From positions 1,054,001 to 1,118,000 of the forward strand of contig ATWD01000001.1 in NCBI GenBank assembly GCA_000421065.1: DNA of 64,000 nt, written 5' to 3'. Position numbers and translations under genes: made by a program. Below are positions 1 to 64,000 of this stretch, piece after piece (position 1 is the stretch's first letter; every line of letters begins with the position of its first letter). The DNA is from Acidobacteriaceae bacterium TAA 166 (GTDB lineage: Bacteria; Acidobacteriota; Terriglobia; Terriglobales; Acidobacteriaceae). Under the pieces are notes generated by a model. That model searched no databases and had not been told where the DNA came from. It saw only the letters and a list, made by a program, of their open reading frames with translations.

Positions 1-3107
<3,107 letters not shown>

Positions 3108-3159
3108 GCGCTATTTTAGCGCGGATCTGTTCGATCTTTGTTCGCCAAGGACTTAAGAG

Positions 3160-3216
3160 CATGCGTTGCCGCGCGGGCGCCCTGCGCGTGGACCCGGCCG
3201 ACAGGCCAAAAGCCTT
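3160..3216. repeat. Dispersed palindromic element, short copy A
   Basis: Contains GTTGCCGCGCGGGCG, CTGCGCGTGG and GGCCGACAGGCC, the same ordered blocks as the other copies in this window (for example 26045-26100). It lies between the convergent-looking end of kdsC and the start of the helicase. Confidence 0.7.
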
Positions 3217-3222
3217 TGCTTG

Positions 3223-3804
3223 CTACATATTTCCTACGCCGACGTCAGCGATCTCAGCGGCCTTATTGTCCTCATCCAGATACTGTTCGATCACACGCTC
3301 CAGGCTTCCCTGCGCGCCCAGGATGAAGTCGATTGCATCGCGGCCGGCACCATGGCCTCCGGGATTCGGAGTGACGTAATGCGCCACGGACTTGACCTGA
3401 AGCCTCGCGTTGGCGGTCGCGATGGCCAGGCCGCACCTCCGCATCACCGGAAGATCGATGATGTCGTCGCCGACGTAGCAGAGCTCTTCGAGCGAGGCTC
3501 CCGTCTTCTCGAGGATCTCGAGGGCGGCGTGCATCTTATGCGCCTGCCCCTGGTAGACGAACTCGAGCTTCAGGTCGCGGGCACGAATCGCCACGGTCTG
3601 CGAGTTGCGCTTGGTGATGATGCCGATGCGCAGGCCGCCCAGGCGTCCCAGAGTGATGCCCAGGCCATCGTGGGCGGAGAAGCCCTTCGATTCGATTCCC
3701 TTGCCATCGGAACCGGGAACGACGAAGATCTGTCCGTCGGTGAGAACACCATCCACGTCGAAGATAAGAACTTTGATCTTTTGCGCGCGAGCTTCAGCAG
3801 TCAT
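3223..3804 (-). CDS. kdsC: 3-deoxy-D-manno-octulosonate-8-phosphate phosphatase (KdsC)
   Basis: HAD-superfamily phosphatase that removes the phosphate from Kdo-8-P in the cytoplasm, a step in making Kdo for lipopolysaccharide. HAD motif I is DVDGVLTD near the N-terminus, motif II lies around IITKRNS, and the motif IV acidic loop is GDDIIDLPVM. A length near 193 residues and the absence of a cap domain fit the KdsC/YrbI group. An in-frame ATG 12 bases upstream (3816) is possible; I prefer 3804 (MTAEARAQKIK) because family N-termini are short, but neither has a clear Shine-Dalgarno. No other Kdo gene is adjacent. The product implies an outer membrane with Kdo-containing lipid A. Confidence 0.9.
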   Translation of the reverse strand: MTAEARAQKIKVLIFDVDGVLTDGQIFVVPGSDGKGIESKGFSAHDGLGITLGRLGGLRIGIITKRNSQTVAIRARDLKLEFVYQGQAHKMHAALEILEKTGASLEELCYVGDDIIDLPVMRRCGLAIATANARLQVKSVAHYVTPNPGGHGAGRDAIDFILGAQGSLERVIEQYLDEDNKAAEIADVGVGNM

Positions 3805-3876
3805 GCTGAAGATCATAACGTGAGCGAAGGCGCGGCAGGATGAACCCTTACCGCGCCTCCGGAAGCGAAGCTGCGT

Positions 3877-4188
3877 TTAGCGCCAGCGTCCCTGAATCCA
3901 GACCCAGCCACGCGGCGTCTGGCGCCAGTGTCCGGGGTACCAGCGGTAGCCCGCGTGCGGCGGACGAACGTAGCTGCCGGGCACCCAGACGTAGCGGCCA
4001 CCGTACCAGCGATAGTAGCCGCCGCGCCAGGCCCAGTTCGGATGTGCCTGAGGAATCGGAGGAATCACCTCTCGCGGAGGGGGTGGAGGAGCCGCGCGAG
4101 GGGAAGCATATGGCGGTGGCGGCTGGGCATGGGCGGTTGCAATCGTAAGGACAAAGGTACAGGCTGCTGCCGAAAGAACTCTCTTCAT
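3877..4188 (-). CDS. Secreted YXWGXW-repeat protein
   Basis: Small exported protein of about 103 residues. A signal peptide (MKRVLSAAACTF...ATAHA) is followed by a proline-rich linker and then a repeated aromatic/glycine segment (WRGGYYRWYGGRYVWVPGSY, RWYPGHWR, WVWIQGRWR), the hallmark of YXWGXW-repeat (BcpO-type) proteins. The function of the family is unknown; a periplasmic or outer-membrane surface role is inferred. The ATG at 4188 is chosen over an upstream in-frame ATG (4209) because GAGGGAG sits just before it and it begins a standard signal peptide. Confidence 0.75.
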   Translation of the reverse strand: MKRVLSAAACTFVLTIATAHAQPPPPYASPRAAPPPPPREVIPPIPQAHPNWAWRGGYYRWYGGRYVWVPGSYVRPPHAGYRWYPGHWRQTPRGWVWIQGRWR

Positions 4189-4290
4189 CGTTTTTGCTCC
4201 CTGCCACAATCAACCCAGTTCCAGCCGCGAGGACGCGGCCCGGCACCGGACAGAGTTACAAGTTCTGCTTCGTGGGAGATATCTCCGTCT

Positions 4291-4521
4291 TCAACGCCCG
4301 CGATTCTTTGACATGAAACGGTGTGAGCAATCGAGACACTTCCAGGGGTAGTAGCCGAAACGGATCCAGAACACTCGTTGCAGAAGTGTTCTGCGATGCG
4401 CGCGCGCCGTGCGAAAGCCTCCGCATCGCTCACAGGCAATGGAGGAGAACGAGGAGGATCGCCGGGATTTCGTGGGGGAGGCGGGGCCGGTTTGTGCAAT
4501 CGATGGGGAGTGTGTAGACAT
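4291..4521 (-). CDS. Small zinc-ribbon protein
   Basis: A 76-residue basic protein with two CxxC pairs: CERCGG near residue 30 and KCLDCSHRF near residue 61, separated by an aromatic stretch (RIRFGYYPW equivalent). This spacing is typical of a zinc ribbon, seen in many short acidobacterial hypothetical proteins. No catalytic domain is visible and no function is assigned. It is followed on the same strand by the YXWGXW protein after about 100 bases. The start is uncertain. Confidence 0.5.
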   Translation of the reverse strand: MSTHSPSIAQTGPASPTKSRRSSSFSSIACERCGGFRTARAHRRTLLQRVFWIRFGYYPWKCLDCSHRFMSKNRGR

Positions 4522-4636
4522 GAAGGTTCAACCTCAAGGCCGGAGGTTTAAAAGACAAAGCTAATAGCTACGACTTTTTAGCATAATAAATGCACACCGC
4601 GAAAGCCCCAAAACCTTCCGACAGTCCTGCCAGGAA

Positions 4637-6337
4637 TCAGAGGAGCTTCAGGGAGACGATCTCGGCGGGGTCTTCTTCCTCGAAGACCAGGTTCTCCGAC
4701 CGCACCCGGGATCCTCCGAACCGATGCAGAGCCATGAGGAGGACGCACATCGAGAGAATCGCCAGAAACAAGCCGAAGCGGTCGTTCAGCAGGCGATCTT
4801 CAAACGCGGCAATGTCGCGAAGCCAGGAAGCCACGAAGAAAAATCCCACCCAGAAGACGAAGTGCAGCTTTCCTTTGCCGGGAAGATAAGAGCAGGTGAA
4901 AGGAATCTTGCGAAAGGTCGACAGGCACAACTCGACCAGCGTGGCGCCTAAGAGTGCCATCACCACGAGATGGGCAGGAACCCTCCACGGAGAGAGGACT
5001 GGAAGAGACAGGCACGCAAGTACGGCGAGGACCGGCATCACCGCGAGCAGCAGCCAGGAGAGCCGGATCGCGCTCTGATACTGCGAGGCCGGCCGTATCT
5101 GGGTGGTGCGGAAGACCCAGTTGGCTCGAAGGGTGATGGGGATCGAGACCACCACTCGCAGGGCGAGAACCGCCAGGATCATCATGAGGATGCTCGCGAA
5201 GAGGACGATCGTCTCCAGGCTCGCGTCTGCGTGCATCTGTCCAAGGGTTTTTCCGGCCAGCATCGATTTGCTGAAGCCGATCACAATCGCCAGGCCCATC
5301 CCCAGATAGAAGCTGAGGATCATGCGATGCTGCCGGCTGCGAAGCAGCGTGCGCAGACTGAACAACGCCACTGCGCTCCGCACCGAGCTTCCCAGGCGAA
5401 GCGAGCGACCAGAACGCTCGCCCGGAAGAATCTCCGGCTGCTCCACGATCTTCGGCAGAATGCGATAGTACGACAACAGAAGAGCGGCCGCCGCTCCGGA
5501 CAACATCCAAGCAAGGCCCAGCCAGGCCCGTTTCGCCAGAGACTGGAGCGCAGGGTGCATCGATCCGTCCAGCTGATGAAAGAGCCCGAGAAACCAGTAC
5601 GAGGGCAGCCAGGCCAGCAGGCGCTGATTCTCAGGAGCCGCTAAAGCCTGGGGGCTGGATAACGACGGCTCGACGAAATAGACGCTTAGCAGAAGGCAGA
5701 GTACAACCGCTTGCAGAAGTGCGGAGAGGCGTAGAAAGATCTGGCGCGGCAACAGGTTCTCCGCCAGCCCCTGGATCGCAAGTATCGCAAAGACGAAGAA
5801 CGCTCCTCCCAGAAAGATCGTGATCCAGTAGGCGAAGACCGCCCGGAACACCGCCTCCATTCCTCCCTTGCCCATGGCAAAGACCAGCGACCACGCGAAG
5901 CCCGAGAAGAGATTGAGAGCGATCACGGCCAGCGCCGGTCCAGCGAAGAGAGCGGAGATCTTGGCCAGAAATAAGGTGGAGGATCGAACAGGCAGGGGAG
6001 CCAGAATCAAAACATCTCTCTTATCTGGAAAGCTCGCATCCCAGCTCAGCACGGCGATCAATCCTGCAATCGTCACCGCTGTCTCAATGAAAAAGTGTTC
6101 GACCATCCATTCAGAGGAGATGGGAAGAGGCCGTGACGTGAGCCTCCGTCCGCCTGCGATCAACAGCGCCGGAAAGCTGACGAGAAAGCTAATGGTCAGC
6201 AGGATCGATCCGAAATGGCCCATCAGCCTCTCCGGATCGCCGTCTGTAGACAGGATCTCGAGATCGATGACGCGCAGAAGGAAGACGCGATAGAGCACGC
6301 GGAACTGAAAGAGGGTCGAGCGCCAGTCTTCATGCAT
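4637..6337 (-). CDS. ABC exporter permease, large polytopic membrane protein
   Basis: A 566-residue protein with roughly ten to twelve hydrophobic segments spread over its length (for example around 40-60, 85-105, 130-185, 200-225, 270-295, 335-360, 375-405, 430-490). It overlaps the start of the ATP-binding gene by 8 bases (6330-6337), so the two are translationally coupled and form one transporter. The internal duplication-like layout resembles ABC-2 type permeases. The substrate cannot be read from the sequence. The ATPase is transcribed first and the permease second. Confidence 0.7.
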   Translation of the reverse strand: MHEDWRSTLFQFRVLYRVFLLRVIDLEILSTDGDPERLMGHFGSILLTISFLVSFPALLIAGGRRLTSRPLPISSEWMVEHFFIETAVTIAGLIAVLSWDASFPDKRDVLILAPLPVRSSTLFLAKISALFAGPALAVIALNLFSGFAWSLVFAMGKGGMEAVFRAVFAYWITIFLGGAFFVFAILAIQGLAENLLPRQIFLRLSALLQAVVLCLLLSVYFVEPSLSSPQALAAPENQRLLAWLPSYWFLGLFHQLDGSMHPALQSLAKRAWLGLAWMLSGAAAALLLSYYRILPKIVEQPEILPGERSGRSLRLGSSVRSAVALFSLRTLLRSRQHRMILSFYLGMGLAIVIGFSKSMLAGKTLGQMHADASLETIVLFASILMMILAVLALRVVVSIPITLRANWVFRTTQIRPASQYQSAIRLSWLLLAVMPVLAVLACLSLPVLSPWRVPAHLVVMALLGATLVELCLSTFRKIPFTCSYLPGKGKLHFVFWVGFFFVASWLRDIAAFEDRLLNDRFGLFLAILSMCVLLMALHRFGGSRVRSENLVFEEEDPAEIVSLKLL

Positions 6338-7094
6338 GGATCAGGTCCACGATCTCCCTGGAGACGGAGACGAAGTCATGCTCGACCGCGAGCTGAGAGA
6401 AGATGCCTTCGAGGGTCGGCAGCTCCATCAACGTTCTGAGGTGCTCGATGGAATCATCGGCCACGACCTTGCCCCGGTGCAGGATCACGACGTGTGAACA
6501 GATGCGCTCCACCGTCTCTAGCTCATGCGAGCTGAAAAGCACCACCTTGCCGCGATGGGCGAGCTCTTCGATCAGGCTACGCAGGATCAGCGATGAGCCC
6601 ACGTCGAGTCCGGAGAAGGGCTCGTCAAGCAGGATGAGCTCCGGGTTGTGCATCAACGCCGCCGAGAGAAGAATCTTCTGGCGCATGCCCTTCGAATAGG
6701 ACGACATGGGAACGTCCCGGTCGGAGTGCAGGCCGAAGAGACGCAGCAGCCCATGAATGCGCGAGGCAATGGTGGCGCGGTCCAGACCGCGCAGCTGCGC
6801 CACCATCGCCAGATACTCCATGCCACTGAGATGGGTATACAGGTAAGGCTCCTCGGGCACGTAGCCCACGCGCTGGCGATACTCCATCGGACGCTCGTGA
6901 ATCGAGTTGCCCTGAAAGAGGACGTCGCCGGAGCTCGGTTCGATCAGCCCCATGATCATCTTCATGGTGGTCGATTTGCCGGAGCCGTTCGGCCCCAGGT
7001 ATCCGGTGATCTCACCGGCGCGCGCGATAAAACTGACGCCCTCGACGACGGGAATACTGGAGTAACGCTTATGAATATTGCGAAGTTCAAGCAT
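6330..7094 (-). CDS. ABC transporter ATP-binding protein
   Basis: A 254-residue nucleotide-binding subunit of an ABC-2-type exporter. Walker A GPNGSGKST lies near residue 34-42, the Q-loop region near VGYVPEEPYLY, the signature motif is SYSKGMRQK, Walker B is LILLDEPFSGLD, and the switch histidine lies in LFSSHELE. The signature form SYSKGMRQK is typical of the ABC-2 exporter ATPase group (NatA/CcmA-like). It is immediately upstream of and overlaps the permease gene. An intergenic stretch of 149 bases separates it from the MFS gene, so it probably has its own promoter. Confidence 0.9.
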   Translation of the reverse strand: MLELRNIHKRYSSIPVVEGVSFIARAGEITGYLGPNGSGKSTTMKMIMGLIEPSSGDVLFQGNSIHERPMEYRQRVGYVPEEPYLYTHLSGMEYLAMVAQLRGLDRATIASRIHGLLRLFGLHSDRDVPMSSYSKGMRQKILLSAALMHNPELILLDEPFSGLDVGSSLILRSLIEELAHRGKVVLFSSHELETVERICSHVVILHRGKVVADDSIEHLRTLMELPTLEGIFSQLAVEHDFVSVSREIVDLIHA

Positions 7095-7243
7095 CTTGGC
7101 CTCTCGCCGCCGCCCCGGAGTTTTAGGAGCTTTCCGTAAGCGGTTTACATGTCGGAGTTCGACTATATCGAAATCCGACCACGCGAGACAAGGAATATTT
7201 TTCAGCGATGGATTAAAGCTTTATCGGAGAGAACTCCGCAGCA

Positions 7244-8503
7244 TCAGTGCATCACGACCAGGTCCTGCTCTTCGTTTTCGACGATGTGCGGGATGGCTCT
7301 TCTACCTATCAACAGAATCGCCAGCGCGACCAGTGCGGTTGAAGAGAGCAGCAATACGACGGAGTTTGCGCCCAGCACAGCGATGCCCATCGAAATCAGT
7401 GCTCCGGTACCGTTCTGCAGGCAGCCCAGCAGAGCCGACGCCCGCCCCGCATGACTCGAATACGGCGCCAGAGCAAGCGCCGCCGAGTTCGGAAAGGTCA
7501 GGCCGATGGAGGCGAGGAAGATGAAAAACAGCAACATCGTCACCTTCAGGCCGACGATGTGGGCCTGAAGGCCCGCGAAGAAGATGGCGCCCGTCAAGAC
7601 CTGCAGAATCAGGGCGGCAAGAAAGATCTGCTGGCTCGAGAACTTCTTCAGCAGGAAGATGTTGATCTGGTTGCCTCCGATGAAGCCCATCACCAGCACG
7701 GCGAAGATAATGCCGAAGGTCTTGGTGCCCACGTGGAACCCTTCCATGAAAAGGATGGATGAGCCGGACACGAAACCTAGGAGCCCGGCGAAGGAGAAGC
7801 CGCCGGCCAGGGTGTAGGTGAGGAACTGCGGGTCTTTGAAGATGGTCCAGAAGCTTCGTGCCATCGGTCCGGGCTTGAGCGAGACGGTCGGGTCGGGCTG
7901 GTGGCCTTCGGGGAGGAAGAAGAAGGTGACGGCGAGAACCACGGTTGCGATCGTGGCCAGCATGAGAAAGATCCAGCGCCAGCCGAAGGCAGCGATCAGC
8001 AGGCTTCCGATCGTCGGGGCCAGCAGGGGTGAGACGCCGATCATCAGGAAGAGGAGGGAGAAGATCTTCGCGCTTTCCTTGACGGGGAAGAAGTCGCGGA
8101 CCATCGCGATCGCGCCGACCTGCGCGACGCAGCCTCCGAGCGCCTCGAGGAAGCGGAGGGCGACGAGCGCGCGCAGGCTGGGGGCGGAGGCGCAGCCGAT
8201 GGAGCAGAGGATATAGACTGCGAGGCCGACGTAGAGCGGGCGCTTGCGGCCGTAGCGGTCGAGCAGCGGGCCGTAGAGCATCTGGCCAAGAGCGAAGCCT
8301 ATGAAGTAGGTGGAAAGCGAGAAGGAGATCTCGGCCGTGGTGGTGTGGTATTCCTTCGCGATGGTGGAGAAGGCGGGCAGGTACATGTCCACGGCGAACG
8401 GGGTGACGACGCAGAGCGCGCCGAGCAGGACGATGATCCAGCTGCCGTGCAGTCTGCCGGCTGGGGGCGCTGTGTTCTGCTTGTGCTGCTCAGGATGAGA
8501 CAT
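7244..8503 (-). CDS. Bcr/CflA-family drug-efflux MFS transporter
   Basis: A 419-residue inner-membrane proton antiporter with twelve predicted helices. The sequence has the MFS motif A-like LDRYGRKRPL after helix 2, an early MYLPAF motif in helix 1, and an N-terminal half typical of the Bcr/CflA (DHA1) group, whose members expel bicyclomycin, chloramphenicol or other small molecules. GGAGCAG lies before the ATG. The upstream region carries two inverted repeats (8549-8570 and 8606-8626) that may bind a repressor, but no regulator gene is adjacent. The exact substrate is unknown. Confidence 0.85.
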   Translation of the reverse strand: MSHPEQHKQNTAPPAGRLHGSWIIVLLGALCVVTPFAVDMYLPAFSTIAKEYHTTTAEISFSLSTYFIGFALGQMLYGPLLDRYGRKRPLYVGLAVYILCSIGCASAPSLRALVALRFLEALGGCVAQVGAIAMVRDFFPVKESAKIFSLLFLMIGVSPLLAPTIGSLLIAAFGWRWIFLMLATIATVVLAVTFFFLPEGHQPDPTVSLKPGPMARSFWTIFKDPQFLTYTLAGGFSFAGLLGFVSGSSILFMEGFHVGTKTFGIIFAVLVMGFIGGNQINIFLLKKFSSQQIFLAALILQVLTGAIFFAGLQAHIVGLKVTMLLFFIFLASIGLTFPNSAALALAPYSSHAGRASALLGCLQNGTGALISMGIAVLGANSVVLLLSSTALVALAILLIGRRAIPHIVENEEQDLVVMH

Positions 8504-8548
8504 CAGTGACTGCTCCGAGGGGAGGCCCCCCTCTGTATTAGTTGCGCA

Positions 8549-8626
8549 AAGTCTTCTATCGAAAAGACTTAAGGGCAGACTTTAGATGCAAAGTATAGAT
8601 AATAAAATACTTGCCGGTAAAGTATT
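8549..8626. promoter_or_regulatory. Two inverted repeats upstream of the MFS gene (candidate operators)
   Basis: AAGTCTT (8549-8555) and AAGACTT (8564-8570) form a 7-8-7 dyad. AATACTT (8606-8612) and AAGTATT (8620-8626) form a 7-7-7 dyad, with a further AAGTAT half-site at 8591-8596. They lie 46-123 bases upstream of the start at 8503, in an AT-rich stretch. A regulatory role is inferred only from position and symmetry. Confidence 0.4.
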
Positions 8627-9095
8627 GATTTTGCTTGAGTTGAATTGGGACCCTTCGCTCCGGGTCCTTTGTCCTGCTTCTAGGATAGATGATCCGAAGG
8701 GGTCAATCGGCACTTAAAATCGCTTCTGTTTTCAGCAGGATGAACGATTTGCGGACTTGACAGGCCTTTTGTTTCTCCAAAAATTGATCGGAACGGACCA
8801 AAGACGCAGATCCTTCGACTTCGGTTGCGCCTTCGCTCAGGATGACACCTTCTTAATTCTAAGAGGCGTATGGGCACACTTATTTTAAGAGGCTAGAGCA
8901 CACTTAGGAGGTGTATGGGCACACGGCGCCTGGGAGGAAGCAGGCGGCATTCTCTCCGGGAGGGCTTCGGTTTTCGTTTTGCCTGCCTCTGAGATTCCCG
9001 TCTTTGGGATTCTCGTCTCTGAAATTTCTGCCTCTTGGATTTCTGCCTTTGGGATTTGGAGGGCCTGAGAGATACCCCTCCCTTTGGGCTTTGGT
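8627..9095. other. Gene-free stretch with hairpin, dispersed repeat and tandem repeat
   Basis: No convincing gene. GGACCC/GGGTCC form a small hairpin near 8648-8667. At 8808-8850 lies a sequence resembling the dispersed acidobacterial repeat whose core is GATCCTTCGACTTCG...CGCTCAGGATGACA, here with a short insertion; short open frames through it are not taken as genes. A 15-bp tandem repeat follows at 8986-9060. Confidence 0.6.
8986..9060. repeat. 15-bp tandem repeat, five copies
   Basis: Five successive 15-base units at 8986, 9001, 9016, 9031 and 9046, consensus near CCTTTGGGATTTCTG, diverged but exactly in register. In one plus-strand frame the units read as LPLGF-like pentapeptides, but no convincing start or gene context supports translation. 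Confidence 0.75.
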
Positions 9096-10310
9096 CTAGT
9101 CGTGCATGCCTTTGCGGTCGGGCTGGAAGTGGGGGAAGCTGGGGCCGGTGGTGGGGGCGGGGTCGCGGTCGGGAAGGATCTGCTTCCAGATGCGGAGGTA
9201 GTTGCCCCCGGCGATCATGCGGATGTGGTCGTCGGTGAAGCCGCGGTCGGAGAGCAGGGTGAGGAAGGTCTCCCAGTGCTGACGGATGGTCTGGGCCTCG
9301 ACTCCGGTGAACTTTTTGGAGGGACCGTAGCCGGGGATGGTGTGGGGGTCGGGGTTGTCGACGTCGTGGCCGAGCCAGCCGATGCCGATGTGTTCGGGGC
9401 CGATCTTTTTGGCGAGGTACTCGATCTCGTCGACGAGCTGCTTGTAGCCGAAGAGGTCGGCGATGTAGCGGACGCCAACGATGCCGCCGGTCCTGGCGAC
9501 GGCATGAATCTCTTCGTCGGTGAGCTCGATGGGGGAGTCGAGGAAGGGGCGGACGTTCTGGTGGGTGGAGACGATGGGCTTAGTGGAGATCTCGCAGACC
9601 TGCAGGAGGCCGGCTCCGGAGAGGTGGGAGACGCCGACCATCATGCCGAGGGCGTTCATCTCCTTGACGACGGCGACGCCGAACTCGGAGAGAGGCTGGC
9701 CGGTGTGACCTTCGCCGACGCCCTGGCCGAGCAGGTTGCGGGCGTTGTGGGTGAGCTGGAGGCCGCGCATGCCGAGGCGGAAGAACTGACGGAGGAGGGC
9801 CATGTAGCGCTCGGGGTTGTAGCCGGGCTCGGGCTCGTTGTCCTGGAGGGAGGCACCGCCTTCCATATCGAGGAAGATCTGGACGTGGCCGGGGGTGGGT
9901 CCGGTGGGGAGGTCCTGCTTGGAGCGGAGGATGGAGACCTTGCCGTTGGTCTCTTCGACGCCGGTGAGGAGCATGTCGAGGGTTCGCATGGAGCCTTCGA
10001 AGAGGGGGTCGAGACCGCCGCGCTCGGCGATGGAGTCTCCACCGCAGGGAACGATGGCGACGGTGTATCCGGCGTCGATGAGGCGGGGAGCGATGAAGTC
10101 GCGGAGTGGGCTCCACTGCTTGGGGTCCTTGAGAGCGAGGCGGGCATTAAACTCCCAGATGTCTCGATGGCCTTCGACGATGACGAAGTCGTTGGGGTTC
10201 TTTTGTGCGGCGTAGAGGGGTTGCGGGAGAAGGCCGCTGAGGGTGGCGCTGCCGAGGAGGGCGCTGGATTGAGCGAGGAAGCTTCGGCGGGTGGTGGGCA
10301 TAGAGGCCAT
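9096..10310 (-). CDS. Tat-exported membrane dipeptidase (renal dipeptidase family, M19)
   Basis: Zinc dipeptidase of the amidohydrolase fold. The N-terminus carries a Tat signal (TTRRSFLAQ followed by a hydrophobic stretch and PQPLYAAQK), so it should be folded in the cytoplasm and exported to the periplasm. After it come EGHRDIWEFN (family usual HxD metal-binding motif), the FLDMEGG segment with the bridging glutamate, QLTHNARN, VGVSHLS, VSTHQNVRPF and HIGIGWLGHD. About 404 residues from the chosen ATG at 10310; an ATG at 10301 is equally possible. A longer frame upstream is rejected because it runs through Arg/Pro-rich sequence ahead of a clean Tat signal. Probable role: cleavage of dipeptides in nutrient scavenging. 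Confidence 0.87.
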   Translation of the reverse strand: MASMPTTRRSFLAQSSALLGSATLSGLLPQPLYAAQKNPNDFVIVEGHRDIWEFNARLALKDPKQWSPLRDFIAPRLIDAGYTVAIVPCGGDSIAERGGLDPLFEGSMRTLDMLLTGVEETNGKVSILRSKQDLPTGPTPGHVQIFLDMEGGASLQDNEPEPGYNPERYMALLRQFFRLGMRGLQLTHNARNLLGQGVGEGHTGQPLSEFGVAVVKEMNALGMMVGVSHLSGAGLLQVCEISTKPIVSTHQNVRPFLDSPIELTDEEIHAVARTGGIVGVRYIADLFGYKQLVDEIEYLAKKIGPEHIGIGWLGHDVDNPDPHTIPGYGPSKKFTGVEAQTIRQHWETFLTLLSDRGFTDDHIRMIAGGNYLRIWKQILPDRDPAPTTGPSFPHFQPDRKGMHD

Positions 10311-10366
10311 GCTAGCCGACGGAGGAGAGGCTGCGTATAGGTGAAATGTTGTAGAGGGAGTGGATT

Positions 10367-10843
10367 TCAGGGCCGCATGCGGGTGGCTGCGTCGCGGAGG
10401 TGGCCGGTGGCGGGCTCGTGGGAGCCGGCCCGGGCGAGGCCGTAGCGGGGCATGTTGGCGTAGATGCATTCAGACTGGCCGGCGGCGATCTGATAGGTCT
10501 CGTGCCAGATCCCGACGGTGCCGTCAGCGTTACCGACGCTCTGGTTGAAGGCCTTCCAGGCGGGGAGGTGATTGGCATCGCGGGCGTGGGCGTAGGCGAG
10601 GAGCTGGTCGAAGGTGCTCCAGTACTGGATGACGGTGGCTCCACGCGGCGCGAGGCTGGTCTCGGAGCCGAGGAAGCCTAAGGCGGGGTTGGCGTAGAGC
10701 TCCTGGAGCATGGGTCTCATGGCGCGGGCGGTGGGAAGCCACTTGTGGATGGCATAGAGGCGGTTGATGCGGAAGCCGATGAGGAAGACGACGAAGGGGC
10801 CTTCGATGAGGGAGGTGTAACGGCCTGGGTAGAGGGTGGCCAT
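10367..10843 (-). CDS. DUF4188 family protein
   Basis: A 158-residue protein matching the DUF4188 pattern as I know it: PGRYTS, then EGPFVVFLIGFRINRL, HKWLPTARAM, MLQELYANP and QYWSTFDQLLAYA. Family members are annotated as DUF4188 or monooxygenase-like (ferredoxin-like alpha/beta fold) with no proven activity. The ATG at 10843 (MATLYPGRYTS) is chosen because the frame upstream runs directly through the large intergenic palindrome at 10898-10942 and is unlikely to be protein. It follows the dipeptidase gene on the same strand with a gap of about 56 bases. Confidence 0.8.
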   Translation of the reverse strand: MATLYPGRYTSLIEGPFVVFLIGFRINRLYAIHKWLPTARAMRPMLQELYANPALGFLGSETSLAPRGATVIQYWSTFDQLLAYAHARDANHLPAWKAFNQSVGNADGTVGIWHETYQIAAGQSECIYANMPRYGLARAGSHEPATGHLRDAATRMRP

Positions 10844-10886
10844 ATGGGGGAAGGATAGCGCGGGATTGTGGGGATGAAAAGCGGTT

Positions 10887-10942
10887 CGAGCTTCGCTCGA
10901 ATGCCCCATCTTCGTCGCTTCGCGACGAAGATGGGGCATTCG
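10887..10942. repeat. Long perfect palindrome (REP-like element)
   Basis: Arms of 21 bases at 10898-10918 and 10922-10942 are perfectly complementary around a TTC loop, core GCCCCATCTTCGTCGC / GCGACGAAGATGGGGC. A smaller hairpin, CGAGCTTCGCTCG, directly precedes it. The element sits between the DUF4188 gene and the toxin gene. It has no T-tract on either side, so it is more REP-like than a classic terminator. Confidence 0.8.
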
Positions 10943-10983
10943 GTCTATGGCGGGATCAGATGTGGACTGCCCTCTGCTCCACG

Positions 10984-11292
10984 CTAAATTTGTCGTGTCC
11001 CGAAAGTGTGTCTTATGTCTCGTGCTCCATGCAAGATCGCGTGAATCATGATTGGAGAGACGTCTCGCTGGTAGATCACGAGATAGGGATAGACCGGGAA
11101 GAAGACTACCGGCCGTGCAGTGAGATCGGAGCGGCGGTGTCCGAGGCCAGGGTTGGTGGCGAGATCTTCAAAACAAGCGAAGAGCTTCTGCTCGACTCGT
11201 TGAGCGACCTGCTCGCCGACTTCCATGGCGAGATATACCATGATTTCCCGAAGATCCTCCACTGCGGAGGAGGTCAGGGCGTAGCGGCTCAT
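10984..11292 (-). CDS. parE: RelE/ParE-family toxin
   Basis: A 102-residue type II toxin. Features are the N-terminal helical hairpin with LTSSAVEDLREIMVYLA, the central NPGLGHRRSDLT turn, the beta strand VVFFPVYPYLVIYQ, and the terminal IHAILHGARDI with the conserved basic residue. ParE members of this fold poison DNA gyrase, RelE members cut mRNA; the NPGLGHRR segment and the pairing with a ParD-like antitoxin favour the ParE type. Its ATG overlaps the antitoxin stop as ATGA (11289-11292), so both are made from one message, antitoxin first. Confidence 0.87.
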   Translation of the reverse strand: MSRYALTSSAVEDLREIMVYLAMEVGEQVAQRVEQKLFACFEDLATNPGLGHRRSDLTARPVVFFPVYPYLVIYQRDVSPIMIHAILHGARDIRHTFGTRQI

Positions 11293-11552
11293 TTACTGGC
11301 GATACGTGTTTGCCGGTCCCGCTCAAGGATGCGGCGAGCCTCTTCCGGAGTGTGAACCTGGCCGCTCTCGGCCTGTGCGAAGCTCTCGTCGAGGCGCTGG
11401 TTGATGACTTCCTTATTGCGAAGGAGCCATTCCTGCTCGGCTTCGAGGAGAGCGACGGCGCGGGCGATGACCTCAGCCGGATCGCGATAGTGGCCGAGAT
11501 CGATCTCGCGCTGGATACGCTGCTCGGTGGCGGGATCGAGGGTGAGGTTCAT
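11289..11552 (-). CDS. parD: ParD-like ribbon-helix-helix antitoxin
   Basis: An 87-residue antitoxin. The N-terminus (MNLTLDPATEQRIQREI, then GHYRDPAEVIARAV) fits the beta strand plus two helices of a ribbon-helix-helix DNA-binding domain; the C-terminal half is charged and helical (LLRNKEVINQRLDES...RRILERDRQ), as expected for the toxin-binding tail. The ATG at 11552 is preferred over an in-frame start at 11744 because the upstream part would run through the operator palindrome and a repeat. It lies 10 bases downstream of a perfect inverted repeat, fitting autorepression by the complex. Confidence 0.87.
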   Translation of the reverse strand: MNLTLDPATEQRIQREIDLGHYRDPAEVIARAVALLEAEQEWLLRNKEVINQRLDESFAQAESGQVHTPEEARRILERDRQTRIASK

Positions 11553-11561
11553 GAGGAAAGT

Positions 11562-11580
11562 GTATATCGAAACGATATAC
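11562..11580. promoter_or_regulatory. Perfect inverted repeat upstream of parD (autoregulatory operator)
   Basis: GTATATCG (11562-11569), a 3-base spacer AAA, and CGATATAC (11573-11580): a perfect 8-3-8 dyad 10 bases before the antitoxin ATG. Ribbon-helix-helix antitoxins normally bind such sites at their own promoter; binding here is inferred. Confidence 0.65.
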
Positions 11581-11627
11581 AAACGATGGCTGAGAGACGT
11601 CGGAAGGCTGAAGCCGCTTTTTGTGAT

Positions 11628-11700
11628 GCGACTTTTGTGGCACGGCTGAAGCCGTGCCCTTAACGAGGCGTTCGAGCTGACGCTCGAATGTGGACTCTGG
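11628..11700. repeat. Small REP-like palindromes
   Basis: GGCACGGCTGAAGCCGTGCC (near 11639-11658) is a self-complementary hairpin, followed by CGAGCTGACGCTCG. These are similar in style to the palindromes at 10887-10942 and lie in the gap between the toxin-antitoxin pair and the reductase gene. Confidence 0.6.
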
Positions 11701-11736
11701 AAGCATCGTGACCTATCCGGTGTTTGTCTCAACATG

Positions 11737-11776
11737 AAAAACAAAAAGCCCCGCCGAAGCGGGGCTTTTTGTTTTT
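11737..11776. terminator. Bidirectional rho-independent terminator
   Basis: GCCCCGC (11748-11754), loop CGAA, GCGGGGC (11759-11765), flanked by A-rich sequence on the left and TTTTTGTTTTT on the right. It lies 33 bases beyond the reductase stop codon and would terminate that gene; the A-tract also allows termination in the other direction. Confidence 0.9.
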
Positions 11777-11808
11777 GCGCGAGGCGCGTTTCGCCGTCTG
11801 CGTAGATC

Positions 11809-15189
<3,381 letters not shown>

Positions 15190-15425
15190 GGGGAGTTTTC
15201 TCCTTCTCGCTGCTAGAAATTAGATGCTCCAGAGGGCTGTTTTTTCCTCTGGTGGCGGTGCGGGCTCCGGCGGGCGGAGCAGGTCTCTTTTGGGGCCTCA
15301 GGGAACCCGCCGTGAGATCGGGCGGCATACTGCCCGCGATCTGGGAACGGACTGGGGGACGGGCTGAGGTCGGTGTTGCCAGTAACGTTTTGCGGTGTGG
15401 ACGAACCGTCCTACATCCTGCTGCA
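15190..15425 (-). promoter_or_regulatory. Long 5' leader of nrdJ, possible cobalamin-responsive element
   Basis: From the predicted start of transcription there are about 235 untranslated bases. The leader contains the stem AGATCG...CGATCT, a GAGACCTGC stretch (plus-strand 15279-15287) that resembles the end of the B12 box GCCAGGAGACCTGCC, and a hairpin CCAGAGG/CCTCTGG (plus-strand 15224-15248 region) just before the ribosome binding site. I could not recover the full cobalamin riboswitch core, so this is a weak candidate. Confidence 0.3.
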
Positions 15426-15431
15426 GTGGTG

Positions 15432-15460
15432 AAGGTACCTCTGCCTATGGGGCGTGTCAA
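15432..15460 (-). promoter_or_regulatory. Sigma-70-type promoter of nrdJ
   Basis: On the minus strand, TTGACA (15460-15455), a 17-base spacer, and TACCTT (15437-15432). This gives a leader of roughly 235 bases. Confidence 0.65.
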
Positions 15461-15633
15461 GCGCAAAACACAAGATGTTGTGTTTGCTATGGAAATACTG
15501 CCCTTCCTTCCAAGGATAAATCAGTGGGGGGCGTGGAAATTCCTGATTCTATTGTGGAAGACGCGGTTCCGAATTGGGAATGGGGTGTTTGCTCCCGGGG
15601 CGGGAGCCCTTTCTTCAGCGATTTTTTGGGAGG

Positions 15634-15872
15634 AAAGGCGATGGCCTGCCGGCCGGGCCCACTGCGCTCGGCCACCCCACAAACGAAGACCTGTTTGTTG
15701 GGGACCCCGGTACGGGCGGCCCCTTCGTGACGTGTATATCCCCTTCAGGGTGAAGGCTCCCGTTGGTCGCTTGCGAAGATCTTCGTGCCGACCAACGGGA
15801 GACCCGTGCCGAAGGCTGTATACGCGTCACGAAGTGACCGCCGCCCGCGTAGGGCGCCCGCGCGACAGCGCT
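15634..15872. repeat. Dispersed palindromic element, composite copy B
   Basis: Begins with GATGGCCTGCCGGCCGGGCCCACTGCGC blocks, then CCCCACAAAC...GTTTGTTGGGG, a CGTTGGTCGC...GACCAACGG dyad near 15761-15799, TACGCGTCACGAAGTGACCG, and ends GCGCGACAGCGC. Orientation is opposite to copies H and J. It lies in the 1 kb gene-free gap between nrdJ and the LuxR-type gene; the rest of the gap (15873-16150) shows nothing I can name. Confidence 0.8.
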
Positions 15873-16150
15873 CTTCTGGATACATGACGCTTTGGCTTGC
15901 AGAAGAAAAGGAGGCCGGGAGCTGCATGACGAATGAGCGTTTCCGTCGTGCAGCGGCCCGGCCGAAGAGAAGAGAAGTTCAAAACAGAAGGAGAACCAAA
16001 GGCAGAGAGTGTTGCAGGAGGTTTTCTAACCGATGTCAGGCCCCTGCAGGACAGAGAGCGAGCCGCACTCCCGAGACGGCTGAGCGCTGTCATGACAGGA
16101 TCCTGATAGAAACGGTAAGCCGATTGTGGAGGAGAGCGGGAGGACGGCGC

Positions 16151-16168
16151 ATCTCCCAGATGGGAGAT
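16151..16168. promoter_or_regulatory. Perfect inverted repeat upstream of the LuxR-type gene
   Basis: ATCTCCCA, GA, TGGGAGAT: an 8-2-8 perfect dyad, 66 bases before the ATG at 16235. The size fits a dimeric LuxR-type HTH binding site; autoregulation is inferred. Confidence 0.45.
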
Positions 16169-16234
16169 ATCTATGGCACAATCGTGGTTCCTCCCCAGGG
16201 TTCAGGAAGACAGCCGCACGAGAAGGAGTGTCTT

Positions 16235-17370
16235 ATGTATGCCAACCCTGAAGAGCTCTTCGGTGGAACGAAGAGACTTCTGTCGCTGATCGATCTGATC
16301 TATAGCGCGGTGAACGATGCCGCGGGCTGGCCGGGGGTTCTGGAGCAGGTCTCGGAGGCTGTGGGAGGGCGAGAGACGGTGTTGTTTACGAGCTTCACGG
16401 ACCCGGCGGCGACGAACGTCTCGAGCATGGCCAGGATGGACCCGGCAGCGCTGGCTCCTTATGTGGAGCACTATGCCTCGGTGAATGTTCTGTCGAAGCG
16501 GTGCGATGCGTTGTATGCGGACGGGACGGCGCGGTATGCGCATCGGGCGGTTCCGGATGCGGAGTTTGAGCAGACGGAGTTCTGCAATGACTACTTTCAC
16601 CCACATGGCATGCACTACAGCGTGGGGATCAAGATCCCTCTCACGGGGCAGGCCCCGGCGTATCTTTCGTGCATGCGGAGGAAGCGGGAGGGAGGCTTCG
16701 AGGATGCGGAGGGGCGATGCTGGAGATCCTGATGCCGCATCTGCAGAGAGCTTTGACGCTGCACCTGCAGATGGCGCAGATGGAGGCGAGGGCCGAGGGG
16801 ATGGGCTCGGCGCTGGATGTCTTTGGACATGCGGTCTTCGGGGTGAACGGCGAGGGCCGGGTGGTGGCGGCGAACCGGGCGGCGGAGGAGATGGCGCGAA
16901 GCCGCGATGGCCTGAAGGTGGTGGAGGGACGGCTGGAGGTGGAGGACGCGGGCGAGCAGAGGAAGCTGGAGGAGATGCTGGAACGGCCCGGGCTGATGGC
17001 GAAGGTGGGGGCGAGGCGTTCGATGCGGGTGAGCCGGAGGCTGGAGGCCCCCCTGAGCATGGTGCTGGTTCCGCTGCCTTTGGGACGGCTAACGGACTAT
17101 GGCCGGATGGAGGCGCTGGTGGTGGTGAACGATCCGAAGCTGCGGGCGGGATCGCGGGCGGAGGTTCTGCGGCAGCTTTACCGGTTGACTCCCACGGAGG
17201 CGCGGATGGCGGACCTGATTGCGCAGGGCAACGAGGTCAGGGAGGCGGCGACGACGATGCGGACGACGCTGGAGACGGCGAGGTTCCACATGAAGCGGGT
17301 GCTGGAGAAGACGGGAGCGCGGAGGCAGGCGGAGTTGGTGCGGCTGGTGATGTCGCTGCCGGGATGCTAG
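16235..17370 (+). pseudogene. LuxR-type helix-turn-helix regulator, interrupted by a frameshift
   Basis: Start MYANPEELFGG at 16235 follows AGAAGGAGTG with ideal spacing. The first 160 residues read in one frame; at the GGGG run 16711-16714 the frame breaks and the protein soon stops, while the next frame continues as GAMLEILMPHLQRAL and ends with a C-terminal LuxR-type HTH (LTPTEARMADLIAQG...RFHMKRVLEKTGARRQAELVRL). Adding one G restores a single protein of about 378 residues: N-terminal sensor-like region, PAS-like middle (ALDVFGHAVFGVNGEGRVVAANRAA), HTH. So this is either a recent pseudogene, a phase-variable G-run or a sequencing error. The substance sensed is unknown. Confidence 0.75.
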
Positions 17371-17377
17371 TTAATTT

Positions 17378-17890
17378 TTATGAAAGACAATGGCCTGCCG
17401 GTAGGCCATCGTCTTGAATGATCTCAATCTGGCGCAGACGGGAACGGAGCTGCGAGGTGGCTTCGCGGTGGCAGAGCAGACAGAGGGTGCGAAGGTTGTC
17501 GAGGTCGCACTGGCCACCGCCCTCGGCGACGGGGAGGATGTGGTCGGCGTCCCAGAGGCTGCGGCGGCTGGCGATGGTCTTCATGCCGTAGAGGCGGAGG
17601 CCGGCGGCGCGGGCGGGACCTCGGGCTCGCTTGAGCGCGGCGTAGGCGGCGACGGTGTCGATGCGGCAGACGGCGCAGCGGCCGCGGTCGCGGGCGAAGA
17701 CCTGGTCGCGGAGGTAGCCGGGGTCGGTGCGGAGACGCCACTGGTGGACGCAGTAGTCGCTGCAGAAGGTGCGGCGGCGTTTGGCGAGGATCTCGAGCTG
17801 GCACCAGCGGCAGAGAGGAAGGCCGTTGGGGCCGGTGGGGAGATCGGCGCGACGGGCGGAGCCTCCGGCGAGTTTGCGCGAGGGATGCAT
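17378..17890 (-). CDS. HNH endonuclease-like protein with zinc-binding cysteines
   Basis: A 170-residue protein. CRWC and CSDYC near residues 27-48 and CAVC near 75 look like a zinc-binding N-terminal part; the HNH core is WDADHILPVAEGGG followed by CDLDNLRTLCLLCHRE, giving the H-N-H residues and another CxxC. HNH nucleases of this size occur both as housekeeping and mobile-element proteins. The C-terminal residues DGLPAGHCLS are read from a copy of the dispersed repeat (17381-17415), so the original end may have been replaced. The ATG at 17890 (MHPSRKLAGG) lacks a clear ribosome binding site; frames further upstream run through repeat copy E. Confidence 0.7.
   Translation of the reverse strand: MHPSRKLAGGSARRADLPTGPNGLPLCRWCQLEILAKRRRTFCSDYCVHQWRLRTDPGYLRDQVFARDRGRCAVCRIDTVAAYAALKRARGPARAAGLRLYGMKTIASRRSLWDADHILPVAEGGGQCDLDNLRTLCLLCHREATSQLRSRLRQIEIIQDDGLPAGHCLS
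17381..17415. repeat. Dispersed palindromic element, minimal copy D
   Basis: GAAAGACAATGGCCTGCCGG and TAGGCCATCGTCTT: only the outer ATGGCCTGCCGG arm of the family and its complement remain, making a short hairpin. It overlaps the 3' end of the HNH gene. Confidence 0.6.
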
Positions 17891-17910
17891 GGACTGTATC
17901 AATCTATTTT

Positions 17911-17955
17911 CTGCGCTGCCGCGCGGGCCCACTGCGCTCGGCCACCCAACCATTA
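17911..17955. repeat. Dispersed palindromic element, short copy E
   Basis: GCGCTGCCGCGCGGGCCCACTGCGCTCGGCCACCC, the same left block as copies F, G, H and K. It lies between the HNH gene start and the end of the Dabb gene and overlaps the last bases of the latter. Confidence 0.75.
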
Positions 17956-18246
17956 TGACGCGGGCTCGAAGTCGACTTCGAGGGGTTCGATGAGGGGAAC
18001 CAGCCAGGATAAGAGCTGCTGGTGGATGGGGTGGTCGTTGTAGGCCTCGTAGGCTGCGCGGTCGGAGAACTTCATGATGCCGCCGAGCTCGTACCCCTGG
18101 GAGCGCGGGGAGATGTTGTGGCCGATGAGGGTCTCGACCAGGCCGGGAATCTTGCCCTGAAGAGCGAGGATGCCTTCGATGGCCTGCTGCTTCTGAGCGT
18201 CGGTGACCGTTGGTTTCCAACGGAAGATGAATGTATGGATAACCAT
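17953..18246 (-). CDS. Dabb (stress-responsive A/B barrel) family protein
   Basis: A 97-residue dimeric alpha/beta-barrel type protein. The pattern fits the Dabb family: MVIHTFIFRWKP strand, an LxxLQGKIPGL helix-turn with VETLIGHNISP, then YELGGIMKFSDRAAYEAYNDHPIHQQ and the closing strand region. Dabb proteins occur as small cytoplasmic enzymes or ligand-binding proteins; no specific activity can be inferred. It is divergent from the peroxiredoxin-like gene (63 bases between starts). Confidence 0.88.
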   Translation of the reverse strand: MVIHTFIFRWKPTVTDAQKQQAIEGILALQGKIPGLVETLIGHNISPRSQGYELGGIMKFSDRAAYEAYNDHPIHQQLLSWLVPLIEPLEVDFEPAS

Positions 18247-18309
18247 GAGCTCAAGTGTATTGCCTCCGCTTTAGAATGGTTCGACGAAGATCCGAAGGAT
18301 GGTGCGAGG

Positions 18310-18882
18310 ATGGCGAAGACGCAATCGACGATGGTGGAGCTGGGAACGGTGGCTCCTCCGTTTGAGCTGATGGACGTGATGAGCGGACGGGCGGTGGGCC
18401 GTGACGATGCCGCTGCCGAGCGCAAGGGTCTGCTGGTGATGTTTCTCTGCGTGCACTGCCCGTATGTGAAACACATCGAGGAGGAGCTGGCGCGGATCGG
18501 CAACGAGTATGCGGACCGGATCGGCGTGGTGGCGATCTCGTCGAACGACATTGTGACGCACCCCGAGGATGCTCCGGAGGAGATGAAGAAGCAGGCGGAG
18601 CGGCTGGGCTTCCGCTTCCCTTACCTGTACGACGAGACCCAGGAGGTGGCGCGCGAGTATGGCGCGGCCTGCACGCCGGATATCTTTCTGTTCGATGGGG
18701 AGATGAGGCTGGTATATCGCGGACAGATCGACGACAGCCGTCCGCGGAGGGGCGAGAGCGGCAATGACATTCCTGTCACCGGCAAGGATTTGAGGGCAGC
18801 GATGGAGGCGGTGATCGCGGGCAAGCGCCCGGATCCGAACCAGAGGTTTTCAATCGGATGCAATATCAAGTGGAAGGAATAG
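18310..18882 (+). CDS. Thioredoxin-fold peroxiredoxin-like protein (AhpC/TSA family)
   Basis: A 190-residue cytoplasmic protein of the thioredoxin fold. The conserved start VAPPFELMDVMSG, the active-site segment CVHCPYVKHIEEEL (CxxC with the first cysteine near residue 49), SSNDIVTHPED, YDETQEVAREYGAACTPDIFLFD and the terminal SIGCNIKWK match a widespread 'thioredoxin family protein' group. It probably reduces peroxides or disulfides; the true substrate is unknown. The ATG at 18310 has GCGAGG before it. It is followed 9 bases later by the carbonic anhydrase gene, so these may be co-transcribed. Confidence 0.87.
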   Translation: MAKTQSTMVELGTVAPPFELMDVMSGRAVGRDDAAAERKGLLVMFLCVHCPYVKHIEEELARIGNEYADRIGVVAISSNDIVTHPEDAPEEMKKQAERLGFRFPYLYDETQEVAREYGAACTPDIFLFDGEMRLVYRGQIDDSRPRRGESGNDIPVTGKDLRAAMEAVIAGKRPDPNQRFSIGCNIKWKE

Positions 18883-18891
18883 CGGGGAATT

Positions 18892-19539
18892 ATGGACGAG
18901 ATTCTCGAGAAGCTGAAAAATGGCATCCGGAAGTTCCAGACAGAGATCTATCCCGGACAAGAGGATGTTTATCGCCGGGCGGCCAGCGAGCCCCAGAAGC
19001 CGGATGCGCTGATTATTACGTGCGCGGACTCGCGGATCGACGTGGAGACGATTACGCAGTCGGGGACGGGAGATATCTTTGTGACGCGCAATATCGGCAA
19101 CCTGGTTCCGGCCTATGGCGAGATGATGGGCGGCGTCAGCGCGGTGATCGAGTATGCGGTGAGCGCCCTGAAAGTTCGGCACATTGCGGTGTGCGGACAC
19201 AGCGACTGCGGAGCGATGAAGGCGCTGCTGAATCCGGCGAGCCTGGAGCAGATGGCGACGGTGAGGCGGTGGATGCGCAACGCCGAGGCAGCCATGAGCG
19301 TGACCGACTCTCTCACGCAACCGGATGAAAAGCCGAACGAGAGGTTGAAGCGGCTGACGGAGGAGAACGTTCTGCTGCAGGTGCAGCACCTGCGGACACA
19401 TCCGGCGGTGGCGGGCGCGGTGGCTCGCGGGGAGCTTACGCTGTCCGGCTGGGTGTACGACATCGGCGGGGGACAGGTGCGGATCTCCGAGAACAGCAGC
19501 CGGACCTTCGACGCCGTGACGACAAGGGCCAACGGATGA
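18892..19539 (+). CDS. Beta-class carbonic anhydrase
   Basis: Interconverts CO2 and bicarbonate in the cytoplasm. 215 residues with the zinc ligands of the beta class: Cys and Asp/Arg dyad in ITCADSRID near residue 43, and HSDCGA (His and Cys ligands) near residue 101. The glycine-rich GWVYDIGGGQV at the C-terminus is also typical. The ribosome binding site GCGGGGA precedes the ATG. Its stop codon overlaps the start of the bestrophin-type gene as ATGA, which points to tight co-expression and a joint role in bicarbonate handling. Confidence 0.95.
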   Translation: MDEILEKLKNGIRKFQTEIYPGQEDVYRRAASEPQKPDALIITCADSRIDVETITQSGTGDIFVTRNIGNLVPAYGEMMGGVSAVIEYAVSALKVRHIAVCGHSDCGAMKALLNPASLEQMATVRRWMRNAEAAMSVTDSLTQPDEKPNERLKRLTEENVLLQVQHLRTHPAVAGAVARGELTLSGWVYDIGGGQVRISENSSRTFDAVTTRANG

Positions 19540-20438
19540 TCGTGCCGGAGACGCGGCAGCTGGTCTTCAACACGATCCGATATGTCGGCAAGTCGCTGCT
19601 GCTGCTGCTGGCGTACGACGTGGCGGTGGTGCTGGCGTACAAGCACGGGTATCTGCGCTGGCCGGCGCTGGAACAGATTCCGCTGTCGCTGTTCGGATCG
19701 GCGGTGGGCGTGCTGCTGGCGTTCCGCAATACGAGCTCGTATGCGCGGTGGTGGGAGGCGCGGATGCTGTGGGGCTCGATCGTGAACAACTCGCGCAGCT
19801 GGGCCCGGCAGGTGACGACGGTGATGCGCGGGAGCGAGGGCCTGGGGCCGGCGCAGCGGCGGATGGTGTACTACCAGATTGCCTGGGTGCATGCGCTGCG
19901 CCAGCATCTGAGAAAGTTCGATCCCCTGGCCGATCTTGCCGGGATTCTGCCCGCCGAGGAGATCGAGGAGCTGAGACCGGAGAAGAATGTCCCGGTGGCG
20001 ATCCAGCAGCGGCAGAGCACGATGCTGCGGGATGCCCTGGATCGCGGTTGGATTGACGCGATGCAATGGCGCGCGATGGATGAGACGCTGAACGATCTGG
20101 TCGACGCGCAGGGCGGCGCGGAGCGGATCAAGAATACGCCGATGCCACGGCAGTACGACTTTCTTCCACAGCTGGTGGCGCACCTTTACTGCGTTCTGCT
20201 GCCGCTGGCGATGGTCTCGAGCCTGGGATGGTTTACGCCGCTGGGATCTTCGCTGGTGGGTTTTATCTTTCTTTCGATGGACAAGATCGGACGCGATCTG
20301 GAGGATCCGTTCGACAATACGATCCATGATATTCCGCTGACTTCGATAACGCGGACGATCGAGATCAATCTGCGGCAGTCGCTGGGGGAGACGAACCTTC
20401 CCCCAGCCACGACTCCGGTGAACGGCATCCTCTGGTAG
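19536..20438 (+). CDS. Bestrophin-like anion channel (RFP-TM / UPF0187 family)
   Basis: A 300-residue inner-membrane protein of the bacterial bestrophin family, which form pentameric anion or cation channels. Visible landmarks: an early hydrophobic segment (SLLLLLAYDVAVVLAYKH), the GVLLAFRNTSSYARWWEARMLWG motif (RNxxxxxRWxE is the family signature), SRSWARQV, and the C-terminal SSLGWFTPLGSSLVGF followed by DKIGRDLEDPFDN, the conserved calcium-clasp-like region. It starts inside the stop of the carbonic anhydrase gene. Because some bestrophins conduct bicarbonate, the pair may be a CO2/HCO3- handling unit; this is an inference. Confidence 0.9.
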   Translation: MIVPETRQLVFNTIRYVGKSLLLLLAYDVAVVLAYKHGYLRWPALEQIPLSLFGSAVGVLLAFRNTSSYARWWEARMLWGSIVNNSRSWARQVTTVMRGSEGLGPAQRRMVYYQIAWVHALRQHLRKFDPLADLAGILPAEEIEELRPEKNVPVAIQQRQSTMLRDALDRGWIDAMQWRAMDETLNDLVDAQGGAERIKNTPMPRQYDFLPQLVAHLYCVLLPLAMVSSLGWFTPLGSSLVGFIFLSMDKIGRDLEDPFDNTIHDIPLTSITRTIEINLRQSLGETNLPPATTPVNGILW

Positions 20439-20444
20439 AGGACC

Positions 20445-20732
20445 TTAAACCTGATCGGAATGTTGGTCCGAATGGTCTGCTGCGGCTCCGTCCGATCCGT
20501 GAATCTTGACGAGCTTGTTGTAGATACCGAGCAGAAGGAAGGGTGCTGCCCACTGGCCGATGAAGAGGGCTTCATGCTCTCTTTTGGCCGCTTTGAAAGA
20601 GAGCGACGCTACCATCGAGGCGAGCGCAGCCGCCAGATAGGCGCTGGATGGAACCTGCGCTGTGACCTTTTCGATCGCTGCCGTGACCTGGTCTTCCTTC
20701 GCTTCGCCTTTGGATACGCGGTAATCAGTCAT
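20445..20732 (-). CDS. Small membrane protein, unknown function
   Basis: A 95-residue protein with a charged N-terminus (MTDYRVSKGEAKED), then two hydrophobic helices (AYLAAALASMVASLSF; QWAAPFLLLGIYNKLV) and a His/Asp-rich tail. GGGGGAG precedes the ATG. I recognise no domain with known function. It converges on the bestrophin gene (6 bases between stop codons) and is downstream of nothing on its strand but corA's promoter region. Confidence 0.65.
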   Translation of the reverse strand: MTDYRVSKGEAKEDQVTAAIEKVTAQVPSSAYLAAALASMVASLSFKAAKREHEALFIGQWAAPFLLLGIYNKLVKIHGSDGAAADHSDQHSDQV

Positions 20733-20842
20733 TGTTTTTCTCCCCCTGCTGGGCTAGTAAGAGAGATGCCTTCGGCTGTGCGTTTGAGGGTATGGTCTAA
20801 AAGATTTTTCAGGAAAATCAGGAATTTCGTTCGATCGCTCTC

Positions 20843-21727
20843 TTAGATCCACTTGAGCCGGCGCAGGACGAGCAGGAGCAGAGCCGTGACGGCGAGGGTG
20901 AAGATGCCGACGATGCGGGCTCCGTGGGGCGAGTCCTCGAAGGGCAGGCCCTTGAGGTTCATACCGTAGATTCCGGTGATGGCGAGGGCGGGAAGGGCGA
21001 TGGTTCCGAGGACCGTGAGAACCTTCATGACCTCGTTGGTGCGGTTGGAGACGGAGGTGAGATAGATGTCGAGGGTGTTGTTGAGCAGGTCGCGCTGGGT
21101 TTCGACCGAGTCCAGCAGGCGAACGACGTGGTCGTAGGTGTCGCGGATGTAGACCTGATGCTCGGTGTCGATGATGGTGGTGGCGTCGCGCTGGAGGTGG
21201 AGGCAGGCGTCGCGGGTGTTGACGAGGACGCGGCGCAGGTCGATCAGCTCGCGCTTGATGGTGAAGACGCGGGCGAGGATCTCGGGGTCGGGACGGTCGA
21301 AGACCTCGTCCTCAAGCTCGTCGATACGGTCGTCGTAGTAGTCGATGGCGGGAAAGTAGTGGTCGACGACGGTGTCGAGGATGAGATAGAGGAGGCGGGA
21401 GGGGTGGTCGTCGTCGCCTTCGCGGCGGGCACGCTCCAGGGCTGCGTTGGTGGCGGGACAGACGGGGTCGACGATGGTGATGAGGAAGTTTTTGCCGCAG
21501 AATACATCAATGGTGGTGAAGGTGGGCATCTGCTCGCCGGTCATGTCGGGATCGGGCTTGAGGTAGACGGGCTTGAGGACGGCGAAGGTGTAGTGGCTTC
21601 CGGAGTCGACCTTGACGGCTTCGTCGTCGCTGCGGGCGTCTTCGATGTGCAGGGGATGAAGGTTGTACTGCCTCGCCAGTTCGTCGAGCCTGGAGTCATT
21701 CGGATTATCGAGTTGATACCACGGCAT
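20843..21727 (-). CDS. corA: CorA-family divalent-cation transporter
   Basis: Inner-membrane magnesium (or cobalt/nickel) channel. A large cytoplasmic N-terminal domain is followed by two C-terminal transmembrane helices; the first ends with the signature YGMN (in TGIYGMNLKGLP), then ALLLLVLRRLKWI closes the protein with basic residues. The long helical stretch around DTEHQVYIRDTYDHVVRLLDS is the usual willow-helix region. About 294 residues. The ATG at 21727 (MPWYQLDNP) has GGGAGAAG at good spacing; an upstream in-frame ATG at 21793 is less likely. Confidence 0.93.
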   Translation of the reverse strand: MPWYQLDNPNDSRLDELARQYNLHPLHIEDARSDDEAVKVDSGSHYTFAVLKPVYLKPDPDMTGEQMPTFTTIDVFCGKNFLITIVDPVCPATNAALERARREGDDDHPSRLLYLILDTVVDHYFPAIDYYDDRIDELEDEVFDRPDPEILARVFTIKRELIDLRRVLVNTRDACLHLQRDATTIIDTEHQVYIRDTYDHVVRLLDSVETQRDLLNNTLDIYLTSVSNRTNEVMKVLTVLGTIALPALAITGIYGMNLKGLPFEDSPHGARIVGIFTLAVTALLLLVLRRLKWI

Positions 21728-21872
21728 GCGCGTTCTTCTCCCGTTGGTGTGCTTCGGCGTCCCCGGTGCGGCATCGGCGGCCCGGAGCTCCATCTGCGTC
21801 CATCGTACCGGCTTGGACGTATATTTCAGATAACAGACAACCCTTACTTTGAGTTTGAGGAGCGTAGCTAGG

Positions 21873-23849
21873 ATGTGGAATCGCTGCCTTACCTTCGTAT
21901 TTTTTCTTGCCGCGGGAGGACCGCTGGCCTTGACGCAGAGCGCATCTCCTTCCGGGCCCGCCTACGATCCGGTGAAGACCTTCGCTCCGTATCGGATGCC
22001 GGATCCGGTGAACTCCTATCGGTCGAGCAATGGAGCTCCAGGGCCGAGCTACTGGCAGAATGAGGCTGACTACGATCTGCACCCGGTGATCGACACGGCC
22101 AGCAAGATTCTGACGGCGACCGAGACGATCACCTACACCAACAACAGCCCGGATGTGCTGACCAGCCTGTGGCTGCATGTGGAGCAGAATATCTACCGCA
22201 AGGACTCGCGCTCGCGGCTGGCGGGGGGCGCGGTGAGGATGCGGAGGGGAGTGGAGGAGACGGAGCCCCGGCCCTCTTCGGAGGGGTACGGCTTCGACTC
22301 GGTGGAGATTGAGGCGGGCAGACAAAGGATGAAGGCCGACTATCTTATCTCGGACACAAGGATGCAGATTCGGCTGGCGGAGCCGCTGAAGCCGAAGGGC
22401 GGACAGCTGAAGATCCACATCAAGTACCACTACCAGATTCCGGGGGTGTGGGGAGGAAGGACTTCGTGGGGGCAGTCGAAGCAGGGCGAGATCTACGACA
22501 TGGCGCAGTGGTATCCGAGGATGTGCGTGTATGACGATCTGCGCGGGTGGGACACGCTGCCTTACTTGGGGAGCGAGTTTTATCTGGAGTATGGGCACTT
22601 CGATTACTTCGTGACGGTACCTTCGAGCTTCATCGTTGCGGGATCGGGCGAGCTGGTGAATCCGAAGGAGGTGCTGACCTCGCAGCAGGTGGCGAGGCTG
22701 GAGGAGGCCCGGAACAGCGATGCCACGGTGATGATCCGGACGCCTGGGGAGGTGACCGATCCTGCGAGCAGGCCGAAGCGGGACGGCACGCTGACGTGGC
22801 ACTTCCACATGGACAATACACGCGACGTGGCCTTCAGCGCGTCGCCGGTGTTTGTGTGGGATGCGGCGAGGATCAATCTTCCCGATGGGAAGAGGTCGCT
22901 GGCGATGAGCGTGTATCCGCCGGAGAGCGTGGGCGAGGATGCTTGGACGAAGTCGACGGAGTATGTGAAGAACTCCATCGAAAATTTTTCGAAGCGGTGG
23001 TATCCGTATCCTTATCCAGCGGCGATTAACGTTGCCGGATTTTCTACGGGCATGGAGTATCCAGGGATCGTCTTCGATGGAATTCCGGACAAGGGAGCGT
23101 TTCTGTTCTGGGTGACGGCGCATGAGATCGGGCATGACTGGTTCCCGATGATGGTGGGGTCGAACGAGCGGCGGAATGCGTTTATGGACGAGGGCTTCAA
23201 TACGTTCATCGATATCTTCGAGTCGGATGAGTATGCGGGAGGAAAGTATGGGCCGAAGCGCGACTCGGAGTACTCGGCCGGGGGCGAGCCTGCGGACACG
23301 ATCCTGAAGGTGCTGGATGAGCCGGGGGTTCCTCCGGTGCTCTTCCCGGCGGATGGATATCCGGGGCGGCTGGGGCATCCGGTGAGCTACTTCAAGGGGG
23401 CGTACGGGAACGTTCTGCTGCGGGAGCAGATCCTGGGACCGGAGAGGTTCGACTGGGCGTTTCGGAAGTACATTCGCGACTGGGCGTTCAAGCATCCTTC
23501 GCCTTCGGACTTCTTCCGCGCAATCGAGAGCGAGGGCGGCGAGGACCTGGGGTGGTTCTGGCGTGGGTGGTATGAGAACGACTGGAAGTTCGACCTTGCC
23601 GTCACGAAGATCGATGGAGCCACGATGACGATCGTGAACAAACAGCAGCTGGTGTTGCCGGCCACGGTCGAGGTGAAGTTCAAGGACGGGACTTCGGAGA
23701 AGTTCCGGCTGCCATGGGAGACCTGGCTGAGCAAGGGCGAGTATGTGTGGGCGTCGGAGGAGAAGAAGCCGATCGCCTCAGTAACGATCGATCCGGAGCA
23801 TCAGCTGCCGGATGATGATCGTGGGAATAATACGATGTCGGTGCAGTAG
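21873..23849 (+). CDS. Secreted M1-family zinc aminopeptidase
   Basis: A 658-residue exported peptidase that removes N-terminal residues from peptides. An N-terminal signal (MWNRCLTFVFFLAAGGPLAL) is followed by the M1 N-domain, and the catalytic centre HEIGHDW (His417, Glu418, His421) with the third ligand Glu440 in MDEGFN, exactly HExxH-18-E. The upstream exopeptidase motif reads GMEYPG (family GxMEN), so the Asn is changed to Tyr, a divergence found in part of the family. The ATG at 21873 with GAGGAG 10 bases upstream is chosen; a TTG at 21849 in frame is less attractive. Confidence 0.9.
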   Translation: MWNRCLTFVFFLAAGGPLALTQSASPSGPAYDPVKTFAPYRMPDPVNSYRSSNGAPGPSYWQNEADYDLHPVIDTASKILTATETITYTNNSPDVLTSLWLHVEQNIYRKDSRSRLAGGAVRMRRGVEETEPRPSSEGYGFDSVEIEAGRQRMKADYLISDTRMQIRLAEPLKPKGGQLKIHIKYHYQIPGVWGGRTSWGQSKQGEIYDMAQWYPRMCVYDDLRGWDTLPYLGSEFYLEYGHFDYFVTVPSSFIVAGSGELVNPKEVLTSQQVARLEEARNSDATVMIRTPGEVTDPASRPKRDGTLTWHFHMDNTRDVAFSASPVFVWDAARINLPDGKRSLAMSVYPPESVGEDAWTKSTEYVKNSIENFSKRWYPYPYPAAINVAGFSTGMEYPGIVFDGIPDKGAFLFWVTAHEIGHDWFPMMVGSNERRNAFMDEGFNTFIDIFESDEYAGGKYGPKRDSEYSAGGEPADTILKVLDEPGVPPVLFPADGYPGRLGHPVSYFKGAYGNVLLREQILGPERFDWAFRKYIRDWAFKHPSPSDFFRAIESEGGEDLGWFWRGWYENDWKFDLAVTKIDGATMTIVNKQQLVLPATVEVKFKDGTSEKFRLPWETWLSKGEYVWASEEKKPIASVTIDPEHQLPDDDRGNNTMSVQ

Positions 23850-23892
23850 AGGGAGCAGGTTGATAAACCGGGGAGCCTTCTCCGGCTCGGAA

Positions 23893-24073
23893 AGGAATTG
23901 CATTCCCTGGAGCTAAAGAGGGCGATCAGATCGAGATTCGCATTGCGGGCCGGCGGGAGTTTGCCGTTGATCGCGATATGAGCCGGCAACGTGCGATAGC
24001 GCAGCTGAAGCGGCTACGCCGCCCGTTGCCGACAGGGTTTACCTTCGATCGAAACCTGGCAAATGAGCGATAA
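23893..24073 (+). pseudogene. Truncated antitoxin remnant (AbrB/MazE-type)
   Basis: The plus-strand frame ending at 24073 reads EGDQIEIRIAGRREFAVDRD then RLRRPLPTGFTFDRNLANER, which matches the C-terminal part of AbrB/MazE-type antitoxins. The N-terminal DNA-binding half (usually starting like MRVAKWGNSLAVR) is missing: upstream sequence is the end of the peptidase gene, there is no start codon in frame, and the first coding stretch (CTGGAGCTAAAG) is in another frame. It overlaps the toxin start by 11 bases, the normal arrangement for such operons. Confidence 0.55.
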
Positions 24074-24467
24074 GAGATTCTTCGACACCACGATTCTGAT
24101 CTACACCCTCTCCGAGGGAGATCGGCGCTCGGAGAGGGCGGAAGAACTTTTAGCGGTTGGCGGCTTGATCAGCGTACAGGTGTTGAACGAGTTTGCCGCA
24201 GTGGCACATAGAAAACTCGGGCTTTCGTGGAAGGAGATTCGTGAGGCGCTCGGCGCGATTCGCACTTTATGCGACTCACCGGTGGCCTTAACGACAGAGG
24301 TCCACGAGAAGGGGATCGAGATCGCTGAGCGGTACAAGTATCAGATCTACGATGCATTGACCATAGCGGCGGCGCTCAGTGCGGGGTGTCAGGTGCTGTA
24401 CTCCGAGGACATGCAGGATGGGCAGAGGATCGAGACCTTGACGATCCTGAATCCCTTTACCGTTTGA
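24063..24467 (+). CDS. vapC: PIN-domain toxin (VapC-like)
   Basis: A 134-residue PIN-fold ribonuclease toxin. Acidic active-site residues are visible as FFDTTILIY (Asp8), a central NEFAAVAHRK (Glu), YDALTIAAAL (Asp) and the terminal LYSEDMQDGQ (Glu/Asp). In VapBC pairs the toxin cleaves tRNA or rRNA. Its partner upstream is damaged, so the toxin may be unexpressed, weakly toxic or controlled by a homologous antitoxin elsewhere. The gene ends 128 bases before the LolD-like gene on the opposite strand. Confidence 0.85.
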   Translation: MSDKRFFDTTILIYTLSEGDRRSERAEELLAVGGLISVQVLNEFAAVAHRKLGLSWKEIREALGAIRTLCDSPVALTTEVHEKGIEIAERYKYQIYDALTIAAALSAGCQVLYSEDMQDGQRIETLTILNPFTV

Positions 24468-24533
24468 GTTTTGGGGAAAGGAGCAGATTCCTCCGCTCCG
24501 GTCGGAATGATCCTCTCCACTCTTTATGCTTCG

Positions 24534-24572
24534 TTTGGCGCTGCCGCGCGGGCCCACTGCGCCAGCGTCTTG
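24534..24572. repeat. Dispersed palindromic element, short copy F
   Basis: GGCGCTGCCGCGCGGGCCCACTGCGC followed by CAGCGTCTTG. Shares the core block with copies E, G and H. It sits between the convergent PIN toxin and LolD-like genes. Confidence 0.75.
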
Positions 24573-24595
24573 AAGAAGTTGACACGGCCTAGTCT

Positions 24596-25363
24596 TCAGT
24601 CTTCGTGGAGGATCTGGCCTCTTCCCTTTTCGATGTTGCGGATCTGGCCGTCGCGCATGTGGATGATGCGGTCGGCGATCTGGGCGGCCTCGGGGTTGTG
24701 GGTGATCATGAGCACGGTCTGGTTGAGCTCGCGGCTGGAGTGGCGCAGCATCTCAAGGACGGCGTCGGAGTTTTTGGTGTCGAGGTTGCCGGTGGGCTCG
24801 TCGGCGAGCACGATGGCCGGGCGCGAGATGAGGGCGCGGGCGATGGCGACGCGCTGCTGCTCGCCGCCGGAGAGCTCGTTGGGGCGGTGATCGAGACGGC
24901 CCTTGATGCCCAGCAGGTCGGCGAGGTGATCGAGCAGAGCGCGGTCGAGGGGCTGCTTGGGCTCGGCCCCGATATTGGCGATGTCGTGGGCGATCTCGAT
25001 GTTGTTGTAGGCCGAGAGGGTGGGCAGCAGGTTGAAGCGCTGGAAGACGAAGCCGATCTTGGCGCGGCGCATCTTGGTGCGCTCGATATCGGAGAGGCGG
25101 GAGAACTCGGCGCCTTCGATGAAGAGCGAGCCGGAGGTGGCGTGGGTGAGGCCGCCGAGGACGTAGAAGAGGGTGGATTTGCCGGAGCCGGAGGGGCCGA
25201 CGATGGCGACGAACTCGCCGGGGTCGGCGGAGAAGGTGACGTTACGAAGGGCAGGTACCTCGAGCTTGCCAGAGCGGTAGGTCTTGCCCAGGTTCTGGGC
25301 GACGATGATCGGCTGGGTGTTTCCGGGGACCGAGCTCGAAGGGAAAGTAGAAGGAGTCGCCAT
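24596..25363 (-). CDS. LolD/MacB-type ABC transporter ATP-binding protein
   Basis: A 255-residue nucleotide-binding subunit. Walker A GPSGSGKST, Q-loop VFQRFNLLP, signature LSGGEQQR, Walker B IVLADEPTGNLD and the switch His in MITHNPEAA are all present. The pattern LSGGEQQRVAIARAL with DEPTGNLD is typical of the LolD/MacB/FtsE group, which works with FtsX-type permeases. No permease is adjacent here; a candidate partner of that type lies at 51504-52595. The ATG has AAAGG upstream. Confidence 0.88.
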   Translation of the reverse strand: MATPSTFPSSSVPGNTQPIIVAQNLGKTYRSGKLEVPALRNVTFSADPGEFVAIVGPSGSGKSTLFYVLGGLTHATSGSLFIEGAEFSRLSDIERTKMRRAKIGFVFQRFNLLPTLSAYNNIEIAHDIANIGAEPKQPLDRALLDHLADLLGIKGRLDHRPNELSGGEQQRVAIARALISRPAIVLADEPTGNLDTKNSDAVLEMLRHSSRELNQTVLMITHNPEAAQIADRIIHMRDGQIRNIEKGRGQILHED

Positions 25364-25400
25364 GGGTTACCTTTGAGTTTATCGTGACTGGGACCTTTGT

Positions 25401-26018
25401 ATGTGGACGGGGATAAGTTGGCCGGGGTTTCTGCTGTTGGTTCTTGCCGCATGGACGGTGGTAGGCGCACTGGGTGTGGGCTTTTCGCTGAAACGCGGGG
25501 AGAGGACGAAGGCCCTGAGGGACCTGGGATGGATCGTCGCGGTCTGGATGATCTATCTGGCGGTGCTGGTTGGGGTCTCTGTAAGCTCGCGACCTCGCTC
25601 TGTGGCGATGGGGCAGGAGCAGTGCTTCGGGAAGCTGTGCCTGACGGCGATTAAGGCCGAGGCGAGGCCGAGCTTCCTGGCACGTCAGGGCGAGCGCGAC
25701 CTTCGCGTCTCGATACGGATGACGAACCACTCCGACAGACGCCTGGAGGATCACGGACTGGAGGCGCACCTCGAGGACTCGCGCGGGCGTCGATGGTACG
25801 AGGTTCCGGGGTTGGGCGGAGTCCGGTTGTCGACGACGGTGGGAGCGGGCGAGTCGATGGTGAGCGCGCCGGTCTTCCGGGTGGCGCCGGATGCGGCCGG
25901 GCTGCGGCTGGTGCTGAGTCATGGACGCAGCGTCACTTACCTTCTGCGGATCGGGGATCGGGACAGCCTGCTGCATGCCCCGGTCTACACTCCGCTCGCG
26001 ATCTCTGAAGAGCCCTAG
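25401..26018 (+). CDS. Membrane-anchored hypothetical protein with an extracytoplasmic beta domain
   Basis: 205 residues: two hydrophobic segments (about 8-28 and 43-62), then a Cys pair (C75, C80, in QEQCFGKLC), then a soluble part with IRMTNHSDRRLEDHGLEAHLEDSRGRRWYEVPG and VFRVAPDAAGLRLVLSHG. The latter resembles DUF4352/TRF-like beta-sandwich domains that report on ligand or stress state, but this is only a resemblance in pattern. The gene diverges from the LolD-like gene with a 37-base gap. Function unknown. Confidence 0.6.
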   Translation: MWTGISWPGFLLLVLAAWTVVGALGVGFSLKRGERTKALRDLGWIVAVWMIYLAVLVGVSVSSRPRSVAMGQEQCFGKLCLTAIKAEARPSFLARQGERDLRVSIRMTNHSDRRLEDHGLEAHLEDSRGRRWYEVPGLGGVRLSTTVGAGESMVSAPVFRVAPDAAGLRLVLSHGRSVTYLLRIGDRDSLLHAPVYTPLAISEEP

Positions 26019-26037
26019 TTGTATCGACATATTGTTT

Positions 26038-26105
26038 GGTGAAAGACAGGCGCTGCCGCGCGGGCCCACTGCACTCGGCCGGCAGGCCATGATCTTTCCT
26101 CCCAA
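26038..26105. repeat. Dispersed palindromic element, short copy G (complete)
   Basis: GAAAGACAGGCGCTGCCG at the left, GCGCGGGCCCACTGCAC in the middle, CGGCAGGCCATGATCTTTC at the right. The ends form an imperfect terminal inverted repeat (GAAAGA...TCTTTC). This copy defines the complete short form of the family. Confidence 0.8.
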
Positions 26106-26144
26106 AATCGCCTGATTTGAATTTGCCGATACGACCTAGAAGAG

Positions 26145-26165
26145 CGAATGCACCCGATGCATTCG
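26145..26165. repeat. Small perfect hairpin
   Basis: CGAATGCA, loop CCCGA, TGCATTCG: an 8-5-8 dyad in the otherwise gene-free stretch 26106-26361, in which I see no gene. Confidence 0.5.
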
Positions 26166-26295
26166 TAGACGTAAAGTTAGCGGAAGTCGGCATCCACGCC
26201 GGCGAATACGCTGTTGATGCGGAGGAGATACCGCCAGCTTCGCTGCACACGAATGGGGAAATAGATACTTAAACACTCTGATTTCACTTTTCCCT

Positions 26296-26307
26296 GCAAA
26301 CGCTTGC
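26296..26307. promoter_or_regulatory. Possible enhancer-binding site upstream of the sigma-54 promoter
   Basis: GCAAACGCTTGC, a dyad GCAA-N4-TTGC, lies 55 bases upstream of the -24 element. Sigma-54 promoters need an activator bound upstream; this is one candidate site, inferred only from symmetry and position. Confidence 0.3.
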
Positions 26308-26361
26308 GACCATCACTCTCTGGAGTAAACGCAAAACCCTCTATTTCTAAAGAGAACAGGT

Positions 26362-26377
26362 TGGCATGGGGATTGCA
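26362..26377 (+). promoter_or_regulatory. Sigma-54 (RpoN) promoter of the amyloid-like locus
   Basis: TGGCATGGGGATTGCA matches the consensus TGGCAYR-N4-TTGCA, with GG (-24) and GC (-12) exactly 10 bases apart. It lies about 300 bases upstream of the first gene, leaving a long leader. No other equally good promoter was seen in this gap. Confidence 0.7.
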
Positions 26378-26676
26378 TTAGTGCCAGACCGTGTTGTAGG
26401 GTCCCCCATTCGTCGGCGCTGGGCTGAGCGCACGAGGAAGCTGATATTCACCACGAATTAATGCAGTCGGGCTCTTGAGGTCTCCACTCCGGTGAACGAG
26501 CAGAGACGCGCCGCGTTCTGGGGACACATGCAAGCTTTCTTCAAATCTCCTGGGATTTAAATCCGCGACGTCGGCGTGGCTTCCTTGCGTGGTAAGCCTG
26601 CAGGCGCCAAATGGCCACTGTGCGGCATCGCCCGCGCAGGCGGCGGACGTTATCAAACAAGCCGTGGAGGCATTCT

Positions 26677-28722
26677 GTGAAGAACATTGTTACCACTACT
26701 ACTCTCGTTGCAGCCTTAGTCGTCTCTGGACAAGCGTATGGCCAGAGCAAGTCGAACTCGTCGAACAAGAAACAGCAGACCAAGACGCGCGAGCTGCGCG
26801 ACAACCAGATGGATTCGGTGACGGCCGCCGGTGAAGAGAACAGCGCGGTCGCGGCTGCCGGATCCTCGGTGGTCGAGAACAACAGCGGCGCGGTCAGCCT
26901 GAGCGGCAACGCCGGCATGGGCGCTTCGGGCATCAACATCGTCAGCGCTTCGGACTCCGTGGTGGGCAATGGAGCCAACGTGATGGATAACTCCGGCGCC
27001 GTCAACGGCAACAACACCACGACGGTCGGCCAGGGAAATGCGATCACCCAGAGCAGCGGCTCGACAGCATCGCTCGACGGCTACTCGCGTGGAGCGAACG
27101 TTCAGCTGGGCGTAACGGCGAACTCGGACGTGAACACCACCTCGGCGAAGAGCGACAGCTACAACAGCTCCGTGAACGCCTCGAAGACGCATGACCAGAG
27201 CCTGAATGTCGGTCACACGACTTCGGACAGCCTGGCTGCGGACAAGAGCAACAACAAGAGCCAGTCGCTGAACACCAGCGCGAGCAACTCGAACTCACTG
27301 GCGGCGAATGCCTCTTCGTCGAAGTCGCAGAACGAGTCGCTTGGGACCAACAGCTCGGCCGCGCAGAACGCCAATGGATCGCTGTCGGCCAACAAGTCGG
27401 CCGCGCAGGGTTCCAACAGCTCCCTGTCGACGGACAAGTCGGCTGATCAGAGCTCGAACGCGAACCTGTCGACGGGCAAGTCGGCGGCGCAGAGCTCCAA
27501 CAACAACTCGGCGGCCAGCCAGACGGCTTCGCAGGGTTCCAACAGCTCGCTTTCGACCACCGGCTCCTCGGCGAATAACTCCAGCAGCACGCTGGCTGCG
27601 AACGGCAGCAAGTCGAGCAACTCGTCCGTGAACGCGGGCGCGTCCGACCAGCACGCGGGTTCGACGAACTCGACCGGAGCCAGCAACTCGGCCAGCAACA
27701 GCACGGGCACGACGACGGCCGCGGGCAACGGCGTGATCGCCGGTTCCAACGGCTCTGCCAGCAACAACGGCAGCACGGCCAGCAACACGGCGCAGTCCAG
27801 CGGCTCGAGCGCGGACAACTCGTCCGCGTCGAAGGGCGGCGCTGCTCTGAACGCTTCGAAGACCACCTCTGACACCGCGGCGGCGAATGCGAACTCCACG
27901 AACAGCCAGGCGGCGAACGCCAGCGGATCGGCCAGCAAGAACCTCTCGGCCGGCAACTCCAACACCGCGAGCGCGGGACTGAATGCTTCGACGGGCAAGT
28001 CGGCGAACAACGCGAGCTCGCTGGACGCCGCGAAGGGTGAGCAGGCCAGCGGATCGGCCAGCAAGAACAACTCGGCGGCTCAGGGTTCCAACAGCTCGAG
28101 CTTCCTGAACGCCTCGGGCGCGCAGGGATCGAACTCGGCCAGCTCGCTCGATGCTTCGAAGGGTCAGTCCTCGAACTCGGCTAGCTCGCTGAATGCTTCG
28201 GCGGCTGAGTCGAGCAACCAGGCGAACTCGCTGAATGCTTCGGCCTCCAAGTCGAACAACAAGGCGGCTTCGCTGAACACCAGCAACTCGGCAAACGATT
28301 CGCTGAGCGCGAACAAGGCTTCGTCGAACTCGGCGAGCCTCAACACGAGCAGCTCCACCAACGACAGCCTGGCTGCCGCGGACAACCAGAGCGCGAGCCT
28401 GGCGACCAGCGTTGCCAAGTCGAGCTCGGACAACGAGAGCAACCACACCACCGATTCGCTTGAGCTGAGCTACAGCAAGCAGGGTGCGATCGCTTTCGAT
28501 TCCGCCACCGGCAAGTATGTCGCGGTTGACGGATCGTCGGTGAACGCCACCAACAGCTACAGCGTCGCGCTGGCGGGCAATGCCCTTCAGAACGCTGCTG
28601 GCCTGAACATCGTCAGCGCCGCGGGCGGCATGGTTGCCAACGGCGTGAACGTGTTCCACAACTCCGGCAGCATGGTAGGCACGAACCTGGTGCAGACCAA
28701 CAACATCAGCCAGGTCCGCTAA
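26677..28722 (+). CDS. Secreted Ser/Asn/Ala-rich repeat protein, FapC-like amyloid candidate
   Basis: 681 residues from a GTG start with GTGGAGG six bases before it. A signal peptide (VKNIVTTTTLVAALVVSGQAYGQ) is followed by LRDNQMDSVTAAG at 40-52. A Gly/Asn-rich module (residues 73-125, ASGINIVSASDSVVGNGANV) recurs at the C-terminus (627-681, AAGLNIVSAAGGMVANGVNV). Between them some 500 residues consist almost wholly of Ser, Asn, Ala, Lys, Gly, Thr and Gln, in short repeats like GSNSSLSTDKSA and SSLNASAAES. FapC of Pseudomonas has such G-V-N-V-A-type modules joined by variable linkers; the resemblance is in pattern and gene context. There are no cysteines. First gene of a four-gene locus; probably the major fibre subunit. 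Confidence 0.72.
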   Translation: MKNIVTTTTLVAALVVSGQAYGQSKSNSSNKKQQTKTRELRDNQMDSVTAAGEENSAVAAAGSSVVENNSGAVSLSGNAGMGASGINIVSASDSVVGNGANVMDNSGAVNGNNTTTVGQGNAITQSSGSTASLDGYSRGANVQLGVTANSDVNTTSAKSDSYNSSVNASKTHDQSLNVGHTTSDSLAADKSNNKSQSLNTSASNSNSLAANASSSKSQNESLGTNSSAAQNANGSLSANKSAAQGSNSSLSTDKSADQSSNANLSTGKSAAQSSNNNSAASQTASQGSNSSLSTTGSSANNSSSTLAANGSKSSNSSVNAGASDQHAGSTNSTGASNSASNSTGTTTAAGNGVIAGSNGSASNNGSTASNTAQSSGSSADNSSASKGGAALNASKTTSDTAAANANSTNSQAANASGSASKNLSAGNSNTASAGLNASTGKSANNASSLDAAKGEQASGSASKNNSAAQGSNSSSFLNASGAQGSNSASSLDASKGQSSNSASSLNASAAESSNQANSLNASASKSNNKAASLNTSNSANDSLSANKASSNSASLNTSSSTNDSLAAADNQSASLATSVAKSSSDNESNHTTDSLELSYSKQGAIAFDSATGKYVAVDGSSVNATNSYSVALAGNALQNAAGLNIVSAAGGMVANGVNVFHNSGSMVGTNLVQTNNISQVR

Positions 28723-28821
28723 CCAGCCCGCTAAAAAGGCGAACGGCGCGGGTGGAGTCCGGCGGTTGGAGGCCGGATTTCATCCGCAGTCCGCTCGCTT
28801 CACTGGATTCAAGGAGTATGT

Positions 28822-29289
28822 ATGCGACGAATTCTCGTGATAGCGGCTGTGGCTCTGCTGGGTTCGGCAGGGATGGCTCAGGCCGGCGCGCAGGCTCAGA
28901 CAAGCCCGCAGGCTCCGGCCAAGGCCAAGGCCCCGATTCAGGCTCAGGCGAAGCCCTTGAGTGACGATGCGATGGACAACGTAACAGCCGGCGGTGTTCA
29001 GGCCGGCGTTGACAATGGCGTCGTTCACTTCCAGGGGCAGAGCCAGACTCCGAACGGTCCGGTCTCGGCCAAGGGCTCGATGTCGTTTATGAACAGTCCC
29101 ATCGGGAGTGTCAACAACACCACCACGACGGGAACGTTGAACCTGGGCGGCAACGCGCAGCAGAATCTGAGCTCGCTGGTCAATATCAACGCTGTGAACT
29201 CAACCATCAGCGTGCTGTTGAACCTTAACGTCAACATCAACTCGACTGTGGGAACCCTGACGCAGTCGAATCTGGCGAGAAGGCCGTAA
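28822..29289 (+). CDS. Small secreted Asn-rich protein, FapB-like minor subunit candidate
   Basis: 155 residues with a signal peptide (MRRILVIAAVALLGSAGMAQA), an Ala/Gln/Pro spacer, then LSDDAMDNVTAGG at 46-58, which looks like a double-glycine leader end and parallels LRDNQMDSVTAAG in the preceding protein. The rest is beta-prone and Asn-rich: GTLNLGGNAQQNLSSLVNI, NAVNSTISVLLNLNVNINS. Such sequences suit a fibre nucleator or minor subunit. AAGGAG precedes the ATG. The stop codon is directly followed by the ATG of the C39 peptidase gene with no gap. Confidence 0.68.
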   Translation: MRRILVIAAVALLGSAGMAQAGAQAQTSPQAPAKAKAPIQAQAKPLSDDAMDNVTAGGVQAGVDNGVVHFQGQSQTPNGPVSAKGSMSFMNSPIGSVNNTTTTGTLNLGGNAQQNLSSLVNINAVNSTISVLLNLNVNINSTVGTLTQSNLARRP

Positions 29290-29976
29290 ATGCTTTGCAC
29301 TGCATTTCGGTCACGACTTACCTCAAGGGCGCTCGTGCTGGTGATGGCGAGCGCTCCTCTCTTCCCTTCCACTCTGCTGGCGCAGAGCACGGAGGATGGT
29401 CACAAGAATGTTCGCAGCCTCGAGGAGATTCGCGGCGAGGGCGTGGTTCGCCAGCGCTGGGACATGAGCTGCGGGGCGGCTGCTCTGAGCACGCTGCTCA
29501 CCTATGAGTTCAAGGACAACACTCCAGAGACGGCGATCGTGGTCTGGATTCTGCATCGGGTCGATCCGGTGAAAGTGCATGCTCGCGGAGGGTTTTCGCT
29601 GCTCGACCTGAAGCACTTCGCACAGGCCCGCGGATATCGCGCCGAGGGCTTTACCGGGATGTCCATTCAAGAGCTGGCGTCGCAGAAGACGGCGGTGATC
29701 GTACCGATCCGGTTGAAGGGCTTTGACCACTTCATCGTGGTGCGGCAGATTGTGGAGGGCCGCGTGATCGTGGCCGATCCTGGGTTCGGCAACCTGACCA
29801 TGCGTGTCGACCGGTTTCAGCAGTTGTGGAAGGAAGGCATCGTCTTCGTCGTGCATCCGCCGACGGATCTGATGCTGACGGAGAAGCGCCCCACGGTCGC
29901 ATCGCGCACGATTCCGGACGCGACCATCATTCAACGCGAGATTGGCGTAGCCATTCCGCCTAACTATCTCTACTGA
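29290..29976 (+). CDS. Stand-alone periplasmic C39-family cysteine peptidase, FapD-like
   Basis: 228 residues. A hydrophobic export signal at about 13-31 (ends STLLAQS) is followed by a papain-like C39 domain: Gln55 (RQRWDMSCG), catalytic Cys61 in SCGAAALSTLL, His147 in GFDHFIVV and Asp163 in VADPGFGN. C39 peptidases remove double-glycine leaders; normally they are fused to an ABC exporter, but here the domain stands alone and is exported, as FapD is. The start codon abuts the stop of the preceding gene. The likely targets are the two upstream secreted proteins with leader-like motifs. Confidence is high for the fold, moderate for the role. Confidence 0.82.
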   Translation: MLCTAFRSRLTSRALVLVMASAPLFPSTLLAQSTEDGHKNVRSLEEIRGEGVVRQRWDMSCGAAALSTLLTYEFKDNTPETAIVVWILHRVDPVKVHARGGFSLLDLKHFAQARGYRAEGFTGMSIQELASQKTAVIVPIRLKGFDHFIVVRQIVEGRVIVADPGFGNLTMRVDRFQQLWKEGIVFVVHPPTDLMLTEKRPTVASRTIPDATIIQREIGVAIPPNYLY

Positions 29977-29988
29977 AATTCGACGGCT

Positions 29989-30029
29989 TCGTTTTACTGA
30001 TTTTCAGCAGTCTCGTTTTACTGATTTTC
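29989..30029. repeat. 17-bp direct repeat between the C39 and beta-barrel genes
   Basis: TCGTTTTACTGATTTTC occurs at 29989-30005 and again at 30013-30029, separated by 7 bases, in the 80-base gap between the two genes. Function unknown. Confidence 0.7.
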
Positions 30030-30056
30030 TTGGTCTTCTCTGGAAAGGCATGATCC

Positions 30057-31379
30057 ATGCAGTTATCCCTGTTGAGAACGTATGGCACCGCATTGATCGG
30101 CTGGGCCCTGGTTGTTCCGGTCGCGAACCTGCAAGCTCAGGTCCCCGCAACGCAGCAGCAGCAACCTCCTCAGGCGCAGAACAGGCAGCCGACGGGAGGC
30201 ATGACCGCAGAGCAGCAGGCGTCTCTTCTGCAGGCTGTGAACCAACGCCTGAACGATAGTCTTCGCGAGCGTGACGCGATCATCCGCAATCTGCTGGAGA
30301 GGGTCGCCGAGCTGGAGTGGCGCGTGAACGGCGGCCTGACGACGAAGCCCGCGGAGATGTCGGCGGCGAAGCCGATCTCGGCGAGCGTTCCGGCTCCTGC
30401 CGCGGTGAACTCCGTGGTGGCGAACTCGGGCTATGACGTCGAGGAGCGGCAGGCGAGCCAGGCTCTCGATCAACAGCTGATTGTGCGCGGAGGTCTTTTG
30501 CTGCCGAGCGGCACGGTGGAGCTGGATAACAACACGTCGTACTTCAGCACCAGCTCGGATCATTTGAACGTGGATGGATTCGCTCTGCTTCCGGTGCTGG
30601 TGGTGGGGGATATCACCTCGGAGCGCGTGCGCAAGGATCTTCTGCTACCGATGTTTTCGGCGCGGCTGGGACTTCCGCACAAGCTTCAGTTCGACACTTA
30701 TATTCCTTATGGATATCAGCTGCAGCGCACGGTGGATGCGACCAACAAAGAGACTTCGGAGAGCACCTTCGGGCTAGGAGACATCACCTTGGGACTCTCC
30801 CGGCAGCTGACGCTGGAGCGCGGGAAGGTTCCCGACCTTCTGGCGAATGTGCGGTTCAAGACGACGACGGGCGTGGACAGCTTCAACCTGAACAGCAGCC
30901 AGACTGCACTGGGGACCGGGTTCTACGCGGTGCAGGGGAACCTGACCGCGGCGAAGTCGAACGACCCGGTGGTGTTCTTCGGCAACCTATCGTACACGGC
31001 GAACCTGAATGGGTCGCACACGGTTCCGGTCAGCGATCCCAACACGGGCGCGACGACGACGATGGTGGGTCACTTCAAGCCGGGCGACTCGGTCGGCTTC
31101 CAGATCGGATCGATCCTGTCGCTGAATCCGGAGACGTCGATGACGATTGGATGGGACCAGCGGTTCACGCGATCGACGACGCTGAACAACCAGGTAATTC
31201 CGGCGTCGTACCTGGTGGAGGGATCGCTGCGGCTGGGAGCTTCGTATCTTTACGCTCCGGGAAAGACGATCGACCTGAGCTTCGGCGTGGGTCTGACGCC
31301 GGATACGCCGAACCTGCAGTTCTCGATTGGGTTGCCGATTCGGCGAGCTCTCTGGAAGCCGAAGAGCGGGGTTCATTGA
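30057..31379 (+). CDS. Outer-membrane beta-barrel with N-terminal coiled coil, FapF-like secretion pore
   Basis: 440 residues. Signal peptide about 1-28 (GWALVVPVANLQAQ), a Gln/Pro-rich spacer, a predicted coiled coil at about 50-92 (QASLLQAVNQRLND...LLERVAELEWRV), a low-complexity linker, and from about 145 a beta-barrel with alternating amphipathic strands of the 'MetA-pathway / porin' type, ending LQFSIGLPIRRALW. FapF of Pseudomonas is a trimeric pore built the same way: signal, coiled coil, 12-strand barrel. It should export the amyloid-like subunits through the outer membrane. GGAAAGG lies 8 bases before the ATG. It is the last gene of the locus. Confidence 0.8.
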   Translation: MQLSLLRTYGTALIGWALVVPVANLQAQVPATQQQQPPQAQNRQPTGGMTAEQQASLLQAVNQRLNDSLRERDAIIRNLLERVAELEWRVNGGLTTKPAEMSAAKPISASVPAPAAVNSVVANSGYDVEERQASQALDQQLIVRGGLLLPSGTVELDNNTSYFSTSSDHLNVDGFALLPVLVVGDITSERVRKDLLLPMFSARLGLPHKLQFDTYIPYGYQLQRTVDATNKETSESTFGLGDITLGLSRQLTLERGKVPDLLANVRFKTTTGVDSFNLNSSQTALGTGFYAVQGNLTAAKSNDPVVFFGNLSYTANLNGSHTVPVSDPNTGATTTMVGHFKPGDSVGFQIGSILSLNPETSMTIGWDQRFTRSTTLNNQVIPASYLVEGSLRLGASYLYAPGKTIDLSFGVGLTPDTPNLQFSIGLPIRRALWKPKSGVH

Positions 31380-31481
31380 TCGCGTGGAAATCGGCGTAGA
31401 GATTATCGGCGTGGATATTGGCGAAATCACAATCGAATGACAACTCCCTGACAACTCCGCCGGGCGGGGAGGACTAGGGTG

Positions 31482-31604
31482 CTTCTATGTCATCGGCAGC
31501 GCACCGCTGCAGAGGACATGAAGTGACCACAGCAGAACCGGTCTCTCACCGGCCCTTAGGCGATGGAGCGTGTTTTGGGCGATGCTCCATCGCCTCTTTT
31601 TTTT
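31482..31604 (+). ncRNA. Candidate structured small RNA ending in a strong terminator
   Basis: A run of consistent helices: CTTC-ATGTC (31482-31491, one bulged T) pairs with GACATGAAG (31515-31523); inside it GCAGCG/CGCTGC (31496-31510); then CCGGT/ACCGG (31538-31552); then a 12-bp terminator stem followed by T's. Downstream genes run the other way, so it is not an mRNA leader for them; it could be a stand-alone RNA or the 3' end of the upstream operon. I could not match it to a known class. Confidence 0.4.
31558..31604 (+). terminator. Strong rho-independent terminator
   Basis: AGGCGATGGAGC (31558-31569) pairs perfectly with GCTCCATCGCCT (31584-31595), followed by CTTTTTTTTT. It would end transcription of the amyloid-like locus or of the small RNA. 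Confidence 0.9.
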
Positions 31605-31609
31605 CGTGA

Positions 31610-31856
31610 CGACACAGGCGCTGCCGCGCGGGCCCACTGCGCGTGGGAGGTCACTTCGTGACGCGTAGTTGCCCTTTGGGGTGGGCCTCCCGCTGGTCGG
31701 CTCGAAGATTTTTGCAAGCGACCAACGGGAACCTCGTCCCGAAGGGGATATACGCGTCACGAAGCGACCCGCCCGTACCGGGTCCCCACAAACAGGTCTT
31801 CGTTTGTGGGGTGGCCGAGCGCAATGGGACCGGCCGGCAGGCCGCCTTATACAGGT
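31610..31856. repeat. Dispersed palindromic element, composite copy H
   Basis: Left block GGCGCTGCCGCGCGGGCCC at 31617; then GTCACTTCGTGACGCGTA pairing with TACGCGTCACGAAGCGAC; an inner GTTGGTCGC-like/GCGACCAACGGGA dyad; a CCCCACAAAC...GTTTGTGGGG hairpin at 31785-31812; right block ACCGGCCGGCAGGCCGCC. Nested palindromes of about 240 bases. It lies between the terminator and the end of the gene at 31847, overlapping its last bases. Confidence 0.85.
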
Positions 31857-32212
31857 GAGCCTCCGGATTCGAGCAGGGAGTGCAGCGTGATCTCTTCGAG
31901 GAAGCTGATCTCGAGGCGCAGGGTCACGATCTGGCCGAGGTCAGTGGAGGAGCTCAGGTTGCGATAGCAGGTGCAGAGGTCGGTCAAAGCCATGTGCGAA
32001 GAACGGGTGAGCTCGAGGCCGGCGGCGACGATGGAGCCGTAGAGATCGAGGATGGCCCGAAGCTGGATCTCGAGCTTGAGATCCATCATGGTGGGAGACA
32101 GGGTGCGCCGGTCGAGGACCCAGCCGCCGCAGTCGGCGAGGGAGACCAGGAGGCCGGGGAGTACGCCGGCTCGCTCCTCGTAGCTGAACCCCTGGATATC
32201 AAGAGACGTCAT
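31847..32212 (-). CDS. Hypothetical protein, unknown function
   Basis: A 121-residue acidic protein (MTSLDIQGFSYEERAGVLPGLLVSL...) with alternating hydrophobic and acidic segments, e.g. LKLEIQLRAILDLYGSIVAAGLEL and TLRLEISFLEEITLHSLLE. No signal peptide or membrane helix and no recognised domain. The start at 32212 has AAGGAA upstream; longer upstream frames lack that. It ends in the dispersed repeat H and is divergent from acpS, with the starts about 125 bases apart. It appears helical and cytoplasmic. Confidence 0.55.
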   Translation of the reverse strand: MTSLDIQGFSYEERAGVLPGLLVSLADCGGWVLDRRTLSPTMMDLKLEIQLRAILDLYGSIVAAGLELTRSSHMALTDLCTCYRNLSSSTDLGQIVTLRLEISFLEEITLHSLLESGGSPV

Positions 32213-32337
32213 GGGTTGGGGTTCCTTTCGGTGAGATTTCTGTGGACACAAGAGCTTCATCGGAGCGAGAGAGTTGTCTCGTGATGACTGTCGCGGTACG
32301 GTGGTCATATGACGAAGGGGCACGCAGGAGGCAACCG

Positions 32338-32718
32338 TTGATTGTGGGGCTGGGAACGGACATGATCGAGATCAGCCGGATCGAGCGCAGCCTGGAACAG
32401 TTTGGCCAGCGCTTTCTGGAGAAGATCTTCACGCCGGGCGAGATCGCCTATTGCCAGCGGAAGAAAAAGAACGCGGCCGAGAGCTTTGCGGCTCGGTTTG
32501 CGGCCAAGGAGGCGGGAGCGAAGGCTCTGGGCACCGGGATCAGCCGCGGCGTGACCTGGAAGGAGATCGAGGTGCGGCGTGAGCCGAGCGGCCGCCCTAC
32601 GCTGCATCTGAGCGGACGCGCCCGGGAGAGAGCCGACCAGATGAGGGTCACGCGGCTGTCGTTGAGCCTGACCCATAGCCGCGATCTGGCCCTGGCGGTG
32701 GTCATCGCGGAGGGTTAA
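32338..32718 (+). CDS. acpS: Holo-[acyl-carrier-protein] synthase (AcpS)
   Basis: Transfers the 4'-phosphopantetheine arm of coenzyme A to apo-ACP, activating it for fatty-acid synthesis; cytoplasmic trimer. Signature blocks are IVGLGTDMIEISRIE at the N-terminus (Mg-binding Asp), FAARFAAKEAGAKALGTGI (WS/F-x-K-E-A motif) and SLSLTHSRDLALAVVI. 126 residues, typical length. The TTG at 32338 is chosen because GCAGGAGG precedes it by six bases and it puts the conserved block at residue 2; an in-frame ATG at 32242 would add an unconserved N-terminus. Confidence 0.93.
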   Translation: MIVGLGTDMIEISRIERSLEQFGQRFLEKIFTPGEIAYCQRKKKNAAESFAARFAAKEAGAKALGTGISRGVTWKEIEVRREPSGRPTLHLSGRARERADQMRVTRLSLSLTHSRDLALAVVIAEG

Positions 32719-32737
32719 ATCCAGACCGTGATTTCGA

Positions 32738-32797
32738 GCAAAGACGATGGCCTGCCGGCCCGGGCGCACTGCGCGTGGGGCAGCGCCTAGCGTCGGA
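32738..32797. repeat. Dispersed palindromic element, short copy I
   Basis: AAAGACGATGGCCTGCCGGCC then CGGGCGCACTGCGCGTGGGGCAGCGCC. Forward orientation, opposite to copies G and H. Lies immediately after acpS. Confidence 0.75.
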
Positions 32798-32858
32798 AGA
32801 AAGTTATCTGCATTGAATTGCAGAGTGCCATAATCTCTCTGAGGAGACCTCCCCAACC

Positions 32859-34133
32859 TTGACCGGCCAGCAGACCCTTGTCGCCCGCGCCGCCCTCGGC
32901 GTCTTTGCAGGAGCAGCCTCGATGGCGGCCTGCTCGAACGGAACGCTCCGGCGCATGGCCGCGCCGCGCTTCGACCGGCTGGCGATCCTCAGCTTCCTGG
33001 TGACTCGGCTGGGACTCTTCGGGCTGATCTTTTTTGTGCTGCACATTCCACCTCGCGGAGATGTTCCGGCCTACTACTGGCCCCAGGCAAACTCGGTGCT
33101 GCGGGGGCTGGTTCCTTATCGGGACTTTGTGAGCAGCTATGCTCCCCTGCACCCGGGGCTGGACGCGATGGCTGTACGGGTATGGCACAGTCCGCTCTCC
33201 ATCATTCTTCTGGCGGTGGTGGTGGAGATGGCCCTGCTGCCTCTGTGGTTGGGGTTCGGGCGCACACTGTTGTCAGAGACGGAGGTTCGGACGGCGGCGC
33301 TGCTGTACCTGTTCAGCTCCGTGAGCCTGCAGTTTGTGGCGGTGGACGGACAGGATACGGTGATGATCGGGGTGCTGCTGGGTCTGGCGATGTTCTTCCT
33401 CGCCCGGCGCAGGGAGACGCTCTCGGGAGCGTCGCTGGGGCTGGCGATCTCGGCGATCAAGTTCCTTCCTCTGATCTATGCTCCGGCGTTCTTTGTTGCG
33501 ACGGCGAGGCGATGGAGGTGGGCGCTGGGGCTGGCGATTCCGCTGGTGGTGGTCTATGGCGGAGCGCTGGGGATGCACCTTCCGATTTCGATGCCGCTCC
33601 GGCAGGAGGGAGGGATCAAGGGGGCGGGCAATCTGCCGTATGTCGTGGAGTCTCTGCTGGGGGTGAGCCTGCCTTCGCGGCTTCTGGATGGGATCCTGGT
33701 GCTGGTACTGGCGGGGATCTTCTACCGGCTGTGGCGGGTGGCCGAGGCGGCGAGCCCGGAGGCGCGGCTGCGGGCCCTGACCTTCGCGATAGCCGCGCTG
33801 ACGCTGGCGCTGCTGATTTTTTCGAAGAAGTCATGGTCGTCGTATCTGACGCTGGCGCTGTTTCCGATCGGTCTGCTGATCGACGCCCGGCGCAAGGTGG
33901 AGCTGCTGGGGTTTGCGTTGCTGGGGGTGATCGCGGTGATCGAACACAGCTACTGGGCGACGCTGCTGCATCAGCTCAGCTCGCAGGAGCTGCACCGGGG
34001 GCTGCTTTCGGGAGAGGCGATGTTCTTCGTCTTTCTTGCAATTGAGCTGATGCTGCTGGCGGGGTATGGATGGCTGCTGGGGCTGGCATGGCGGAAGATG
34101 GCTGCGGGTACGAGCTTTTCAGCCTTGAGATAA
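32859..34133 (+). CDS. Polytopic membrane glycosyltransferase-like protein (GT-C fold candidate)
   Basis: A 424-residue protein with about nine to eleven hydrophobic helices. After the first helix it has RGDVPAYYWPQANSVLRGLVPYRDFVSSYAP, an extracytoplasmic loop with conserved Asp and YRDF/SYAP residues typical of polyprenyl-phosphate-sugar dependent GT-C enzymes (DUF2029/GT87-like). This fold usually transfers sugars to lipid-linked or surface glycans in the periplasm. The start is uncertain: a TTG at 32859 reads MTGQQTLVARAA, but in-frame ATGs downstream (e.g. MAAPRFDRL) are possible. The acceptor cannot be inferred. Confidence 0.6.
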   Translation: MTGQQTLVARAALGVFAGAASMAACSNGTLRRMAAPRFDRLAILSFLVTRLGLFGLIFFVLHIPPRGDVPAYYWPQANSVLRGLVPYRDFVSSYAPLHPGLDAMAVRVWHSPLSIILLAVVVEMALLPLWLGFGRTLLSETEVRTAALLYLFSSVSLQFVAVDGQDTVMIGVLLGLAMFFLARRRETLSGASLGLAISAIKFLPLIYAPAFFVATARRWRWALGLAIPLVVVYGGALGMHLPISMPLRQEGGIKGAGNLPYVVESLLGVSLPSRLLDGILVLVLAGIFYRLWRVAEAASPEARLRALTFAIAALTLALLIFSKKSWSSYLTLALFPIGLLIDARRKVELLGFALLGVIAVIEHSYWATLLHQLSSQELHRGLLSGEAMFFVFLAIELMLLAGYGWLLGLAWRKMAAGTSFSALR

Positions 34134-34374
34134 GACGTGCGCTGCCGCGCGGCCCACTACGCGTGGGGCGGTCACTTCGTGACGCGTATTTGCCCTTCGG
34201 GTGGGGCTCCCGTTGGTCGCTTGCGAAGATATTTGCGCCGAACCGGAGGGAGGCCCCGGGCGTTGCCGGTATACGCGTCACGAAGTGACCGCCCGTACCG
34301 AGGTCCCCACAAACAGGTCTTCGTTTGTGGGGTGGCCACGCGCAGTGGGCCCAGCCAGCAGGCCATCGCCTTCA
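34133..34374. repeat. Dispersed palindromic element, composite copy J
   Basis: Begins CGCTGCCGCGCGGCCCACTACGCGTGG, then GGTCACTTCGTGACGCGTA, later TACGCGTCACGAAGTGACC (perfect 19-bp arms), a CGTTGGTCGC block, CCCCACAAAC...GTTTGTGGGG, and ends GTGGGCCCAGCCAGCAGGCC. Same orientation as copy H; both flank gene ends within about 2.5 kb. Confidence 0.85.
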
Positions 34375-34382
34375 ATTCTTCG

Positions 34383-34411
34383 TTGACTCCCTCCCAAACC
34401 TCGACTATCCT
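34383..34411 (+). promoter_or_regulatory. Sigma-70-type promoter of the rplM-rpsI operon
   Basis: TTGACT (34383-34388), a 17-base spacer, TATCCT (34406-34411). Transcription from here gives a leader of over 300 bases before rplM (34735); the leader has no good gene and may host ribosomal-protein feedback, but I see no defined motif. Confidence 0.65.
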
Positions 34412-34734
34412 TAAAACTCGCGCAGTCTCGCGTCTGCGCGTCTGTACACTTGTTCGTTCAGACGTCGGCGAGAATCGTGGTGGATCCATCTGGGGCATGT
34501 GAACTTCGCCCCGAAAGCACCCACTTCTCAGGCCCCCGAATCAGGCACTGTGCGCAGCTCCGAGCTCATCGATCTTTCGTTGAGGGAGATTTTTTCTTCC
34601 CGACGTGCGATTTCTCTGAGGCATTTGGTTCGTTTTCAAAGATTTGGCTTTAAACGGCAGTACCCATCTGTTCCATCATTCTTCCGAAACACGCCGACCT
34701 AGGAAGACGGCAGAGGTAAGGAGTACCAAAGACG

Positions 34735-35169
34735 ATGTCCACCAGGATTCCTAGCGCGAAAGAGATTCAGCGCAAGTGGTTTGTCCTCGACGCCAGCGGC
34801 AAGACGCTGGGCCGGCTTGCGACTCAGGCAGCGAATGTGCTGTCGGGCAAGCTTAACCCGATCTACACGCCCTATATCGATACCGGCGATCATGTCGTGA
34901 TCATCAACGCCGAGAAGATCGTACTTACGGGCATGAAGGCAGACCAGAAGCTTTACCGCCGTTATACCGGCTTCCCTGGCGGGCTTCGTGAAGAGTCCTT
35001 CATCAAGCTGCTGGCGCGCCGTCCTGAGGCGATCATCGAGCAGGCGGTCAAGGGCATGCTTCCGAAGTCGAAGATGGGCCGCCAGATGGCGACCAAGCTG
35101 AAGGTCTACAAGGGCGACAAGCATCCGCATCTGGCCCAGAAGCCTGAGCCGCTCGAAGCGACCATCTAG
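34735..35169 (+). CDS. rplM: 50S ribosomal protein L13
   Basis: A 144-residue large-subunit protein, an early assembly protein near the 5' part of 23S rRNA. It carries the usual start ([23 protein letters not shown]), [34 protein letters not shown] and [21 protein letters not shown] precedes the ATG. It is 63 bases from rpsI, the standard rplM-rpsI pair. Confidence 0.98.
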
Positions 35170-35232
35170 TTTTGCGGGTCGCAAACCAGGTTTGATGGGC
35201 TACGGCCCAGTTTCAAGAAGGATTAGGAGCAT

Positions 35233-35628
35233 ATGGCAGATCTCGTCCAGTACTATGGCACCGGCCGCCGCAAGAGCTCGATCGCGCGCGTCTTCCTGCG
35301 CCCGGGCAGCGGAAAATTCACCGTCAACAAGAAAGAAGTTGACGTTTACTTTGTTACGGCGCAGCAGCGTGCTGCCGCCAAGCGTTCGCTCGGCATCGAA
35401 AATATAGGCGAGACCTTCGACGTCATCACCACGGTTCGTGGCGGCGGCGTGATGGGTCAGGCGGATGCGGTCAAGCTCGGCATCGCCCGCGCGCTGATGG
35501 TGTTCAACCCTGAGCTGCGCAAGGCGCTCAAGAGCGAGGGACTTGTCACCCGTGATTCGCGCGCCAAGGAGCGCAAGAAGTACGGACAGAAGGGCGCTCG
35601 CGCACGCTTCCAGTTCTCGAAGCGATAG
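35233..35628 (+). CDS. rpsI: 30S ribosomal protein S9
   Basis: A 131-residue small-subunit protein whose basic C-terminal tail reaches the P-site tRNA. Landmarks: YYGTGRRKSSIARVFLRPG at the start, VRGGGVMGQADAVKLGIARAL and the tail KYGQKGARARFQFSKR. TAGGAG precedes the ATG. It follows rplM in the expected two-gene operon. Confidence 0.98.
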   Translation: MADLVQYYGTGRRKSSIARVFLRPGSGKFTVNKKEVDVYFVTAQQRAAAKRSLGIENIGETFDVITTVRGGGVMGQADAVKLGIARALMVFNPELRKALKSEGLVTRDSRAKERKKYGQKGARARFQFSKR

Positions 35629-35838
35629 AAACGCTCGACGGCGGAGTCATTCGCTGTCCGGTTTCTTTTACGGGAATGACGCATTGGCAGGGGCCGGATC
35701 GCAGATGTTCCGGCTCCTGTTCGCAACACCCGTGGGAAGATGATCTTCCACGGCAAGGAGTCCAATCTCCCCTGCGGGGGATCAATCCAGGTCCCGGATG
35801 CGCACACTCCGTTTGGACCTCAACCAAGGAGATTCAAT

Positions 35839-36756
35839 TTGGCTACCATTACCATGAAAGAGCTGCTCGAAGCCGGCGTTCACTTCGGGCACCAGACCAA
35901 GCGCTGGAACCCGAAGATGAAGGAGTATATCTTCGGCGAGCGTAACGGAATCTACATCATCGACCTGCAGAAGACCTTAAAGATGTTCAAGGACGCGTCG
36001 AAGTTCGTCACCGAGCTGACCTCGCAGGGCAAGCTGATCCTCTTTGTCGGAACCAAGCGCCAGGCGCAGGACGCCGTGGCCGAAGAGGCAAATCGCGCTG
36101 GAATGCCCTACATCAACTCGCGCTGGCTGGGTGGTCTGCTGACCAACTGGGTCACCGTCCAGAAGTCGGTGAAGCGCCTGCAGGAGCTCGACGATATGTC
36201 GACCGACGGCCGCTATGAGCTTCTGACCAAGAAGGAAGTCATCAAGCTCGAGCGCGAGCGCAAGCACCTTTCGACCAATCTGGCCGGCATCAAGAACATG
36301 AAGCGCCTTCCGGACGCTCTGTTCATCGTCGACTCGAACAACGAGGCGATCGCCGTCTCGGAGGCCCGCAAGCTAGGCATCCCGGTCGTCGCCGTGGTCG
36401 ATACCAACTGCGATCCGACCGTGGTCGACTATGTCATCCCCGGCAACGACGACGCTCTGCGCGCCATCCGCCTGTTCACCACCAAGATCGCCGACTCGGC
36501 CTTCGAGGGCGTGCAGATGGTCTCCGAGCGCGCCTTCTCCGATGAGGTCGCCGATGTTCAGCAGGCCGAGGTCGCGCCTGAGTTTGTTGGCGAAGAGGGC
36601 GAGCTGAACGAGGTTCAGGCCACGATCACGGCCGCCGATGAGGACGAGGACGAGAATGTGGATCTGGCCGCCGTTCTGGGTGGAAACATCCGCAAAGCCC
36701 CTGCCGCAGCCTCGGTCGACGAGCCCGAAGCGGCCATCGCCGACGCCGGAGCCTAA
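35839..36756 (+). CDS. rpsB: 30S ribosomal protein S2
   Basis: A 305-residue small-subunit protein. The core starts [19 protein letters not shown] with [23 protein letters not shown], then [10 protein letters not shown] and the conserved [33 protein letters not shown], ending near [15 protein letters not shown]-terminal tail of about 65 residues is rich in Glu, Asp and Ala. The TTG at 35839 is chosen because AAGGAG lies 7 bases upstream and it fits the family N-terminus; an ATG further upstream (35740) would add non-conserved sequence. Confidence 0.97.
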
Positions 36757-36807
36757 AGCCCCCGAGCACCGCATTTGCAGTGCCGTAACCGCCATCTGGC
36801 ATCATGA

Positions 36808-36838
36808 GGGGGCGCGGGACTTATCCCGCGCCCCCTTT
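36808..36838 (+). terminator. Hairpin between rpsB and tsf
   Basis: GGGGGCGCGGGA (36808-36819) pairs with TCCCGCGCCCCC (36824-36835), followed by TTTGT. Only three to four T's follow, so it may attenuate rather than stop transcription into tsf. Confidence 0.6.
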
Positions 36839-36873
36839 GTCTGAAACACGTCTTACTAGGAAGGGATCTACCA

Positions 36874-37536
36874 ATGTCTGAGACTGCCGTAAAGATCGAC
36901 GCGAAACTGGTGAAGGAGCTTCGCGAGAAGTCCGGCGCCCCCATGGGCGACTGCCTCAAGGCTCTGCAGGAAGCCAAGGGCGATATGGAGGACGCGTTCG
37001 TCGTCCTCCGCAAGCGCGGGATGGCGTCGGCCGCCAAGAAGGCCTCGCGCACCACCAACGAGGGCTCGGTGGGAACCTACATCCATGCCGGCGGCAAGAT
37101 CGGCGTGCTGGTGGAACTGAACTGCGAGTCGGACTTCGTGGCCCGCACGCCCGAGTTCCAGGAGCTTCTGCGCGACATCGCGATGCACATCGCCGCAGCC
37201 GATCCGCGCTATGTTCGCCGCGAGGATGTGACCCCCGAGGACATCGAGCGTGAGAAGGAGATCTATCGCGCGCAGGCAGCCTCGACCGGCAAGCCGGCGG
37301 CGATCATCGAGAAGATGCTCGAGGGCAAGATGAGCAAGTTCTACGAGGAGGTTTGCCTGCTCGATCAACCGTTCATCAAGGAGCAGTCGCAGACGATCGC
37401 GCAGATCATCGCGGCCCGCGTGGGCAAGCTTGGCGAGAACATCAGCGTGCGCCGCTTTGCGCGCTTCAAGGTGGGCGATCCGAACTGGACCGTCGCCACT
37501 ACCGCCCTGACCACCTCGGAGGAGGCATCAGCATAA
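36874..37536 (+). CDS. tsf: Elongation factor Ts
   Basis: Guanine-nucleotide exchange factor that recycles EF-Tu in the cytoplasm. 220 residues, the short form. It has a UBA-like N-terminus (AKLVKELREKSGAPMGDCLKALQEAKGDME), the TDFVAR-type exchange core ELNCESDFVARTPEF, and the terminal KVGDPNWTV region. GAAGGGA lies before the ATG. It follows rpsB, as in most bacteria. Confidence 0.97.
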   Translation: MSETAVKIDAKLVKELREKSGAPMGDCLKALQEAKGDMEDAFVVLRKRGMASAAKKASRTTNEGSVGTYIHAGGKIGVLVELNCESDFVARTPEFQELLRDIAMHIAAADPRYVRREDVTPEDIEREKEIYRAQAASTGKPAAIIEKMLEGKMSKFYEEVCLLDQPFIKEQSQTIAQIIAARVGKLGENISVRRFARFKVGDPNWTVATTALTTSEEASA

Positions 37537-37564
37537 GCTGAACCTCTGACTCCCTGAGTCAACA

Positions 37565-37595
37565 AGCCCGGGCGACGGCCCGGGCTCTTCTTTTT
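37565..37595 (+). terminator. Rho-independent terminator of tsf
   Basis: AGCCCGGGC (37565-37573), loop GACG, GCCCGGGCT (37578-37586), then CTTCTTTTT. A clear terminator just after the EF-Ts gene. Confidence 0.88.
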
Positions 37596-37699
37596 GCCCT
37601 GAAGGCGAGGATCGCCGACGGAGCGGCCCAGCCCGGCGATCACGGCTACAACCAGCCCAATCGTCAGACCCAATCGCCAGAAAGGAACTACGGAGCACC

Positions 37700-38654
37700 A
37701 TGCAGTACATCGACAACATTCCCGTCTGGGGGACGCACGAAGAGAAAACGATCGAGCAGGCCCGCGTCTGCGCCGAGCAGCCGACTATACCGCGTTGATG
37801 GCGGACGGCCATCTTGGATACGGCGTGCCGATCGGCGGCGTCATTGCGGCCGAGGATCGTATCAGCCCGACTGCGGTCGGATTCGATATTGCCTGCGGAA
37901 ACAAGGCCGTACGTCTCGATATCCCGGGCAACGAGGTTCGGTCCAACATCGCAAGGATCATGGACGATATCTGGAAGACGCTCTCCTTCGGCGTCGGCCG
38001 CAAGAACCCGGAACGCAACGACGATTCCCCCCGTTCGTCATGGATGCGCATGAGGGCTGGAATACCGAAGCGGCGAAGCCTCTTCGCCACAAAGCCAACG
38101 CGCAACTGGGGACGATCGGCAGCGGCAATCACTATGTCGATTGCCGCCGGAGCGAAGGATGGGATGATGGTCGATCCTGTCTTTCTGGACGCGAAGAGCG
38201 ATCTCGGTCAACAGTACATCCACGCAGATGTGGGTGTGCCGCAAGGGAGCGACGCCTGCTTTTCCGGGCCAGCGGGGCTTCGTAGGCGGAACGATGGGAG
38301 GGCAGTCGGTGATCCTGGAGGGAGCGGATTCGGAGGAGTCGCGGGGTGCTCTCTACAGCACGGTCCACGGGGCGGGACGCGTCCTGGGGCGCAAGCCGGG
38401 CGACGGGCGTAATCGATCGCAAGACCGGCGTGGTGAAGCGTGAGGGCCTGATCCGGCCGGAGATGATGCGCGACTGGATCACGCGGTCGAACGTCGTTCT
38501 TCGCGGAGGAGGCGTCGATGAGTCGCCGCACTGCTACAAGCGTCTGCCGGAGGTGCCGGAGGCTCATGGAGGGACAATTCGGATTCTGCACACGCTGACG
38601 CCGCTGGGCGTGGCGATGGCCGGGGCCGATGAGTTCGTCCCCTACAAGGACTGA
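37700..38654 (+). pseudogene. rtcB: RtcB RNA-ligase-family pseudogene with multiple frameshifts
   Basis: Recognisable RtcB blocks lie in order but in different frames: MQYIDNIPVWGTHEE (frame of 37700), RAADYTALMADGHLGYGVPIGG and GVGRKNPER (a second frame), EGWNTEAAKPLRHKANAQLG with IGSGNHYVD (a third), AKDGMMVDPVFLDAKSDLGQQY (second again), FPGQRGFVGGTMGGQSVILE (first again), and DRKTGVVKREGLIRPEMM with RSNVVLRGGGVDESPHCYKRLP (third). That needs at least five frameshifts, and the span of about 318 codons is well below the some 460 residues usual for the family, so internal deletions are also likely. A conserved HFGSRGLG motif was not found. Not functional. Confidence 0.85.
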
Positions 38655-38658
38655 TCTG

Positions 38659-38696
38659 AAGCTGAGAAGAGCGCTCCGCTCTTCTCAGCTTTTTCG
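38659..38696 (+). terminator. Strong rho-independent terminator
   Basis: A perfect 15-bp stem (38659-38673 with 38677-38691, core GAGAAGAGCG/CGCTCTTCTC, loop CTC) followed by TTTTCGTTT. It lies right after the rtcB pseudogene and before ccmC. Confidence 0.9.
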
Positions 38697-38724
38697 TTTA
38701 TTGTGGTGAGCTACGGAGGATGGA

Positions 38725-39462
38725 ATGAGCAGGATGGGTAAAGCGCTCTTCGGTCTGTGGTCGGTGATGACCTTCTCGCTTCTTGGCTATGGCCTGTTTG
38801 TCGCGCTGGGCGACTCTCCTCCTGACGCCGAACAGGGCAATATGATTCGGGCGTTTTACTATCACTTCCCCAACTGGATTGGGGCCGGGATCTTTCTTCC
38901 GCTGAATCTCCTTGCCTCGGTTGCGTATCTCGCGTTGCGCAAGAAGAATGTTCTGGCCGCGACGAAGGCCGATGCCCTGGCGTTGGCGACAGCGGAGATG
39001 GGTGTTCTCTACTGCGTTCTCGGCATGATCACCGGCTCGTTGTGGGGCCGGGTGGAGTGGGGCATCTGGTGGGCGTGGGATGCGCGTCTGACGACGACGC
39101 TGATGCTGGCCCTGATCTATATCGCCTATCTGATGGTGCGGCGCATCTCTTCGGGAAGCTCGCGGGCTACGATCTGCGCCGTGCTCGCCATCTTCGGCTT
39201 TGTGGATATGCCAATCGTCTACATGTCCACGACCTGGTGGCGGACGCAGCATCCCGCGCCGGTGTTTGGAGGCGGCGACGGCTCGGGGATTGCGCCCAGC
39301 ATGATGAGAGCGACGCTCTGGAATGTGACCGCTTGGGTTGCATGGGGCGTTCTCGTGGCCGGCATCCGCTATCGGGGCGAGCTGCAGGCGCAACTGCGGG
39401 AACAGGAAGATGCCTTGCGTGTCCTCGAAGAGGCTTCAATCGAGGAGGCTTCGAATGTCTAG
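38725..39462 (+). CDS. ccmC: CcmC-like cytochrome c biogenesis heme-handling protein
   Basis: A 245-residue inner-membrane protein with six hydrophobic segments and the tryptophan-rich heme motif WWAWDAR (in GIWWAWDARLTTTLML); conserved His in YYHFPNW (first) and near TWWRTQHPA (second) fit the axial ligands. CcmC loads heme onto the chaperone CcmE in system I of cytochrome c maturation. GGAGGATGG precedes the ATG. It overlaps the small ccmD-like gene. Other ccm genes are not in the window. Confidence 0.85.
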   Translation: MSRMGKALFGLWSVMTFSLLGYGLFVALGDSPPDAEQGNMIRAFYYHFPNWIGAGIFLPLNLLASVAYLALRKKNVLAATKADALALATAEMGVLYCVLGMITGSLWGRVEWGIWWAWDARLTTTLMLALIYIAYLMVRRISSGSSRATICAVLAIFGFVDMPIVYMSTTWWRTQHPAPVFGGGDGSGIAPSMMRATLWNVTAWVAWGVLVAGIRYRGELQAQLREQEDALRVLEEASIEEASNV

Positions 39463-39613
39463 CCCATTTGTCCCCTATGATCCATCGATCGACACCCCGA
39501 TGGGCTATCGCCATCTTTTACTGATTTACTGCGTCGTCTGGGCGGTGCAGCTTGCTTACGGAGGATATGCCGTTCTCCAGTGGAAGAGGAGCAGAAAGAA
39601 TAAGAGCGAATAG
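39455..39613 (+). CDS. CcmD-like small membrane protein
   Basis: 52 residues: a short polar start, one transmembrane helix (HLLLIYCVVWAVQLAYGGY), then basic residues LQWKRSRKNKSE. CcmD subunits have exactly this size and layout and help hold CcmC and release of CcmE. CGAGGAGG precedes the ATG, which overlaps the ccmC stop by 8 bases. The assignment rests mainly on size and position, because CcmD is poorly conserved. Confidence 0.65.
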   Translation: MSSPFVPYDPSIDTPMGYRHLLLIYCVVWAVQLAYGGYAVLQWKRSRKNKSE

Positions 39614-39856
39614 GCCGCAGGCGGCGCAGACCGCAGGCGAGAAAGAGCCCGACGAACCTGCGCCTGCGACGATCGCCTCATCGTTCAGGGCTGTTCCCTC
39701 GGATGGATTTTATAGGATCGCCCGAAACGATCGAACTTCTTTCTATCGGAAGACTGGGATGGAGGCAAAGTTTCGTCTCTTCCTCTCTTTCTCGAGAGCA
39801 TAGTTGGGGACGGATGTCGGAAAACCCTGTCCCAGCATGCGATACTAGGACCTGAC

Positions 39857-40561
39857 ATGTACAAAAGAGTCCTCCTCAAGCTCTCAGGAGAAGCCCTGGC
39901 CGCAGGCCGCGGCTTTGGCATCGACGCAGTCTTCATCCATAAGATCGCCGAAGAGATCGCATCCGCCCATGCGCTCGGCTGCCAGATCGGAATCGTCGTT
40001 GGTGGAGGAAACTTCTTCCGCGGGGTTGCGCAGCAGGCCATCGATATGGATCGAGTCGCGGCCGATCATATGGGCATGCTCTCGACGGTCATCAACGCCA
40101 TCGCCCTTCAGGACGCGATCGAGAAACGTGGGGTCTTCTGCCGCGTGATGAGCGCGATCGAGATGCACCAGGTGAGCGAGCCGTACATTCGCCGCCGCGC
40201 CATCCGGCACTTCGAAAAGGGGCGGATCGTCGTCTTCGCCGCGGGCACCGGGAATCCGTTTTTTTCGACCGATACCGCCGCGGCCCTGCGCGCTATGGAG
40301 GTAAAGGCCGATATTCTGCTGAAGGCCACGTCGGTTGACGGCATCTACAGCGCCGACCCCAAGAAGGACCCGACAGCTGAGCGTTTTCCAGAGATCACCT
40401 ACAACGAGATTCTTCACCGCAACCTAGGCGTGATGGACACGACCGCCGTCTCGCTGTGCCGGGACAATCATATGCCGATGATGGTCTTCAGCATGCGCGA
40501 GCAGGGCAACATCGTGCGTGTGGTCGCGGGAGAGAAGATCGGGTCGCTGGTCACCGCCTAG
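39857..40561 (+). CDS. pyrH: UMP kinase
   Basis: Phosphorylates UMP to UDP in pyrimidine nucleotide synthesis; cytoplasmic hexamer. 234 residues. Blocks include [68 protein letters not shown] and [17 protein letters not shown]. In many bacteria pyrH follows rpsB-tsf and precedes frr; here rtcB remnants and ccm genes intervene and an acyltransferase follows, so the local order is rearranged. Confidence 0.97.
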
Positions 40562-40645
40562 GGGCGCCCGAAAAGGCGCACCCGTGAAGTTTTTCCGCAT
40601 CAAACCTCACGGAAAGGCGTTCAATCTCAACAGGGACTCTGGAAT

Positions 40646-41788
40646 TTGGCCTCCACTGCAACGACGCCGCTGGTCAAGCCAGCACGCAAACCTTCGCTGC
40701 CGGCGCTGACGGGCATTCGTACCTTACTTGCCTTCAACATCGTTCTGTTTCACTTCACTCCTCCCCACCTGGGACCGATTCGGCCTTTTGTCGAGCACGG
40801 ATTCGTCTTCGTCAATGTCTTCTTCCTGATCTCGGGCTTCATCCTTTCGTACAACTACTTCGACCGTGGCGCGAACCTGGTCAAGCGCGACTTCTGGATG
40901 GCGCGGTTCTCGCGGCTCTATCCGGTCTATCTTCTCGTGCTCGCGATCTCGATTCCGATGCTGGAGCTGGAGTGGCATGCGCGTTCGAGCACGGAGTTCT
41001 GGCAGGGAGTGGCGCTTACGCCGTTCCTGCTGCAGGGCTGGAGCCCATCGCTGGCCACCTTCTGGAATACGGTCGCGTGGACGCTCTCCTGCGAGATGGC
41101 GTTCTATGCGGTGTTTCCCTGGCTGATCCGGCTGCCGTGGCCGCGCAGGCCTTCGCGGCTGATCCTCACCATCCTGGTGCTGTGGGTGATCGACCTGACG
41201 CCGGCAGTGCTTTATCTCTGGCTGAATCCGGATCATCTTCCCGGAGCGGTGGTGGACCGCTATACCTCGACGACCTTCGTACGATTTTTGAAGTACACGC
41301 CAATTCCCTACGCACCTACATTTTTTTCGGGGATTGCGCTCTCGCGGCTGCAGCTGACGATGGAGATCTCCGAGAGACAGCGGATGGCGGTTGCGGCGGT
41401 CGCTTTGACGGGGCTGGGGCTCTTCTTCTATCTGGGCTCGGAGAGGGTCTCTTACCTGATTCTGCATGGCGGACTTCTGCTTCCGCTGTTCGCCGCGCTG
41501 GTCTTCGGGCTGAGCGGGCGGCATGCGATCTCGAGCGTCTTCTCGTGGGGGCCGTTGCTGCTGGTGGGCGAGAGCAGCTACTGCCTGTACCTTCTGCACT
41601 TCAACGTCTTCGTGCTGATCCATCAATATCATCTGCCGGAGCGGCTGCACGTCGCGTCGCTCGATCCGTGGATCTCCTATGCGGCGTTGGTGGGTCTCTC
41701 CATCCTGATCTATCGCGGCTTTGAGAATCCGGTGCGGAAGGCTATCCTGAGACGGTTTCCTCCGACCTCTCGTCAGAAGCCCGCGTAA
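40646..41788 (+). CDS. Acyltransferase family 3 membrane protein (OafA-type)
   Basis: 380 residues with about ten transmembrane helices. AT3 landmarks: ALTGIRTLLAFNIVLFHF in helix 1 with the catalytic-type His, FFLISGFILSY, RFSRLYPVY, WTLSCEMAFYAVFPWLI, and YCLYLLHFNVFVL. These proteins add acetyl or other acyl groups to surface polysaccharides or antibiotics from cytoplasmic acyl-CoA. The TTG start at 40646 (MASTATTPLV) has a weak CAGGGA. It is similar in layout to the acyltransferase at 52761-53927. The substrate is unknown. Confidence 0.88.
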   Translation: MASTATTPLVKPARKPSLPALTGIRTLLAFNIVLFHFTPPHLGPIRPFVEHGFVFVNVFFLISGFILSYNYFDRGANLVKRDFWMARFSRLYPVYLLVLAISIPMLELEWHARSSTEFWQGVALTPFLLQGWSPSLATFWNTVAWTLSCEMAFYAVFPWLIRLPWPRRPSRLILTILVLWVIDLTPAVLYLWLNPDHLPGAVVDRYTSTTFVRFLKYTPIPYAPTFFSGIALSRLQLTMEISERQRMAVAAVALTGLGLFFYLGSERVSYLILHGGLLLPLFAALVFGLSGRHAISSVFSWGPLLLVGESSYCLYLLHFNVFVLIHQYHLPERLHVASLDPWISYAALVGLSILIYRGFENPVRKAILRRFPPTSRQKPA

Positions 41789-41819
41789 GGAAACGACCTG
41801 GGCTCAGCAGTAGAAACGG

Positions 41820-41850
41820 AAAGAGCCTCGCAGAAGCGAGGCTCTTTCCG
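41820..41850. terminator. Bidirectional rho-independent terminator
   Basis: AAAGAGCCTCGC (41820-41831), loop AGAA, GCGAGGCTCTTT (41836-41847), then CCGTT. Lies between the convergent acyltransferase and first lipoprotein genes and can serve both. Confidence 0.85.
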
Positions 41851-41905
41851 TTATGAGCGGTTTCGAAGTGTGAAGTCCGTTTGCAGGAGAATAGGGTGGA
41901 ACCGG

Positions 41906-43177
41906 TTAGGGGTTGACCACCTGGGTTGCATGCGATCCGTTGGCCACGGCGACGATGCAGGTCGGCGTTCCCGCTGCCGGGAACGGCGTATTCTGCACGT
42001 TCTGCAGGGTTCCGTTGTGGGAATCGAGCTTGAGGCCGGTCGTCGTGTTGTCGAGGGTGTTCGAGCTGTAGAGATAGATTCCCAACGCATTCTCGATGGA
42101 GAGGCAGCTGGGGCCGGTACCGACCTTGGTCGCACTCGACCCGACAGAACCTGTGGGAGCTCCGGTGGCCGGGTCGATGGCGAAGGCGCTGACTGTGTTG
42201 TCGTTGAAGTTCGAGACGTAGAGATATTTGCTCCGCGGGTCGACGGTGACAGCGACCGGAAGCAGGCCGGTAGCGAAGGGCGAGTTCTGCATGGGTTGCA
42301 GCACGCCTCCGTTGAGGACCAGGTTTCCATAGAGCTGATTGGTTGCGCGGTCGGTGACGTAGATGAAGCGCGTCGTCGGATCGACGGCGATGGCGCTGGG
42401 CTGGGTTCCCGCACCGTAGCCGACGGCTACGGTCTTTCCGGTTTGATCGGTCGAGATCCTGGTGTTGCCGACGGGCGCCAGGGCCCCGGAGTTCGTATCC
42501 TGCGAGAAGGCCAGGATCCATCCTGCGGGTGAGCCGGAGCCGACGGCGGGCTCGGCATCGATGACGTAGACATTGTGGTTGAAGTTCGTGGTGACAAGAT
42601 CGACCGGATTATTGCCGACGGGCTGCACGGCGGGGGTTCCCAGGGTGTAGTCCGAGGTGTTGACCGGGAAGATGTTTACGCCGCCGGGGCCGGGATTCGA
42701 GGCCGAATAACCCTGCTGATAGGTGAAGGTGACGTAGAGGAACTTCTGCGAGGGATCGAGCGACATGGAGGTCGGGTGCGATCCGGTGGGATAGGTTCCC
42801 TTGGAGGTCAGCTTGCCTGTCTCCTCGTCGATTGCGAAGAGCTGGACGGTCGAGTCGTCCTGGTTCAAGACATAGACGAAGAGGTCGTTGCTCGAAGCAA
42901 TGACCTTGATCGGATTGTTGCCTGCGGCGACCGGGGAACCGGCAATCGGCACCAGGGCTCCGGACTGGTAGTCGACCGCGTACTCGTTGATCCCGGCGTT
43001 TTGGGCGGTCGCGTAGACATAGGCCACGGTGTAGTCGCGGGTGCAGGCAGTGAGACCGAGCGCTCCGGTCAGCAGAAGCGCCGAGGCTACGCGTGAAACC
43101 ACCGAGGCCTTGCCGTCCAGAAGCCTGGGAGCCGGGTCCGAGGACGTCGATTTGAAGATCTTTCCTGTCAAACTCAT
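41906..43177 (-). CDS. Beta-propeller lipoprotein, lactonase-like (paralogue 1 of 3)
   Basis: A 423-residue lipoprotein: signal with lipobox LGLTAC around residue 45, then a beta-propeller of the 6-phosphogluconolactonase/YVTN type (repeats such as FVYVLNQDDSTVQLFAIDE, FLYVTFTYQQG, FIYVTDRATNQLYG, KYLYVSNFNDNTVSAFAID) and a Thr/Asn-rich end. It is anchored in the envelope. AAGGAAGAAC precedes the ATG. It has two tandem paralogues upstream. No catalytic residues of a true lactonase can be confirmed, so it may be a carbohydrate- or protein-binding surface protein. Confidence 0.75.
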   Translation of the reverse strand: MSLTGKIFKSTSSDPAPRLLDGKASVVSRVASALLLTGALGLTACTRDYTVAYVYATAQNAGINEYAVDYQSGALVPIAGSPVAAGNNPIKVIASSNDLFVYVLNQDDSTVQLFAIDEETGKLTSKGTYPTGSHPTSMSLDPSQKFLYVTFTYQQGYSASNPGPGGVNIFPVNTSDYTLGTPAVQPVGNNPVDLVTTNFNHNVYVIDAEPAVGSGSPAGWILAFSQDTNSGALAPVGNTRISTDQTGKTVAVGYGAGTQPSAIAVDPTTRFIYVTDRATNQLYGNLVLNGGVLQPMQNSPFATGLLPVAVTVDPRSKYLYVSNFNDNTVSAFAIDPATGAPTGSVGSSATKVGTGPSCLSIENALGIYLYSSNTLDNTTTGLKLDSHNGTLQNVQNTPFPAAGTPTCIVAVANGSHATQVVNP

Positions 43178-43237
43178 GTTCTTCCTTCATCCGGCGGAGC
43201 AGGCCGCCATGCCATCATTTTATCTTCCGTCAGAGCG

Positions 43238-44470
43238 TCAGCGTCCCGGAACCGTGGGAACCGCCACCAGGCAGGAGGGTAAAGCGTTCGCACCGAACGG
43301 CGTTCTTTGGACCTGCCGAAGCGTTCCGTCCGTGGGATCCATCTGGTTTCCCGAGATGTTGTTGCTCAGCGAATTCGAGGTGTAAAGATAGATCGCGTGC
43401 GTCGCGTCTCCGGTGCTGGGAGCTCCAATGAAGCTCAGGCAGGTCGGACCGGTTCCCACCTGATAGCTTCTTGCCGTGCTCGAGATGATCGGGGCGCCGT
43501 TGGCCGCAAAGGTGAACCCGTTGACCGCACCTGCGCCATTGGCAGCGACATAAAGATATTTGCCGCTCGCGTCGATGGTCATTGCCGCCGGGCTGGTATC
43601 CGTGCTGGCGGTTCCGATGAGCGTGGGGGTTCCATCGGCTCCGATCGAGTAGCCCATCACCTCGTTCAAGGTGGAGTCGGTGACATAGACATGGCCGCCG
43701 GAGCTGTCGGTGAGAATGCCGGCCGGGGTAACGCCGGAATTAAAGCCGGTCGAGGCGATATTGAGCGGATTGATGGTGACTCCGGGGAGGGGGCTCAGAC
43801 TGCCGTTGCTGGCGTTCTGCGAGAAGCCGAAGAGGTTCGCCTGGGTCGCGGAGTCCTGCGAGATGAGATAGACGAAGTGGTTTGGGCTGGTGGCCGAGAT
43901 CTTGACCGGGTTGCGTCCAACGTGGAAGTCCGTGGGGCTGCCGAGGCTGCCATCGGAGTTGATAGGGAAGATGGTCACGCCCCCGGGCCCGGGGTTTCCA
44001 GGAGTGTAGAGCTGCTGCTGGGTTCCATCCGGCAGGAGCGTGTTCTGGTAGGTGTAGGTGACGTAGAGGAACTTGCCCGCGGCATCGATCGAGGCGTCGG
44101 TGGCGAAGCTTCCGGTGATGGTATAGAGCTTCTGGGGGTAAAGCTTGCCGTCGGTTCCGATCAGGAAGTGCGCCACGTTGGAGTCGTCGCGATGGACCAC
44201 GTAGATGCTAAGGTGATCCGGCGAGGCGATGACTGTGACGGGATTCTTTCCGCCTGAGGGAAGCGGAGAGTTCGCCAGCTGGACCAGATAGCCCTGCTGG
44301 TAGTCGACCTTGTAGCCGTTGACCAAGCCTGCAGTAGCCTGAGACGAGGTGCTGTAGATGTAGCCGACGGTATAGTCACGACCGCAGGCCGTCAGGCCGA
44401 GCCCGATCGCCAGGGAACCGATTGAGGCGATCGCGGCTTTGACTCCACGGCCCATCTTCTTCAAGCTCAT
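43238..44470 (-). CDS. Beta-propeller lipoprotein, lactonase-like (paralogue 2 of 3)
   Basis: About 410 residues. Start MSLKKMGRGVKAAI at 44470, preceded by TAAGGAAGCGC; a longer frame upstream is not used because it precedes the signal. Lipobox LGLTAC near residue 29, then propeller repeats (HLSIYVVHRDDSNVAHFL, KFLYVTYTYQNT, HVYVTDSTLNEVMGYSI, KYLYVAANGAGAVNGF). Shares the RDYTVGYIYSTSSQ and GPGGVTIFPINSDG blocks with paralogue 1 (RDYTVAYVYATAQ, GPGGVNIFPVNTSD), so the two arose by duplication. Envelope location is inferred from the lipobox. Confidence 0.75.
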   Translation of the reverse strand: MSLKKMGRGVKAAIASIGSLAIGLGLTACGRDYTVGYIYSTSSQATAGLVNGYKVDYQQGYLVQLANSPLPSGGKNPVTVIASPDHLSIYVVHRDDSNVAHFLIGTDGKLYPQKLYTITGSFATDASIDAAGKFLYVTYTYQNTLLPDGTQQQLYTPGNPGPGGVTIFPINSDGSLGSPTDFHVGRNPVKISATSPNHFVYLISQDSATQANLFGFSQNASNGSLSPLPGVTINPLNIASTGFNSGVTPAGILTDSSGGHVYVTDSTLNEVMGYSIGADGTPTLIGTASTDTSPAAMTIDASGKYLYVAANGAGAVNGFTFAANGAPIISSTARSYQVGTGPTCLSFIGAPSTGDATHAIYLYTSNSLSNNISGNQMDPTDGTLRQVQRTPFGANALPSCLVAVPTVPGR

Positions 44471-44593
44471 GCGCTTCCTTACTCCAGATACCACACCGGC
44501 CTCATCGTCGAGTAGCTCGGTCATCTCCTCCGCGGCCTCTTCTGCGGGAGAAGAGGCCGCGGACGTGTTTCTTTTGACTCGTCCGCCGGGTTC

Positions 44594-45853
44594 TTAGCTT
44601 ACGTTCGGGCTAAGCGCCAGACAGGTGGGCTGTCCAATCGTCGGGAAGGTCGAGTTTCTCGGAAGAGCTCTCAACTCGCCCGTGGTAGAGTCGATCCTCT
44701 TGCCCGTAAGTGTGTTGTCGATGTTGCCCGAGACGTAGATCCATTGCTGGGTCGGGTCTTCCACCATGCAGACCGGACCTGCCCCGGTAGTATAGGGGTT
44801 GCCGGGGGAGATCACGCCGCCGCCCGTTCCGAGAGGCTGCAGCTTGCCGGTGGTCGGGTCGATGGTGAAGGCCGAGATGGAGCTGCCCGGATTGTTGGGA
44901 TCGAGCGAGGAACGATTGAGGACGTAGAGTGTCTTGCCCTTGGTATCCGCCATCGAGTAGACCGGGTTCGAGGTCGACGGAAGGTTGTTGACGGGACCAC
45001 CGGTAAGAACGTTCAGCGAGCAGGCCGAGGATCCCGTGCCCACGGTGTAGGCGATGATGCGCCCGCCGGGGGAGTCGGACTGCGCGCCGGCGTCGGTCAC
45101 GTACACGTAGTTGCCTTGGGTGCTGATGGAGGTAGGATTGACGGCCTGGGTGGCAATGGTCGAGTTCGCCGTGGTGACAAGCTGCCCGTTCGCACCAACC
45201 GCGTAAGGAACGATCGTCTGGTCGCCGGTGTTGACCGTAAAGAGGCAGCTGCCGGAGACACGCATCATGTTGGGGACCTTGCCTACCGGGAAGAAGGTCA
45301 GCTGGCTCTGGTTGCTGTCCTTGAACTGCTGGTTGGGGACCAGCTGCATACGGCCGGTGTTGGGGTCGAGGGCGAAGACGGTGATGTCGCCGAGGCCGTT
45401 GGGATTGGGGTACTCGGGGACATCGGGGTAGAGCGAGTCGAGCACGTACAGGTAGTTGCCATCGCTGCTCATCGTCGCCCAGATGGGCGAGCTTCCGCGA
45501 CTGGTGTAGGTCTGCTGAAAGGTCAGGACGCCGTCGCCGCCGACGCTGTACAGAGCGATGTTTCCGGCGATCGACTTGGTGTCGTCTCCCTTATTGACCA
45601 CATAGACGAATCGTCCGCCCGGCTTCACGGCGACGGAGATCGGATTGGTGCCGTTCGAGCTGAAGGGCGAGCCCACGACCTGAGTGAGGTTTCCGGTAAA
45701 GTTATCGACCTTGAACCCGGCGATCTGATTGTACTGAGTGCCCAGCACCCACAGAAAGGCGACAGTGCCGCCCCCGCACGCCGTCATGCCCAGACCCAAT
45801 GCAACGGAGACTACCAAGGCCAAGGTAACCCGGCCAATCCTGCTCAACTTCAT
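44594..45853 (-). CDS. Beta-propeller lipoprotein, lactonase-like (paralogue 3 of 3)
   Basis: About 419 residues. Start MKLSRIGRVTLAL at 45853 with TTAAGGAAGCGC upstream, the same sequence as for paralogue 2. Lipobox LGMTACGGG around residue 26; propeller repeats RFVYVVNKGDDTK, NYLYVLDSLYPDV, NYVYVTDAGAQSD, KTLYVLNRSSLDP. It is more divergent than the other two and ends QWIYVSGNIDNTLTGKR...PTCLALSPNVS. The gene is probably first in the tandem set (upstream on the minus strand); the three may be co-transcribed since the gaps are about 60-125 bases. Confidence 0.73.
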   Translation of the reverse strand: MKLSRIGRVTLALVVSVALGLGMTACGGGTVAFLWVLGTQYNQIAGFKVDNFTGNLTQVVGSPFSSNGTNPISVAVKPGGRFVYVVNKGDDTKSIAGNIALYSVGGDGVLTFQQTYTSRGSSPIWATMSSDGNYLYVLDSLYPDVPEYPNPNGLGDITVFALDPNTGRMQLVPNQQFKDSNQSQLTFFPVGKVPNMMRVSGSCLFTVNTGDQTIVPYAVGANGQLVTTANSTIATQAVNPTSISTQGNYVYVTDAGAQSDSPGGRIIAYTVGTGSSACSLNVLTGGPVNNLPSTSNPVYSMADTKGKTLYVLNRSSLDPNNPGSSISAFTIDPTTGKLQPLGTGGGVISPGNPYTTGAGPVCMVEDPTQQWIYVSGNIDNTLTGKRIDSTTGELRALPRNSTFPTIGQPTCLALSPNVS

Positions 45854-46024
45854 GCGCTTCCTTAATCCTCGCCGACGCCGGCTTGCTGACGCCGCTTTCC
45901 TGCGAGCAACTCTTAGGGATAGATTCCTCTCGACATTGTAGAAGGTGTGCGGCGTTTGTGCCACTTCCGGAGCCGGAATCATTCGCTCTGACTACCGATC
46001 TTTCACATGGAAAACCGCCCCACA

Positions 46025-46058
46025 GACAGGAACCCGGACCGAGATCCGGGTTCCTGTC
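46025..46058. terminator. Perfect 14-bp hairpin after the M13 peptidase gene
   Basis: GACAGGAACCCGGA (46025-46038) pairs with TCCGGGTTCCTGTC (46045-46058). No clean T-tract follows on either strand, so it is a probable but imperfect terminator between the convergent ends. Confidence 0.55.
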
Positions 46059-46072
46059 AACCATCTTCAACC

Positions 46073-48133
46073 TTACCAGACGCGGCACGCATTCGCCGGC
46101 ATCATGGGTTGTCCTACCTTGCAGCCGAAGGCCTTGCCGAACTCGTCGAAGTTCTGCACGCTTCCGTTGGTGCGCCAGCGGCCCGCGGAGTGCGGATCGG
46201 TCCTAGCACGGAGCCGCGCCGCCTGCTCGGTGACGTTCTCGCACCAGACCTGGCCGAAGCCGAGGAAGTAGCGCTGGGCCGGAGTATAGTTGTCGATCCT
46301 GGCGGTCGTGGAGGCGTTCTGCTCGGCCAGCGTGCTCATCAGCGCCTGGTAGGCGATGCGGAGACCGCCGTTGTCGGCGGTGTTCTCGCCGAGGGTGAGC
46401 TTGCCGTTCAGGTTCTGCCCGGGCGCCACCTCGAAGCCGTCGTACTCCTTCGCCTCGCAGCCGGTGCGCTCGTCGAACTTCTTCTTGTCCTCGTCGGTCC
46501 ACCAGCTGCGCACGTTGCCCTGGGGATCGTACTGGCTGCCCTGGTCGTCGAAGGCGTGGGTCATCTCGTGCCCGATGACGACGCCGATCGCTCCGAAGTT
46601 GGCGGCGGGATCGATCTTGAAGTCATAGAACGGAGGCTGCAGGATTCCAGCCGGAAAGTTGATGTCGTTCATGGCCGGGTTGTAGTAGGCGTTGACGGTG
46701 GGAGGAGTCATGTCCCACTCCTTCTCGTCGACGGGCTGGCCGATCTTGGCCAGGTCGCGGCGGTCGTCGAAGGCGGCGACCTGCTGAACGTTGCCGACGG
46801 GGTTATCGCGCTCGACCTTGACCGAGGAGTAGTCGCGCCACTTCTCGGGATAGCCGATCTTGTCGCGGAAGGCGTCGAGCTTCTTCTTCGCTTCGACCTT
46901 GGTGGCGTCGCTCATCCAGTCCAGATGCTGGATGTCCTGGTCGAGGGCGGCCTCGAGGGCCTTGACCAGCTTCTCCATGTTGTCCTTGGCGGCGGGAGGA
47001 AAGTTCTTCGCCACCCAGTCCTGCCCGACCGCCTCGCCCAACGCGCGATCGGTCGCCTGGGTGCAGCGCTTCCAGCGTGGAGCGAGCTCCTTCTGCCCGG
47101 CGAGCGTGGCGGCATAGAAGTGGAAGTTCTCCTGCACGAAAACGTCGCTGAGGTTGGGGGCGTAGCGATGGATGGTGTGCCAGCGCAGGTAGCTCTTGAG
47201 ATCGTTGAGATCAGCGGTTTCGATCTGCCGATTCATCGCTTTGAAGAAGCCGGGCGTGGCTACGTTGACGGTCGCAAGGCCGCTCTGCTTCTTCGCCGCG
47301 AGGTAGACCTTCCAGTCGAAGTCGGGCGTGAGCGACTCGAGCTCGGCGATGGTCATGATGTGGTAGACATTGGCGGGATTGCGACGATCGACGCGCGCCA
47401 TGGAGCCTTCGGCCAGCGCGGTCTCGATGGCAAGCACACTTCTGGCCTCCTTGGCCGCCTGTTCGGGAGAGTCGCCGGTGAGGGTGAACATCCTGGTCAT
47501 GTGCTCGAGGTACTGCTCACGCAGTTTGGTGGAGCGCTCGTCCTTGTTCAGGTAGTAATCGCGGTCGGGGAGTCCGAGGCCGGCCTGGTCGACCTCGCCG
47601 ATCTGCTTGCTGGAGTCCTTCTGGTCCTGGTCGGAGCCGAAGGCGAAGAGGTAGCCCATGGCATACCGGTTCTCGGTCTCGCCGAAGAGGGTGGCCAGGT
47701 GCTTGCGGTCGTTCCAGGAGGCAATCTCCTGGAGGATGGGCTCGATGGGCTTCGCTCCCAGACGATCGGCGAGCGAGGTGTTCATGCAGGCGGCGTAGTA
47801 GTCGCCGTACTTTTTCTGGAGCGGAGTCCTGGGGGAGTCGGCGGCGGCCTTCAGCTCGGAGTAGAGAAGGTAGTTGTTGTACTCGGCCAGCTCATTGAAG
47901 CGACCCCAGCGGGTCTGATCGCCGGGGATGGGATTGTTCTTGCGCCAGTTTCCGCAGGCGTACTGGTAGAAGTCCGTGCAGGGGTCGGCGGTGGCGTCGA
48001 TGGCGGAGAGGTCGAGACTGATGGGCTTCTTCGGGGCCGTCTTTGGCCCGGAGGCCTCCTGCGCGATAGCCGGATGCAGGCCGGCGGCCAACACAAGGGC
48101 AGGAATAAGGTATTTAGACGAGGGGATCTTCAT
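46073..48133 (-). CDS. Secreted M13-family zinc metallopeptidase (neprilysin-like)
   Basis: A 686-residue exported peptidase; signal peptide 1-24 (LIPALVLAAGLHPAIAQ). Zinc site HEMTH at 522-526 with Glu583 in GENTADNGG, the M13 motif NAYYNPAMNDI upstream, and the C-terminal CRVW that closes the fold. M13 enzymes cut short peptides on the outside of the cytoplasmic membrane. GAAGGAGCGCC before the ATG is a good ribosome binding site. The gene is single; the neighbours on both sides have different directions or gaps. Confidence 0.94.
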   Translation of the reverse strand: MKIPSSKYLIPALVLAAGLHPAIAQEASGPKTAPKKPISLDLSAIDATADPCTDFYQYACGNWRKNNPIPGDQTRWGRFNELAEYNNYLLYSELKAAADSPRTPLQKKYGDYYAACMNTSLADRLGAKPIEPILQEIASWNDRKHLATLFGETENRYAMGYLFAFGSDQDQKDSSKQIGEVDQAGLGLPDRDYYLNKDERSTKLREQYLEHMTRMFTLTGDSPEQAAKEARSVLAIETALAEGSMARVDRRNPANVYHIMTIAELESLTPDFDWKVYLAAKKQSGLATVNVATPGFFKAMNRQIETADLNDLKSYLRWHTIHRYAPNLSDVFVQENFHFYAATLAGQKELAPRWKRCTQATDRALGEAVGQDWVAKNFPPAAKDNMEKLVKALEAALDQDIQHLDWMSDATKVEAKKKLDAFRDKIGYPEKWRDYSSVKVERDNPVGNVQQVAAFDDRRDLAKIGQPVDEKEWDMTPPTVNAYYNPAMNDINFPAGILQPPFYDFKIDPAANFGAIGVVIGHEMTHAFDDQGSQYDPQGNVRSWWTDEDKKKFDERTGCEAKEYDGFEVAPGQNLNGKLTLGENTADNGGLRIAYQALMSTLAEQNASTTARIDNYTPAQRYFLGFGQVWCENVTEQAARLRARTDPHSAGRWRTNGSVQNFDEFGKAFGCKVGQPMMPANACRVW

Positions 48134-48333
48134 GGCGCTCCTTCAAGGGAAACTCGGCTGTCAAGAATAGATTCTCATTTATTGAGAGGCAGCTGGCAAG
48201 CGAGCGATGGCCGCGCTCCCTTTGCTTCATCCACGCAGGAAGTCCGAGCCGCTCTCATTCAAAATCAGAACGGGGCCGCAGACAAGACGCGGAGACGATC
48301 TTCCGTCACAAAATCCTGAGGAAAGTGTGGAGC

Positions 48334-49419
48334 TTAGAAGATCTTCAGATGGATGGTGAGGTACTTCTTCGGGTCTTTGCGGATGGCGGTGACCAGATCG
48401 GAGCTGTTGGTCAGCAGGTTGTTCATGTTGGTGTGCAGCGTGTCTTCGGTCGCCAGCTTGCCCAGCGTGCCTTTGCCCTGGTTGATTCCCGTCACCAGAT
48501 GATTGACCTGGGTGAAGGTGTCCTCCAGCTGGGTGCGGAAGTTCGGGTCCTTGAGCAGAAGCCCGACGCCTCCCCGGCCCGCGTCCGCGTCCGATATCAG
48601 GGAGTTCGCGTGCTTCAAGGTGGAGTTGAGATTGTCGAAGAGCGAAGGATCCTTGAGCAGCTTGCCCGCCGATCCCTGTCCGGCATCGAGCTGGTTGGCG
48701 ATATTGTCGAGCTTGGCAGCGGTTTCGTTGAGGCGGTTGTAGAGCGAGGGATCGCTCACCAGCTTGCCCACGGTTCCCTTGCCGCTGTTCAGGCTGACGG
48801 TCAGCTTATGCAGCTCGTCGACAGTGGCGTTGGCCTTGTTGTAGAGATCGGGGCTGTTGATGAGCTGACCGATCGATCCCTTGCCCGATTGCAGGTTGTC
48901 GACGATCGCGTTCATCTTGGCCAGGATGACGTTCAGGCTCTCGATGGTTCCCTGGCTGGCCTTGACGACGTCGGTCAGGCTCGGGGTCTCGAGCGTCTTG
49001 AGCTCGTCGCCGTCACGTAGCGGGGGACCGGCGGCGGTCTGGCTGTTGATGTCGACGACGGTGTCGCCGAGGACGCCGACGGTGGTCAGCGACGCTTTGG
49101 AATCTCTCTTGAGGTCTTCGGCGAACTTCTCATTCAACTTCATGATGACCTTGACCGGGGTCAGCTTGCGGTCGGGGGTGGCGACGACGGTCACGGTCTT
49201 GACGGTTCCGATGGTAACGCCCTGAAGATTGACGGCAGCTCCGGGCTTGAGGCCGGCGGAGTTTTCAAAGTAGGTGGTGATGGTGAGCTTATGCGAGAAG
49301 ATTCCGAGGCCGGCCGAGCTTGTCATCAGAAATAACAGGGTGACGAGGACGACGGACGCCACCAGAACGACGAGGCCAACCTTCAGTTGCGACCACCGTA
49401 CCTCCTGCTGGCTAGGCAT
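48334..49419 (-). CDS. MCE-domain lipid-transport-like protein (MlaD-like)
   Basis: 361 residues: an N-terminal membrane helix (VGLVVLVASVVLVTLLFLM, about 14-33), an MCE domain at about 42-120 (AGLKPGAAVNLQGVTIGTV), then a long C-terminal helical part with about five repeats of a GKGTxGxLxxDPxLYxxLNxT unit (e.g. QSGKGSIGQLINSPDLYN, NSGKGTVGKLVSDPSLYN, DAGQGSAGKLLKDPSLFD, DAGRGGVGLLLKDP). MlaD and related proteins move phospholipids between membranes and form hexameric rings or long tubes. No MlaE/MlaF partner is next to it in the window. AAGGAGAGCT precedes the ATG. Confidence 0.87.
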   Translation of the reverse strand: MPSQQEVRWSQLKVGLVVLVASVVLVTLLFLMTSSAGLGIFSHKLTITTYFENSAGLKPGAAVNLQGVTIGTVKTVTVVATPDRKLTPVKVIMKLNEKFAEDLKRDSKASLTTVGVLGDTVVDINSQTAAGPPLRDGDELKTLETPSLTDVVKASQGTIESLNVILAKMNAIVDNLQSGKGSIGQLINSPDLYNKANATVDELHKLTVSLNSGKGTVGKLVSDPSLYNRLNETAAKLDNIANQLDAGQGSAGKLLKDPSLFDNLNSTLKHANSLISDADAGRGGVGLLLKDPNFRTQLEDTFTQVNHLVTGINQGKGTLGKLATEDTLHTNMNNLLTNSSDLVTAIRKDPKKYLTIHLKIF

Positions 49420-49572
49420 AGCTCTCCTTGTAGATCAGTCTTCCGACACTCCGGACGCAAGACAGGGGCCTTGCAGTTCAGAGGATACATTACATCGCAG
49501 CTCAATCGGTTGATCTAAAGCATGGATGCAGAGTCTGCGGTCTCGGATGCAGGGGTTTCTCTTTCATTGTAA

Positions 49573-49705
49573 GACAGCGCTGCCGCGCGGGCGTCCTGCG
49601 CACCCTTCGTAACGCGTATACCGGCGTGGGCCTCTCGTTGCCCGACGGAAAGGATCTTTGCGCCGAGCAACGGGAGGCCTGGGCCAACAGGTCATTGGTC
49701 TTTCC
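49573..49705. repeat. Dispersed palindromic element, partial composite copy K
   Basis: AGCGCTGCCGCGCGGGCG at the left, then a GTAACGCGTATACC block, GTTGCCCGACGG and CAACGGGAGGCC, and CAACAGGTCATTGG. The central segments of copies H and J are shortened. It is in the 300-base gene-free stretch 49420-49724; nothing else is recognisable there. The last bases overlap nothing functional. Confidence 0.65.
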
Positions 49706-49724
49706 TGAAAACACAATCTGGACC

Positions 49725-51401
49725 TCAGTGCTGGAGCTGGATGGGATTCGTCTGCTGGCCAAACCGGGTCTCCAGGAAACGGGGGACGGTACGCGGACGG
49801 GAGAGAGGCCGGGGAGCCTGGTCCGGCGGGTCGAGACGATACAGGATCATGAGATTCCGCTCCGGATCGTCCATGGCCGGGAAGGACGCGACCCTCCGCA
49901 GATGATAGAGGGGGGTAAGGGCGTCCATCTTGTCGTCGTCGACCTGGTTCCAGGCGACGTACCAGCCGGGATGGTAGGACTTGACGCGCTCGGAGAGATC
50001 GAGGGTGCCGAAGTCGTCGCAGATGGAGGGCAGGCCGGTCATCAGGGAGAGGTCGGACCCGCTGATGGAGAGCACCAGAGGATTGTGGTTGCGGTCGGAG
50101 GTGACGATCTGGCGGATGCGCTCGGCGGCGTTGGCGAAGGTGTACTCGGGATGACGGACGTAGCTGAGGGTCTGGCGAGCGTCGGTGGCGACGACGAGAG
50201 CGAGCATCGCGGCGGCGGTGAGGATGCCCGGCGGGTAGAACGTGGCCGGACCTTCACGGCGCTGCAGGCTCTCACGACGCTGCCAGAGGCTCTCGAAGAC
50301 CACCCCGGTGAGCAACGTAACCGGGACCACGATGACCAGGTAGTAGCGCGGCTGCAGATTATCGTGGTACGCGATGAAGCCCAGATAGCCGACGATCCAC
50401 AGCAGAAAGGAGGGGAGAAGGGGATTTTTCAGAAGGTGAGGACGGACGCAGAGCGCAATCGCAGCTGCCGCCAGGGCGAAGGGATAGAGGATCTTGCCCA
50501 GCCACATGCCGTCGAGAAAGGTGCCGCTCAGGACGGACATGGCATTGGACATGGTCATGCCGGTGTAGGCGTTGGCGCTGAAGAGATATCGATAGTCTTC
50601 GAGGAAGTGCGGGCGCACGACAAAGCCGTAGTATCCGGCCCAGACCACAGCGGCCAGCACGGCAGATGGAAGCACGAGCTTCACCGCGTCCCGAAGCTTG
50701 TACCCGGAGCGCGCGAAGACAATCCACCCGATCGATGGGAAGAGAAAGAGGGCGGTGGTCTTGGTCAGGATCATCAGGGGCAGAAGAAGACCTAACGCAA
50801 GCGTGGAAAACCATCGTCCGAACCGGGATGCCGGTTGGCCTGGTTCGGGTAGGGATGAGGCGGCCAAAAGGGACAGGAGGGTCAGCAAGATCAGCATGGG
50901 CTCCAGAATCGCCATGCGACTGAAGACGTAACAGTAGGGGCTGACGGCGAGCAGAAGCACCGAGGCCGCGGGTGCGAGCGAGGGCCGGCCGGAGGGGGTC
51001 CAGCGCCTGACCAAAAGATAGACGGAGAGCAGGATCAGGCCGAAGATGGCCACGGTCAGGGCTCGGGCCGCGACGATGTCGACCCCGGTGAAGTGGAAGA
51101 CCGCGGCCTCGACCAGGGGCCAGACCGGGAGGGCGGCGGCGGGATTGAAGTCGCCGGGGACGTACCAGTCGCCACGCTGGAAGTGACGGATCGCGGCGTC
51201 GCCGTACCATCCCTCGTCGGTGTACTTGGCCCAGTCCATCCAGGGGGATTGGTTGGGGAAGTCGGCGCGAAGGTGCACACCGTGGAGCACGAGAAAGAAT
51301 GCGGCCGTGGCGAGCATGCACATCTCGAGTACACGAAGGGCGATGCGAGGCGAGACGGCCTCGGCACTCTGTTGTTTTGTCTCTGCAAGCAACGAAGTCA
51401 T
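49725..51401 (-). CDS. GT39-family (ArnT/PMT-like) polytopic glycosyltransferase
   Basis: 558 residues with about eleven to thirteen transmembrane helices. The first periplasmic loop holds the signature YTDEGWYGDAAIRHFQRGDW (a D-E pair after a Tyr/Trp, the metal/phosphate site of GT-C39), with VFSRMAILEP later. Such enzymes move a sugar from a lipid carrier to protein or lipid at the outer face of the inner membrane. The C-terminal part includes a soluble domain around residues 430-540. The acceptor is unknown. The start at 51401 has no strong ribosome binding site. Neighbours also suggest surface-glycan metabolism. Confidence 0.75.
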   Translation of the reverse strand: MTSLLAETKQQSAEAVSPRIALRVLEMCMLATAAFFLVLHGVHLRADFPNQSPWMDWAKYTDEGWYGDAAIRHFQRGDWYVPGDFNPAAALPVWPLVEAAVFHFTGVDIVAARALTVAIFGLILLSVYLLVRRWTPSGRPSLAPAASVLLLAVSPYCYVFSRMAILEPMLILLTLLSLLAASSLPEPGQPASRFGRWFSTLALGLLLPLMILTKTTALFLFPSIGWIVFARSGYKLRDAVKLVLPSAVLAAVVWAGYYGFVVRPHFLEDYRYLFSANAYTGMTMSNAMSVLSGTFLDGMWLGKILYPFALAAAAIALCVRPHLLKNPLLPSFLLWIVGYLGFIAYHDNLQPRYYLVIVVPVTLLTGVVFESLWQRRESLQRREGPATFYPPGILTAAAMLALVVATDARQTLSYVRHPEYTFANAAERIRQIVTSDRNHNPLVLSISGSDLSLMTGLPSICDDFGTLDLSERVKSYHPGWYVAWNQVDDDKMDALTPLYHLRRVASFPAMDDPERNLMILYRLDPPDQAPRPLSRPRTVPRFLETRFGQQTNPIQLQH

Positions 51402-51503
51402 AACGAAGAAGATCTGGAGAGCAGTTCCATCCTCACAGCAAATTCACTCGCAAACCAGCAATGGAAGGTAGGATGCGCATTTGGCGCGCATCGACAACTG
51501 AGG

Positions 51504-52595
51504 CTATTCGTAGGCCAGAGCGTCGATGGGATCTTTGCTGGCGGCCTTGAGGGCCGGGTAGACGGCTCCCAGCAGAGCTCCGACGAATGCGATCATGACA
51601 GACTTCCATACCCAAGGCAGATTGATGTCAAAGTCCAGTGTTGGAAAACGGGCATTGAGCGCCGTGCTGAGCACGAAGCTGGTGACGATGCCCAAAATGA
51701 TTCCCGCCGCGGCGATCACCGCCGTCTCGCGCATGACCAGCGAGACGATGTAGGCCCGCGAGGCTCCCAGCGACTTCAGAACTCCGATCTCGCGCGTGCG
51801 CTCCATCACCGCCGTGTACATGGACTGGAAGATGACGAGGAAGCCGATGACGAGCGAGATGCCGACGACCACCTTGATGGCGGTATTCATATAAGGGAGT
51901 TTATCGGGCGAAAAGGAGGAGAGATATTCATCGGCAGTGCGCACATCGTAGGTGCTCATGCCCGGTGTAACCATGATCGCCTTACGAACGTCCTCCTGAT
52001 ACTGGGGGGAGTTCTCGGTCTGGACGTAGAACGTCGACGCCTTGCCCTCGGTCTGGTTGAGTTTTCCCATGGTGTCGATGGGGATAAACTTGCGCGCTCC
52101 CTTGCCGTGCCGGACGATGCCGCAGATGCGGAAGTCATGGTTCAGAATCTGGAGCTTGTCTCCTACCTTTTTTCCGGGAGCGGCGTAGTCGTCGATGATG
52201 ACATCGTCCGGCCCCTGGAAGGACGTCCCAGAGAGATACTGGAACGGCAGTAGAGCGTTGAAGCTGTCATATTCAATGCCGTAGATGCTGTCGAGCGATC
52301 CGGTGATCTGAATGTTGACCGGAGCCACGACTTTGATATGAGGGATCTTGCGCAGGACATCGGCTACCTTGATGGAGGCTCCGGCGCCGCTCATGCCGAG
52401 GAAGTTGTTCGTCGTCGCCGGACGCACGATCATGTCCATGCCGATGCCGTTCTGCCGCGTCTTGAAGCCGCTGATCTTGCCCAGCAGGATCGCCGTGATC
52501 GACAGGATCATGATGACCTCGATGGCGATGGCGAGCGCACTGATGAGCGAGCGTAAAGGGCGGTGGACCAAGTTTCCGGCGACGAGCTTATTCAT
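51504..52595 (-). CDS. MacB/FtsX-type ABC transporter permease
   Basis: A 363-residue membrane protein: one N-terminal helix (LISALAIAIEVIMILSITAILL), a large periplasmic domain, and three C-terminal helices ending DPIDALAYE. The ends IGVLKSLGASRAYI and the C-terminal LLGAVYPALKAASKDPIDALAY are the family marks of FtsX-like permeases. The start MNKLVAGNLVHR at 52595 is chosen; the frame upstream (to 52697) reads Arg/Pro-rich sequence. A solitary ATPase of the matching type lies at 24596-25363; no other ATPase is adjacent. Function of the pair, if it is one, is unknown. Confidence 0.82.
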   Translation of the reverse strand: MNKLVAGNLVHRPLRSLISALAIAIEVIMILSITAILLGKISGFKTRQNGIGMDMIVRPATTNNFLGMSGAGASIKVADVLRKIPHIKVVAPVNIQITGSLDSIYGIEYDSFNALLPFQYLSGTSFQGPDDVIIDDYAAPGKKVGDKLQILNHDFRICGIVRHGKGARKFIPIDTMGKLNQTEGKASTFYVQTENSPQYQEDVRKAIMVTPGMSTYDVRTADEYLSSFSPDKLPYMNTAIKVVVGISLVIGFLVIFQSMYTAVMERTREIGVLKSLGASRAYIVSLVMRETAVIAAAGIILGIVTSFVLSTALNARFPTLDFDINLPWVWKSVMIAFVGALLGAVYPALKAASKDPIDALAYE

Positions 52596-52760
52596 TCTAT
52601 TAATAGTGTATGGCAGCGGGAGGGATTTCCCGCGCAAAGATGCTCGTCCCCAATTTGTGGCAGAGGGCGGGGTTCGGCGGGAAAGACCTTCAGGCATAAT
52701 CGGTTATGTAGGAATGCTTCAGTTTTTATCGTCTTTCAATCGGCCCGAGGACCCCTCCCC

Positions 52761-53927
52761 ATGGAATTGCCCCAGGTAACGGACCCGCGCAGTCCTGCAT
52801 ATACGCCGGGTGTGCGGCGACTGCCCAACATCAAGCCACTCACCTCGATCCGGTTTTTCGCCGCGCTTTACGTCACGGTCTATCACCTGGTGCGGCCGTT
52901 TTCCCTATGGGGCAGACTGGAGCCGGCGGCGAGCGCGGGCTACATCGGGGTCAGCTTCTTCTTTTTGCTCTCGGGCTTCATCCTGACCTACAGCCATGCC
53001 AACGAATATGAGGCGGGGAGAAGCAATCCGCCGAAGTTCTGGATCGCTCGCCTGGCCCGCATCTATCCGGTCTACCTGGCTAGCATGTTGTTTGCCGCCT
53101 ATGTGAACCGGTACCAGTTTCATAACAAGGTTCACCTCTTGGCGTATGCGGCGGATCTACTGCTGGTTCAGTCCTGGTCGATACGCATGGCTCCGTTCTT
53201 CAACGTGCCTGCGTGGAGCCTCTCCTGCGAGGCGTTCTTCTACCTTGTCTTTCCGTTTCTGCTGTTACGGCTGCGGCCGTCCTCAGCGAAGCGATGCCTG
53301 GGGGCGATGGCGGTCTGGTGGATGCTGGCTCTGGCGGCTCCGTTGATCTGCGTCAAGCTCTTCCCTGCCGCCGCCTGGTCCGAGCACGCCAGCGCGGTTC
53401 GAGCGGGAGGCGAATGGGTCTACCGGGTGCGCCGTCTTCCCATCCTGGCTCTGCCGCAGTTTCTGGCGGGCATCTCGCTGGGATGGTTCTACCTGCGCTA
53501 TCGGCCCAGCGCTCGAACCGCCTCCCTCCTGGTATGGACCGGGCTGGCGGCGCTGTTCGCGATCCTGTTCTGGGCGGACAAGTTCCCTCTTGTCATGCTG
53601 CACAATGGTCTGCTGATCCCGCTGTTTTCGATGATCATCCTCGGGTTGGGCGAACCGAGCTTCCTCTCGCGGATCCTGTCCAACTCGGTATTGGTCCTGC
53701 TCGGCGAGGCCAGCTTCGCGCTTTACCTCATCCACTTCCTCTTTAATGATTTCTCGAAACAGGATTTTGGGGCCAACGACTCCTTCGCCGCCCTGGGCTG
53801 GAAGCTCGCAATCGTGATTCCGGTCTCGGTGCTTCTCCACCTGTTCGTGGAACGGCCCGGCCGCAAGGTCATACTTGGATGGTGGAGCCGGAGGCATCCG
53901 GCACAGCTGAAGATGTCCAACAGCTAA
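52761..53927 (+). CDS. Acyltransferase family 3 membrane protein (second copy)
   Basis: A 388-residue polytopic protein of the same family as 40646-41788: LTSIRFFAALYVTVYHL (helix 1, with the conserved His), FFFLLSGFILTY, RLARIYPVYLA, AWSLSCEAFFYLVFPFLL and FALYLIHFLFNDF. It presumably O-acylates a surface glycan. The ATG at 52761 follows weak upstream sequence (GAGGACCCC). It lies between the MacB-type permease and the large polytopic protein, and faces that protein tail to tail. Confidence 0.87.
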   Translation: MELPQVTDPRSPAYTPGVRRLPNIKPLTSIRFFAALYVTVYHLVRPFSLWGRLEPAASAGYIGVSFFFLLSGFILTYSHANEYEAGRSNPPKFWIARLARIYPVYLASMLFAAYVNRYQFHNKVHLLAYAADLLLVQSWSIRMAPFFNVPAWSLSCEAFFYLVFPFLLLRLRPSSAKRCLGAMAVWWMLALAAPLICVKLFPAAAWSEHASAVRAGGEWVYRVRRLPILALPQFLAGISLGWFYLRYRPSARTASLLVWTGLAALFAILFWADKFPLVMLHNGLLIPLFSMIILGLGEPSFLSRILSNSVLVLLGEASFALYLIHFLFNDFSKQDFGANDSFAALGWKLAIVIPVSVLLHLFVERPGRKVILGWWSRRHPAQLKMSNS

Positions 53928-53978
53928 TCGTTCGCCCGAAGGGGCTAACCACCCACGCCCCACTGGTTCATGCTCGCG

Positions 53979-55499
53979 CTAAAGCGGACCGGGGCCGGGA
54001 GCCGGGAGCGAGCGGGCACGGCTGGCGAAGCTGCGCGCCGGCCCGATGGGGCGAAGGGGCGCACGGTCAGGAGCCTTCACCAGCGTGGCCAGAAGCGGCA
54101 TCAGGTAGGCCGCCGAAAACGCGGCGAAGACGATGCCGAAGGTCAGGTAGCCGAGCGTGTAAATGATTCCCCCAAGCATCTTCTCGGGGGCGAGGTGAGC
54201 GTAATAGGAGCAGATGAGCAGCCCCCAGGGCGAGTTCCGGGGATCGCCGCAGAGCGAATCAAACAGCACAAACAACATAATCCAGAGCAGCGGCGCCCAG
54301 ACGAAGACTCCCACCCACTTGCTCAAATGGTAGGCCTCGGCGGCGGGAGAGAAGGAGATTCCGGTCGTGACGTCGTCGTCCGCGAGATGTCCCAGTTGAT
54401 GGGAGTAAAAGTTGCCGAAGTTAACCGCCGGCTTTCCGGGCCAGAGAGCGTGCGGGACCAGATTCTCGAAGTCCAGGATCAGCGGAAACGGCCCCATGGG
54501 GCCTCGACGCTCGGTCAGATCGTGCAGTTCATCGTCGGGCGCAATCATCTGCAAACGATCCATGAGACCCTGCGACTTGCTGAAGTATCCTCCGCCTCGC
54601 TCTTCTTCGTTATCGGCTGCGATCTTCAGGTACTTCGTGCGGGTGTCTTCGAGATCGGACAAAAGATCGATGGAGATGCTCACGCCTCCCCAGAAGTCCT
54701 CGTCGACGCGAAAGTTTCTTCCATACTGGGTGTAAGGCACCAGGTAGTGAGCCATGAAGTAGATGGCCAGAAGGACGCCGCACAGCTGGAGGCGCGTGAT
54801 GCGGTAGCCCTGCGAGGCCGCCGCGATCAGCCAGCAGGCCAGGGGAGTGAAGATGAACTCCTTGGAGTAACCGACCAGGCCGAGGATCATCGTGACGCCG
54901 CCGGCGATGATCACGGGAAGATTAACGCTTCTGCGGCCTCCCGTGCTCCGCACCTCATAGATCACGCCGAGGATGATGGCCATGGGCAGGAAGCGGTTGA
55001 TCTGAGCGATTGCGCTGAGAGCGCTTCCCTCCGCGTGGTCGGCCGTGGAGAAGATGACGATCAGGACAAGTCCGGCCACGACACATCCGACCGTGGCGCT
55101 GTGCATGTTGGAGTCGTTGACCAGGCCCCCGAGCAGGGCGCGCCGGGTGGTCAGCTTCTTGCTGATCACCACCGCCAACCACATGGACAGCATCATGCCG
55201 ACGTAGATCTGCATGGTCAGGTTGGGCTGCAGGAGGTTCGAATCGGCCCTCTCCCCCAGAACGGCCTTCCAGCATAGTCCAAGGATGACAGCGAGTACGG
55301 AGAAGAAGAAGACGTAAGAGCCCGAGGTACTGGAGAATCCTCCGGCGGCATTAAAGGTCACCACCGAGAGCAGAACGAAGAGGAAGCTGTAGAGCGCGAA
55401 GGTGGGCGAGGTTCCCTGGTACATCTGGATCATGGCCAGGGAGACGGCAAAGACCGCGGCTCGCCAGAGTGGGATATGAATCGGAAACGGGATGCGCAA
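53979..55499 (-). CDS. Large polytopic membrane protein, possible polysaccharide polymerase
   Basis: 506 residues with about twelve hydrophobic helices and a long polar loop in the middle (about 270-370: NEEERGGGYFSKSQGLMDRL, RRGPMGPFPLILDFENLVP, WPGKPAVNFGNFYSHQLGHL). Many long helices plus a big periplasmic loop near the C-terminal half is the layout of Wzy/O-antigen polymerase-like proteins, but I cannot identify a signature motif. The start is a TTG at 55499 (MRIPFPIHIPLW) with AGAGAG upstream. It lies in a block with glycosyltransferase and acyltransferase genes. Confidence 0.5.
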   Translation of the reverse strand: MRIPFPIHIPLWRAAVFAVSLAMIQMYQGTSPTFALYSFLFVLLSVVTFNAAGGFSSTSGSYVFFFSVLAVILGLCWKAVLGERADSNLLQPNLTMQIYVGMMLSMWLAVVISKKLTTRRALLGGLVNDSNMHSATVGCVVAGLVLIVIFSTADHAEGSALSAIAQINRFLPMAIILGVIYEVRSTGGRRSVNLPVIIAGGVTMILGLVGYSKEFIFTPLACWLIAAASQGYRITRLQLCGVLLAIYFMAHYLVPYTQYGRNFRVDEDFWGGVSISIDLLSDLEDTRTKYLKIAADNEEERGGGYFSKSQGLMDRLQMIAPDDELHDLTERRGPMGPFPLILDFENLVPHALWPGKPAVNFGNFYSHQLGHLADDDVTTGISFSPAAEAYHLSKWVGVFVWAPLLWIMLFVLFDSLCGDPRNSPWGLLICSYYAHLAPEKMLGGIIYTLGYLTFGIVFAAFSAAYLMPLLATLVKAPDRAPLRPIGPARSFASRARSLPAPGPGPL

Positions 55500-55721
55500 T
55501 CGTGCTCTCTTTCGATTCCTCGTCCAGGCAGAACGCGCCCATTGGGGAGATGGTCGTGACTTGAAGATCCACTGCGGCAGCAGATTCTAGGAGACCTCTC
55601 CATGATACGAGCGGGGGTTCCAGACCGTCAAAGCCCATCTTTCGGCTGGGGGAAGGCCTCTCTCAGGCCCAAATTGGGCCTAACCAGCTGGATTCCGGCT
55701 CTCAATGACCTGTTTGGGGCT

Positions 55722-55750
55722 TTGACTTGAGGCGCATCCGGGACTATTCT
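55722..55750 (+). promoter_or_regulatory. Sigma-70-type promoter of the RodZ-like gene
   Basis: TTGACT (55722-55727), a 17-base spacer and TATTCT (55745-55750), about 65 bases before the ATG at 55815. The rest of the 55500-55814 gap has no gene. Confidence 0.65.
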
Positions 55751-55814
55751 GACCCCGAAAGCGCACGGTTTTGCAGTAGGGAAGAGAATTCTGGGACCCA
55801 ACGGGCTGACATAT

Positions 55815-56234
55815 ATGGAACAGTTCGGCAAGGAGTTACGGGCAGAGCGGGAACGGCGTCAGGTTACGCTCGAGACCATCTGTGCAGTTACCAAGGTATC
55901 GGTTCGCCATCTTCAGGCCCTCGAGGCGGGAGACTACGCCGAGTTACCCGGGGGCGTCTTCCGTAAAGGGATTGTACGCAGCTACTTGACGGCGGTCGGG
56001 CTGGAAGAGGAGAGCTGGCTCCAGCGATTCGATGCAACGCTGCGCGACTGCGGAGTTGCCGGGGGTGAGGAGCAGTGGGCCGAGTTCGCAGAAAACGTTC
56101 GCCGCAACCGCGTGGGCAGCGAGAGATCCGGAATGGATTCACGCTGGATCGGAGTGGCGGTGATGGTGGGGGCGCTGGTTGTGCTCGGCTGGGGAGTCTG
56201 GAAGTACGTGCTGCACGGCCGAATTTTTCTGTAA
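55815..56234 (+). CDS. RodZ-like helix-turn-helix membrane protein
   Basis: 139 residues: an N-terminal HTH_25 domain (FGKELRAERERRQVTLETIC...VSVRHLQALEAGDYAELPGGVFRKGIVRSYL), a short spacer, then one transmembrane helix near 113-131 (IGVAVMVGALVVLGWGVWKYVL) and a short tail. RodZ proteins link the MreB cytoskeleton to cell-wall synthesis; this copy lacks the usual large periplasmic domain and stops after the helix. The conserved LPGGVFRKGIVRSY is characteristic. Its role in shape or as a membrane-bound regulator is inferred. Confidence 0.85.
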   Translation: MEQFGKELRAERERRQVTLETICAVTKVSVRHLQALEAGDYAELPGGVFRKGIVRSYLTAVGLEEESWLQRFDATLRDCGVAGGEEQWAEFAENVRRNRVGSERSGMDSRWIGVAVMVGALVVLGWGVWKYVLHGRIFL

Positions 56235-56250
56235 GCCCCGGCCGGTCTTT

Positions 56251-56330
56251 ATTTATTAAAACAGATCCGGATTTATAAAAGCAGATCCTGGTTTACAAAA
56301 GCAGATCAGGGTTTATAAAGAACAGATCAG
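56251..56330. repeat. Four 20-bp tandem direct repeats
   Basis: Units start at 56251, 56271, 56291 and 56311, consensus RTTTATAAAAGCAGATCMGG, in exact 20-base register. They lie 17 bases after the RodZ-like gene and about 200 bases before the TonB-dependent receptor gene. A near two-helical-turn period places the units on one face of the DNA, as for cooperatively bound regulators, but no binding protein is known. Confidence 0.85.
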
Positions 56331-56535
56331 CCCCTTTCTTCCCTGACGAAGAAGCTCCCTCCCCGGGAGATTGTTCCTCGACGAACTCATCAGTTGACAT
56401 TGCGGAAGAAGAAGGATTAACTCTCTCTTCATATAAGCCAGACGGAGGCATTGGATCGCTGTTTCAGCGAACGGCTTCCCTGTAGCTCGTCACGGAAATT
56501 CAGCTCGCCAAATTGTTTTTTTTTAGGAGACAGTG

Positions 56536-59500
56536 ATGAACAGATTCAGGCTCTTTGCCTGTCGCGCGATCTTCTTCGCGCTGGCAGTCCTCGTTCTGGG
56601 AATACGCGCCCAGGCACAGAATGTCTTGGGAAGCATCAGCGGAACAGTTACGGATTCGAGCGGCGCCGCCCTCTCCGGCGCTAAAGTGAGCCTTCTGAAT
56701 ACGGACCGCAACGAGGTCGTTCGCGAGACGACGACCAACGGCAGCGGATACTACACCGCGACCACGCTTCCCCTGGGAAGCTACCGGATCACGGTCAGCG
56801 CGTCGGGATTTGGGGACAAAATCTTCAACGGCGTCGTCCTGCACGTCAACGACGCTCTGACGATGAATGCCACGCTGAATCCGGGAGCGGTTGAACAGGT
56901 TCAGGTGACGGCCGACACCCTGGCGATCAATACGGAGAATGCGACGCAGGCCGGGCTGATCAGCGGGACGCAGGTGCGTGAGCTGGTTCTGTCGAGCCGC
57001 AATTACGAACAGCTAGTGGGTCTCCAGACGGGTGTGGCCTATACGGGAGGCGACCAGATCTACATTGGCAACTCGAGCCCATCCGGAGCCTCGAACTCGG
57101 TCAGCTTCTCGGTGAACGGATCGCGGACCAGCGGTAATGCATGGACCGTGGACGGCTCCGACAACGTGGACCGAGGATCGAACTCGACCTTGCTGACCTA
57201 TCCCTCGGTCGATGCGATCGCGGAGTTCAAGACGCTGCGGGGAACCTACGAGGCGGAGTTCGGGCGCAGCGCGAGCGGCCAGATTAACGTCATCACCAAG
57301 TCCGGAACCAAGGAATTTCACGGCAGCGCATACGAATTCGTCCGCAATGACATCTTCAACGCCAACGATGTTTTGAATAAGCAGCTGACCAGCCCCAGCG
57401 GAGCCGTGAGCAAGACCGTGGCGACGCCGCGCGGCGCACTGCGCTACAACGACTTCGGGTATACGGGCGGAGGTCCGGTCTGGATTCCGAAGATCTACGA
57501 CGGACGCAAGCACAACACCTTCTTCTTCTTCTCGCAGGAGATTCGGCGCGTTATCACCTACAAGCCGCTTACGCTGACCGGAGTTCCCAATCACAACGAG
57601 CGAAACGGCACCTTCAGCGCTCCGGTGTGCGCGAATACGAACGCCTCAGGAGCTTGTGCCGACGCGGGAACGACCAACGTCCCGATCACCAGTACGCTCG
57701 CCCAGGCTTATCTGAAGGACATTTATGCGAATGTGGGAGAGCCTGACGCGCAGGGAAATCTGATCACGGCTCCCCAGCGCAACATCTACAACGCCAACCA
57801 GCAGATCGTGCGCATCGATCAGCAGATCGGCCAGAAGCTGAACGTCTTCTTCCGCTTCATCAACGACTCCATTCCGACGCAGGAGCCCGGCGGTCTGTTT
57901 CAAAGCGCGGGCTATCCGGGGGTGAATACAACCAATACGAACGCCCCGGGCAAGATCTACCTGGGCCACGTGACGTATGTCTTCACACCGACGCTGCTGA
58001 TCGATGGGGGATATGCATACTCCTATGGTGCTCTTCTGAGCGACCCGGTGGGCCTGGCGGCCAATGCCAACTCGCCCGACATCAAGCCGAACCTTCCCTT
58101 CACCTCGACGCTTCCGCGCGTTCCCACCCTCACCTTCACGAACGGAACGACCGTGACAACCTACGGTCCTTATCGCGACTACAACCGCAACCATAATGTC
58201 TTCGCCAATTTAACCAAGACACTGGGCAATCACACGATCAAGACCGGATTCACTTATAACCACTACAACAAAAACGAGAACAATGCCGCGGCGAACGCAG
58301 GCAGCTTTGCCTTCTCCAACGGCAATGCCCCGAAGGGCTCGGCGGCGCAGGCGTACCAGCAGTCTTGGGCCAACTTCCTCACCGGCTTCGTCTCGACCTT
58401 TACGCAGGCTTCGACCGATGTGACGCCCAGCGTCACGGCCCAGCAGATCGAGGCTTACGTGCAGGACGACTGGAAGATCACCCGTCGCCTGACGCTCAAC
58501 CTCGGCGTGCGTTACTCCTACTTCGGGCAGCCGACCGACGCCAACCAGCAGCTGACCACCTTCGATCCGTCGATCTACGATCCATCGCAGGCTCCGGCCA
58601 TCGGGACGACCGGCCAGATCTGTGTGACCGGCGCTCCGGCCTCGGCCTGCAACGGCGTCACACCGGTTCCGGGCGTCACGCTCTCCGGAGCCATCACCAA
58701 CGGCATCAGCATCAACCATGTCAACTCGCCCTACGGCGGCCAGATTGCCCAGTCCGATACGAAGAACTTTGCTCCCCGCGTCGGCTTTGCCCTGGACGTC
58801 TTCGGGGATGGAAAGACCTCGCTGCGCGGCGGATATGGCATCGCTTACGACTCGTCGCTGTTCGGCATCTATGAGCAGAACATCTTTCAGAACCCACCCT
58901 TCGTCAATACGCCGACGATCTCGAACACCAGCTTCGATAACCCGGCGGCGATCTCGGCGAATGTGAACTACTCGGCGCAGGTGCTGCGGGCGACCTCGCC
59001 GCACTTCAGCACGCCGTATGTGCAGCAGTTCTCGCTGGGAGTGCAGCAGCAGCTCACGGGTGGCGTGGCGATGGATATCTCCTATGTTGGGAATCAGCAG
59101 GTTCATCTTCTGGGCCTGGTGGATATCAATCAGGCTCCGGTGGGAGCGTTTGCGGCGGCTAACCCGGGGGTTGCGGTGACCTCGTCGAACGTCTCGATGA
59201 TCAATGCTTATCGCCCTTACAAGGGCTATAGCGCGATCAACTCGGTTCTTCCGATCTTCTCCGGCAACTACCACTCTCTGCAGGCTTCGGCGCGTAAGGA
59301 GTGGAAGCACAGCTCGCTGATCGCGGCCAACTATACCTGGTCGCGCGCCCTGACCAACGCCAATGCCGACCGGACGGGAGCTCCGCAGATCTCCTCGGAC
59401 ACCCGGGCGGAGTATGGCCCCTCGGCAGCGGACCGCCGCCACATGTTCAACTTCAACGCAGTCTATGCCCTTCCCTTCCTCTACGAGCAGCATGGATGGA

Positions 59501-60009
59501 TGGGGCACATCCTGGGAGGCTGGGAGGTCTCGGGCCTGGGCTACTTCAACAGCGGGCTTCCGCTCAACGTCTCGACGACGAACCTCGATCCGGCCGGGGT
59601 AGGCGTCGTCTTCAGCTCCAGCACCTCGGCAGGCCGGCCCGATATGGTTGCGAATCCTAACCAGGGCACCGCCGGGAACCCGATTCACAATCGCCAGCAC
59701 TGGTTCAACCTCGACGCGTTCACCGCGGTTCCCGCGGGACAGATTCGCGGCGGCGATGCACCGCGGAATGCTGTGCAGGGACCGGGATGGTGGCGTGTTG
59801 ATACCGGACTGTTCAAAAACCTGAACATCACCGAGCGCACGCATCTGCAGTTCCGCGGGGAGGCCTTCAACCTCTTCAACCACACCAACCCCGATACGAT
59901 CAGCACCTCCAGCCTGATCAGCACGAACGGCTTTAGCTCGACGGCTGGAAATATTACCGGGTATCGCGACAAACGCATCCTTCAGCTGGGAGCGAAGTTC
60001 GTCTTCTAG
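56536..60009 (+). CDS. TonB-dependent receptor with N-terminal carboxypeptidase-regulatory domain (Oar-like)
   Basis: A 1157-residue outer-membrane protein of the large acidobacterial Oar/CarbReg receptor group. Signal peptide 1-31 (ALAVLVLGIRAQA), a CarboxypepD_reg-like beta-sandwich at about 33-115 (GSISGTVTDSSGAALSGAKV), a plug at about 120-250 (LNPGAVEQVQVTADTLA, then NGSRTSGNAWTVDGSDNVDRGSN), and a long beta-barrel ending TGYRDKRILQLGAKFVF, the aromatic C-terminal OMP signal. It probably imports large substrates such as oligosaccharides or siderophores, or binds peptides. ATG 56536 with TAGGAGA; a GTG three bases upstream is possible. No SusD-like gene is adjacent. Confidence 0.93.
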   Translation: MNRFRLFACRAIFFALAVLVLGIRAQAQNVLGSISGTVTDSSGAALSGAKVSLLNTDRNEVVRETTTNGSGYYTATTLPLGSYRITVSASGFGDKIFNGVVLHVNDALTMNATLNPGAVEQVQVTADTLAINTENATQAGLISGTQVRELVLSSRNYEQLVGLQTGVAYTGGDQIYIGNSSPSGASNSVSFSVNGSRTSGNAWTVDGSDNVDRGSNSTLLTYPSVDAIAEFKTLRGTYEAEFGRSASGQINVITKSGTKEFHGSAYEFVRNDIFNANDVLNKQLTSPSGAVSKTVATPRGALRYNDFGYTGGGPVWIPKIYDGRKHNTFFFFSQEIRRVITYKPLTLTGVPNHNERNGTFSAPVCANTNASGACADAGTTNVPITSTLAQAYLKDIYANVGEPDAQGNLITAPQRNIYNANQQIVRIDQQIGQKLNVFFRFINDSIPTQEPGGLFQSAGYPGVNTTNTNAPGKIYLGHVTYVFTPTLLIDGGYAYSYGALLSDPVGLAANANSPDIKPNLPFTSTLPRVPTLTFTNGTTVTTYGPYRDYNRNHNVFANLTKTLGNHTIKTGFTYNHYNKNENNAAANAGSFAFSNGNAPKGSAAQAYQQSWANFLTGFVSTFTQASTDVTPSVTAQQIEAYVQDDWKITRRLTLNLGVRYSYFGQPTDANQQLTTFDPSIYDPSQAPAIGTTGQICVTGAPASACNGVTPVPGVTLSGAITNGISINHVNSPYGGQIAQSDTKNFAPRVGFALDVFGDGKTSLRGGYGIAYDSSLFGIYEQNIFQNPPFVNTPTISNTSFDNPAAISANVNYSAQVLRATSPHFSTPYVQQFSLGVQQQLTGGVAMDISYVGNQQVHLLGLVDINQAPVGAFAAANPGVAVTSSNVSMINAYRPYKGYSAINSVLPIFSGNYHSLQASARKEWKHSSLIAANYTWSRALTNANADRTGAPQISSDTRAEYGPSAADRRHMFNFNAVYALPFLYEQHGWMGHILGGWEVSGLGYFNSGLPLNVSTTNLDPAGVGVVFSSSTSAGRPDMVANPNQGTAGNPIHNRQHWFNLDAFTAVPAGQIRGGDAPRNAVQGPGWWRVDTGLFKNLNITERTHLQFRGEAFNLFNHTNPDTISTSSLISTNGFSSTAGNITGYRDKRILQLGAKFVF

Positions 60010-60074
60010 AAGGAAGATGGCCTGCAGGCCGGGCCCACTGCGCGTGGGCCCGCGGCAGCGCCTGTCTTCTATTC
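60010..60074. repeat. Dispersed palindromic element, short copy L
   Basis: GAAGATGGCCTGCAGGCCGGGCCCACTGCGCGTGGGCCCG and GCGGCAGCGCCTGTCTTC: the complete short form, in the opposite direction to copy G. It lies immediately after the stop codon of the TonB-dependent receptor gene. Confidence 0.8.
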
Positions 60075-60229
60075 CCCGTTTAATGCAACATCTTGCCGTT
60101 AGAAACCCGAACCAAGCCATAGACTGCCTGGATCTGCTGCGCTTTTTGAACGACAGGTAAAATAAGAGGGTTGTATCAAACCCCGCGGGCAGCCCTGTCT
60201 GCTGCCTGGTCTCAAAAAAGGAGCTTCAT

Positions 60230-61399
60230 TTGGCTACACGCGAGCGTTTCCTCTTCACCAGCGAGTCTGTCACCGAGGGTCACCCCGACAAGATCGCCGA
60301 TCAGATCTCTGACGCCATCCTCGATGCCTGCCTTGCGCAGGACCCCTACAGCCGCGTAGCCTGCGAGACCCTGACCTGCACGGGCCTGGTGGTCATCGCC
60401 GGCGAGATCACTACCAAGGCTTATGTCGATTTTCAGAGTCTGGTCCGCGGCACCGTCGCCGCCATCGGATACGACAATGCCCTCTACGGCTTCGACTCGA
60501 ATACCTGCGCGGTCATCTCGACCATCAACAAACAGTCCGGTGATATCGCCATGGGCGTAGATACGGGCGGAGCGGGCGACCAGGGCATGATGTTCGGCTA
60601 TGCCACCAACGAGACCCCCGAACTGATGCCGACTCCCATCTCGCTGGCGCACCGCCTCGCGCTGAAGCTCAGCGAGGTTCGCAAGGACGGCACCATGTCG
60701 TACCTTCGCCCCGACGGCAAGAGCCAGGTCACGGTGGAGTACGACTCCAACCACAGGCCGGTGCGCGTCGATGCGGTGGTCATCTCGACCCAGCACGCCG
60801 AGACCGTCTCCAACGAGGAGCTGCGCGGAGACATTCTGAAGAACGTCATCCAAGCGGTCATTCCCGCCAAGTTGCTCGATGAGAACACCAAGTACCACAT
60901 CAATCCGACCGGACGCTTCGTTGTGGGCGGGCCGATGGGAGACACTGGCCTGACCGGACGCAAGATCATCGTCGACACCTACGGAGGCATGGGCCGTCAC
61001 GGCGGCGGAGCTTTCAGCGGCAAGGACGCCACCAAGGTGGACCGTTCGGCCGCCTACATGGCCCGCTACGTCGCCAAGAACATCGTTGCCGCCGGCCTGG
61101 CCGACCGCTGCGAGGTTCAGCTGGCCTATGCGATCGGCGTTGCCGAGCCGGTCAGCGTTCTGGTGGATACCTTCGGCACCGGCAAGGTAGATGAGACCCA
61201 GCTCGAGCAGCTGGTTCGCAAGAACTTCACGCTCACGCCGAAGGGGATTATCGAGACCCTGCAGCTGCGCCGTCCCATCTTCAAGGCGACCGCCGCCTAC
61301 GGCCACTTCGGCCGCACCGGCGAGAGCTTTACCTGGGAGAAGACGGACAAGGCTGCCGTCCTCAAGGAGCAGGCTCTCGCGGTCGCCGCAACGAAGTAA
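60230..61399 (+). CDS. metK: S-adenosylmethionine synthetase
   Basis: Makes S-adenosylmethionine from methionine and ATP in the cytoplasm. 389 residues. Blocks: [83 protein letters not shown]. The start TTG at 60230 is chosen since AAGGAG lies upstream at good spacing and it fits the family start. I saw no recognisable SAM-riboswitch motif in the 150 bases upstream. Single gene with its own terminator-like hairpin. Confidence 0.97.
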
Positions 61400-61440
61400 G
61401 CTGTTCTATTACCTGCACGAAACCTGCACGAAGAAACGAA

Positions 61441-61474
61441 GGGCCAGGCCGCACGGCTTGGCCCCTTCCCTTTT
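61441..61474 (+). terminator. Hairpin after metK
   Basis: GGGCCAGGCC pairs with GGCTTGGCCC (61441-61464, loop GCAC), followed by CTTCCCTTTTG. One mismatch in the stem; it is a likely metK terminator. Confidence 0.7.
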
Positions 61475-61540
61475 GCGCCGCGCAAATACCACGCACCTCA
61501 CGCAACCGCCGATTCACCCCATGCATCGAAACAGGTTCCT

Positions 61541-62461
61541 ATGCTGATCCGGTCGGAGTTCGATATCCAATTTCAGCTTCCAGCGTCCACAGCCATCCTC
61601 GCGCTGATGCGGCTGCATTGGTCGCTGGCCGCTACTCATGTACAGCCGGAGTCCATTCGCATCGAGCATACCAGTGGGGAGACCAAGTGCGAGCTGTCAC
61701 CCGACGAGTACCTGGACGGATTCGGGAACCGCAGTTTCCGGCTTCGTGTGCCCGCGGGAGAGGTAAGGTTCTCGGGTATCAGCCTGGTGCGTGTAGGCGA
61801 CGGCTTCGATGAGGCGGGCACGGACGCGGCTCAGCACCCAATCGAGGATCTGCCCTACGATGTGCTGCCGTTCCTTCTGAGCAGCCGCTACTGCGAGCTG
61901 GACCGGCTCTCGCAGATCGCATGCGACCTCTTCTCCTCTTTTCCCGAGGGATGGGAGCGGGCGGTCGCGATCCGCGACTGGGTTCACGATCATGTGCAGT
62001 TCAACTACATGACGGCTCGCTCCACCAAGACGGCGCTCGATGTCTTCACGGAGAGGGTGGGCGTCTGCCGGGACTTTCAGCATCTTGCGATCACGCTGAC
62101 CCGTGCGATGAATATCCCGGCGCGGTATGCGACAGGATATCTTGGCGACATTCGAATTCCCTATAGCGGTCCTGGAGATTTCAGCGCATGGTACGAGGTC
62201 TTTCTCGGCGGCCGCTGGTGGACGATGGATGCGCGCCATAATGTTCCTCGCAGAGGTCGCCTGCTGATGGCGACGGGACGCGACGCCACCGATGTTGCGA
62301 TTACGACCAGCTTCGGAGCCGCCAATCTGAAGCACTTCTTCGTCGAGAGCAACGAGGTGGACGAGGCAGGCAACCGGGTTTCGCTGCCGGTGTCCCTGAC
62401 CTCGCCAGCAGTAGAGACGACGGCAGCCGATATGGGCGGCCCTCTTAGCCCGCTACTTTGA
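61541..62461 (+). CDS. Transglutaminase-like protein with an altered catalytic site
   Basis: 306 residues with an N-terminal beta-rich region and a transglutaminase-like core (about 120-240). Catalytic Cys176 is in GVCRDFQHLAI and Asp230 in WWTMDARHN, but the usual catalytic histidine position reads DFSAWYEVFL (Ser215 instead of His). Members with this change are known as a recurring subgroup, so it may use another residue or be non-catalytic. The family cuts or links peptide bonds, or acts as a scaffold. The gene follows metK by about 140 bases; the next gene (ada) starts 49 bases later. Confidence 0.8.
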   Translation: MLIRSEFDIQFQLPASTAILALMRLHWSLAATHVQPESIRIEHTSGETKCELSPDEYLDGFGNRSFRLRVPAGEVRFSGISLVRVGDGFDEAGTDAAQHPIEDLPYDVLPFLLSSRYCELDRLSQIACDLFSSFPEGWERAVAIRDWVHDHVQFNYMTARSTKTALDVFTERVGVCRDFQHLAITLTRAMNIPARYATGYLGDIRIPYSGPGDFSAWYEVFLGGRWWTMDARHNVPRRGRLLMATGRDATDVAITTSFGAANLKHFFVESNEVDEAGNRVSLPVSLTSPAVETTAADMGGPLSPLL

Positions 62462-62510
62462 ACGAACAAAACGGAGTGTAGGCTTCGTCGCGAACAGCGA
62501 AGATACAGGC

Positions 62511-63617
62511 ATGGCAACCTCCGCAGACAAGATCGCCGACATCCTCTCCGGCCGACAGTGGCAGCAGGTTCTGGAACGCGACCCGAAGGCCGACGGCAGC
62601 TTCTTCTATGCCGTTCGTTCGACCGGGATCGTATGCCGTCCCACCTGTCCCAGCCGTCGACCTTCGCGAACCAACGTCCGGTTTTTCCCGACGCTGGCCG
62701 AGGCGATGGATGCCGGTTTTCGCCCCTGCAGGCGATGCCATCCAGAACGCACTGTTCCGGCGGCCGATCCCCAGGCCAAGGCAGTCGCCCGCGCCGCCCG
62801 TTATCTCGAGCAGCACAGGAGCGAACGCGTCACCACGGGCGAGCTCGCCCAGGCCGCAGGGATCCACCGGCTAACCCTTCACCGCGCCTTCAGACGCATC
62901 TTCGGGGTCAGCCCCGCGCAGTATGCACGGCAGCAGCGCCTGAAGACCTTCGACAGAAATATCAGGGAGTCCACCATGCGAGTTACGGATGCAATCTACG
63001 ATGCAGGCTTCGGATCGAGCAGCCGGCTGTATGAGAACAGCGGCGCCAAGCTGGGCATGACCCCGCGCGATATGCGCAACGGAGCCCATGGCATCACCGT
63101 TCGCTACACCACCGCCGCGAGTCCTCTGGGAAGAATGTTGGTCGCCGCCACCGACAAGGGCATCTGCACTATCGCCTTCGGCGAGGACGACGATGAGATC
63201 TTCGAGGTACTCCACAAGCGTTTTCCCAACGCCGAGCTGAAGCAGGAGACCCGAGAGACGCAGCAGACGGGCTGGCTCGCCGAGGCGGTCGAGTTCATCA
63301 CCAACCAGATGAGCGAAAACCCCACCGCGGCCAGGTTTCCGCTGGACGTTCGCGCCACAGCCTTTCAGCAACGGGTCTGGCAGGCACTGCGCGAGATTCC
63401 GCGTGGGGAGACGCGCAGCTACTCGCAGCTGGCAGCCGAGCTGGGCGACCCTAAAGCCACACGCGCCGTGGCCGGAGCCTGCGCGACCAACCCCGTCGCG
63501 GTCATCGTTCCCTGCCATCGCGTGGTCGGCAAGAACGGGGCGCTGACTGGCTTCCGCTGGGGCACGGAACGGAAGCGGAGGCTGCTGGAAGCCGAGAAGG
63601 CTCCGCTGGTCTCGTAA
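62511..63617 (+). CDS. ada: Ada: bifunctional DNA-repair methyltransferase and transcriptional regulator
   Basis: Repairs alkylated DNA and switches on the adaptive response. 368 residues: an N-terminal zinc domain with four Cys (42, 46, 73, 76; CRPTC and CRRCHPE) that takes a methyl from phosphotriesters; an AraC-type HTH at about 95-185 (GIHRLTLHRAFRRIFGVSPAQY); and a C-terminal O6-methylguanine methyltransferase domain with the active PCHRVVG (Cys335) and FRWGTERKRRLLEAE. The full three-domain set means a complete Ada. A perfect hairpin follows the stop codon. Expression is normally autoinduced by methylated Ada; no box was looked for beyond the short upstream gap. Confidence 0.95.
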   Translation: MATSADKIADILSGRQWQQVLERDPKADGSFFYAVRSTGIVCRPTCPSRRPSRTNVRFFPTLAEAMDAGFRPCRRCHPERTVPAADPQAKAVARAARYLEQHRSERVTTGELAQAAGIHRLTLHRAFRRIFGVSPAQYARQQRLKTFDRNIRESTMRVTDAIYDAGFGSSSRLYENSGAKLGMTPRDMRNGAHGITVRYTTAASPLGRMLVAATDKGICTIAFGEDDDEIFEVLHKRFPNAELKQETRETQQTGWLAEAVEFITNQMSENPTAARFPLDVRATAFQQRVWQALREIPRGETRSYSQLAAELGDPKATRAVAGACATNPVAVIVPCHRVVGKNGALTGFRWGTERKRRLLEAEKAPLVS

Positions 63618-63620
63618 CTG

Positions 63621-63656
63621 GCGAAGGAGCCGCCTTGTGCGGCTCCTTCGCTAAAG
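63621..63656 (+). terminator. Hairpin terminator after ada
   Basis: GCGAAGGAGCCG (63621-63632) pairs perfectly with CGGCTCCTTCGC (63640-63651), loop CCTTGTG, followed by TAAAG. No T-tract of length, so moderate. Confidence 0.65.
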
Positions 63657-63677
63657 GGATATCGAAATTGTTAGAAT

Positions 63678-63838
63678 CCATGGCCTACCGGCTGGGCCCA
63701 CTACGCGTGGGGCGCACCCTTCGTGACGTGTGCGCTCCCTTCGGGGTGGGCCTCCCGTTGGTCGCTCGCGCCGACCAGCGGGAGGCCCATGCCGGAGGGA
63801 GCATACGCGCGTTACGAAGGATGCGCTGCCGTCGCAGT
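63678..63838. repeat. Dispersed palindromic element, composite copy M
   Basis: ATGGCCTACCGGCTGGGCCCACTACGCGTGGGGCG, then CCTTCGTGACGTG near 63718 and CGCGTTACGAAGG near 63808, a CGTTGGTCGC block, and GATGCGCTGCC at the end. Shortened inner arms compared with copies B, H and J. It lies between ada and the end of the final gene. Confidence 0.75.
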
Positions 63839-63843
63839 AGCGC

Positions 63844-64000
63844 TCAGGCTCCGTTTTCCAGCCCAAGCTCCTCAGCTCTCTCCTGCATTGCCCGCAGGCA
63901 ATTCGCAAGATGCTCTTCGAGAGGAACTCCTAACAACTCCGCCCCTGCGGTGATGTCTTCTCGCTTGACGGCACGAGCGAAGGCCTTGTCCTTCATCTTC
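63844..64000 (-). CDS. C-terminal end of a probable HD-domain hydrolase, truncated by the window edge
   Basis: The last 52 codons of a minus-strand gene running off the right edge (reads KMKDKAFARAVKREDITAGAEL, then LGVPLEEHLANCLRAMQERAEELGLENGA and a stop). The pattern ...AFARAVxREDIxxGAxxLGVxLxEHxANCxRAM resembles the C-terminus of predicted HD-superfamily hydrolases; the catalytic HD residues would be outside the window. The 5' part must be checked in neighbouring sequence. Confidence 0.45.
   Translation of the reverse strand, partial: KMKDKAFARAVKREDITAGAELLGVPLEEHLANCLRAMQERAEELGLENGA

Follow-up and report, generated by a model that had tools for sequence, protein, structure and literature searches.

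A probable Fap-like secretion locus of acidobacteria with a double-glycine-type leader on both predicted secreted proteins

Among the closest described counterparts of the locus analysed here, which lies in a 64-kb stretch of the Acidobacteriaceae bacterium TAA 166 genome (the window), is the Pseudomonas Fap system (fapABCDEF). The two have in common a FapF-like barrel for which a coiled coil and a plug helix are predicted, a FapD-like C39 peptidase, a large repeat protein with variable linkers, which is the plan of FapC (excerpts of PMC12392863), and a small FapB-like subunit. FapD is required for Fap secretion, its substrate being left unsettled in excerpts of PMC5557850 and PMC6173800. Peptides from Pseudomonas suggest that FapE is processed and that FapB and FapC are not, and it has been suggested that FapD may cut FapF at a GG ahead of the barrel (excerpts of PMC5557850); elsewhere FapE and FapF are named as the presumed targets of FapD (excerpt of PMC12822426). 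Co-located fapD and fapF homologues have been reported from five further phyla, left unnamed in the text of a 2018 review (excerpt of PMC6173800), and a fapD-fapF pair outside Proteobacteria is therefore not new as such. No report of a Fap-type amyloid in acidobacteria, or of an amyloid in Edaphobacter, was found in the open-licence literature. One open-licence text joins acidobacteria, Fap and functional amyloid, its acidobacterial mentions consisting of a glucuronidase comparison and the reference to it.

Related machinery is found in two further settings. The Acinetobacter Fil genes (filABCDEF), annotated as a putative pilus system, share with the locus a FilB-type C39 peptidase and a FilC-type barrel, whereas no FilA-, FilE- or FilF-like gene is present at the locus. 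Plasmid records of Cupriavidus, Photobacterium, Polymorphobacter, Croceicoccus and Indioceanicola contain Fap-like loci that share the C39 peptidase, the FapF-like barrel and repeat proteins; the genes form a single run in Cupriavidus, Polymorphobacter and Croceicoccus but are separated by a few kb in Photobacterium and by about 24 kb in Indioceanicola. Several of their FapE-like and FapB-like proteins carry double-glycine motifs; however, these loci have their own separate FapE-like gene, and their leaders mostly end in RGG, as against TA(A/G) in acidobacteria.

The original prediction placed four same-strand genes at 26362..31379 of the window and read them as a reduced or independently evolved Fap system. 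Four ORFs on the + strand were confirmed there (Table 1), with signal peptides assigned by eye and the C39 ORF starting immediately after the ORF2 stop (29289/29290). The survey of gene order that the prediction proposed found the sequence fibre, small subunit, C39 peptidase, barrel constant in 28/28 further whole-barrel loci fetched, which with the window make up the 29 loci referred to below. The C39 peptidase was found in 27 of 62 congeneric genomes, exactly the 27 having a whole barrel; two contain barrel remnants without the peptidase and 33 contain neither. VpsR-type activators, matched in 20 of these 62 genomes (best E 2.3e-6), do not track the locus, with matches in 10/27 genomes with a whole barrel, 2/2 with remnants and 8/33 without. 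No Pfam family matches the upstream ORF at 25401-26018 up to E 0.001.

Table 1. Features of the four-gene locus, in positions of the 64-kb window.
Feature	Position	Strand	Basis or remark
-24/-12 (sigma-54-type) site TGGCATGGGGATTGCA	26362..26377	+	Read in the sequence; only forward regex match in 64 kb
ORF1, fibre-like subunit, 681 aa	26677..28722	+	Signal peptide (by eye) and leader, then a Ser/Asn/Ala linker between two end repeats
ORF1 leader LRDNQMDSVTAA, residues 40-51	26794..26829	+	Predicted C39 recognition site
N-terminal Fap-like repeat of ORF1, residues 68-106	26878..26994	+	
ORF1 linker, residues 129-598, Ser/Asn/Ala-rich, 14-residue period	27061..28470	+	Autocorrelation, 42-bp tandem units
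C-terminal Fap-like repeat of ORF1, residues 625-663	28549..28665	+	
ORF2, small subunit, 155 aa	28822..29289	+	FapB-like C-terminal part
ORF2 leader LSDDAMDNVTAG, residues 46-57	28957..28992	+	Predicted C39 recognition site
ORF2 part aligned with FapB-like small proteins	29122..29223	+	hhalign P 2e-4, probability 47%
ORF3, FapD/FilB-type stand-alone C39 peptidase	29290..29976	+	Gln55, Cys61, His147, Asp163
ORF4, FapF-like outer-membrane barrel, 440 aa	30057..31379	+	Sequence profile and low-confidence fold model
Predicted coiled-coil helix of ORF4, residues 51-90	30207..30326	+	AlphaFold2 model, low confidence
Asn-Gly-Gly at the ORF4 helix end, possible second C39 site	30327..30335	+	Invariant in 17/17 rows
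Plug-like helix ahead of the ORF4 barrel, residues 128-143	30438..30485	+	AlphaFold2 model, low confidence
ORF4 beta-barrel, residues 153-431	30513..31349	+	AlphaFold2 model, PDB profile search, Foldseek

A sigma-54-type promoter ahead of the genes, as predicted, is borne out by a -24/-12 site that is the single forward match in the window, with none on the reverse strand, to the pattern TGG[CT]A[CT]N5TTGC[AT], composed after the first sites had been seen. The pattern matches upstream of the fibre gene in 16/29 loci (window included), about 315-380 bp from fibre starts guessed by script, with one site in each and none on the reverse strand; the other 13 loci have no match.

ORF4 is a relative of FapF in sequence and, as far as a low-confidence model shows, in fold. 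FapF is a plugged 12-strand barrel with an N-terminal coiled coil, and the ORF4 model has, at low pLDDT, a helix at 51-90, a second at 128-143 and a barrel. In the profile search that the original prediction had proposed, FapF (E 1.2e-26) was the sole PDB molecule within E 0.1, and a Foldseek search with a low-confidence model of ORF4 returned FapF at ranks 1-18 (best E 3.9e-16). Against NCBIfam models the barrel is closer to FapF (91.4 bits) than to FilC (56.7 bits), both scores lying under the equivalog cut-off of 700 bits for FapF and the cut-off of 630 bits for FilC; the FapF of Aeromonas, at 371 bits, also falls under the former. The invariant Asn-Gly-Gly is followed by a variable linker, with Leu at -8 and none at -7.

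ORF3 is a stand-alone C39 peptidase related to FapD, matching the Pfam C39 family (3.6e-16) and the PCAT peptidase 6mpz (E 7.4e-7). Gln55, Cys61, His147 and Asp163 are invariant in 16 alignment rows, and the catalytic Cys, His and Asp are thus kept. The protein is slightly closer to FilB (118 bits, cut-off 475) than to FapD (99 bits, equivalog cut-off 330, NF058616); the FapD of Aeromonas, at 249 bits, is likewise below the FapD cut-off. In both the barrel and C39 trees the acidobacterial proteins form one clade, its position among the Fap, Fil and plasmid loci being unplaced on long branches. The C39 domains of bacteriocin exporters (PCAT, e.g., 6mpz and 4ry2) share the peptidase fold, catalytic residues and leader register with ORF3, which differs in being stand-alone, predicted to be periplasmic and without an ABC transporter; its substrates would be large Sec-type proteins. 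The homology of barrel and peptidase argues against an independent origin of the system, one of the two options in the original prediction, and that option was rejected.

ORF1 is the predicted signal-peptide-bearing Ser/Asn/Ala-rich protein, with 25.8% Ser, 17.5% Ala and 14.9% Asn past the leader; its start is most likely the GTG at 26677 (GGAGG at 26666-26670) and not the ATG at 26611. A 39-residue repeat stands at either end of a variable linker that is poor in hydrophobic residues, is encoded by 42-bp tandem DNA units and shows an autocorrelation of 1.87 at lag 14, as against 1.45 for the largest of 300 shuffles (residues 151-600). The end repeats resemble Fap-type repeats remotely (hhalign P 2.6e-5 over 21 columns; P 3.6e-5 using 15 repeats), with a score of 23.6 that none of 200 column shuffles reached (at most 16.3). 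No Pfam or NCBIfam family matches ORF1 itself up to E 1, the fibre profile found nothing in the PDB below E 0.2, and a fibre relative, modelled at pLDDT 56, had no PDB match at E <= 0.001 and no FapC match. The claim that the large protein is of the FapC type has the remote similarity of its repeats in its favour, and the negative NCBIfam FapC model and the negative fold search with the relative against it. Pseudomonas Fap has three repeats, whereas here two flank a long Ser/Asn/Ala linker; one Granulicella has four repeats and no such linker. A search of plasmids with one remote fibre relative (P0273) gave no match.

ORF2, predicted to be the FapB counterpart, is FapB-like remotely in its C-terminal part, but the NCBIfam FapB model does not match it. 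Its leader aligns leader-to-leader with FapE-like proteins (hhalign P 2.6e-3, probability 12%), some of which have a leader of the same type.

What is new is a double-glycine-type leader on both secreted proteins of all 29 loci. The leaders of C39 substrates follow the consensus L-12, L/M-7, I/V-4, G/A-2 and G/A/S-1, and those of ORF1 and ORF2, which sit past the signal peptide, keep this register (L-12, M/L-7, V/I/L-4, A-2), with Ala at -2, where the double-glycine type has Gly, and Leu at -4 in 4/59 distinct leaders. Conservation peaks at -12, -10, -8 to -6 and -4 to -1 within variable sequence, in rows chosen by a regex that partly fixed several of these positions. Remote fibre relatives carry the leader as well: of the 13 obtained (P0269-P0281, with E from 6e-8 to 9e-4), 8 were inspected and all 8 have it. 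A strict DNA pattern of the leader has two matches in the 6.14-Mb genome, both at the locus (reversed control 0), and a loose pattern is noisy, matching 60/62 of the congeneric genomes. The original prediction overlooked the leader common to both subunits, the ORF1 end repeats and the 14-residue linker period. From their sequences, both leader-bearing subunits are likely to be substrates of the C39 peptidase.

The leader was also sought in proteobacterial proteins with a canonical leader score, written after the sequences it was tested on had been seen. Against single-sequence shuffles the window's own leaders gave p 0.013 (ORF2) and 0.07 (ORF1). Enrichment of the score was seen for 9 FapE-like proteins (Fisher p 3e-5), with a different site chosen in 3/9 of them, and none for 7 FapD (0.86), 8 FapC-like (0.94) or 7 FapB-like proteins (0.12). 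With a leader profile built on acidobacteria, recovery of proteobacterial leaders was weak (FapE-like p 0.046, FapB-like 0.23, FilA 0.17). Acinetobacter FilA has a somewhat similar stretch past its signal peptide (MDDAALSAATGQ), not significant by this profile or by the score, which misses the site (p 0.72). The tie between the acidobacterial leader and proteobacterial FapE is no more than suggestive.

With a predicted periplasmic C39 peptidase, a FapF-like barrel and repeat proteins together (signal peptides by eye), the locus belongs to a broad Fap-like FapD-FapF class. It differs from Pseudomonas Fap in its order (fibre, small, D, F), in carrying the leader on both subunits, and in having no fapA seen at the locus and no FapE gene found in the genome (NF058559, best match E 0.62, away from the locus), as predicted for FapE. 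The NCBIfam FapB, FapC and FapE models have no match at the locus, with none up to E 1 for NF058558 and NF058557. Fap-like secretion is thus supported as homology, through barrel and FapF, C39 and FapD, and the remote repeat and FapB-like similarities, but strict Fap membership is not, because the proteins stay below the curated cut-offs and the genome yielded no FapE gene.

The FapF and FapD relatives and the two predicted secreted proteins with a common leader make a surface fibre the likely product of the locus. Our preferred reading, which we consider probable, is a Fap-like machine in which the C39 peptidase cuts the leader off both subunits and the barrel exports them for assembly into that fibre; we favour an amyloid as the product. 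The same machine could instead, as the Acinetobacter Fil genes are annotated as doing, export a non-amyloid adhesin or pilus-like matrix protein, with the Ser/Asn/Ala linker as a flexible stalk. This somewhat unlikely product would suit the C39 scores (FilB 118 vs FapD 99 bits), the merely remote Fap-likeness of the end repeats, the fibre-relative model without a FapC match and the low hydrophobicity of the linker; however, the barrel is nearer to FapF than to FilC (91 vs 57 bits), and FapC itself is described as built from repeats joined by variable linkers (excerpts of PMC12392863).

Two other readings concern the barrel. The leader may be a docking tag for its coiled coil, the C39 peptidase cutting the Asn-Gly-Gly linker to open or close the pore; the invariance of this motif in 17/17 barrels, right before a variable linker, and the proposed FapD cut at the GG of FapF (excerpts of PMC5557850) would agree with this, but in all 29 loci the leaders of both subunits fit the canonical C39 register, and the Asn-Gly-Gly site has its Leu at -8 instead of -7, which makes the docking tag improbable. 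Alternatively, ORF4 could be a COG4313-type uptake channel for hydrophobic compounds beside unrelated genes, given its Pfam Phenol_MetA_deg match (5.5e-6) and the COG4313 channel 4rl8, of the same barrel superfamily, as its next Foldseek match. FapF nevertheless outranks 4rl8 by fold and stands alone in the PDB profile search, where these channels do not appear, and the C39 peptidase has the same presence pattern as the barrel; the four-gene order in 28/28 loci speaks against chance neighbours, and this reading, extremely improbable, was rejected.

Under the preferred Fap-like machine, sigma-54 RNA polymerase likely starts the four genes from the promoter site, and Sec likely carries all four products out of the cytoplasm, as judged from signal peptides assigned by eye. 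The C39 peptidase would recognise the observed leader (L-12, M/L-7, V-4) and cut past -1, and the barrel, by homology, would pass unfolded subunits through the outer membrane by way of its predicted coiled coil and plug helix. The large subunit would then assemble on the outside of the cell, with the small FapB-like subunit as the likely nucleator. More broadly, and tentatively, FapD-type enzymes may be periplasmic double-glycine leader peptidases, with a Sec-plus-leader tag marking subunits for cutting and FapF-type export in Fap, Fil and acidobacteria alike. If so, the acidobacterial tag, being on the fibre subunit itself, would give a direct way to learn what FapD recognises. This candidate recognition site is a short one, kept on both subunits throughout the 29 loci and, as a strict pattern, present nowhere else in the genome. 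The locus would also bring Fap-like matrix building, with known subunits, to a genus of acidobacteria.

The four genes form a real and conserved Fap-like secretion locus that is kin to both the Fap system of Pseudomonas and the Fil system of Acinetobacter, yet lies outside both in the strict sense. Re-reading the sequence confirmed the original placement of the four plus-strand genes, which encode a fibre-like subunit (ORF1), a small subunit (ORF2), a C39 peptidase (ORF3) and a FapF-like barrel (ORF4). The most likely start of ORF1 is a GTG codon with GGAGG six bases ahead (see table).

ORF4 is related to FapF, matching the PDB FapF sequence by phmmer (E 4.6e-19), and a 17-row barrel profile searched against the PDB retrieved FapF (E 1.2e-26) and no other molecule within 0.1. 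The AlphaFold2 model of ORF4, of low confidence (pLDDT 56), contains a helix (51-90), a second helix (128-143) and strands (153-431), the plan described for FapF (PMC5557850). A Foldseek search with this low-confidence model placed FapF at ranks 1 to 18 (best E 3.9e-16), followed by a COG4313 channel at rank 19. An Asn-Gly-Gly at the helix end is invariant in 17/17 rows and adjoins a variable stretch. In the FapF-like barrels of Cupriavidus (L018, L048), the linker that follows the coiled coil contains LARKRGG, which may be a C39 site within the barrel itself.

ORF3 matches the Pfam C39 family (3.6e-16) and shares 28-37% identity over 145-170 residues with eight proteobacterial relatives. Gln55, Cys61, His147 and Asp163, which we take to be the catalytic residues of C39, are invariant in 16 rows. 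ORF3 scores higher against NCBIfam FilB (118 bits) than FapD (99 bits, cut-off 330), each below its own cut-off, whereas ORF4 scores higher against FapF (91.4 bits, cut-off 700) than FilC (56.7 bits); the FapD of Aeromonas, at 249 bits, falls short of the FapD cut-off too. The predicted kinship of the stand-alone peptidase with FapD-type enzymes is upheld, and the Fap link stands as homology but not as strict Fap membership. In the Acinetobacter baumannii record (L025), the FilB-type C39 frame is in two pieces.

Among the best 120 matches listed per protein search, the nearest named relatives are Edaphobacter, Tunturiibacter and Granulicella. A sample of 396 genomes across the phylum yielded 16 with the barrel: 14 among the 22 listed for the same genus, one of the same family and one of a distant family (G196), the last having a barrel without a coiled coil, judged by eye, and no C39 among ORFs of at least 90 aa on the barrel strand in the 9 kb examined. 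Within the genus, 29 of 62 genomes have a barrel match (27 whole, of which two contain one TAA within the matched stretch), and the C39 profile (E <= 1e-10) matches exactly the 27 whole-barrel genomes, with no match in the remaining 35. Two of those 35 have decayed copies, a truncated barrel alone (L095, G036) and fibre fragments beside a broken barrel (L096, G061), both genomes being without C39 at that threshold. Of thirty places examined, 28 have a whole barrel (26 genomes of the genus account for 27, and G130, of the family, for one); as 14 named loci are already among the 28, the total is 28 loci plus the window. The order fibre, small protein, C39, barrel is kept in 28/28; the fibre of L083 is split over two frames.

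Coordinates of features in the window
Feature	Position	Strand	Detail
-24/-12 site	26362-26377	+	TGGCATGGGGATTGCA; regex match
ORF1 start	26677	+	GTG
Fibre linker	27061-28470	+	42-bp tandem units
Repeat core TGCCGCGCGGGCCCACTG	17917, 24542	+	exact copies
Repeat core TGCCGCGCGGGCCCACTG	26054, 31622	+	exact copies; flank the locus on both sides
PIN-domain protein	24063-24467		E 9e-13

The -24/-12 regex, drawn up once the first sites had been seen, matches the 64 kb window once on the forward strand and nowhere on the reverse. In 16/29 loci (window counted) there is a single match, ~315-380 bp ahead of the fibre gene's start; 13/29 loci have no match. Transcription of the four genes would probably use sigma-54. 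A VpsR-type sigma-54 activator adjoins the FapF-like barrel of the distant acidobacterium G196 (L051) and the Photobacterium sp. DA100 locus (L049); VpsR matches within the window's genus are weak and do not track the presence of the locus. The interspersed repeat core has 102 exact genome copies, 63 of them in forward and 39 in reverse orientation, against 0 for the reversed control. Leu is regularly placed within the fibre linker, which repeats with a period of 14 residues.

A common leader motif lies behind the predicted signal peptides of ORF1 (LRDNQMDSVTAA, followed by GE) and ORF2 (LSDDAMDNVTAG, followed by GV), and recurs in the fibre and small protein of 28/28 further loci, with 3/56 leaders needing a looser reading or wider window (L097 fibre, L078 and L090 small proteins). 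The strict DNA pattern ATGGAYNNNGTNWCNGCNG has two genome matches, both at the locus (reversed control 0), and a looser pattern four, two at the locus. Of the 39 matches to a four-repeat fibre query, 13 are remote, with E values of 6e-8 to 9e-4 and 25-62% identity across 9-100% of its length; the leader is kept in all 8 that were examined among these 13 (e.g., LSDEQLDVITAG, LSADQLGWVTAG), one with Ala at -3. Conservation peaks at -12, -10, -8 to -6 and -4 to -1, of which the row-selecting regex preset -12, -7, -6, -4, -3, -2 and -1 wholly or partly; outside its constraints, Asp-10 is at 100%, as is Gln-8 in fibres. The register is that of the double-glycine leaders which C39 peptidases cleave, suggesting that ORF3 would cut both subunits before their putative export through the barrel. 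ORF1 is a putative fibre subunit and candidate amyloid.

Beyond the acidobacteria, similar motifs occur in proteins that we labelled FapE-like or FapB-like mostly from gene position (LTDDEMSSLRGG, MTKSEMSAIRGG, ITDYELATMRGG, LSEEVLARQRGG, LADGELAHLRGR) and in a FilA stretch (MDDAALSAATGQ). NCBIfam FapE supports the Aeromonas FapE-like protein (E 2.3e-12), weakly the Photobacterium DA100 protein (E 0.0053, residues 17-67, motif inside), and not that of Croceicoccus. The C-terminal part of ORF2 resembles small FapB-like proteins by hhalign (P 2e-4, probability 47%), which also aligned the ORF2 leader, unguided, with the FapE-like leader region (P 2.6e-3, probability 12%). A leader score with canonical weights, composed after the sequences had been seen, is enriched in nine FapE-like proteins (Fisher p 3e-5; two same-genus pairs are non-independent), the top-scoring site being the RG(G/R) site in 6/9, and not in seven FapD (0.86), eight FapC-like (0.94) or seven FapB-like proteins (0.12) or FilA (0.72). 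The acidobacteria-trained profile gave p 0.046 for FapE-like, 0.23 for FapB-like and 0.17 for FilA proteins, with 0.99 for four FapD controls and 0.21 for six FapC-like proteins. These motifs are suggestive of a leader link across phyla.

According to PMC5557850 (2017), FapD is essential and its Cys is required, whereas the FapD target was unclear at that time: FapE was the strongest candidate, and FapF a possible one. The same paper states that canonical C39 sequences are absent from Fap proteins. In later reviews, the FapD substrate is yet to be determined (2018; PMC6173800) or FapE and FapF are thought to be processed by FapD (2025; PMC12822426). A 2013 survey places Fap systems in Proteobacteria only (PMC3792158), and the 2018 review reports fapD-fapF pairs in five further phyla (PMC6173800); among open-licence papers, we found no acidobacterial Fap case. 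The leader described here renders the target of the C39 peptidase testable.
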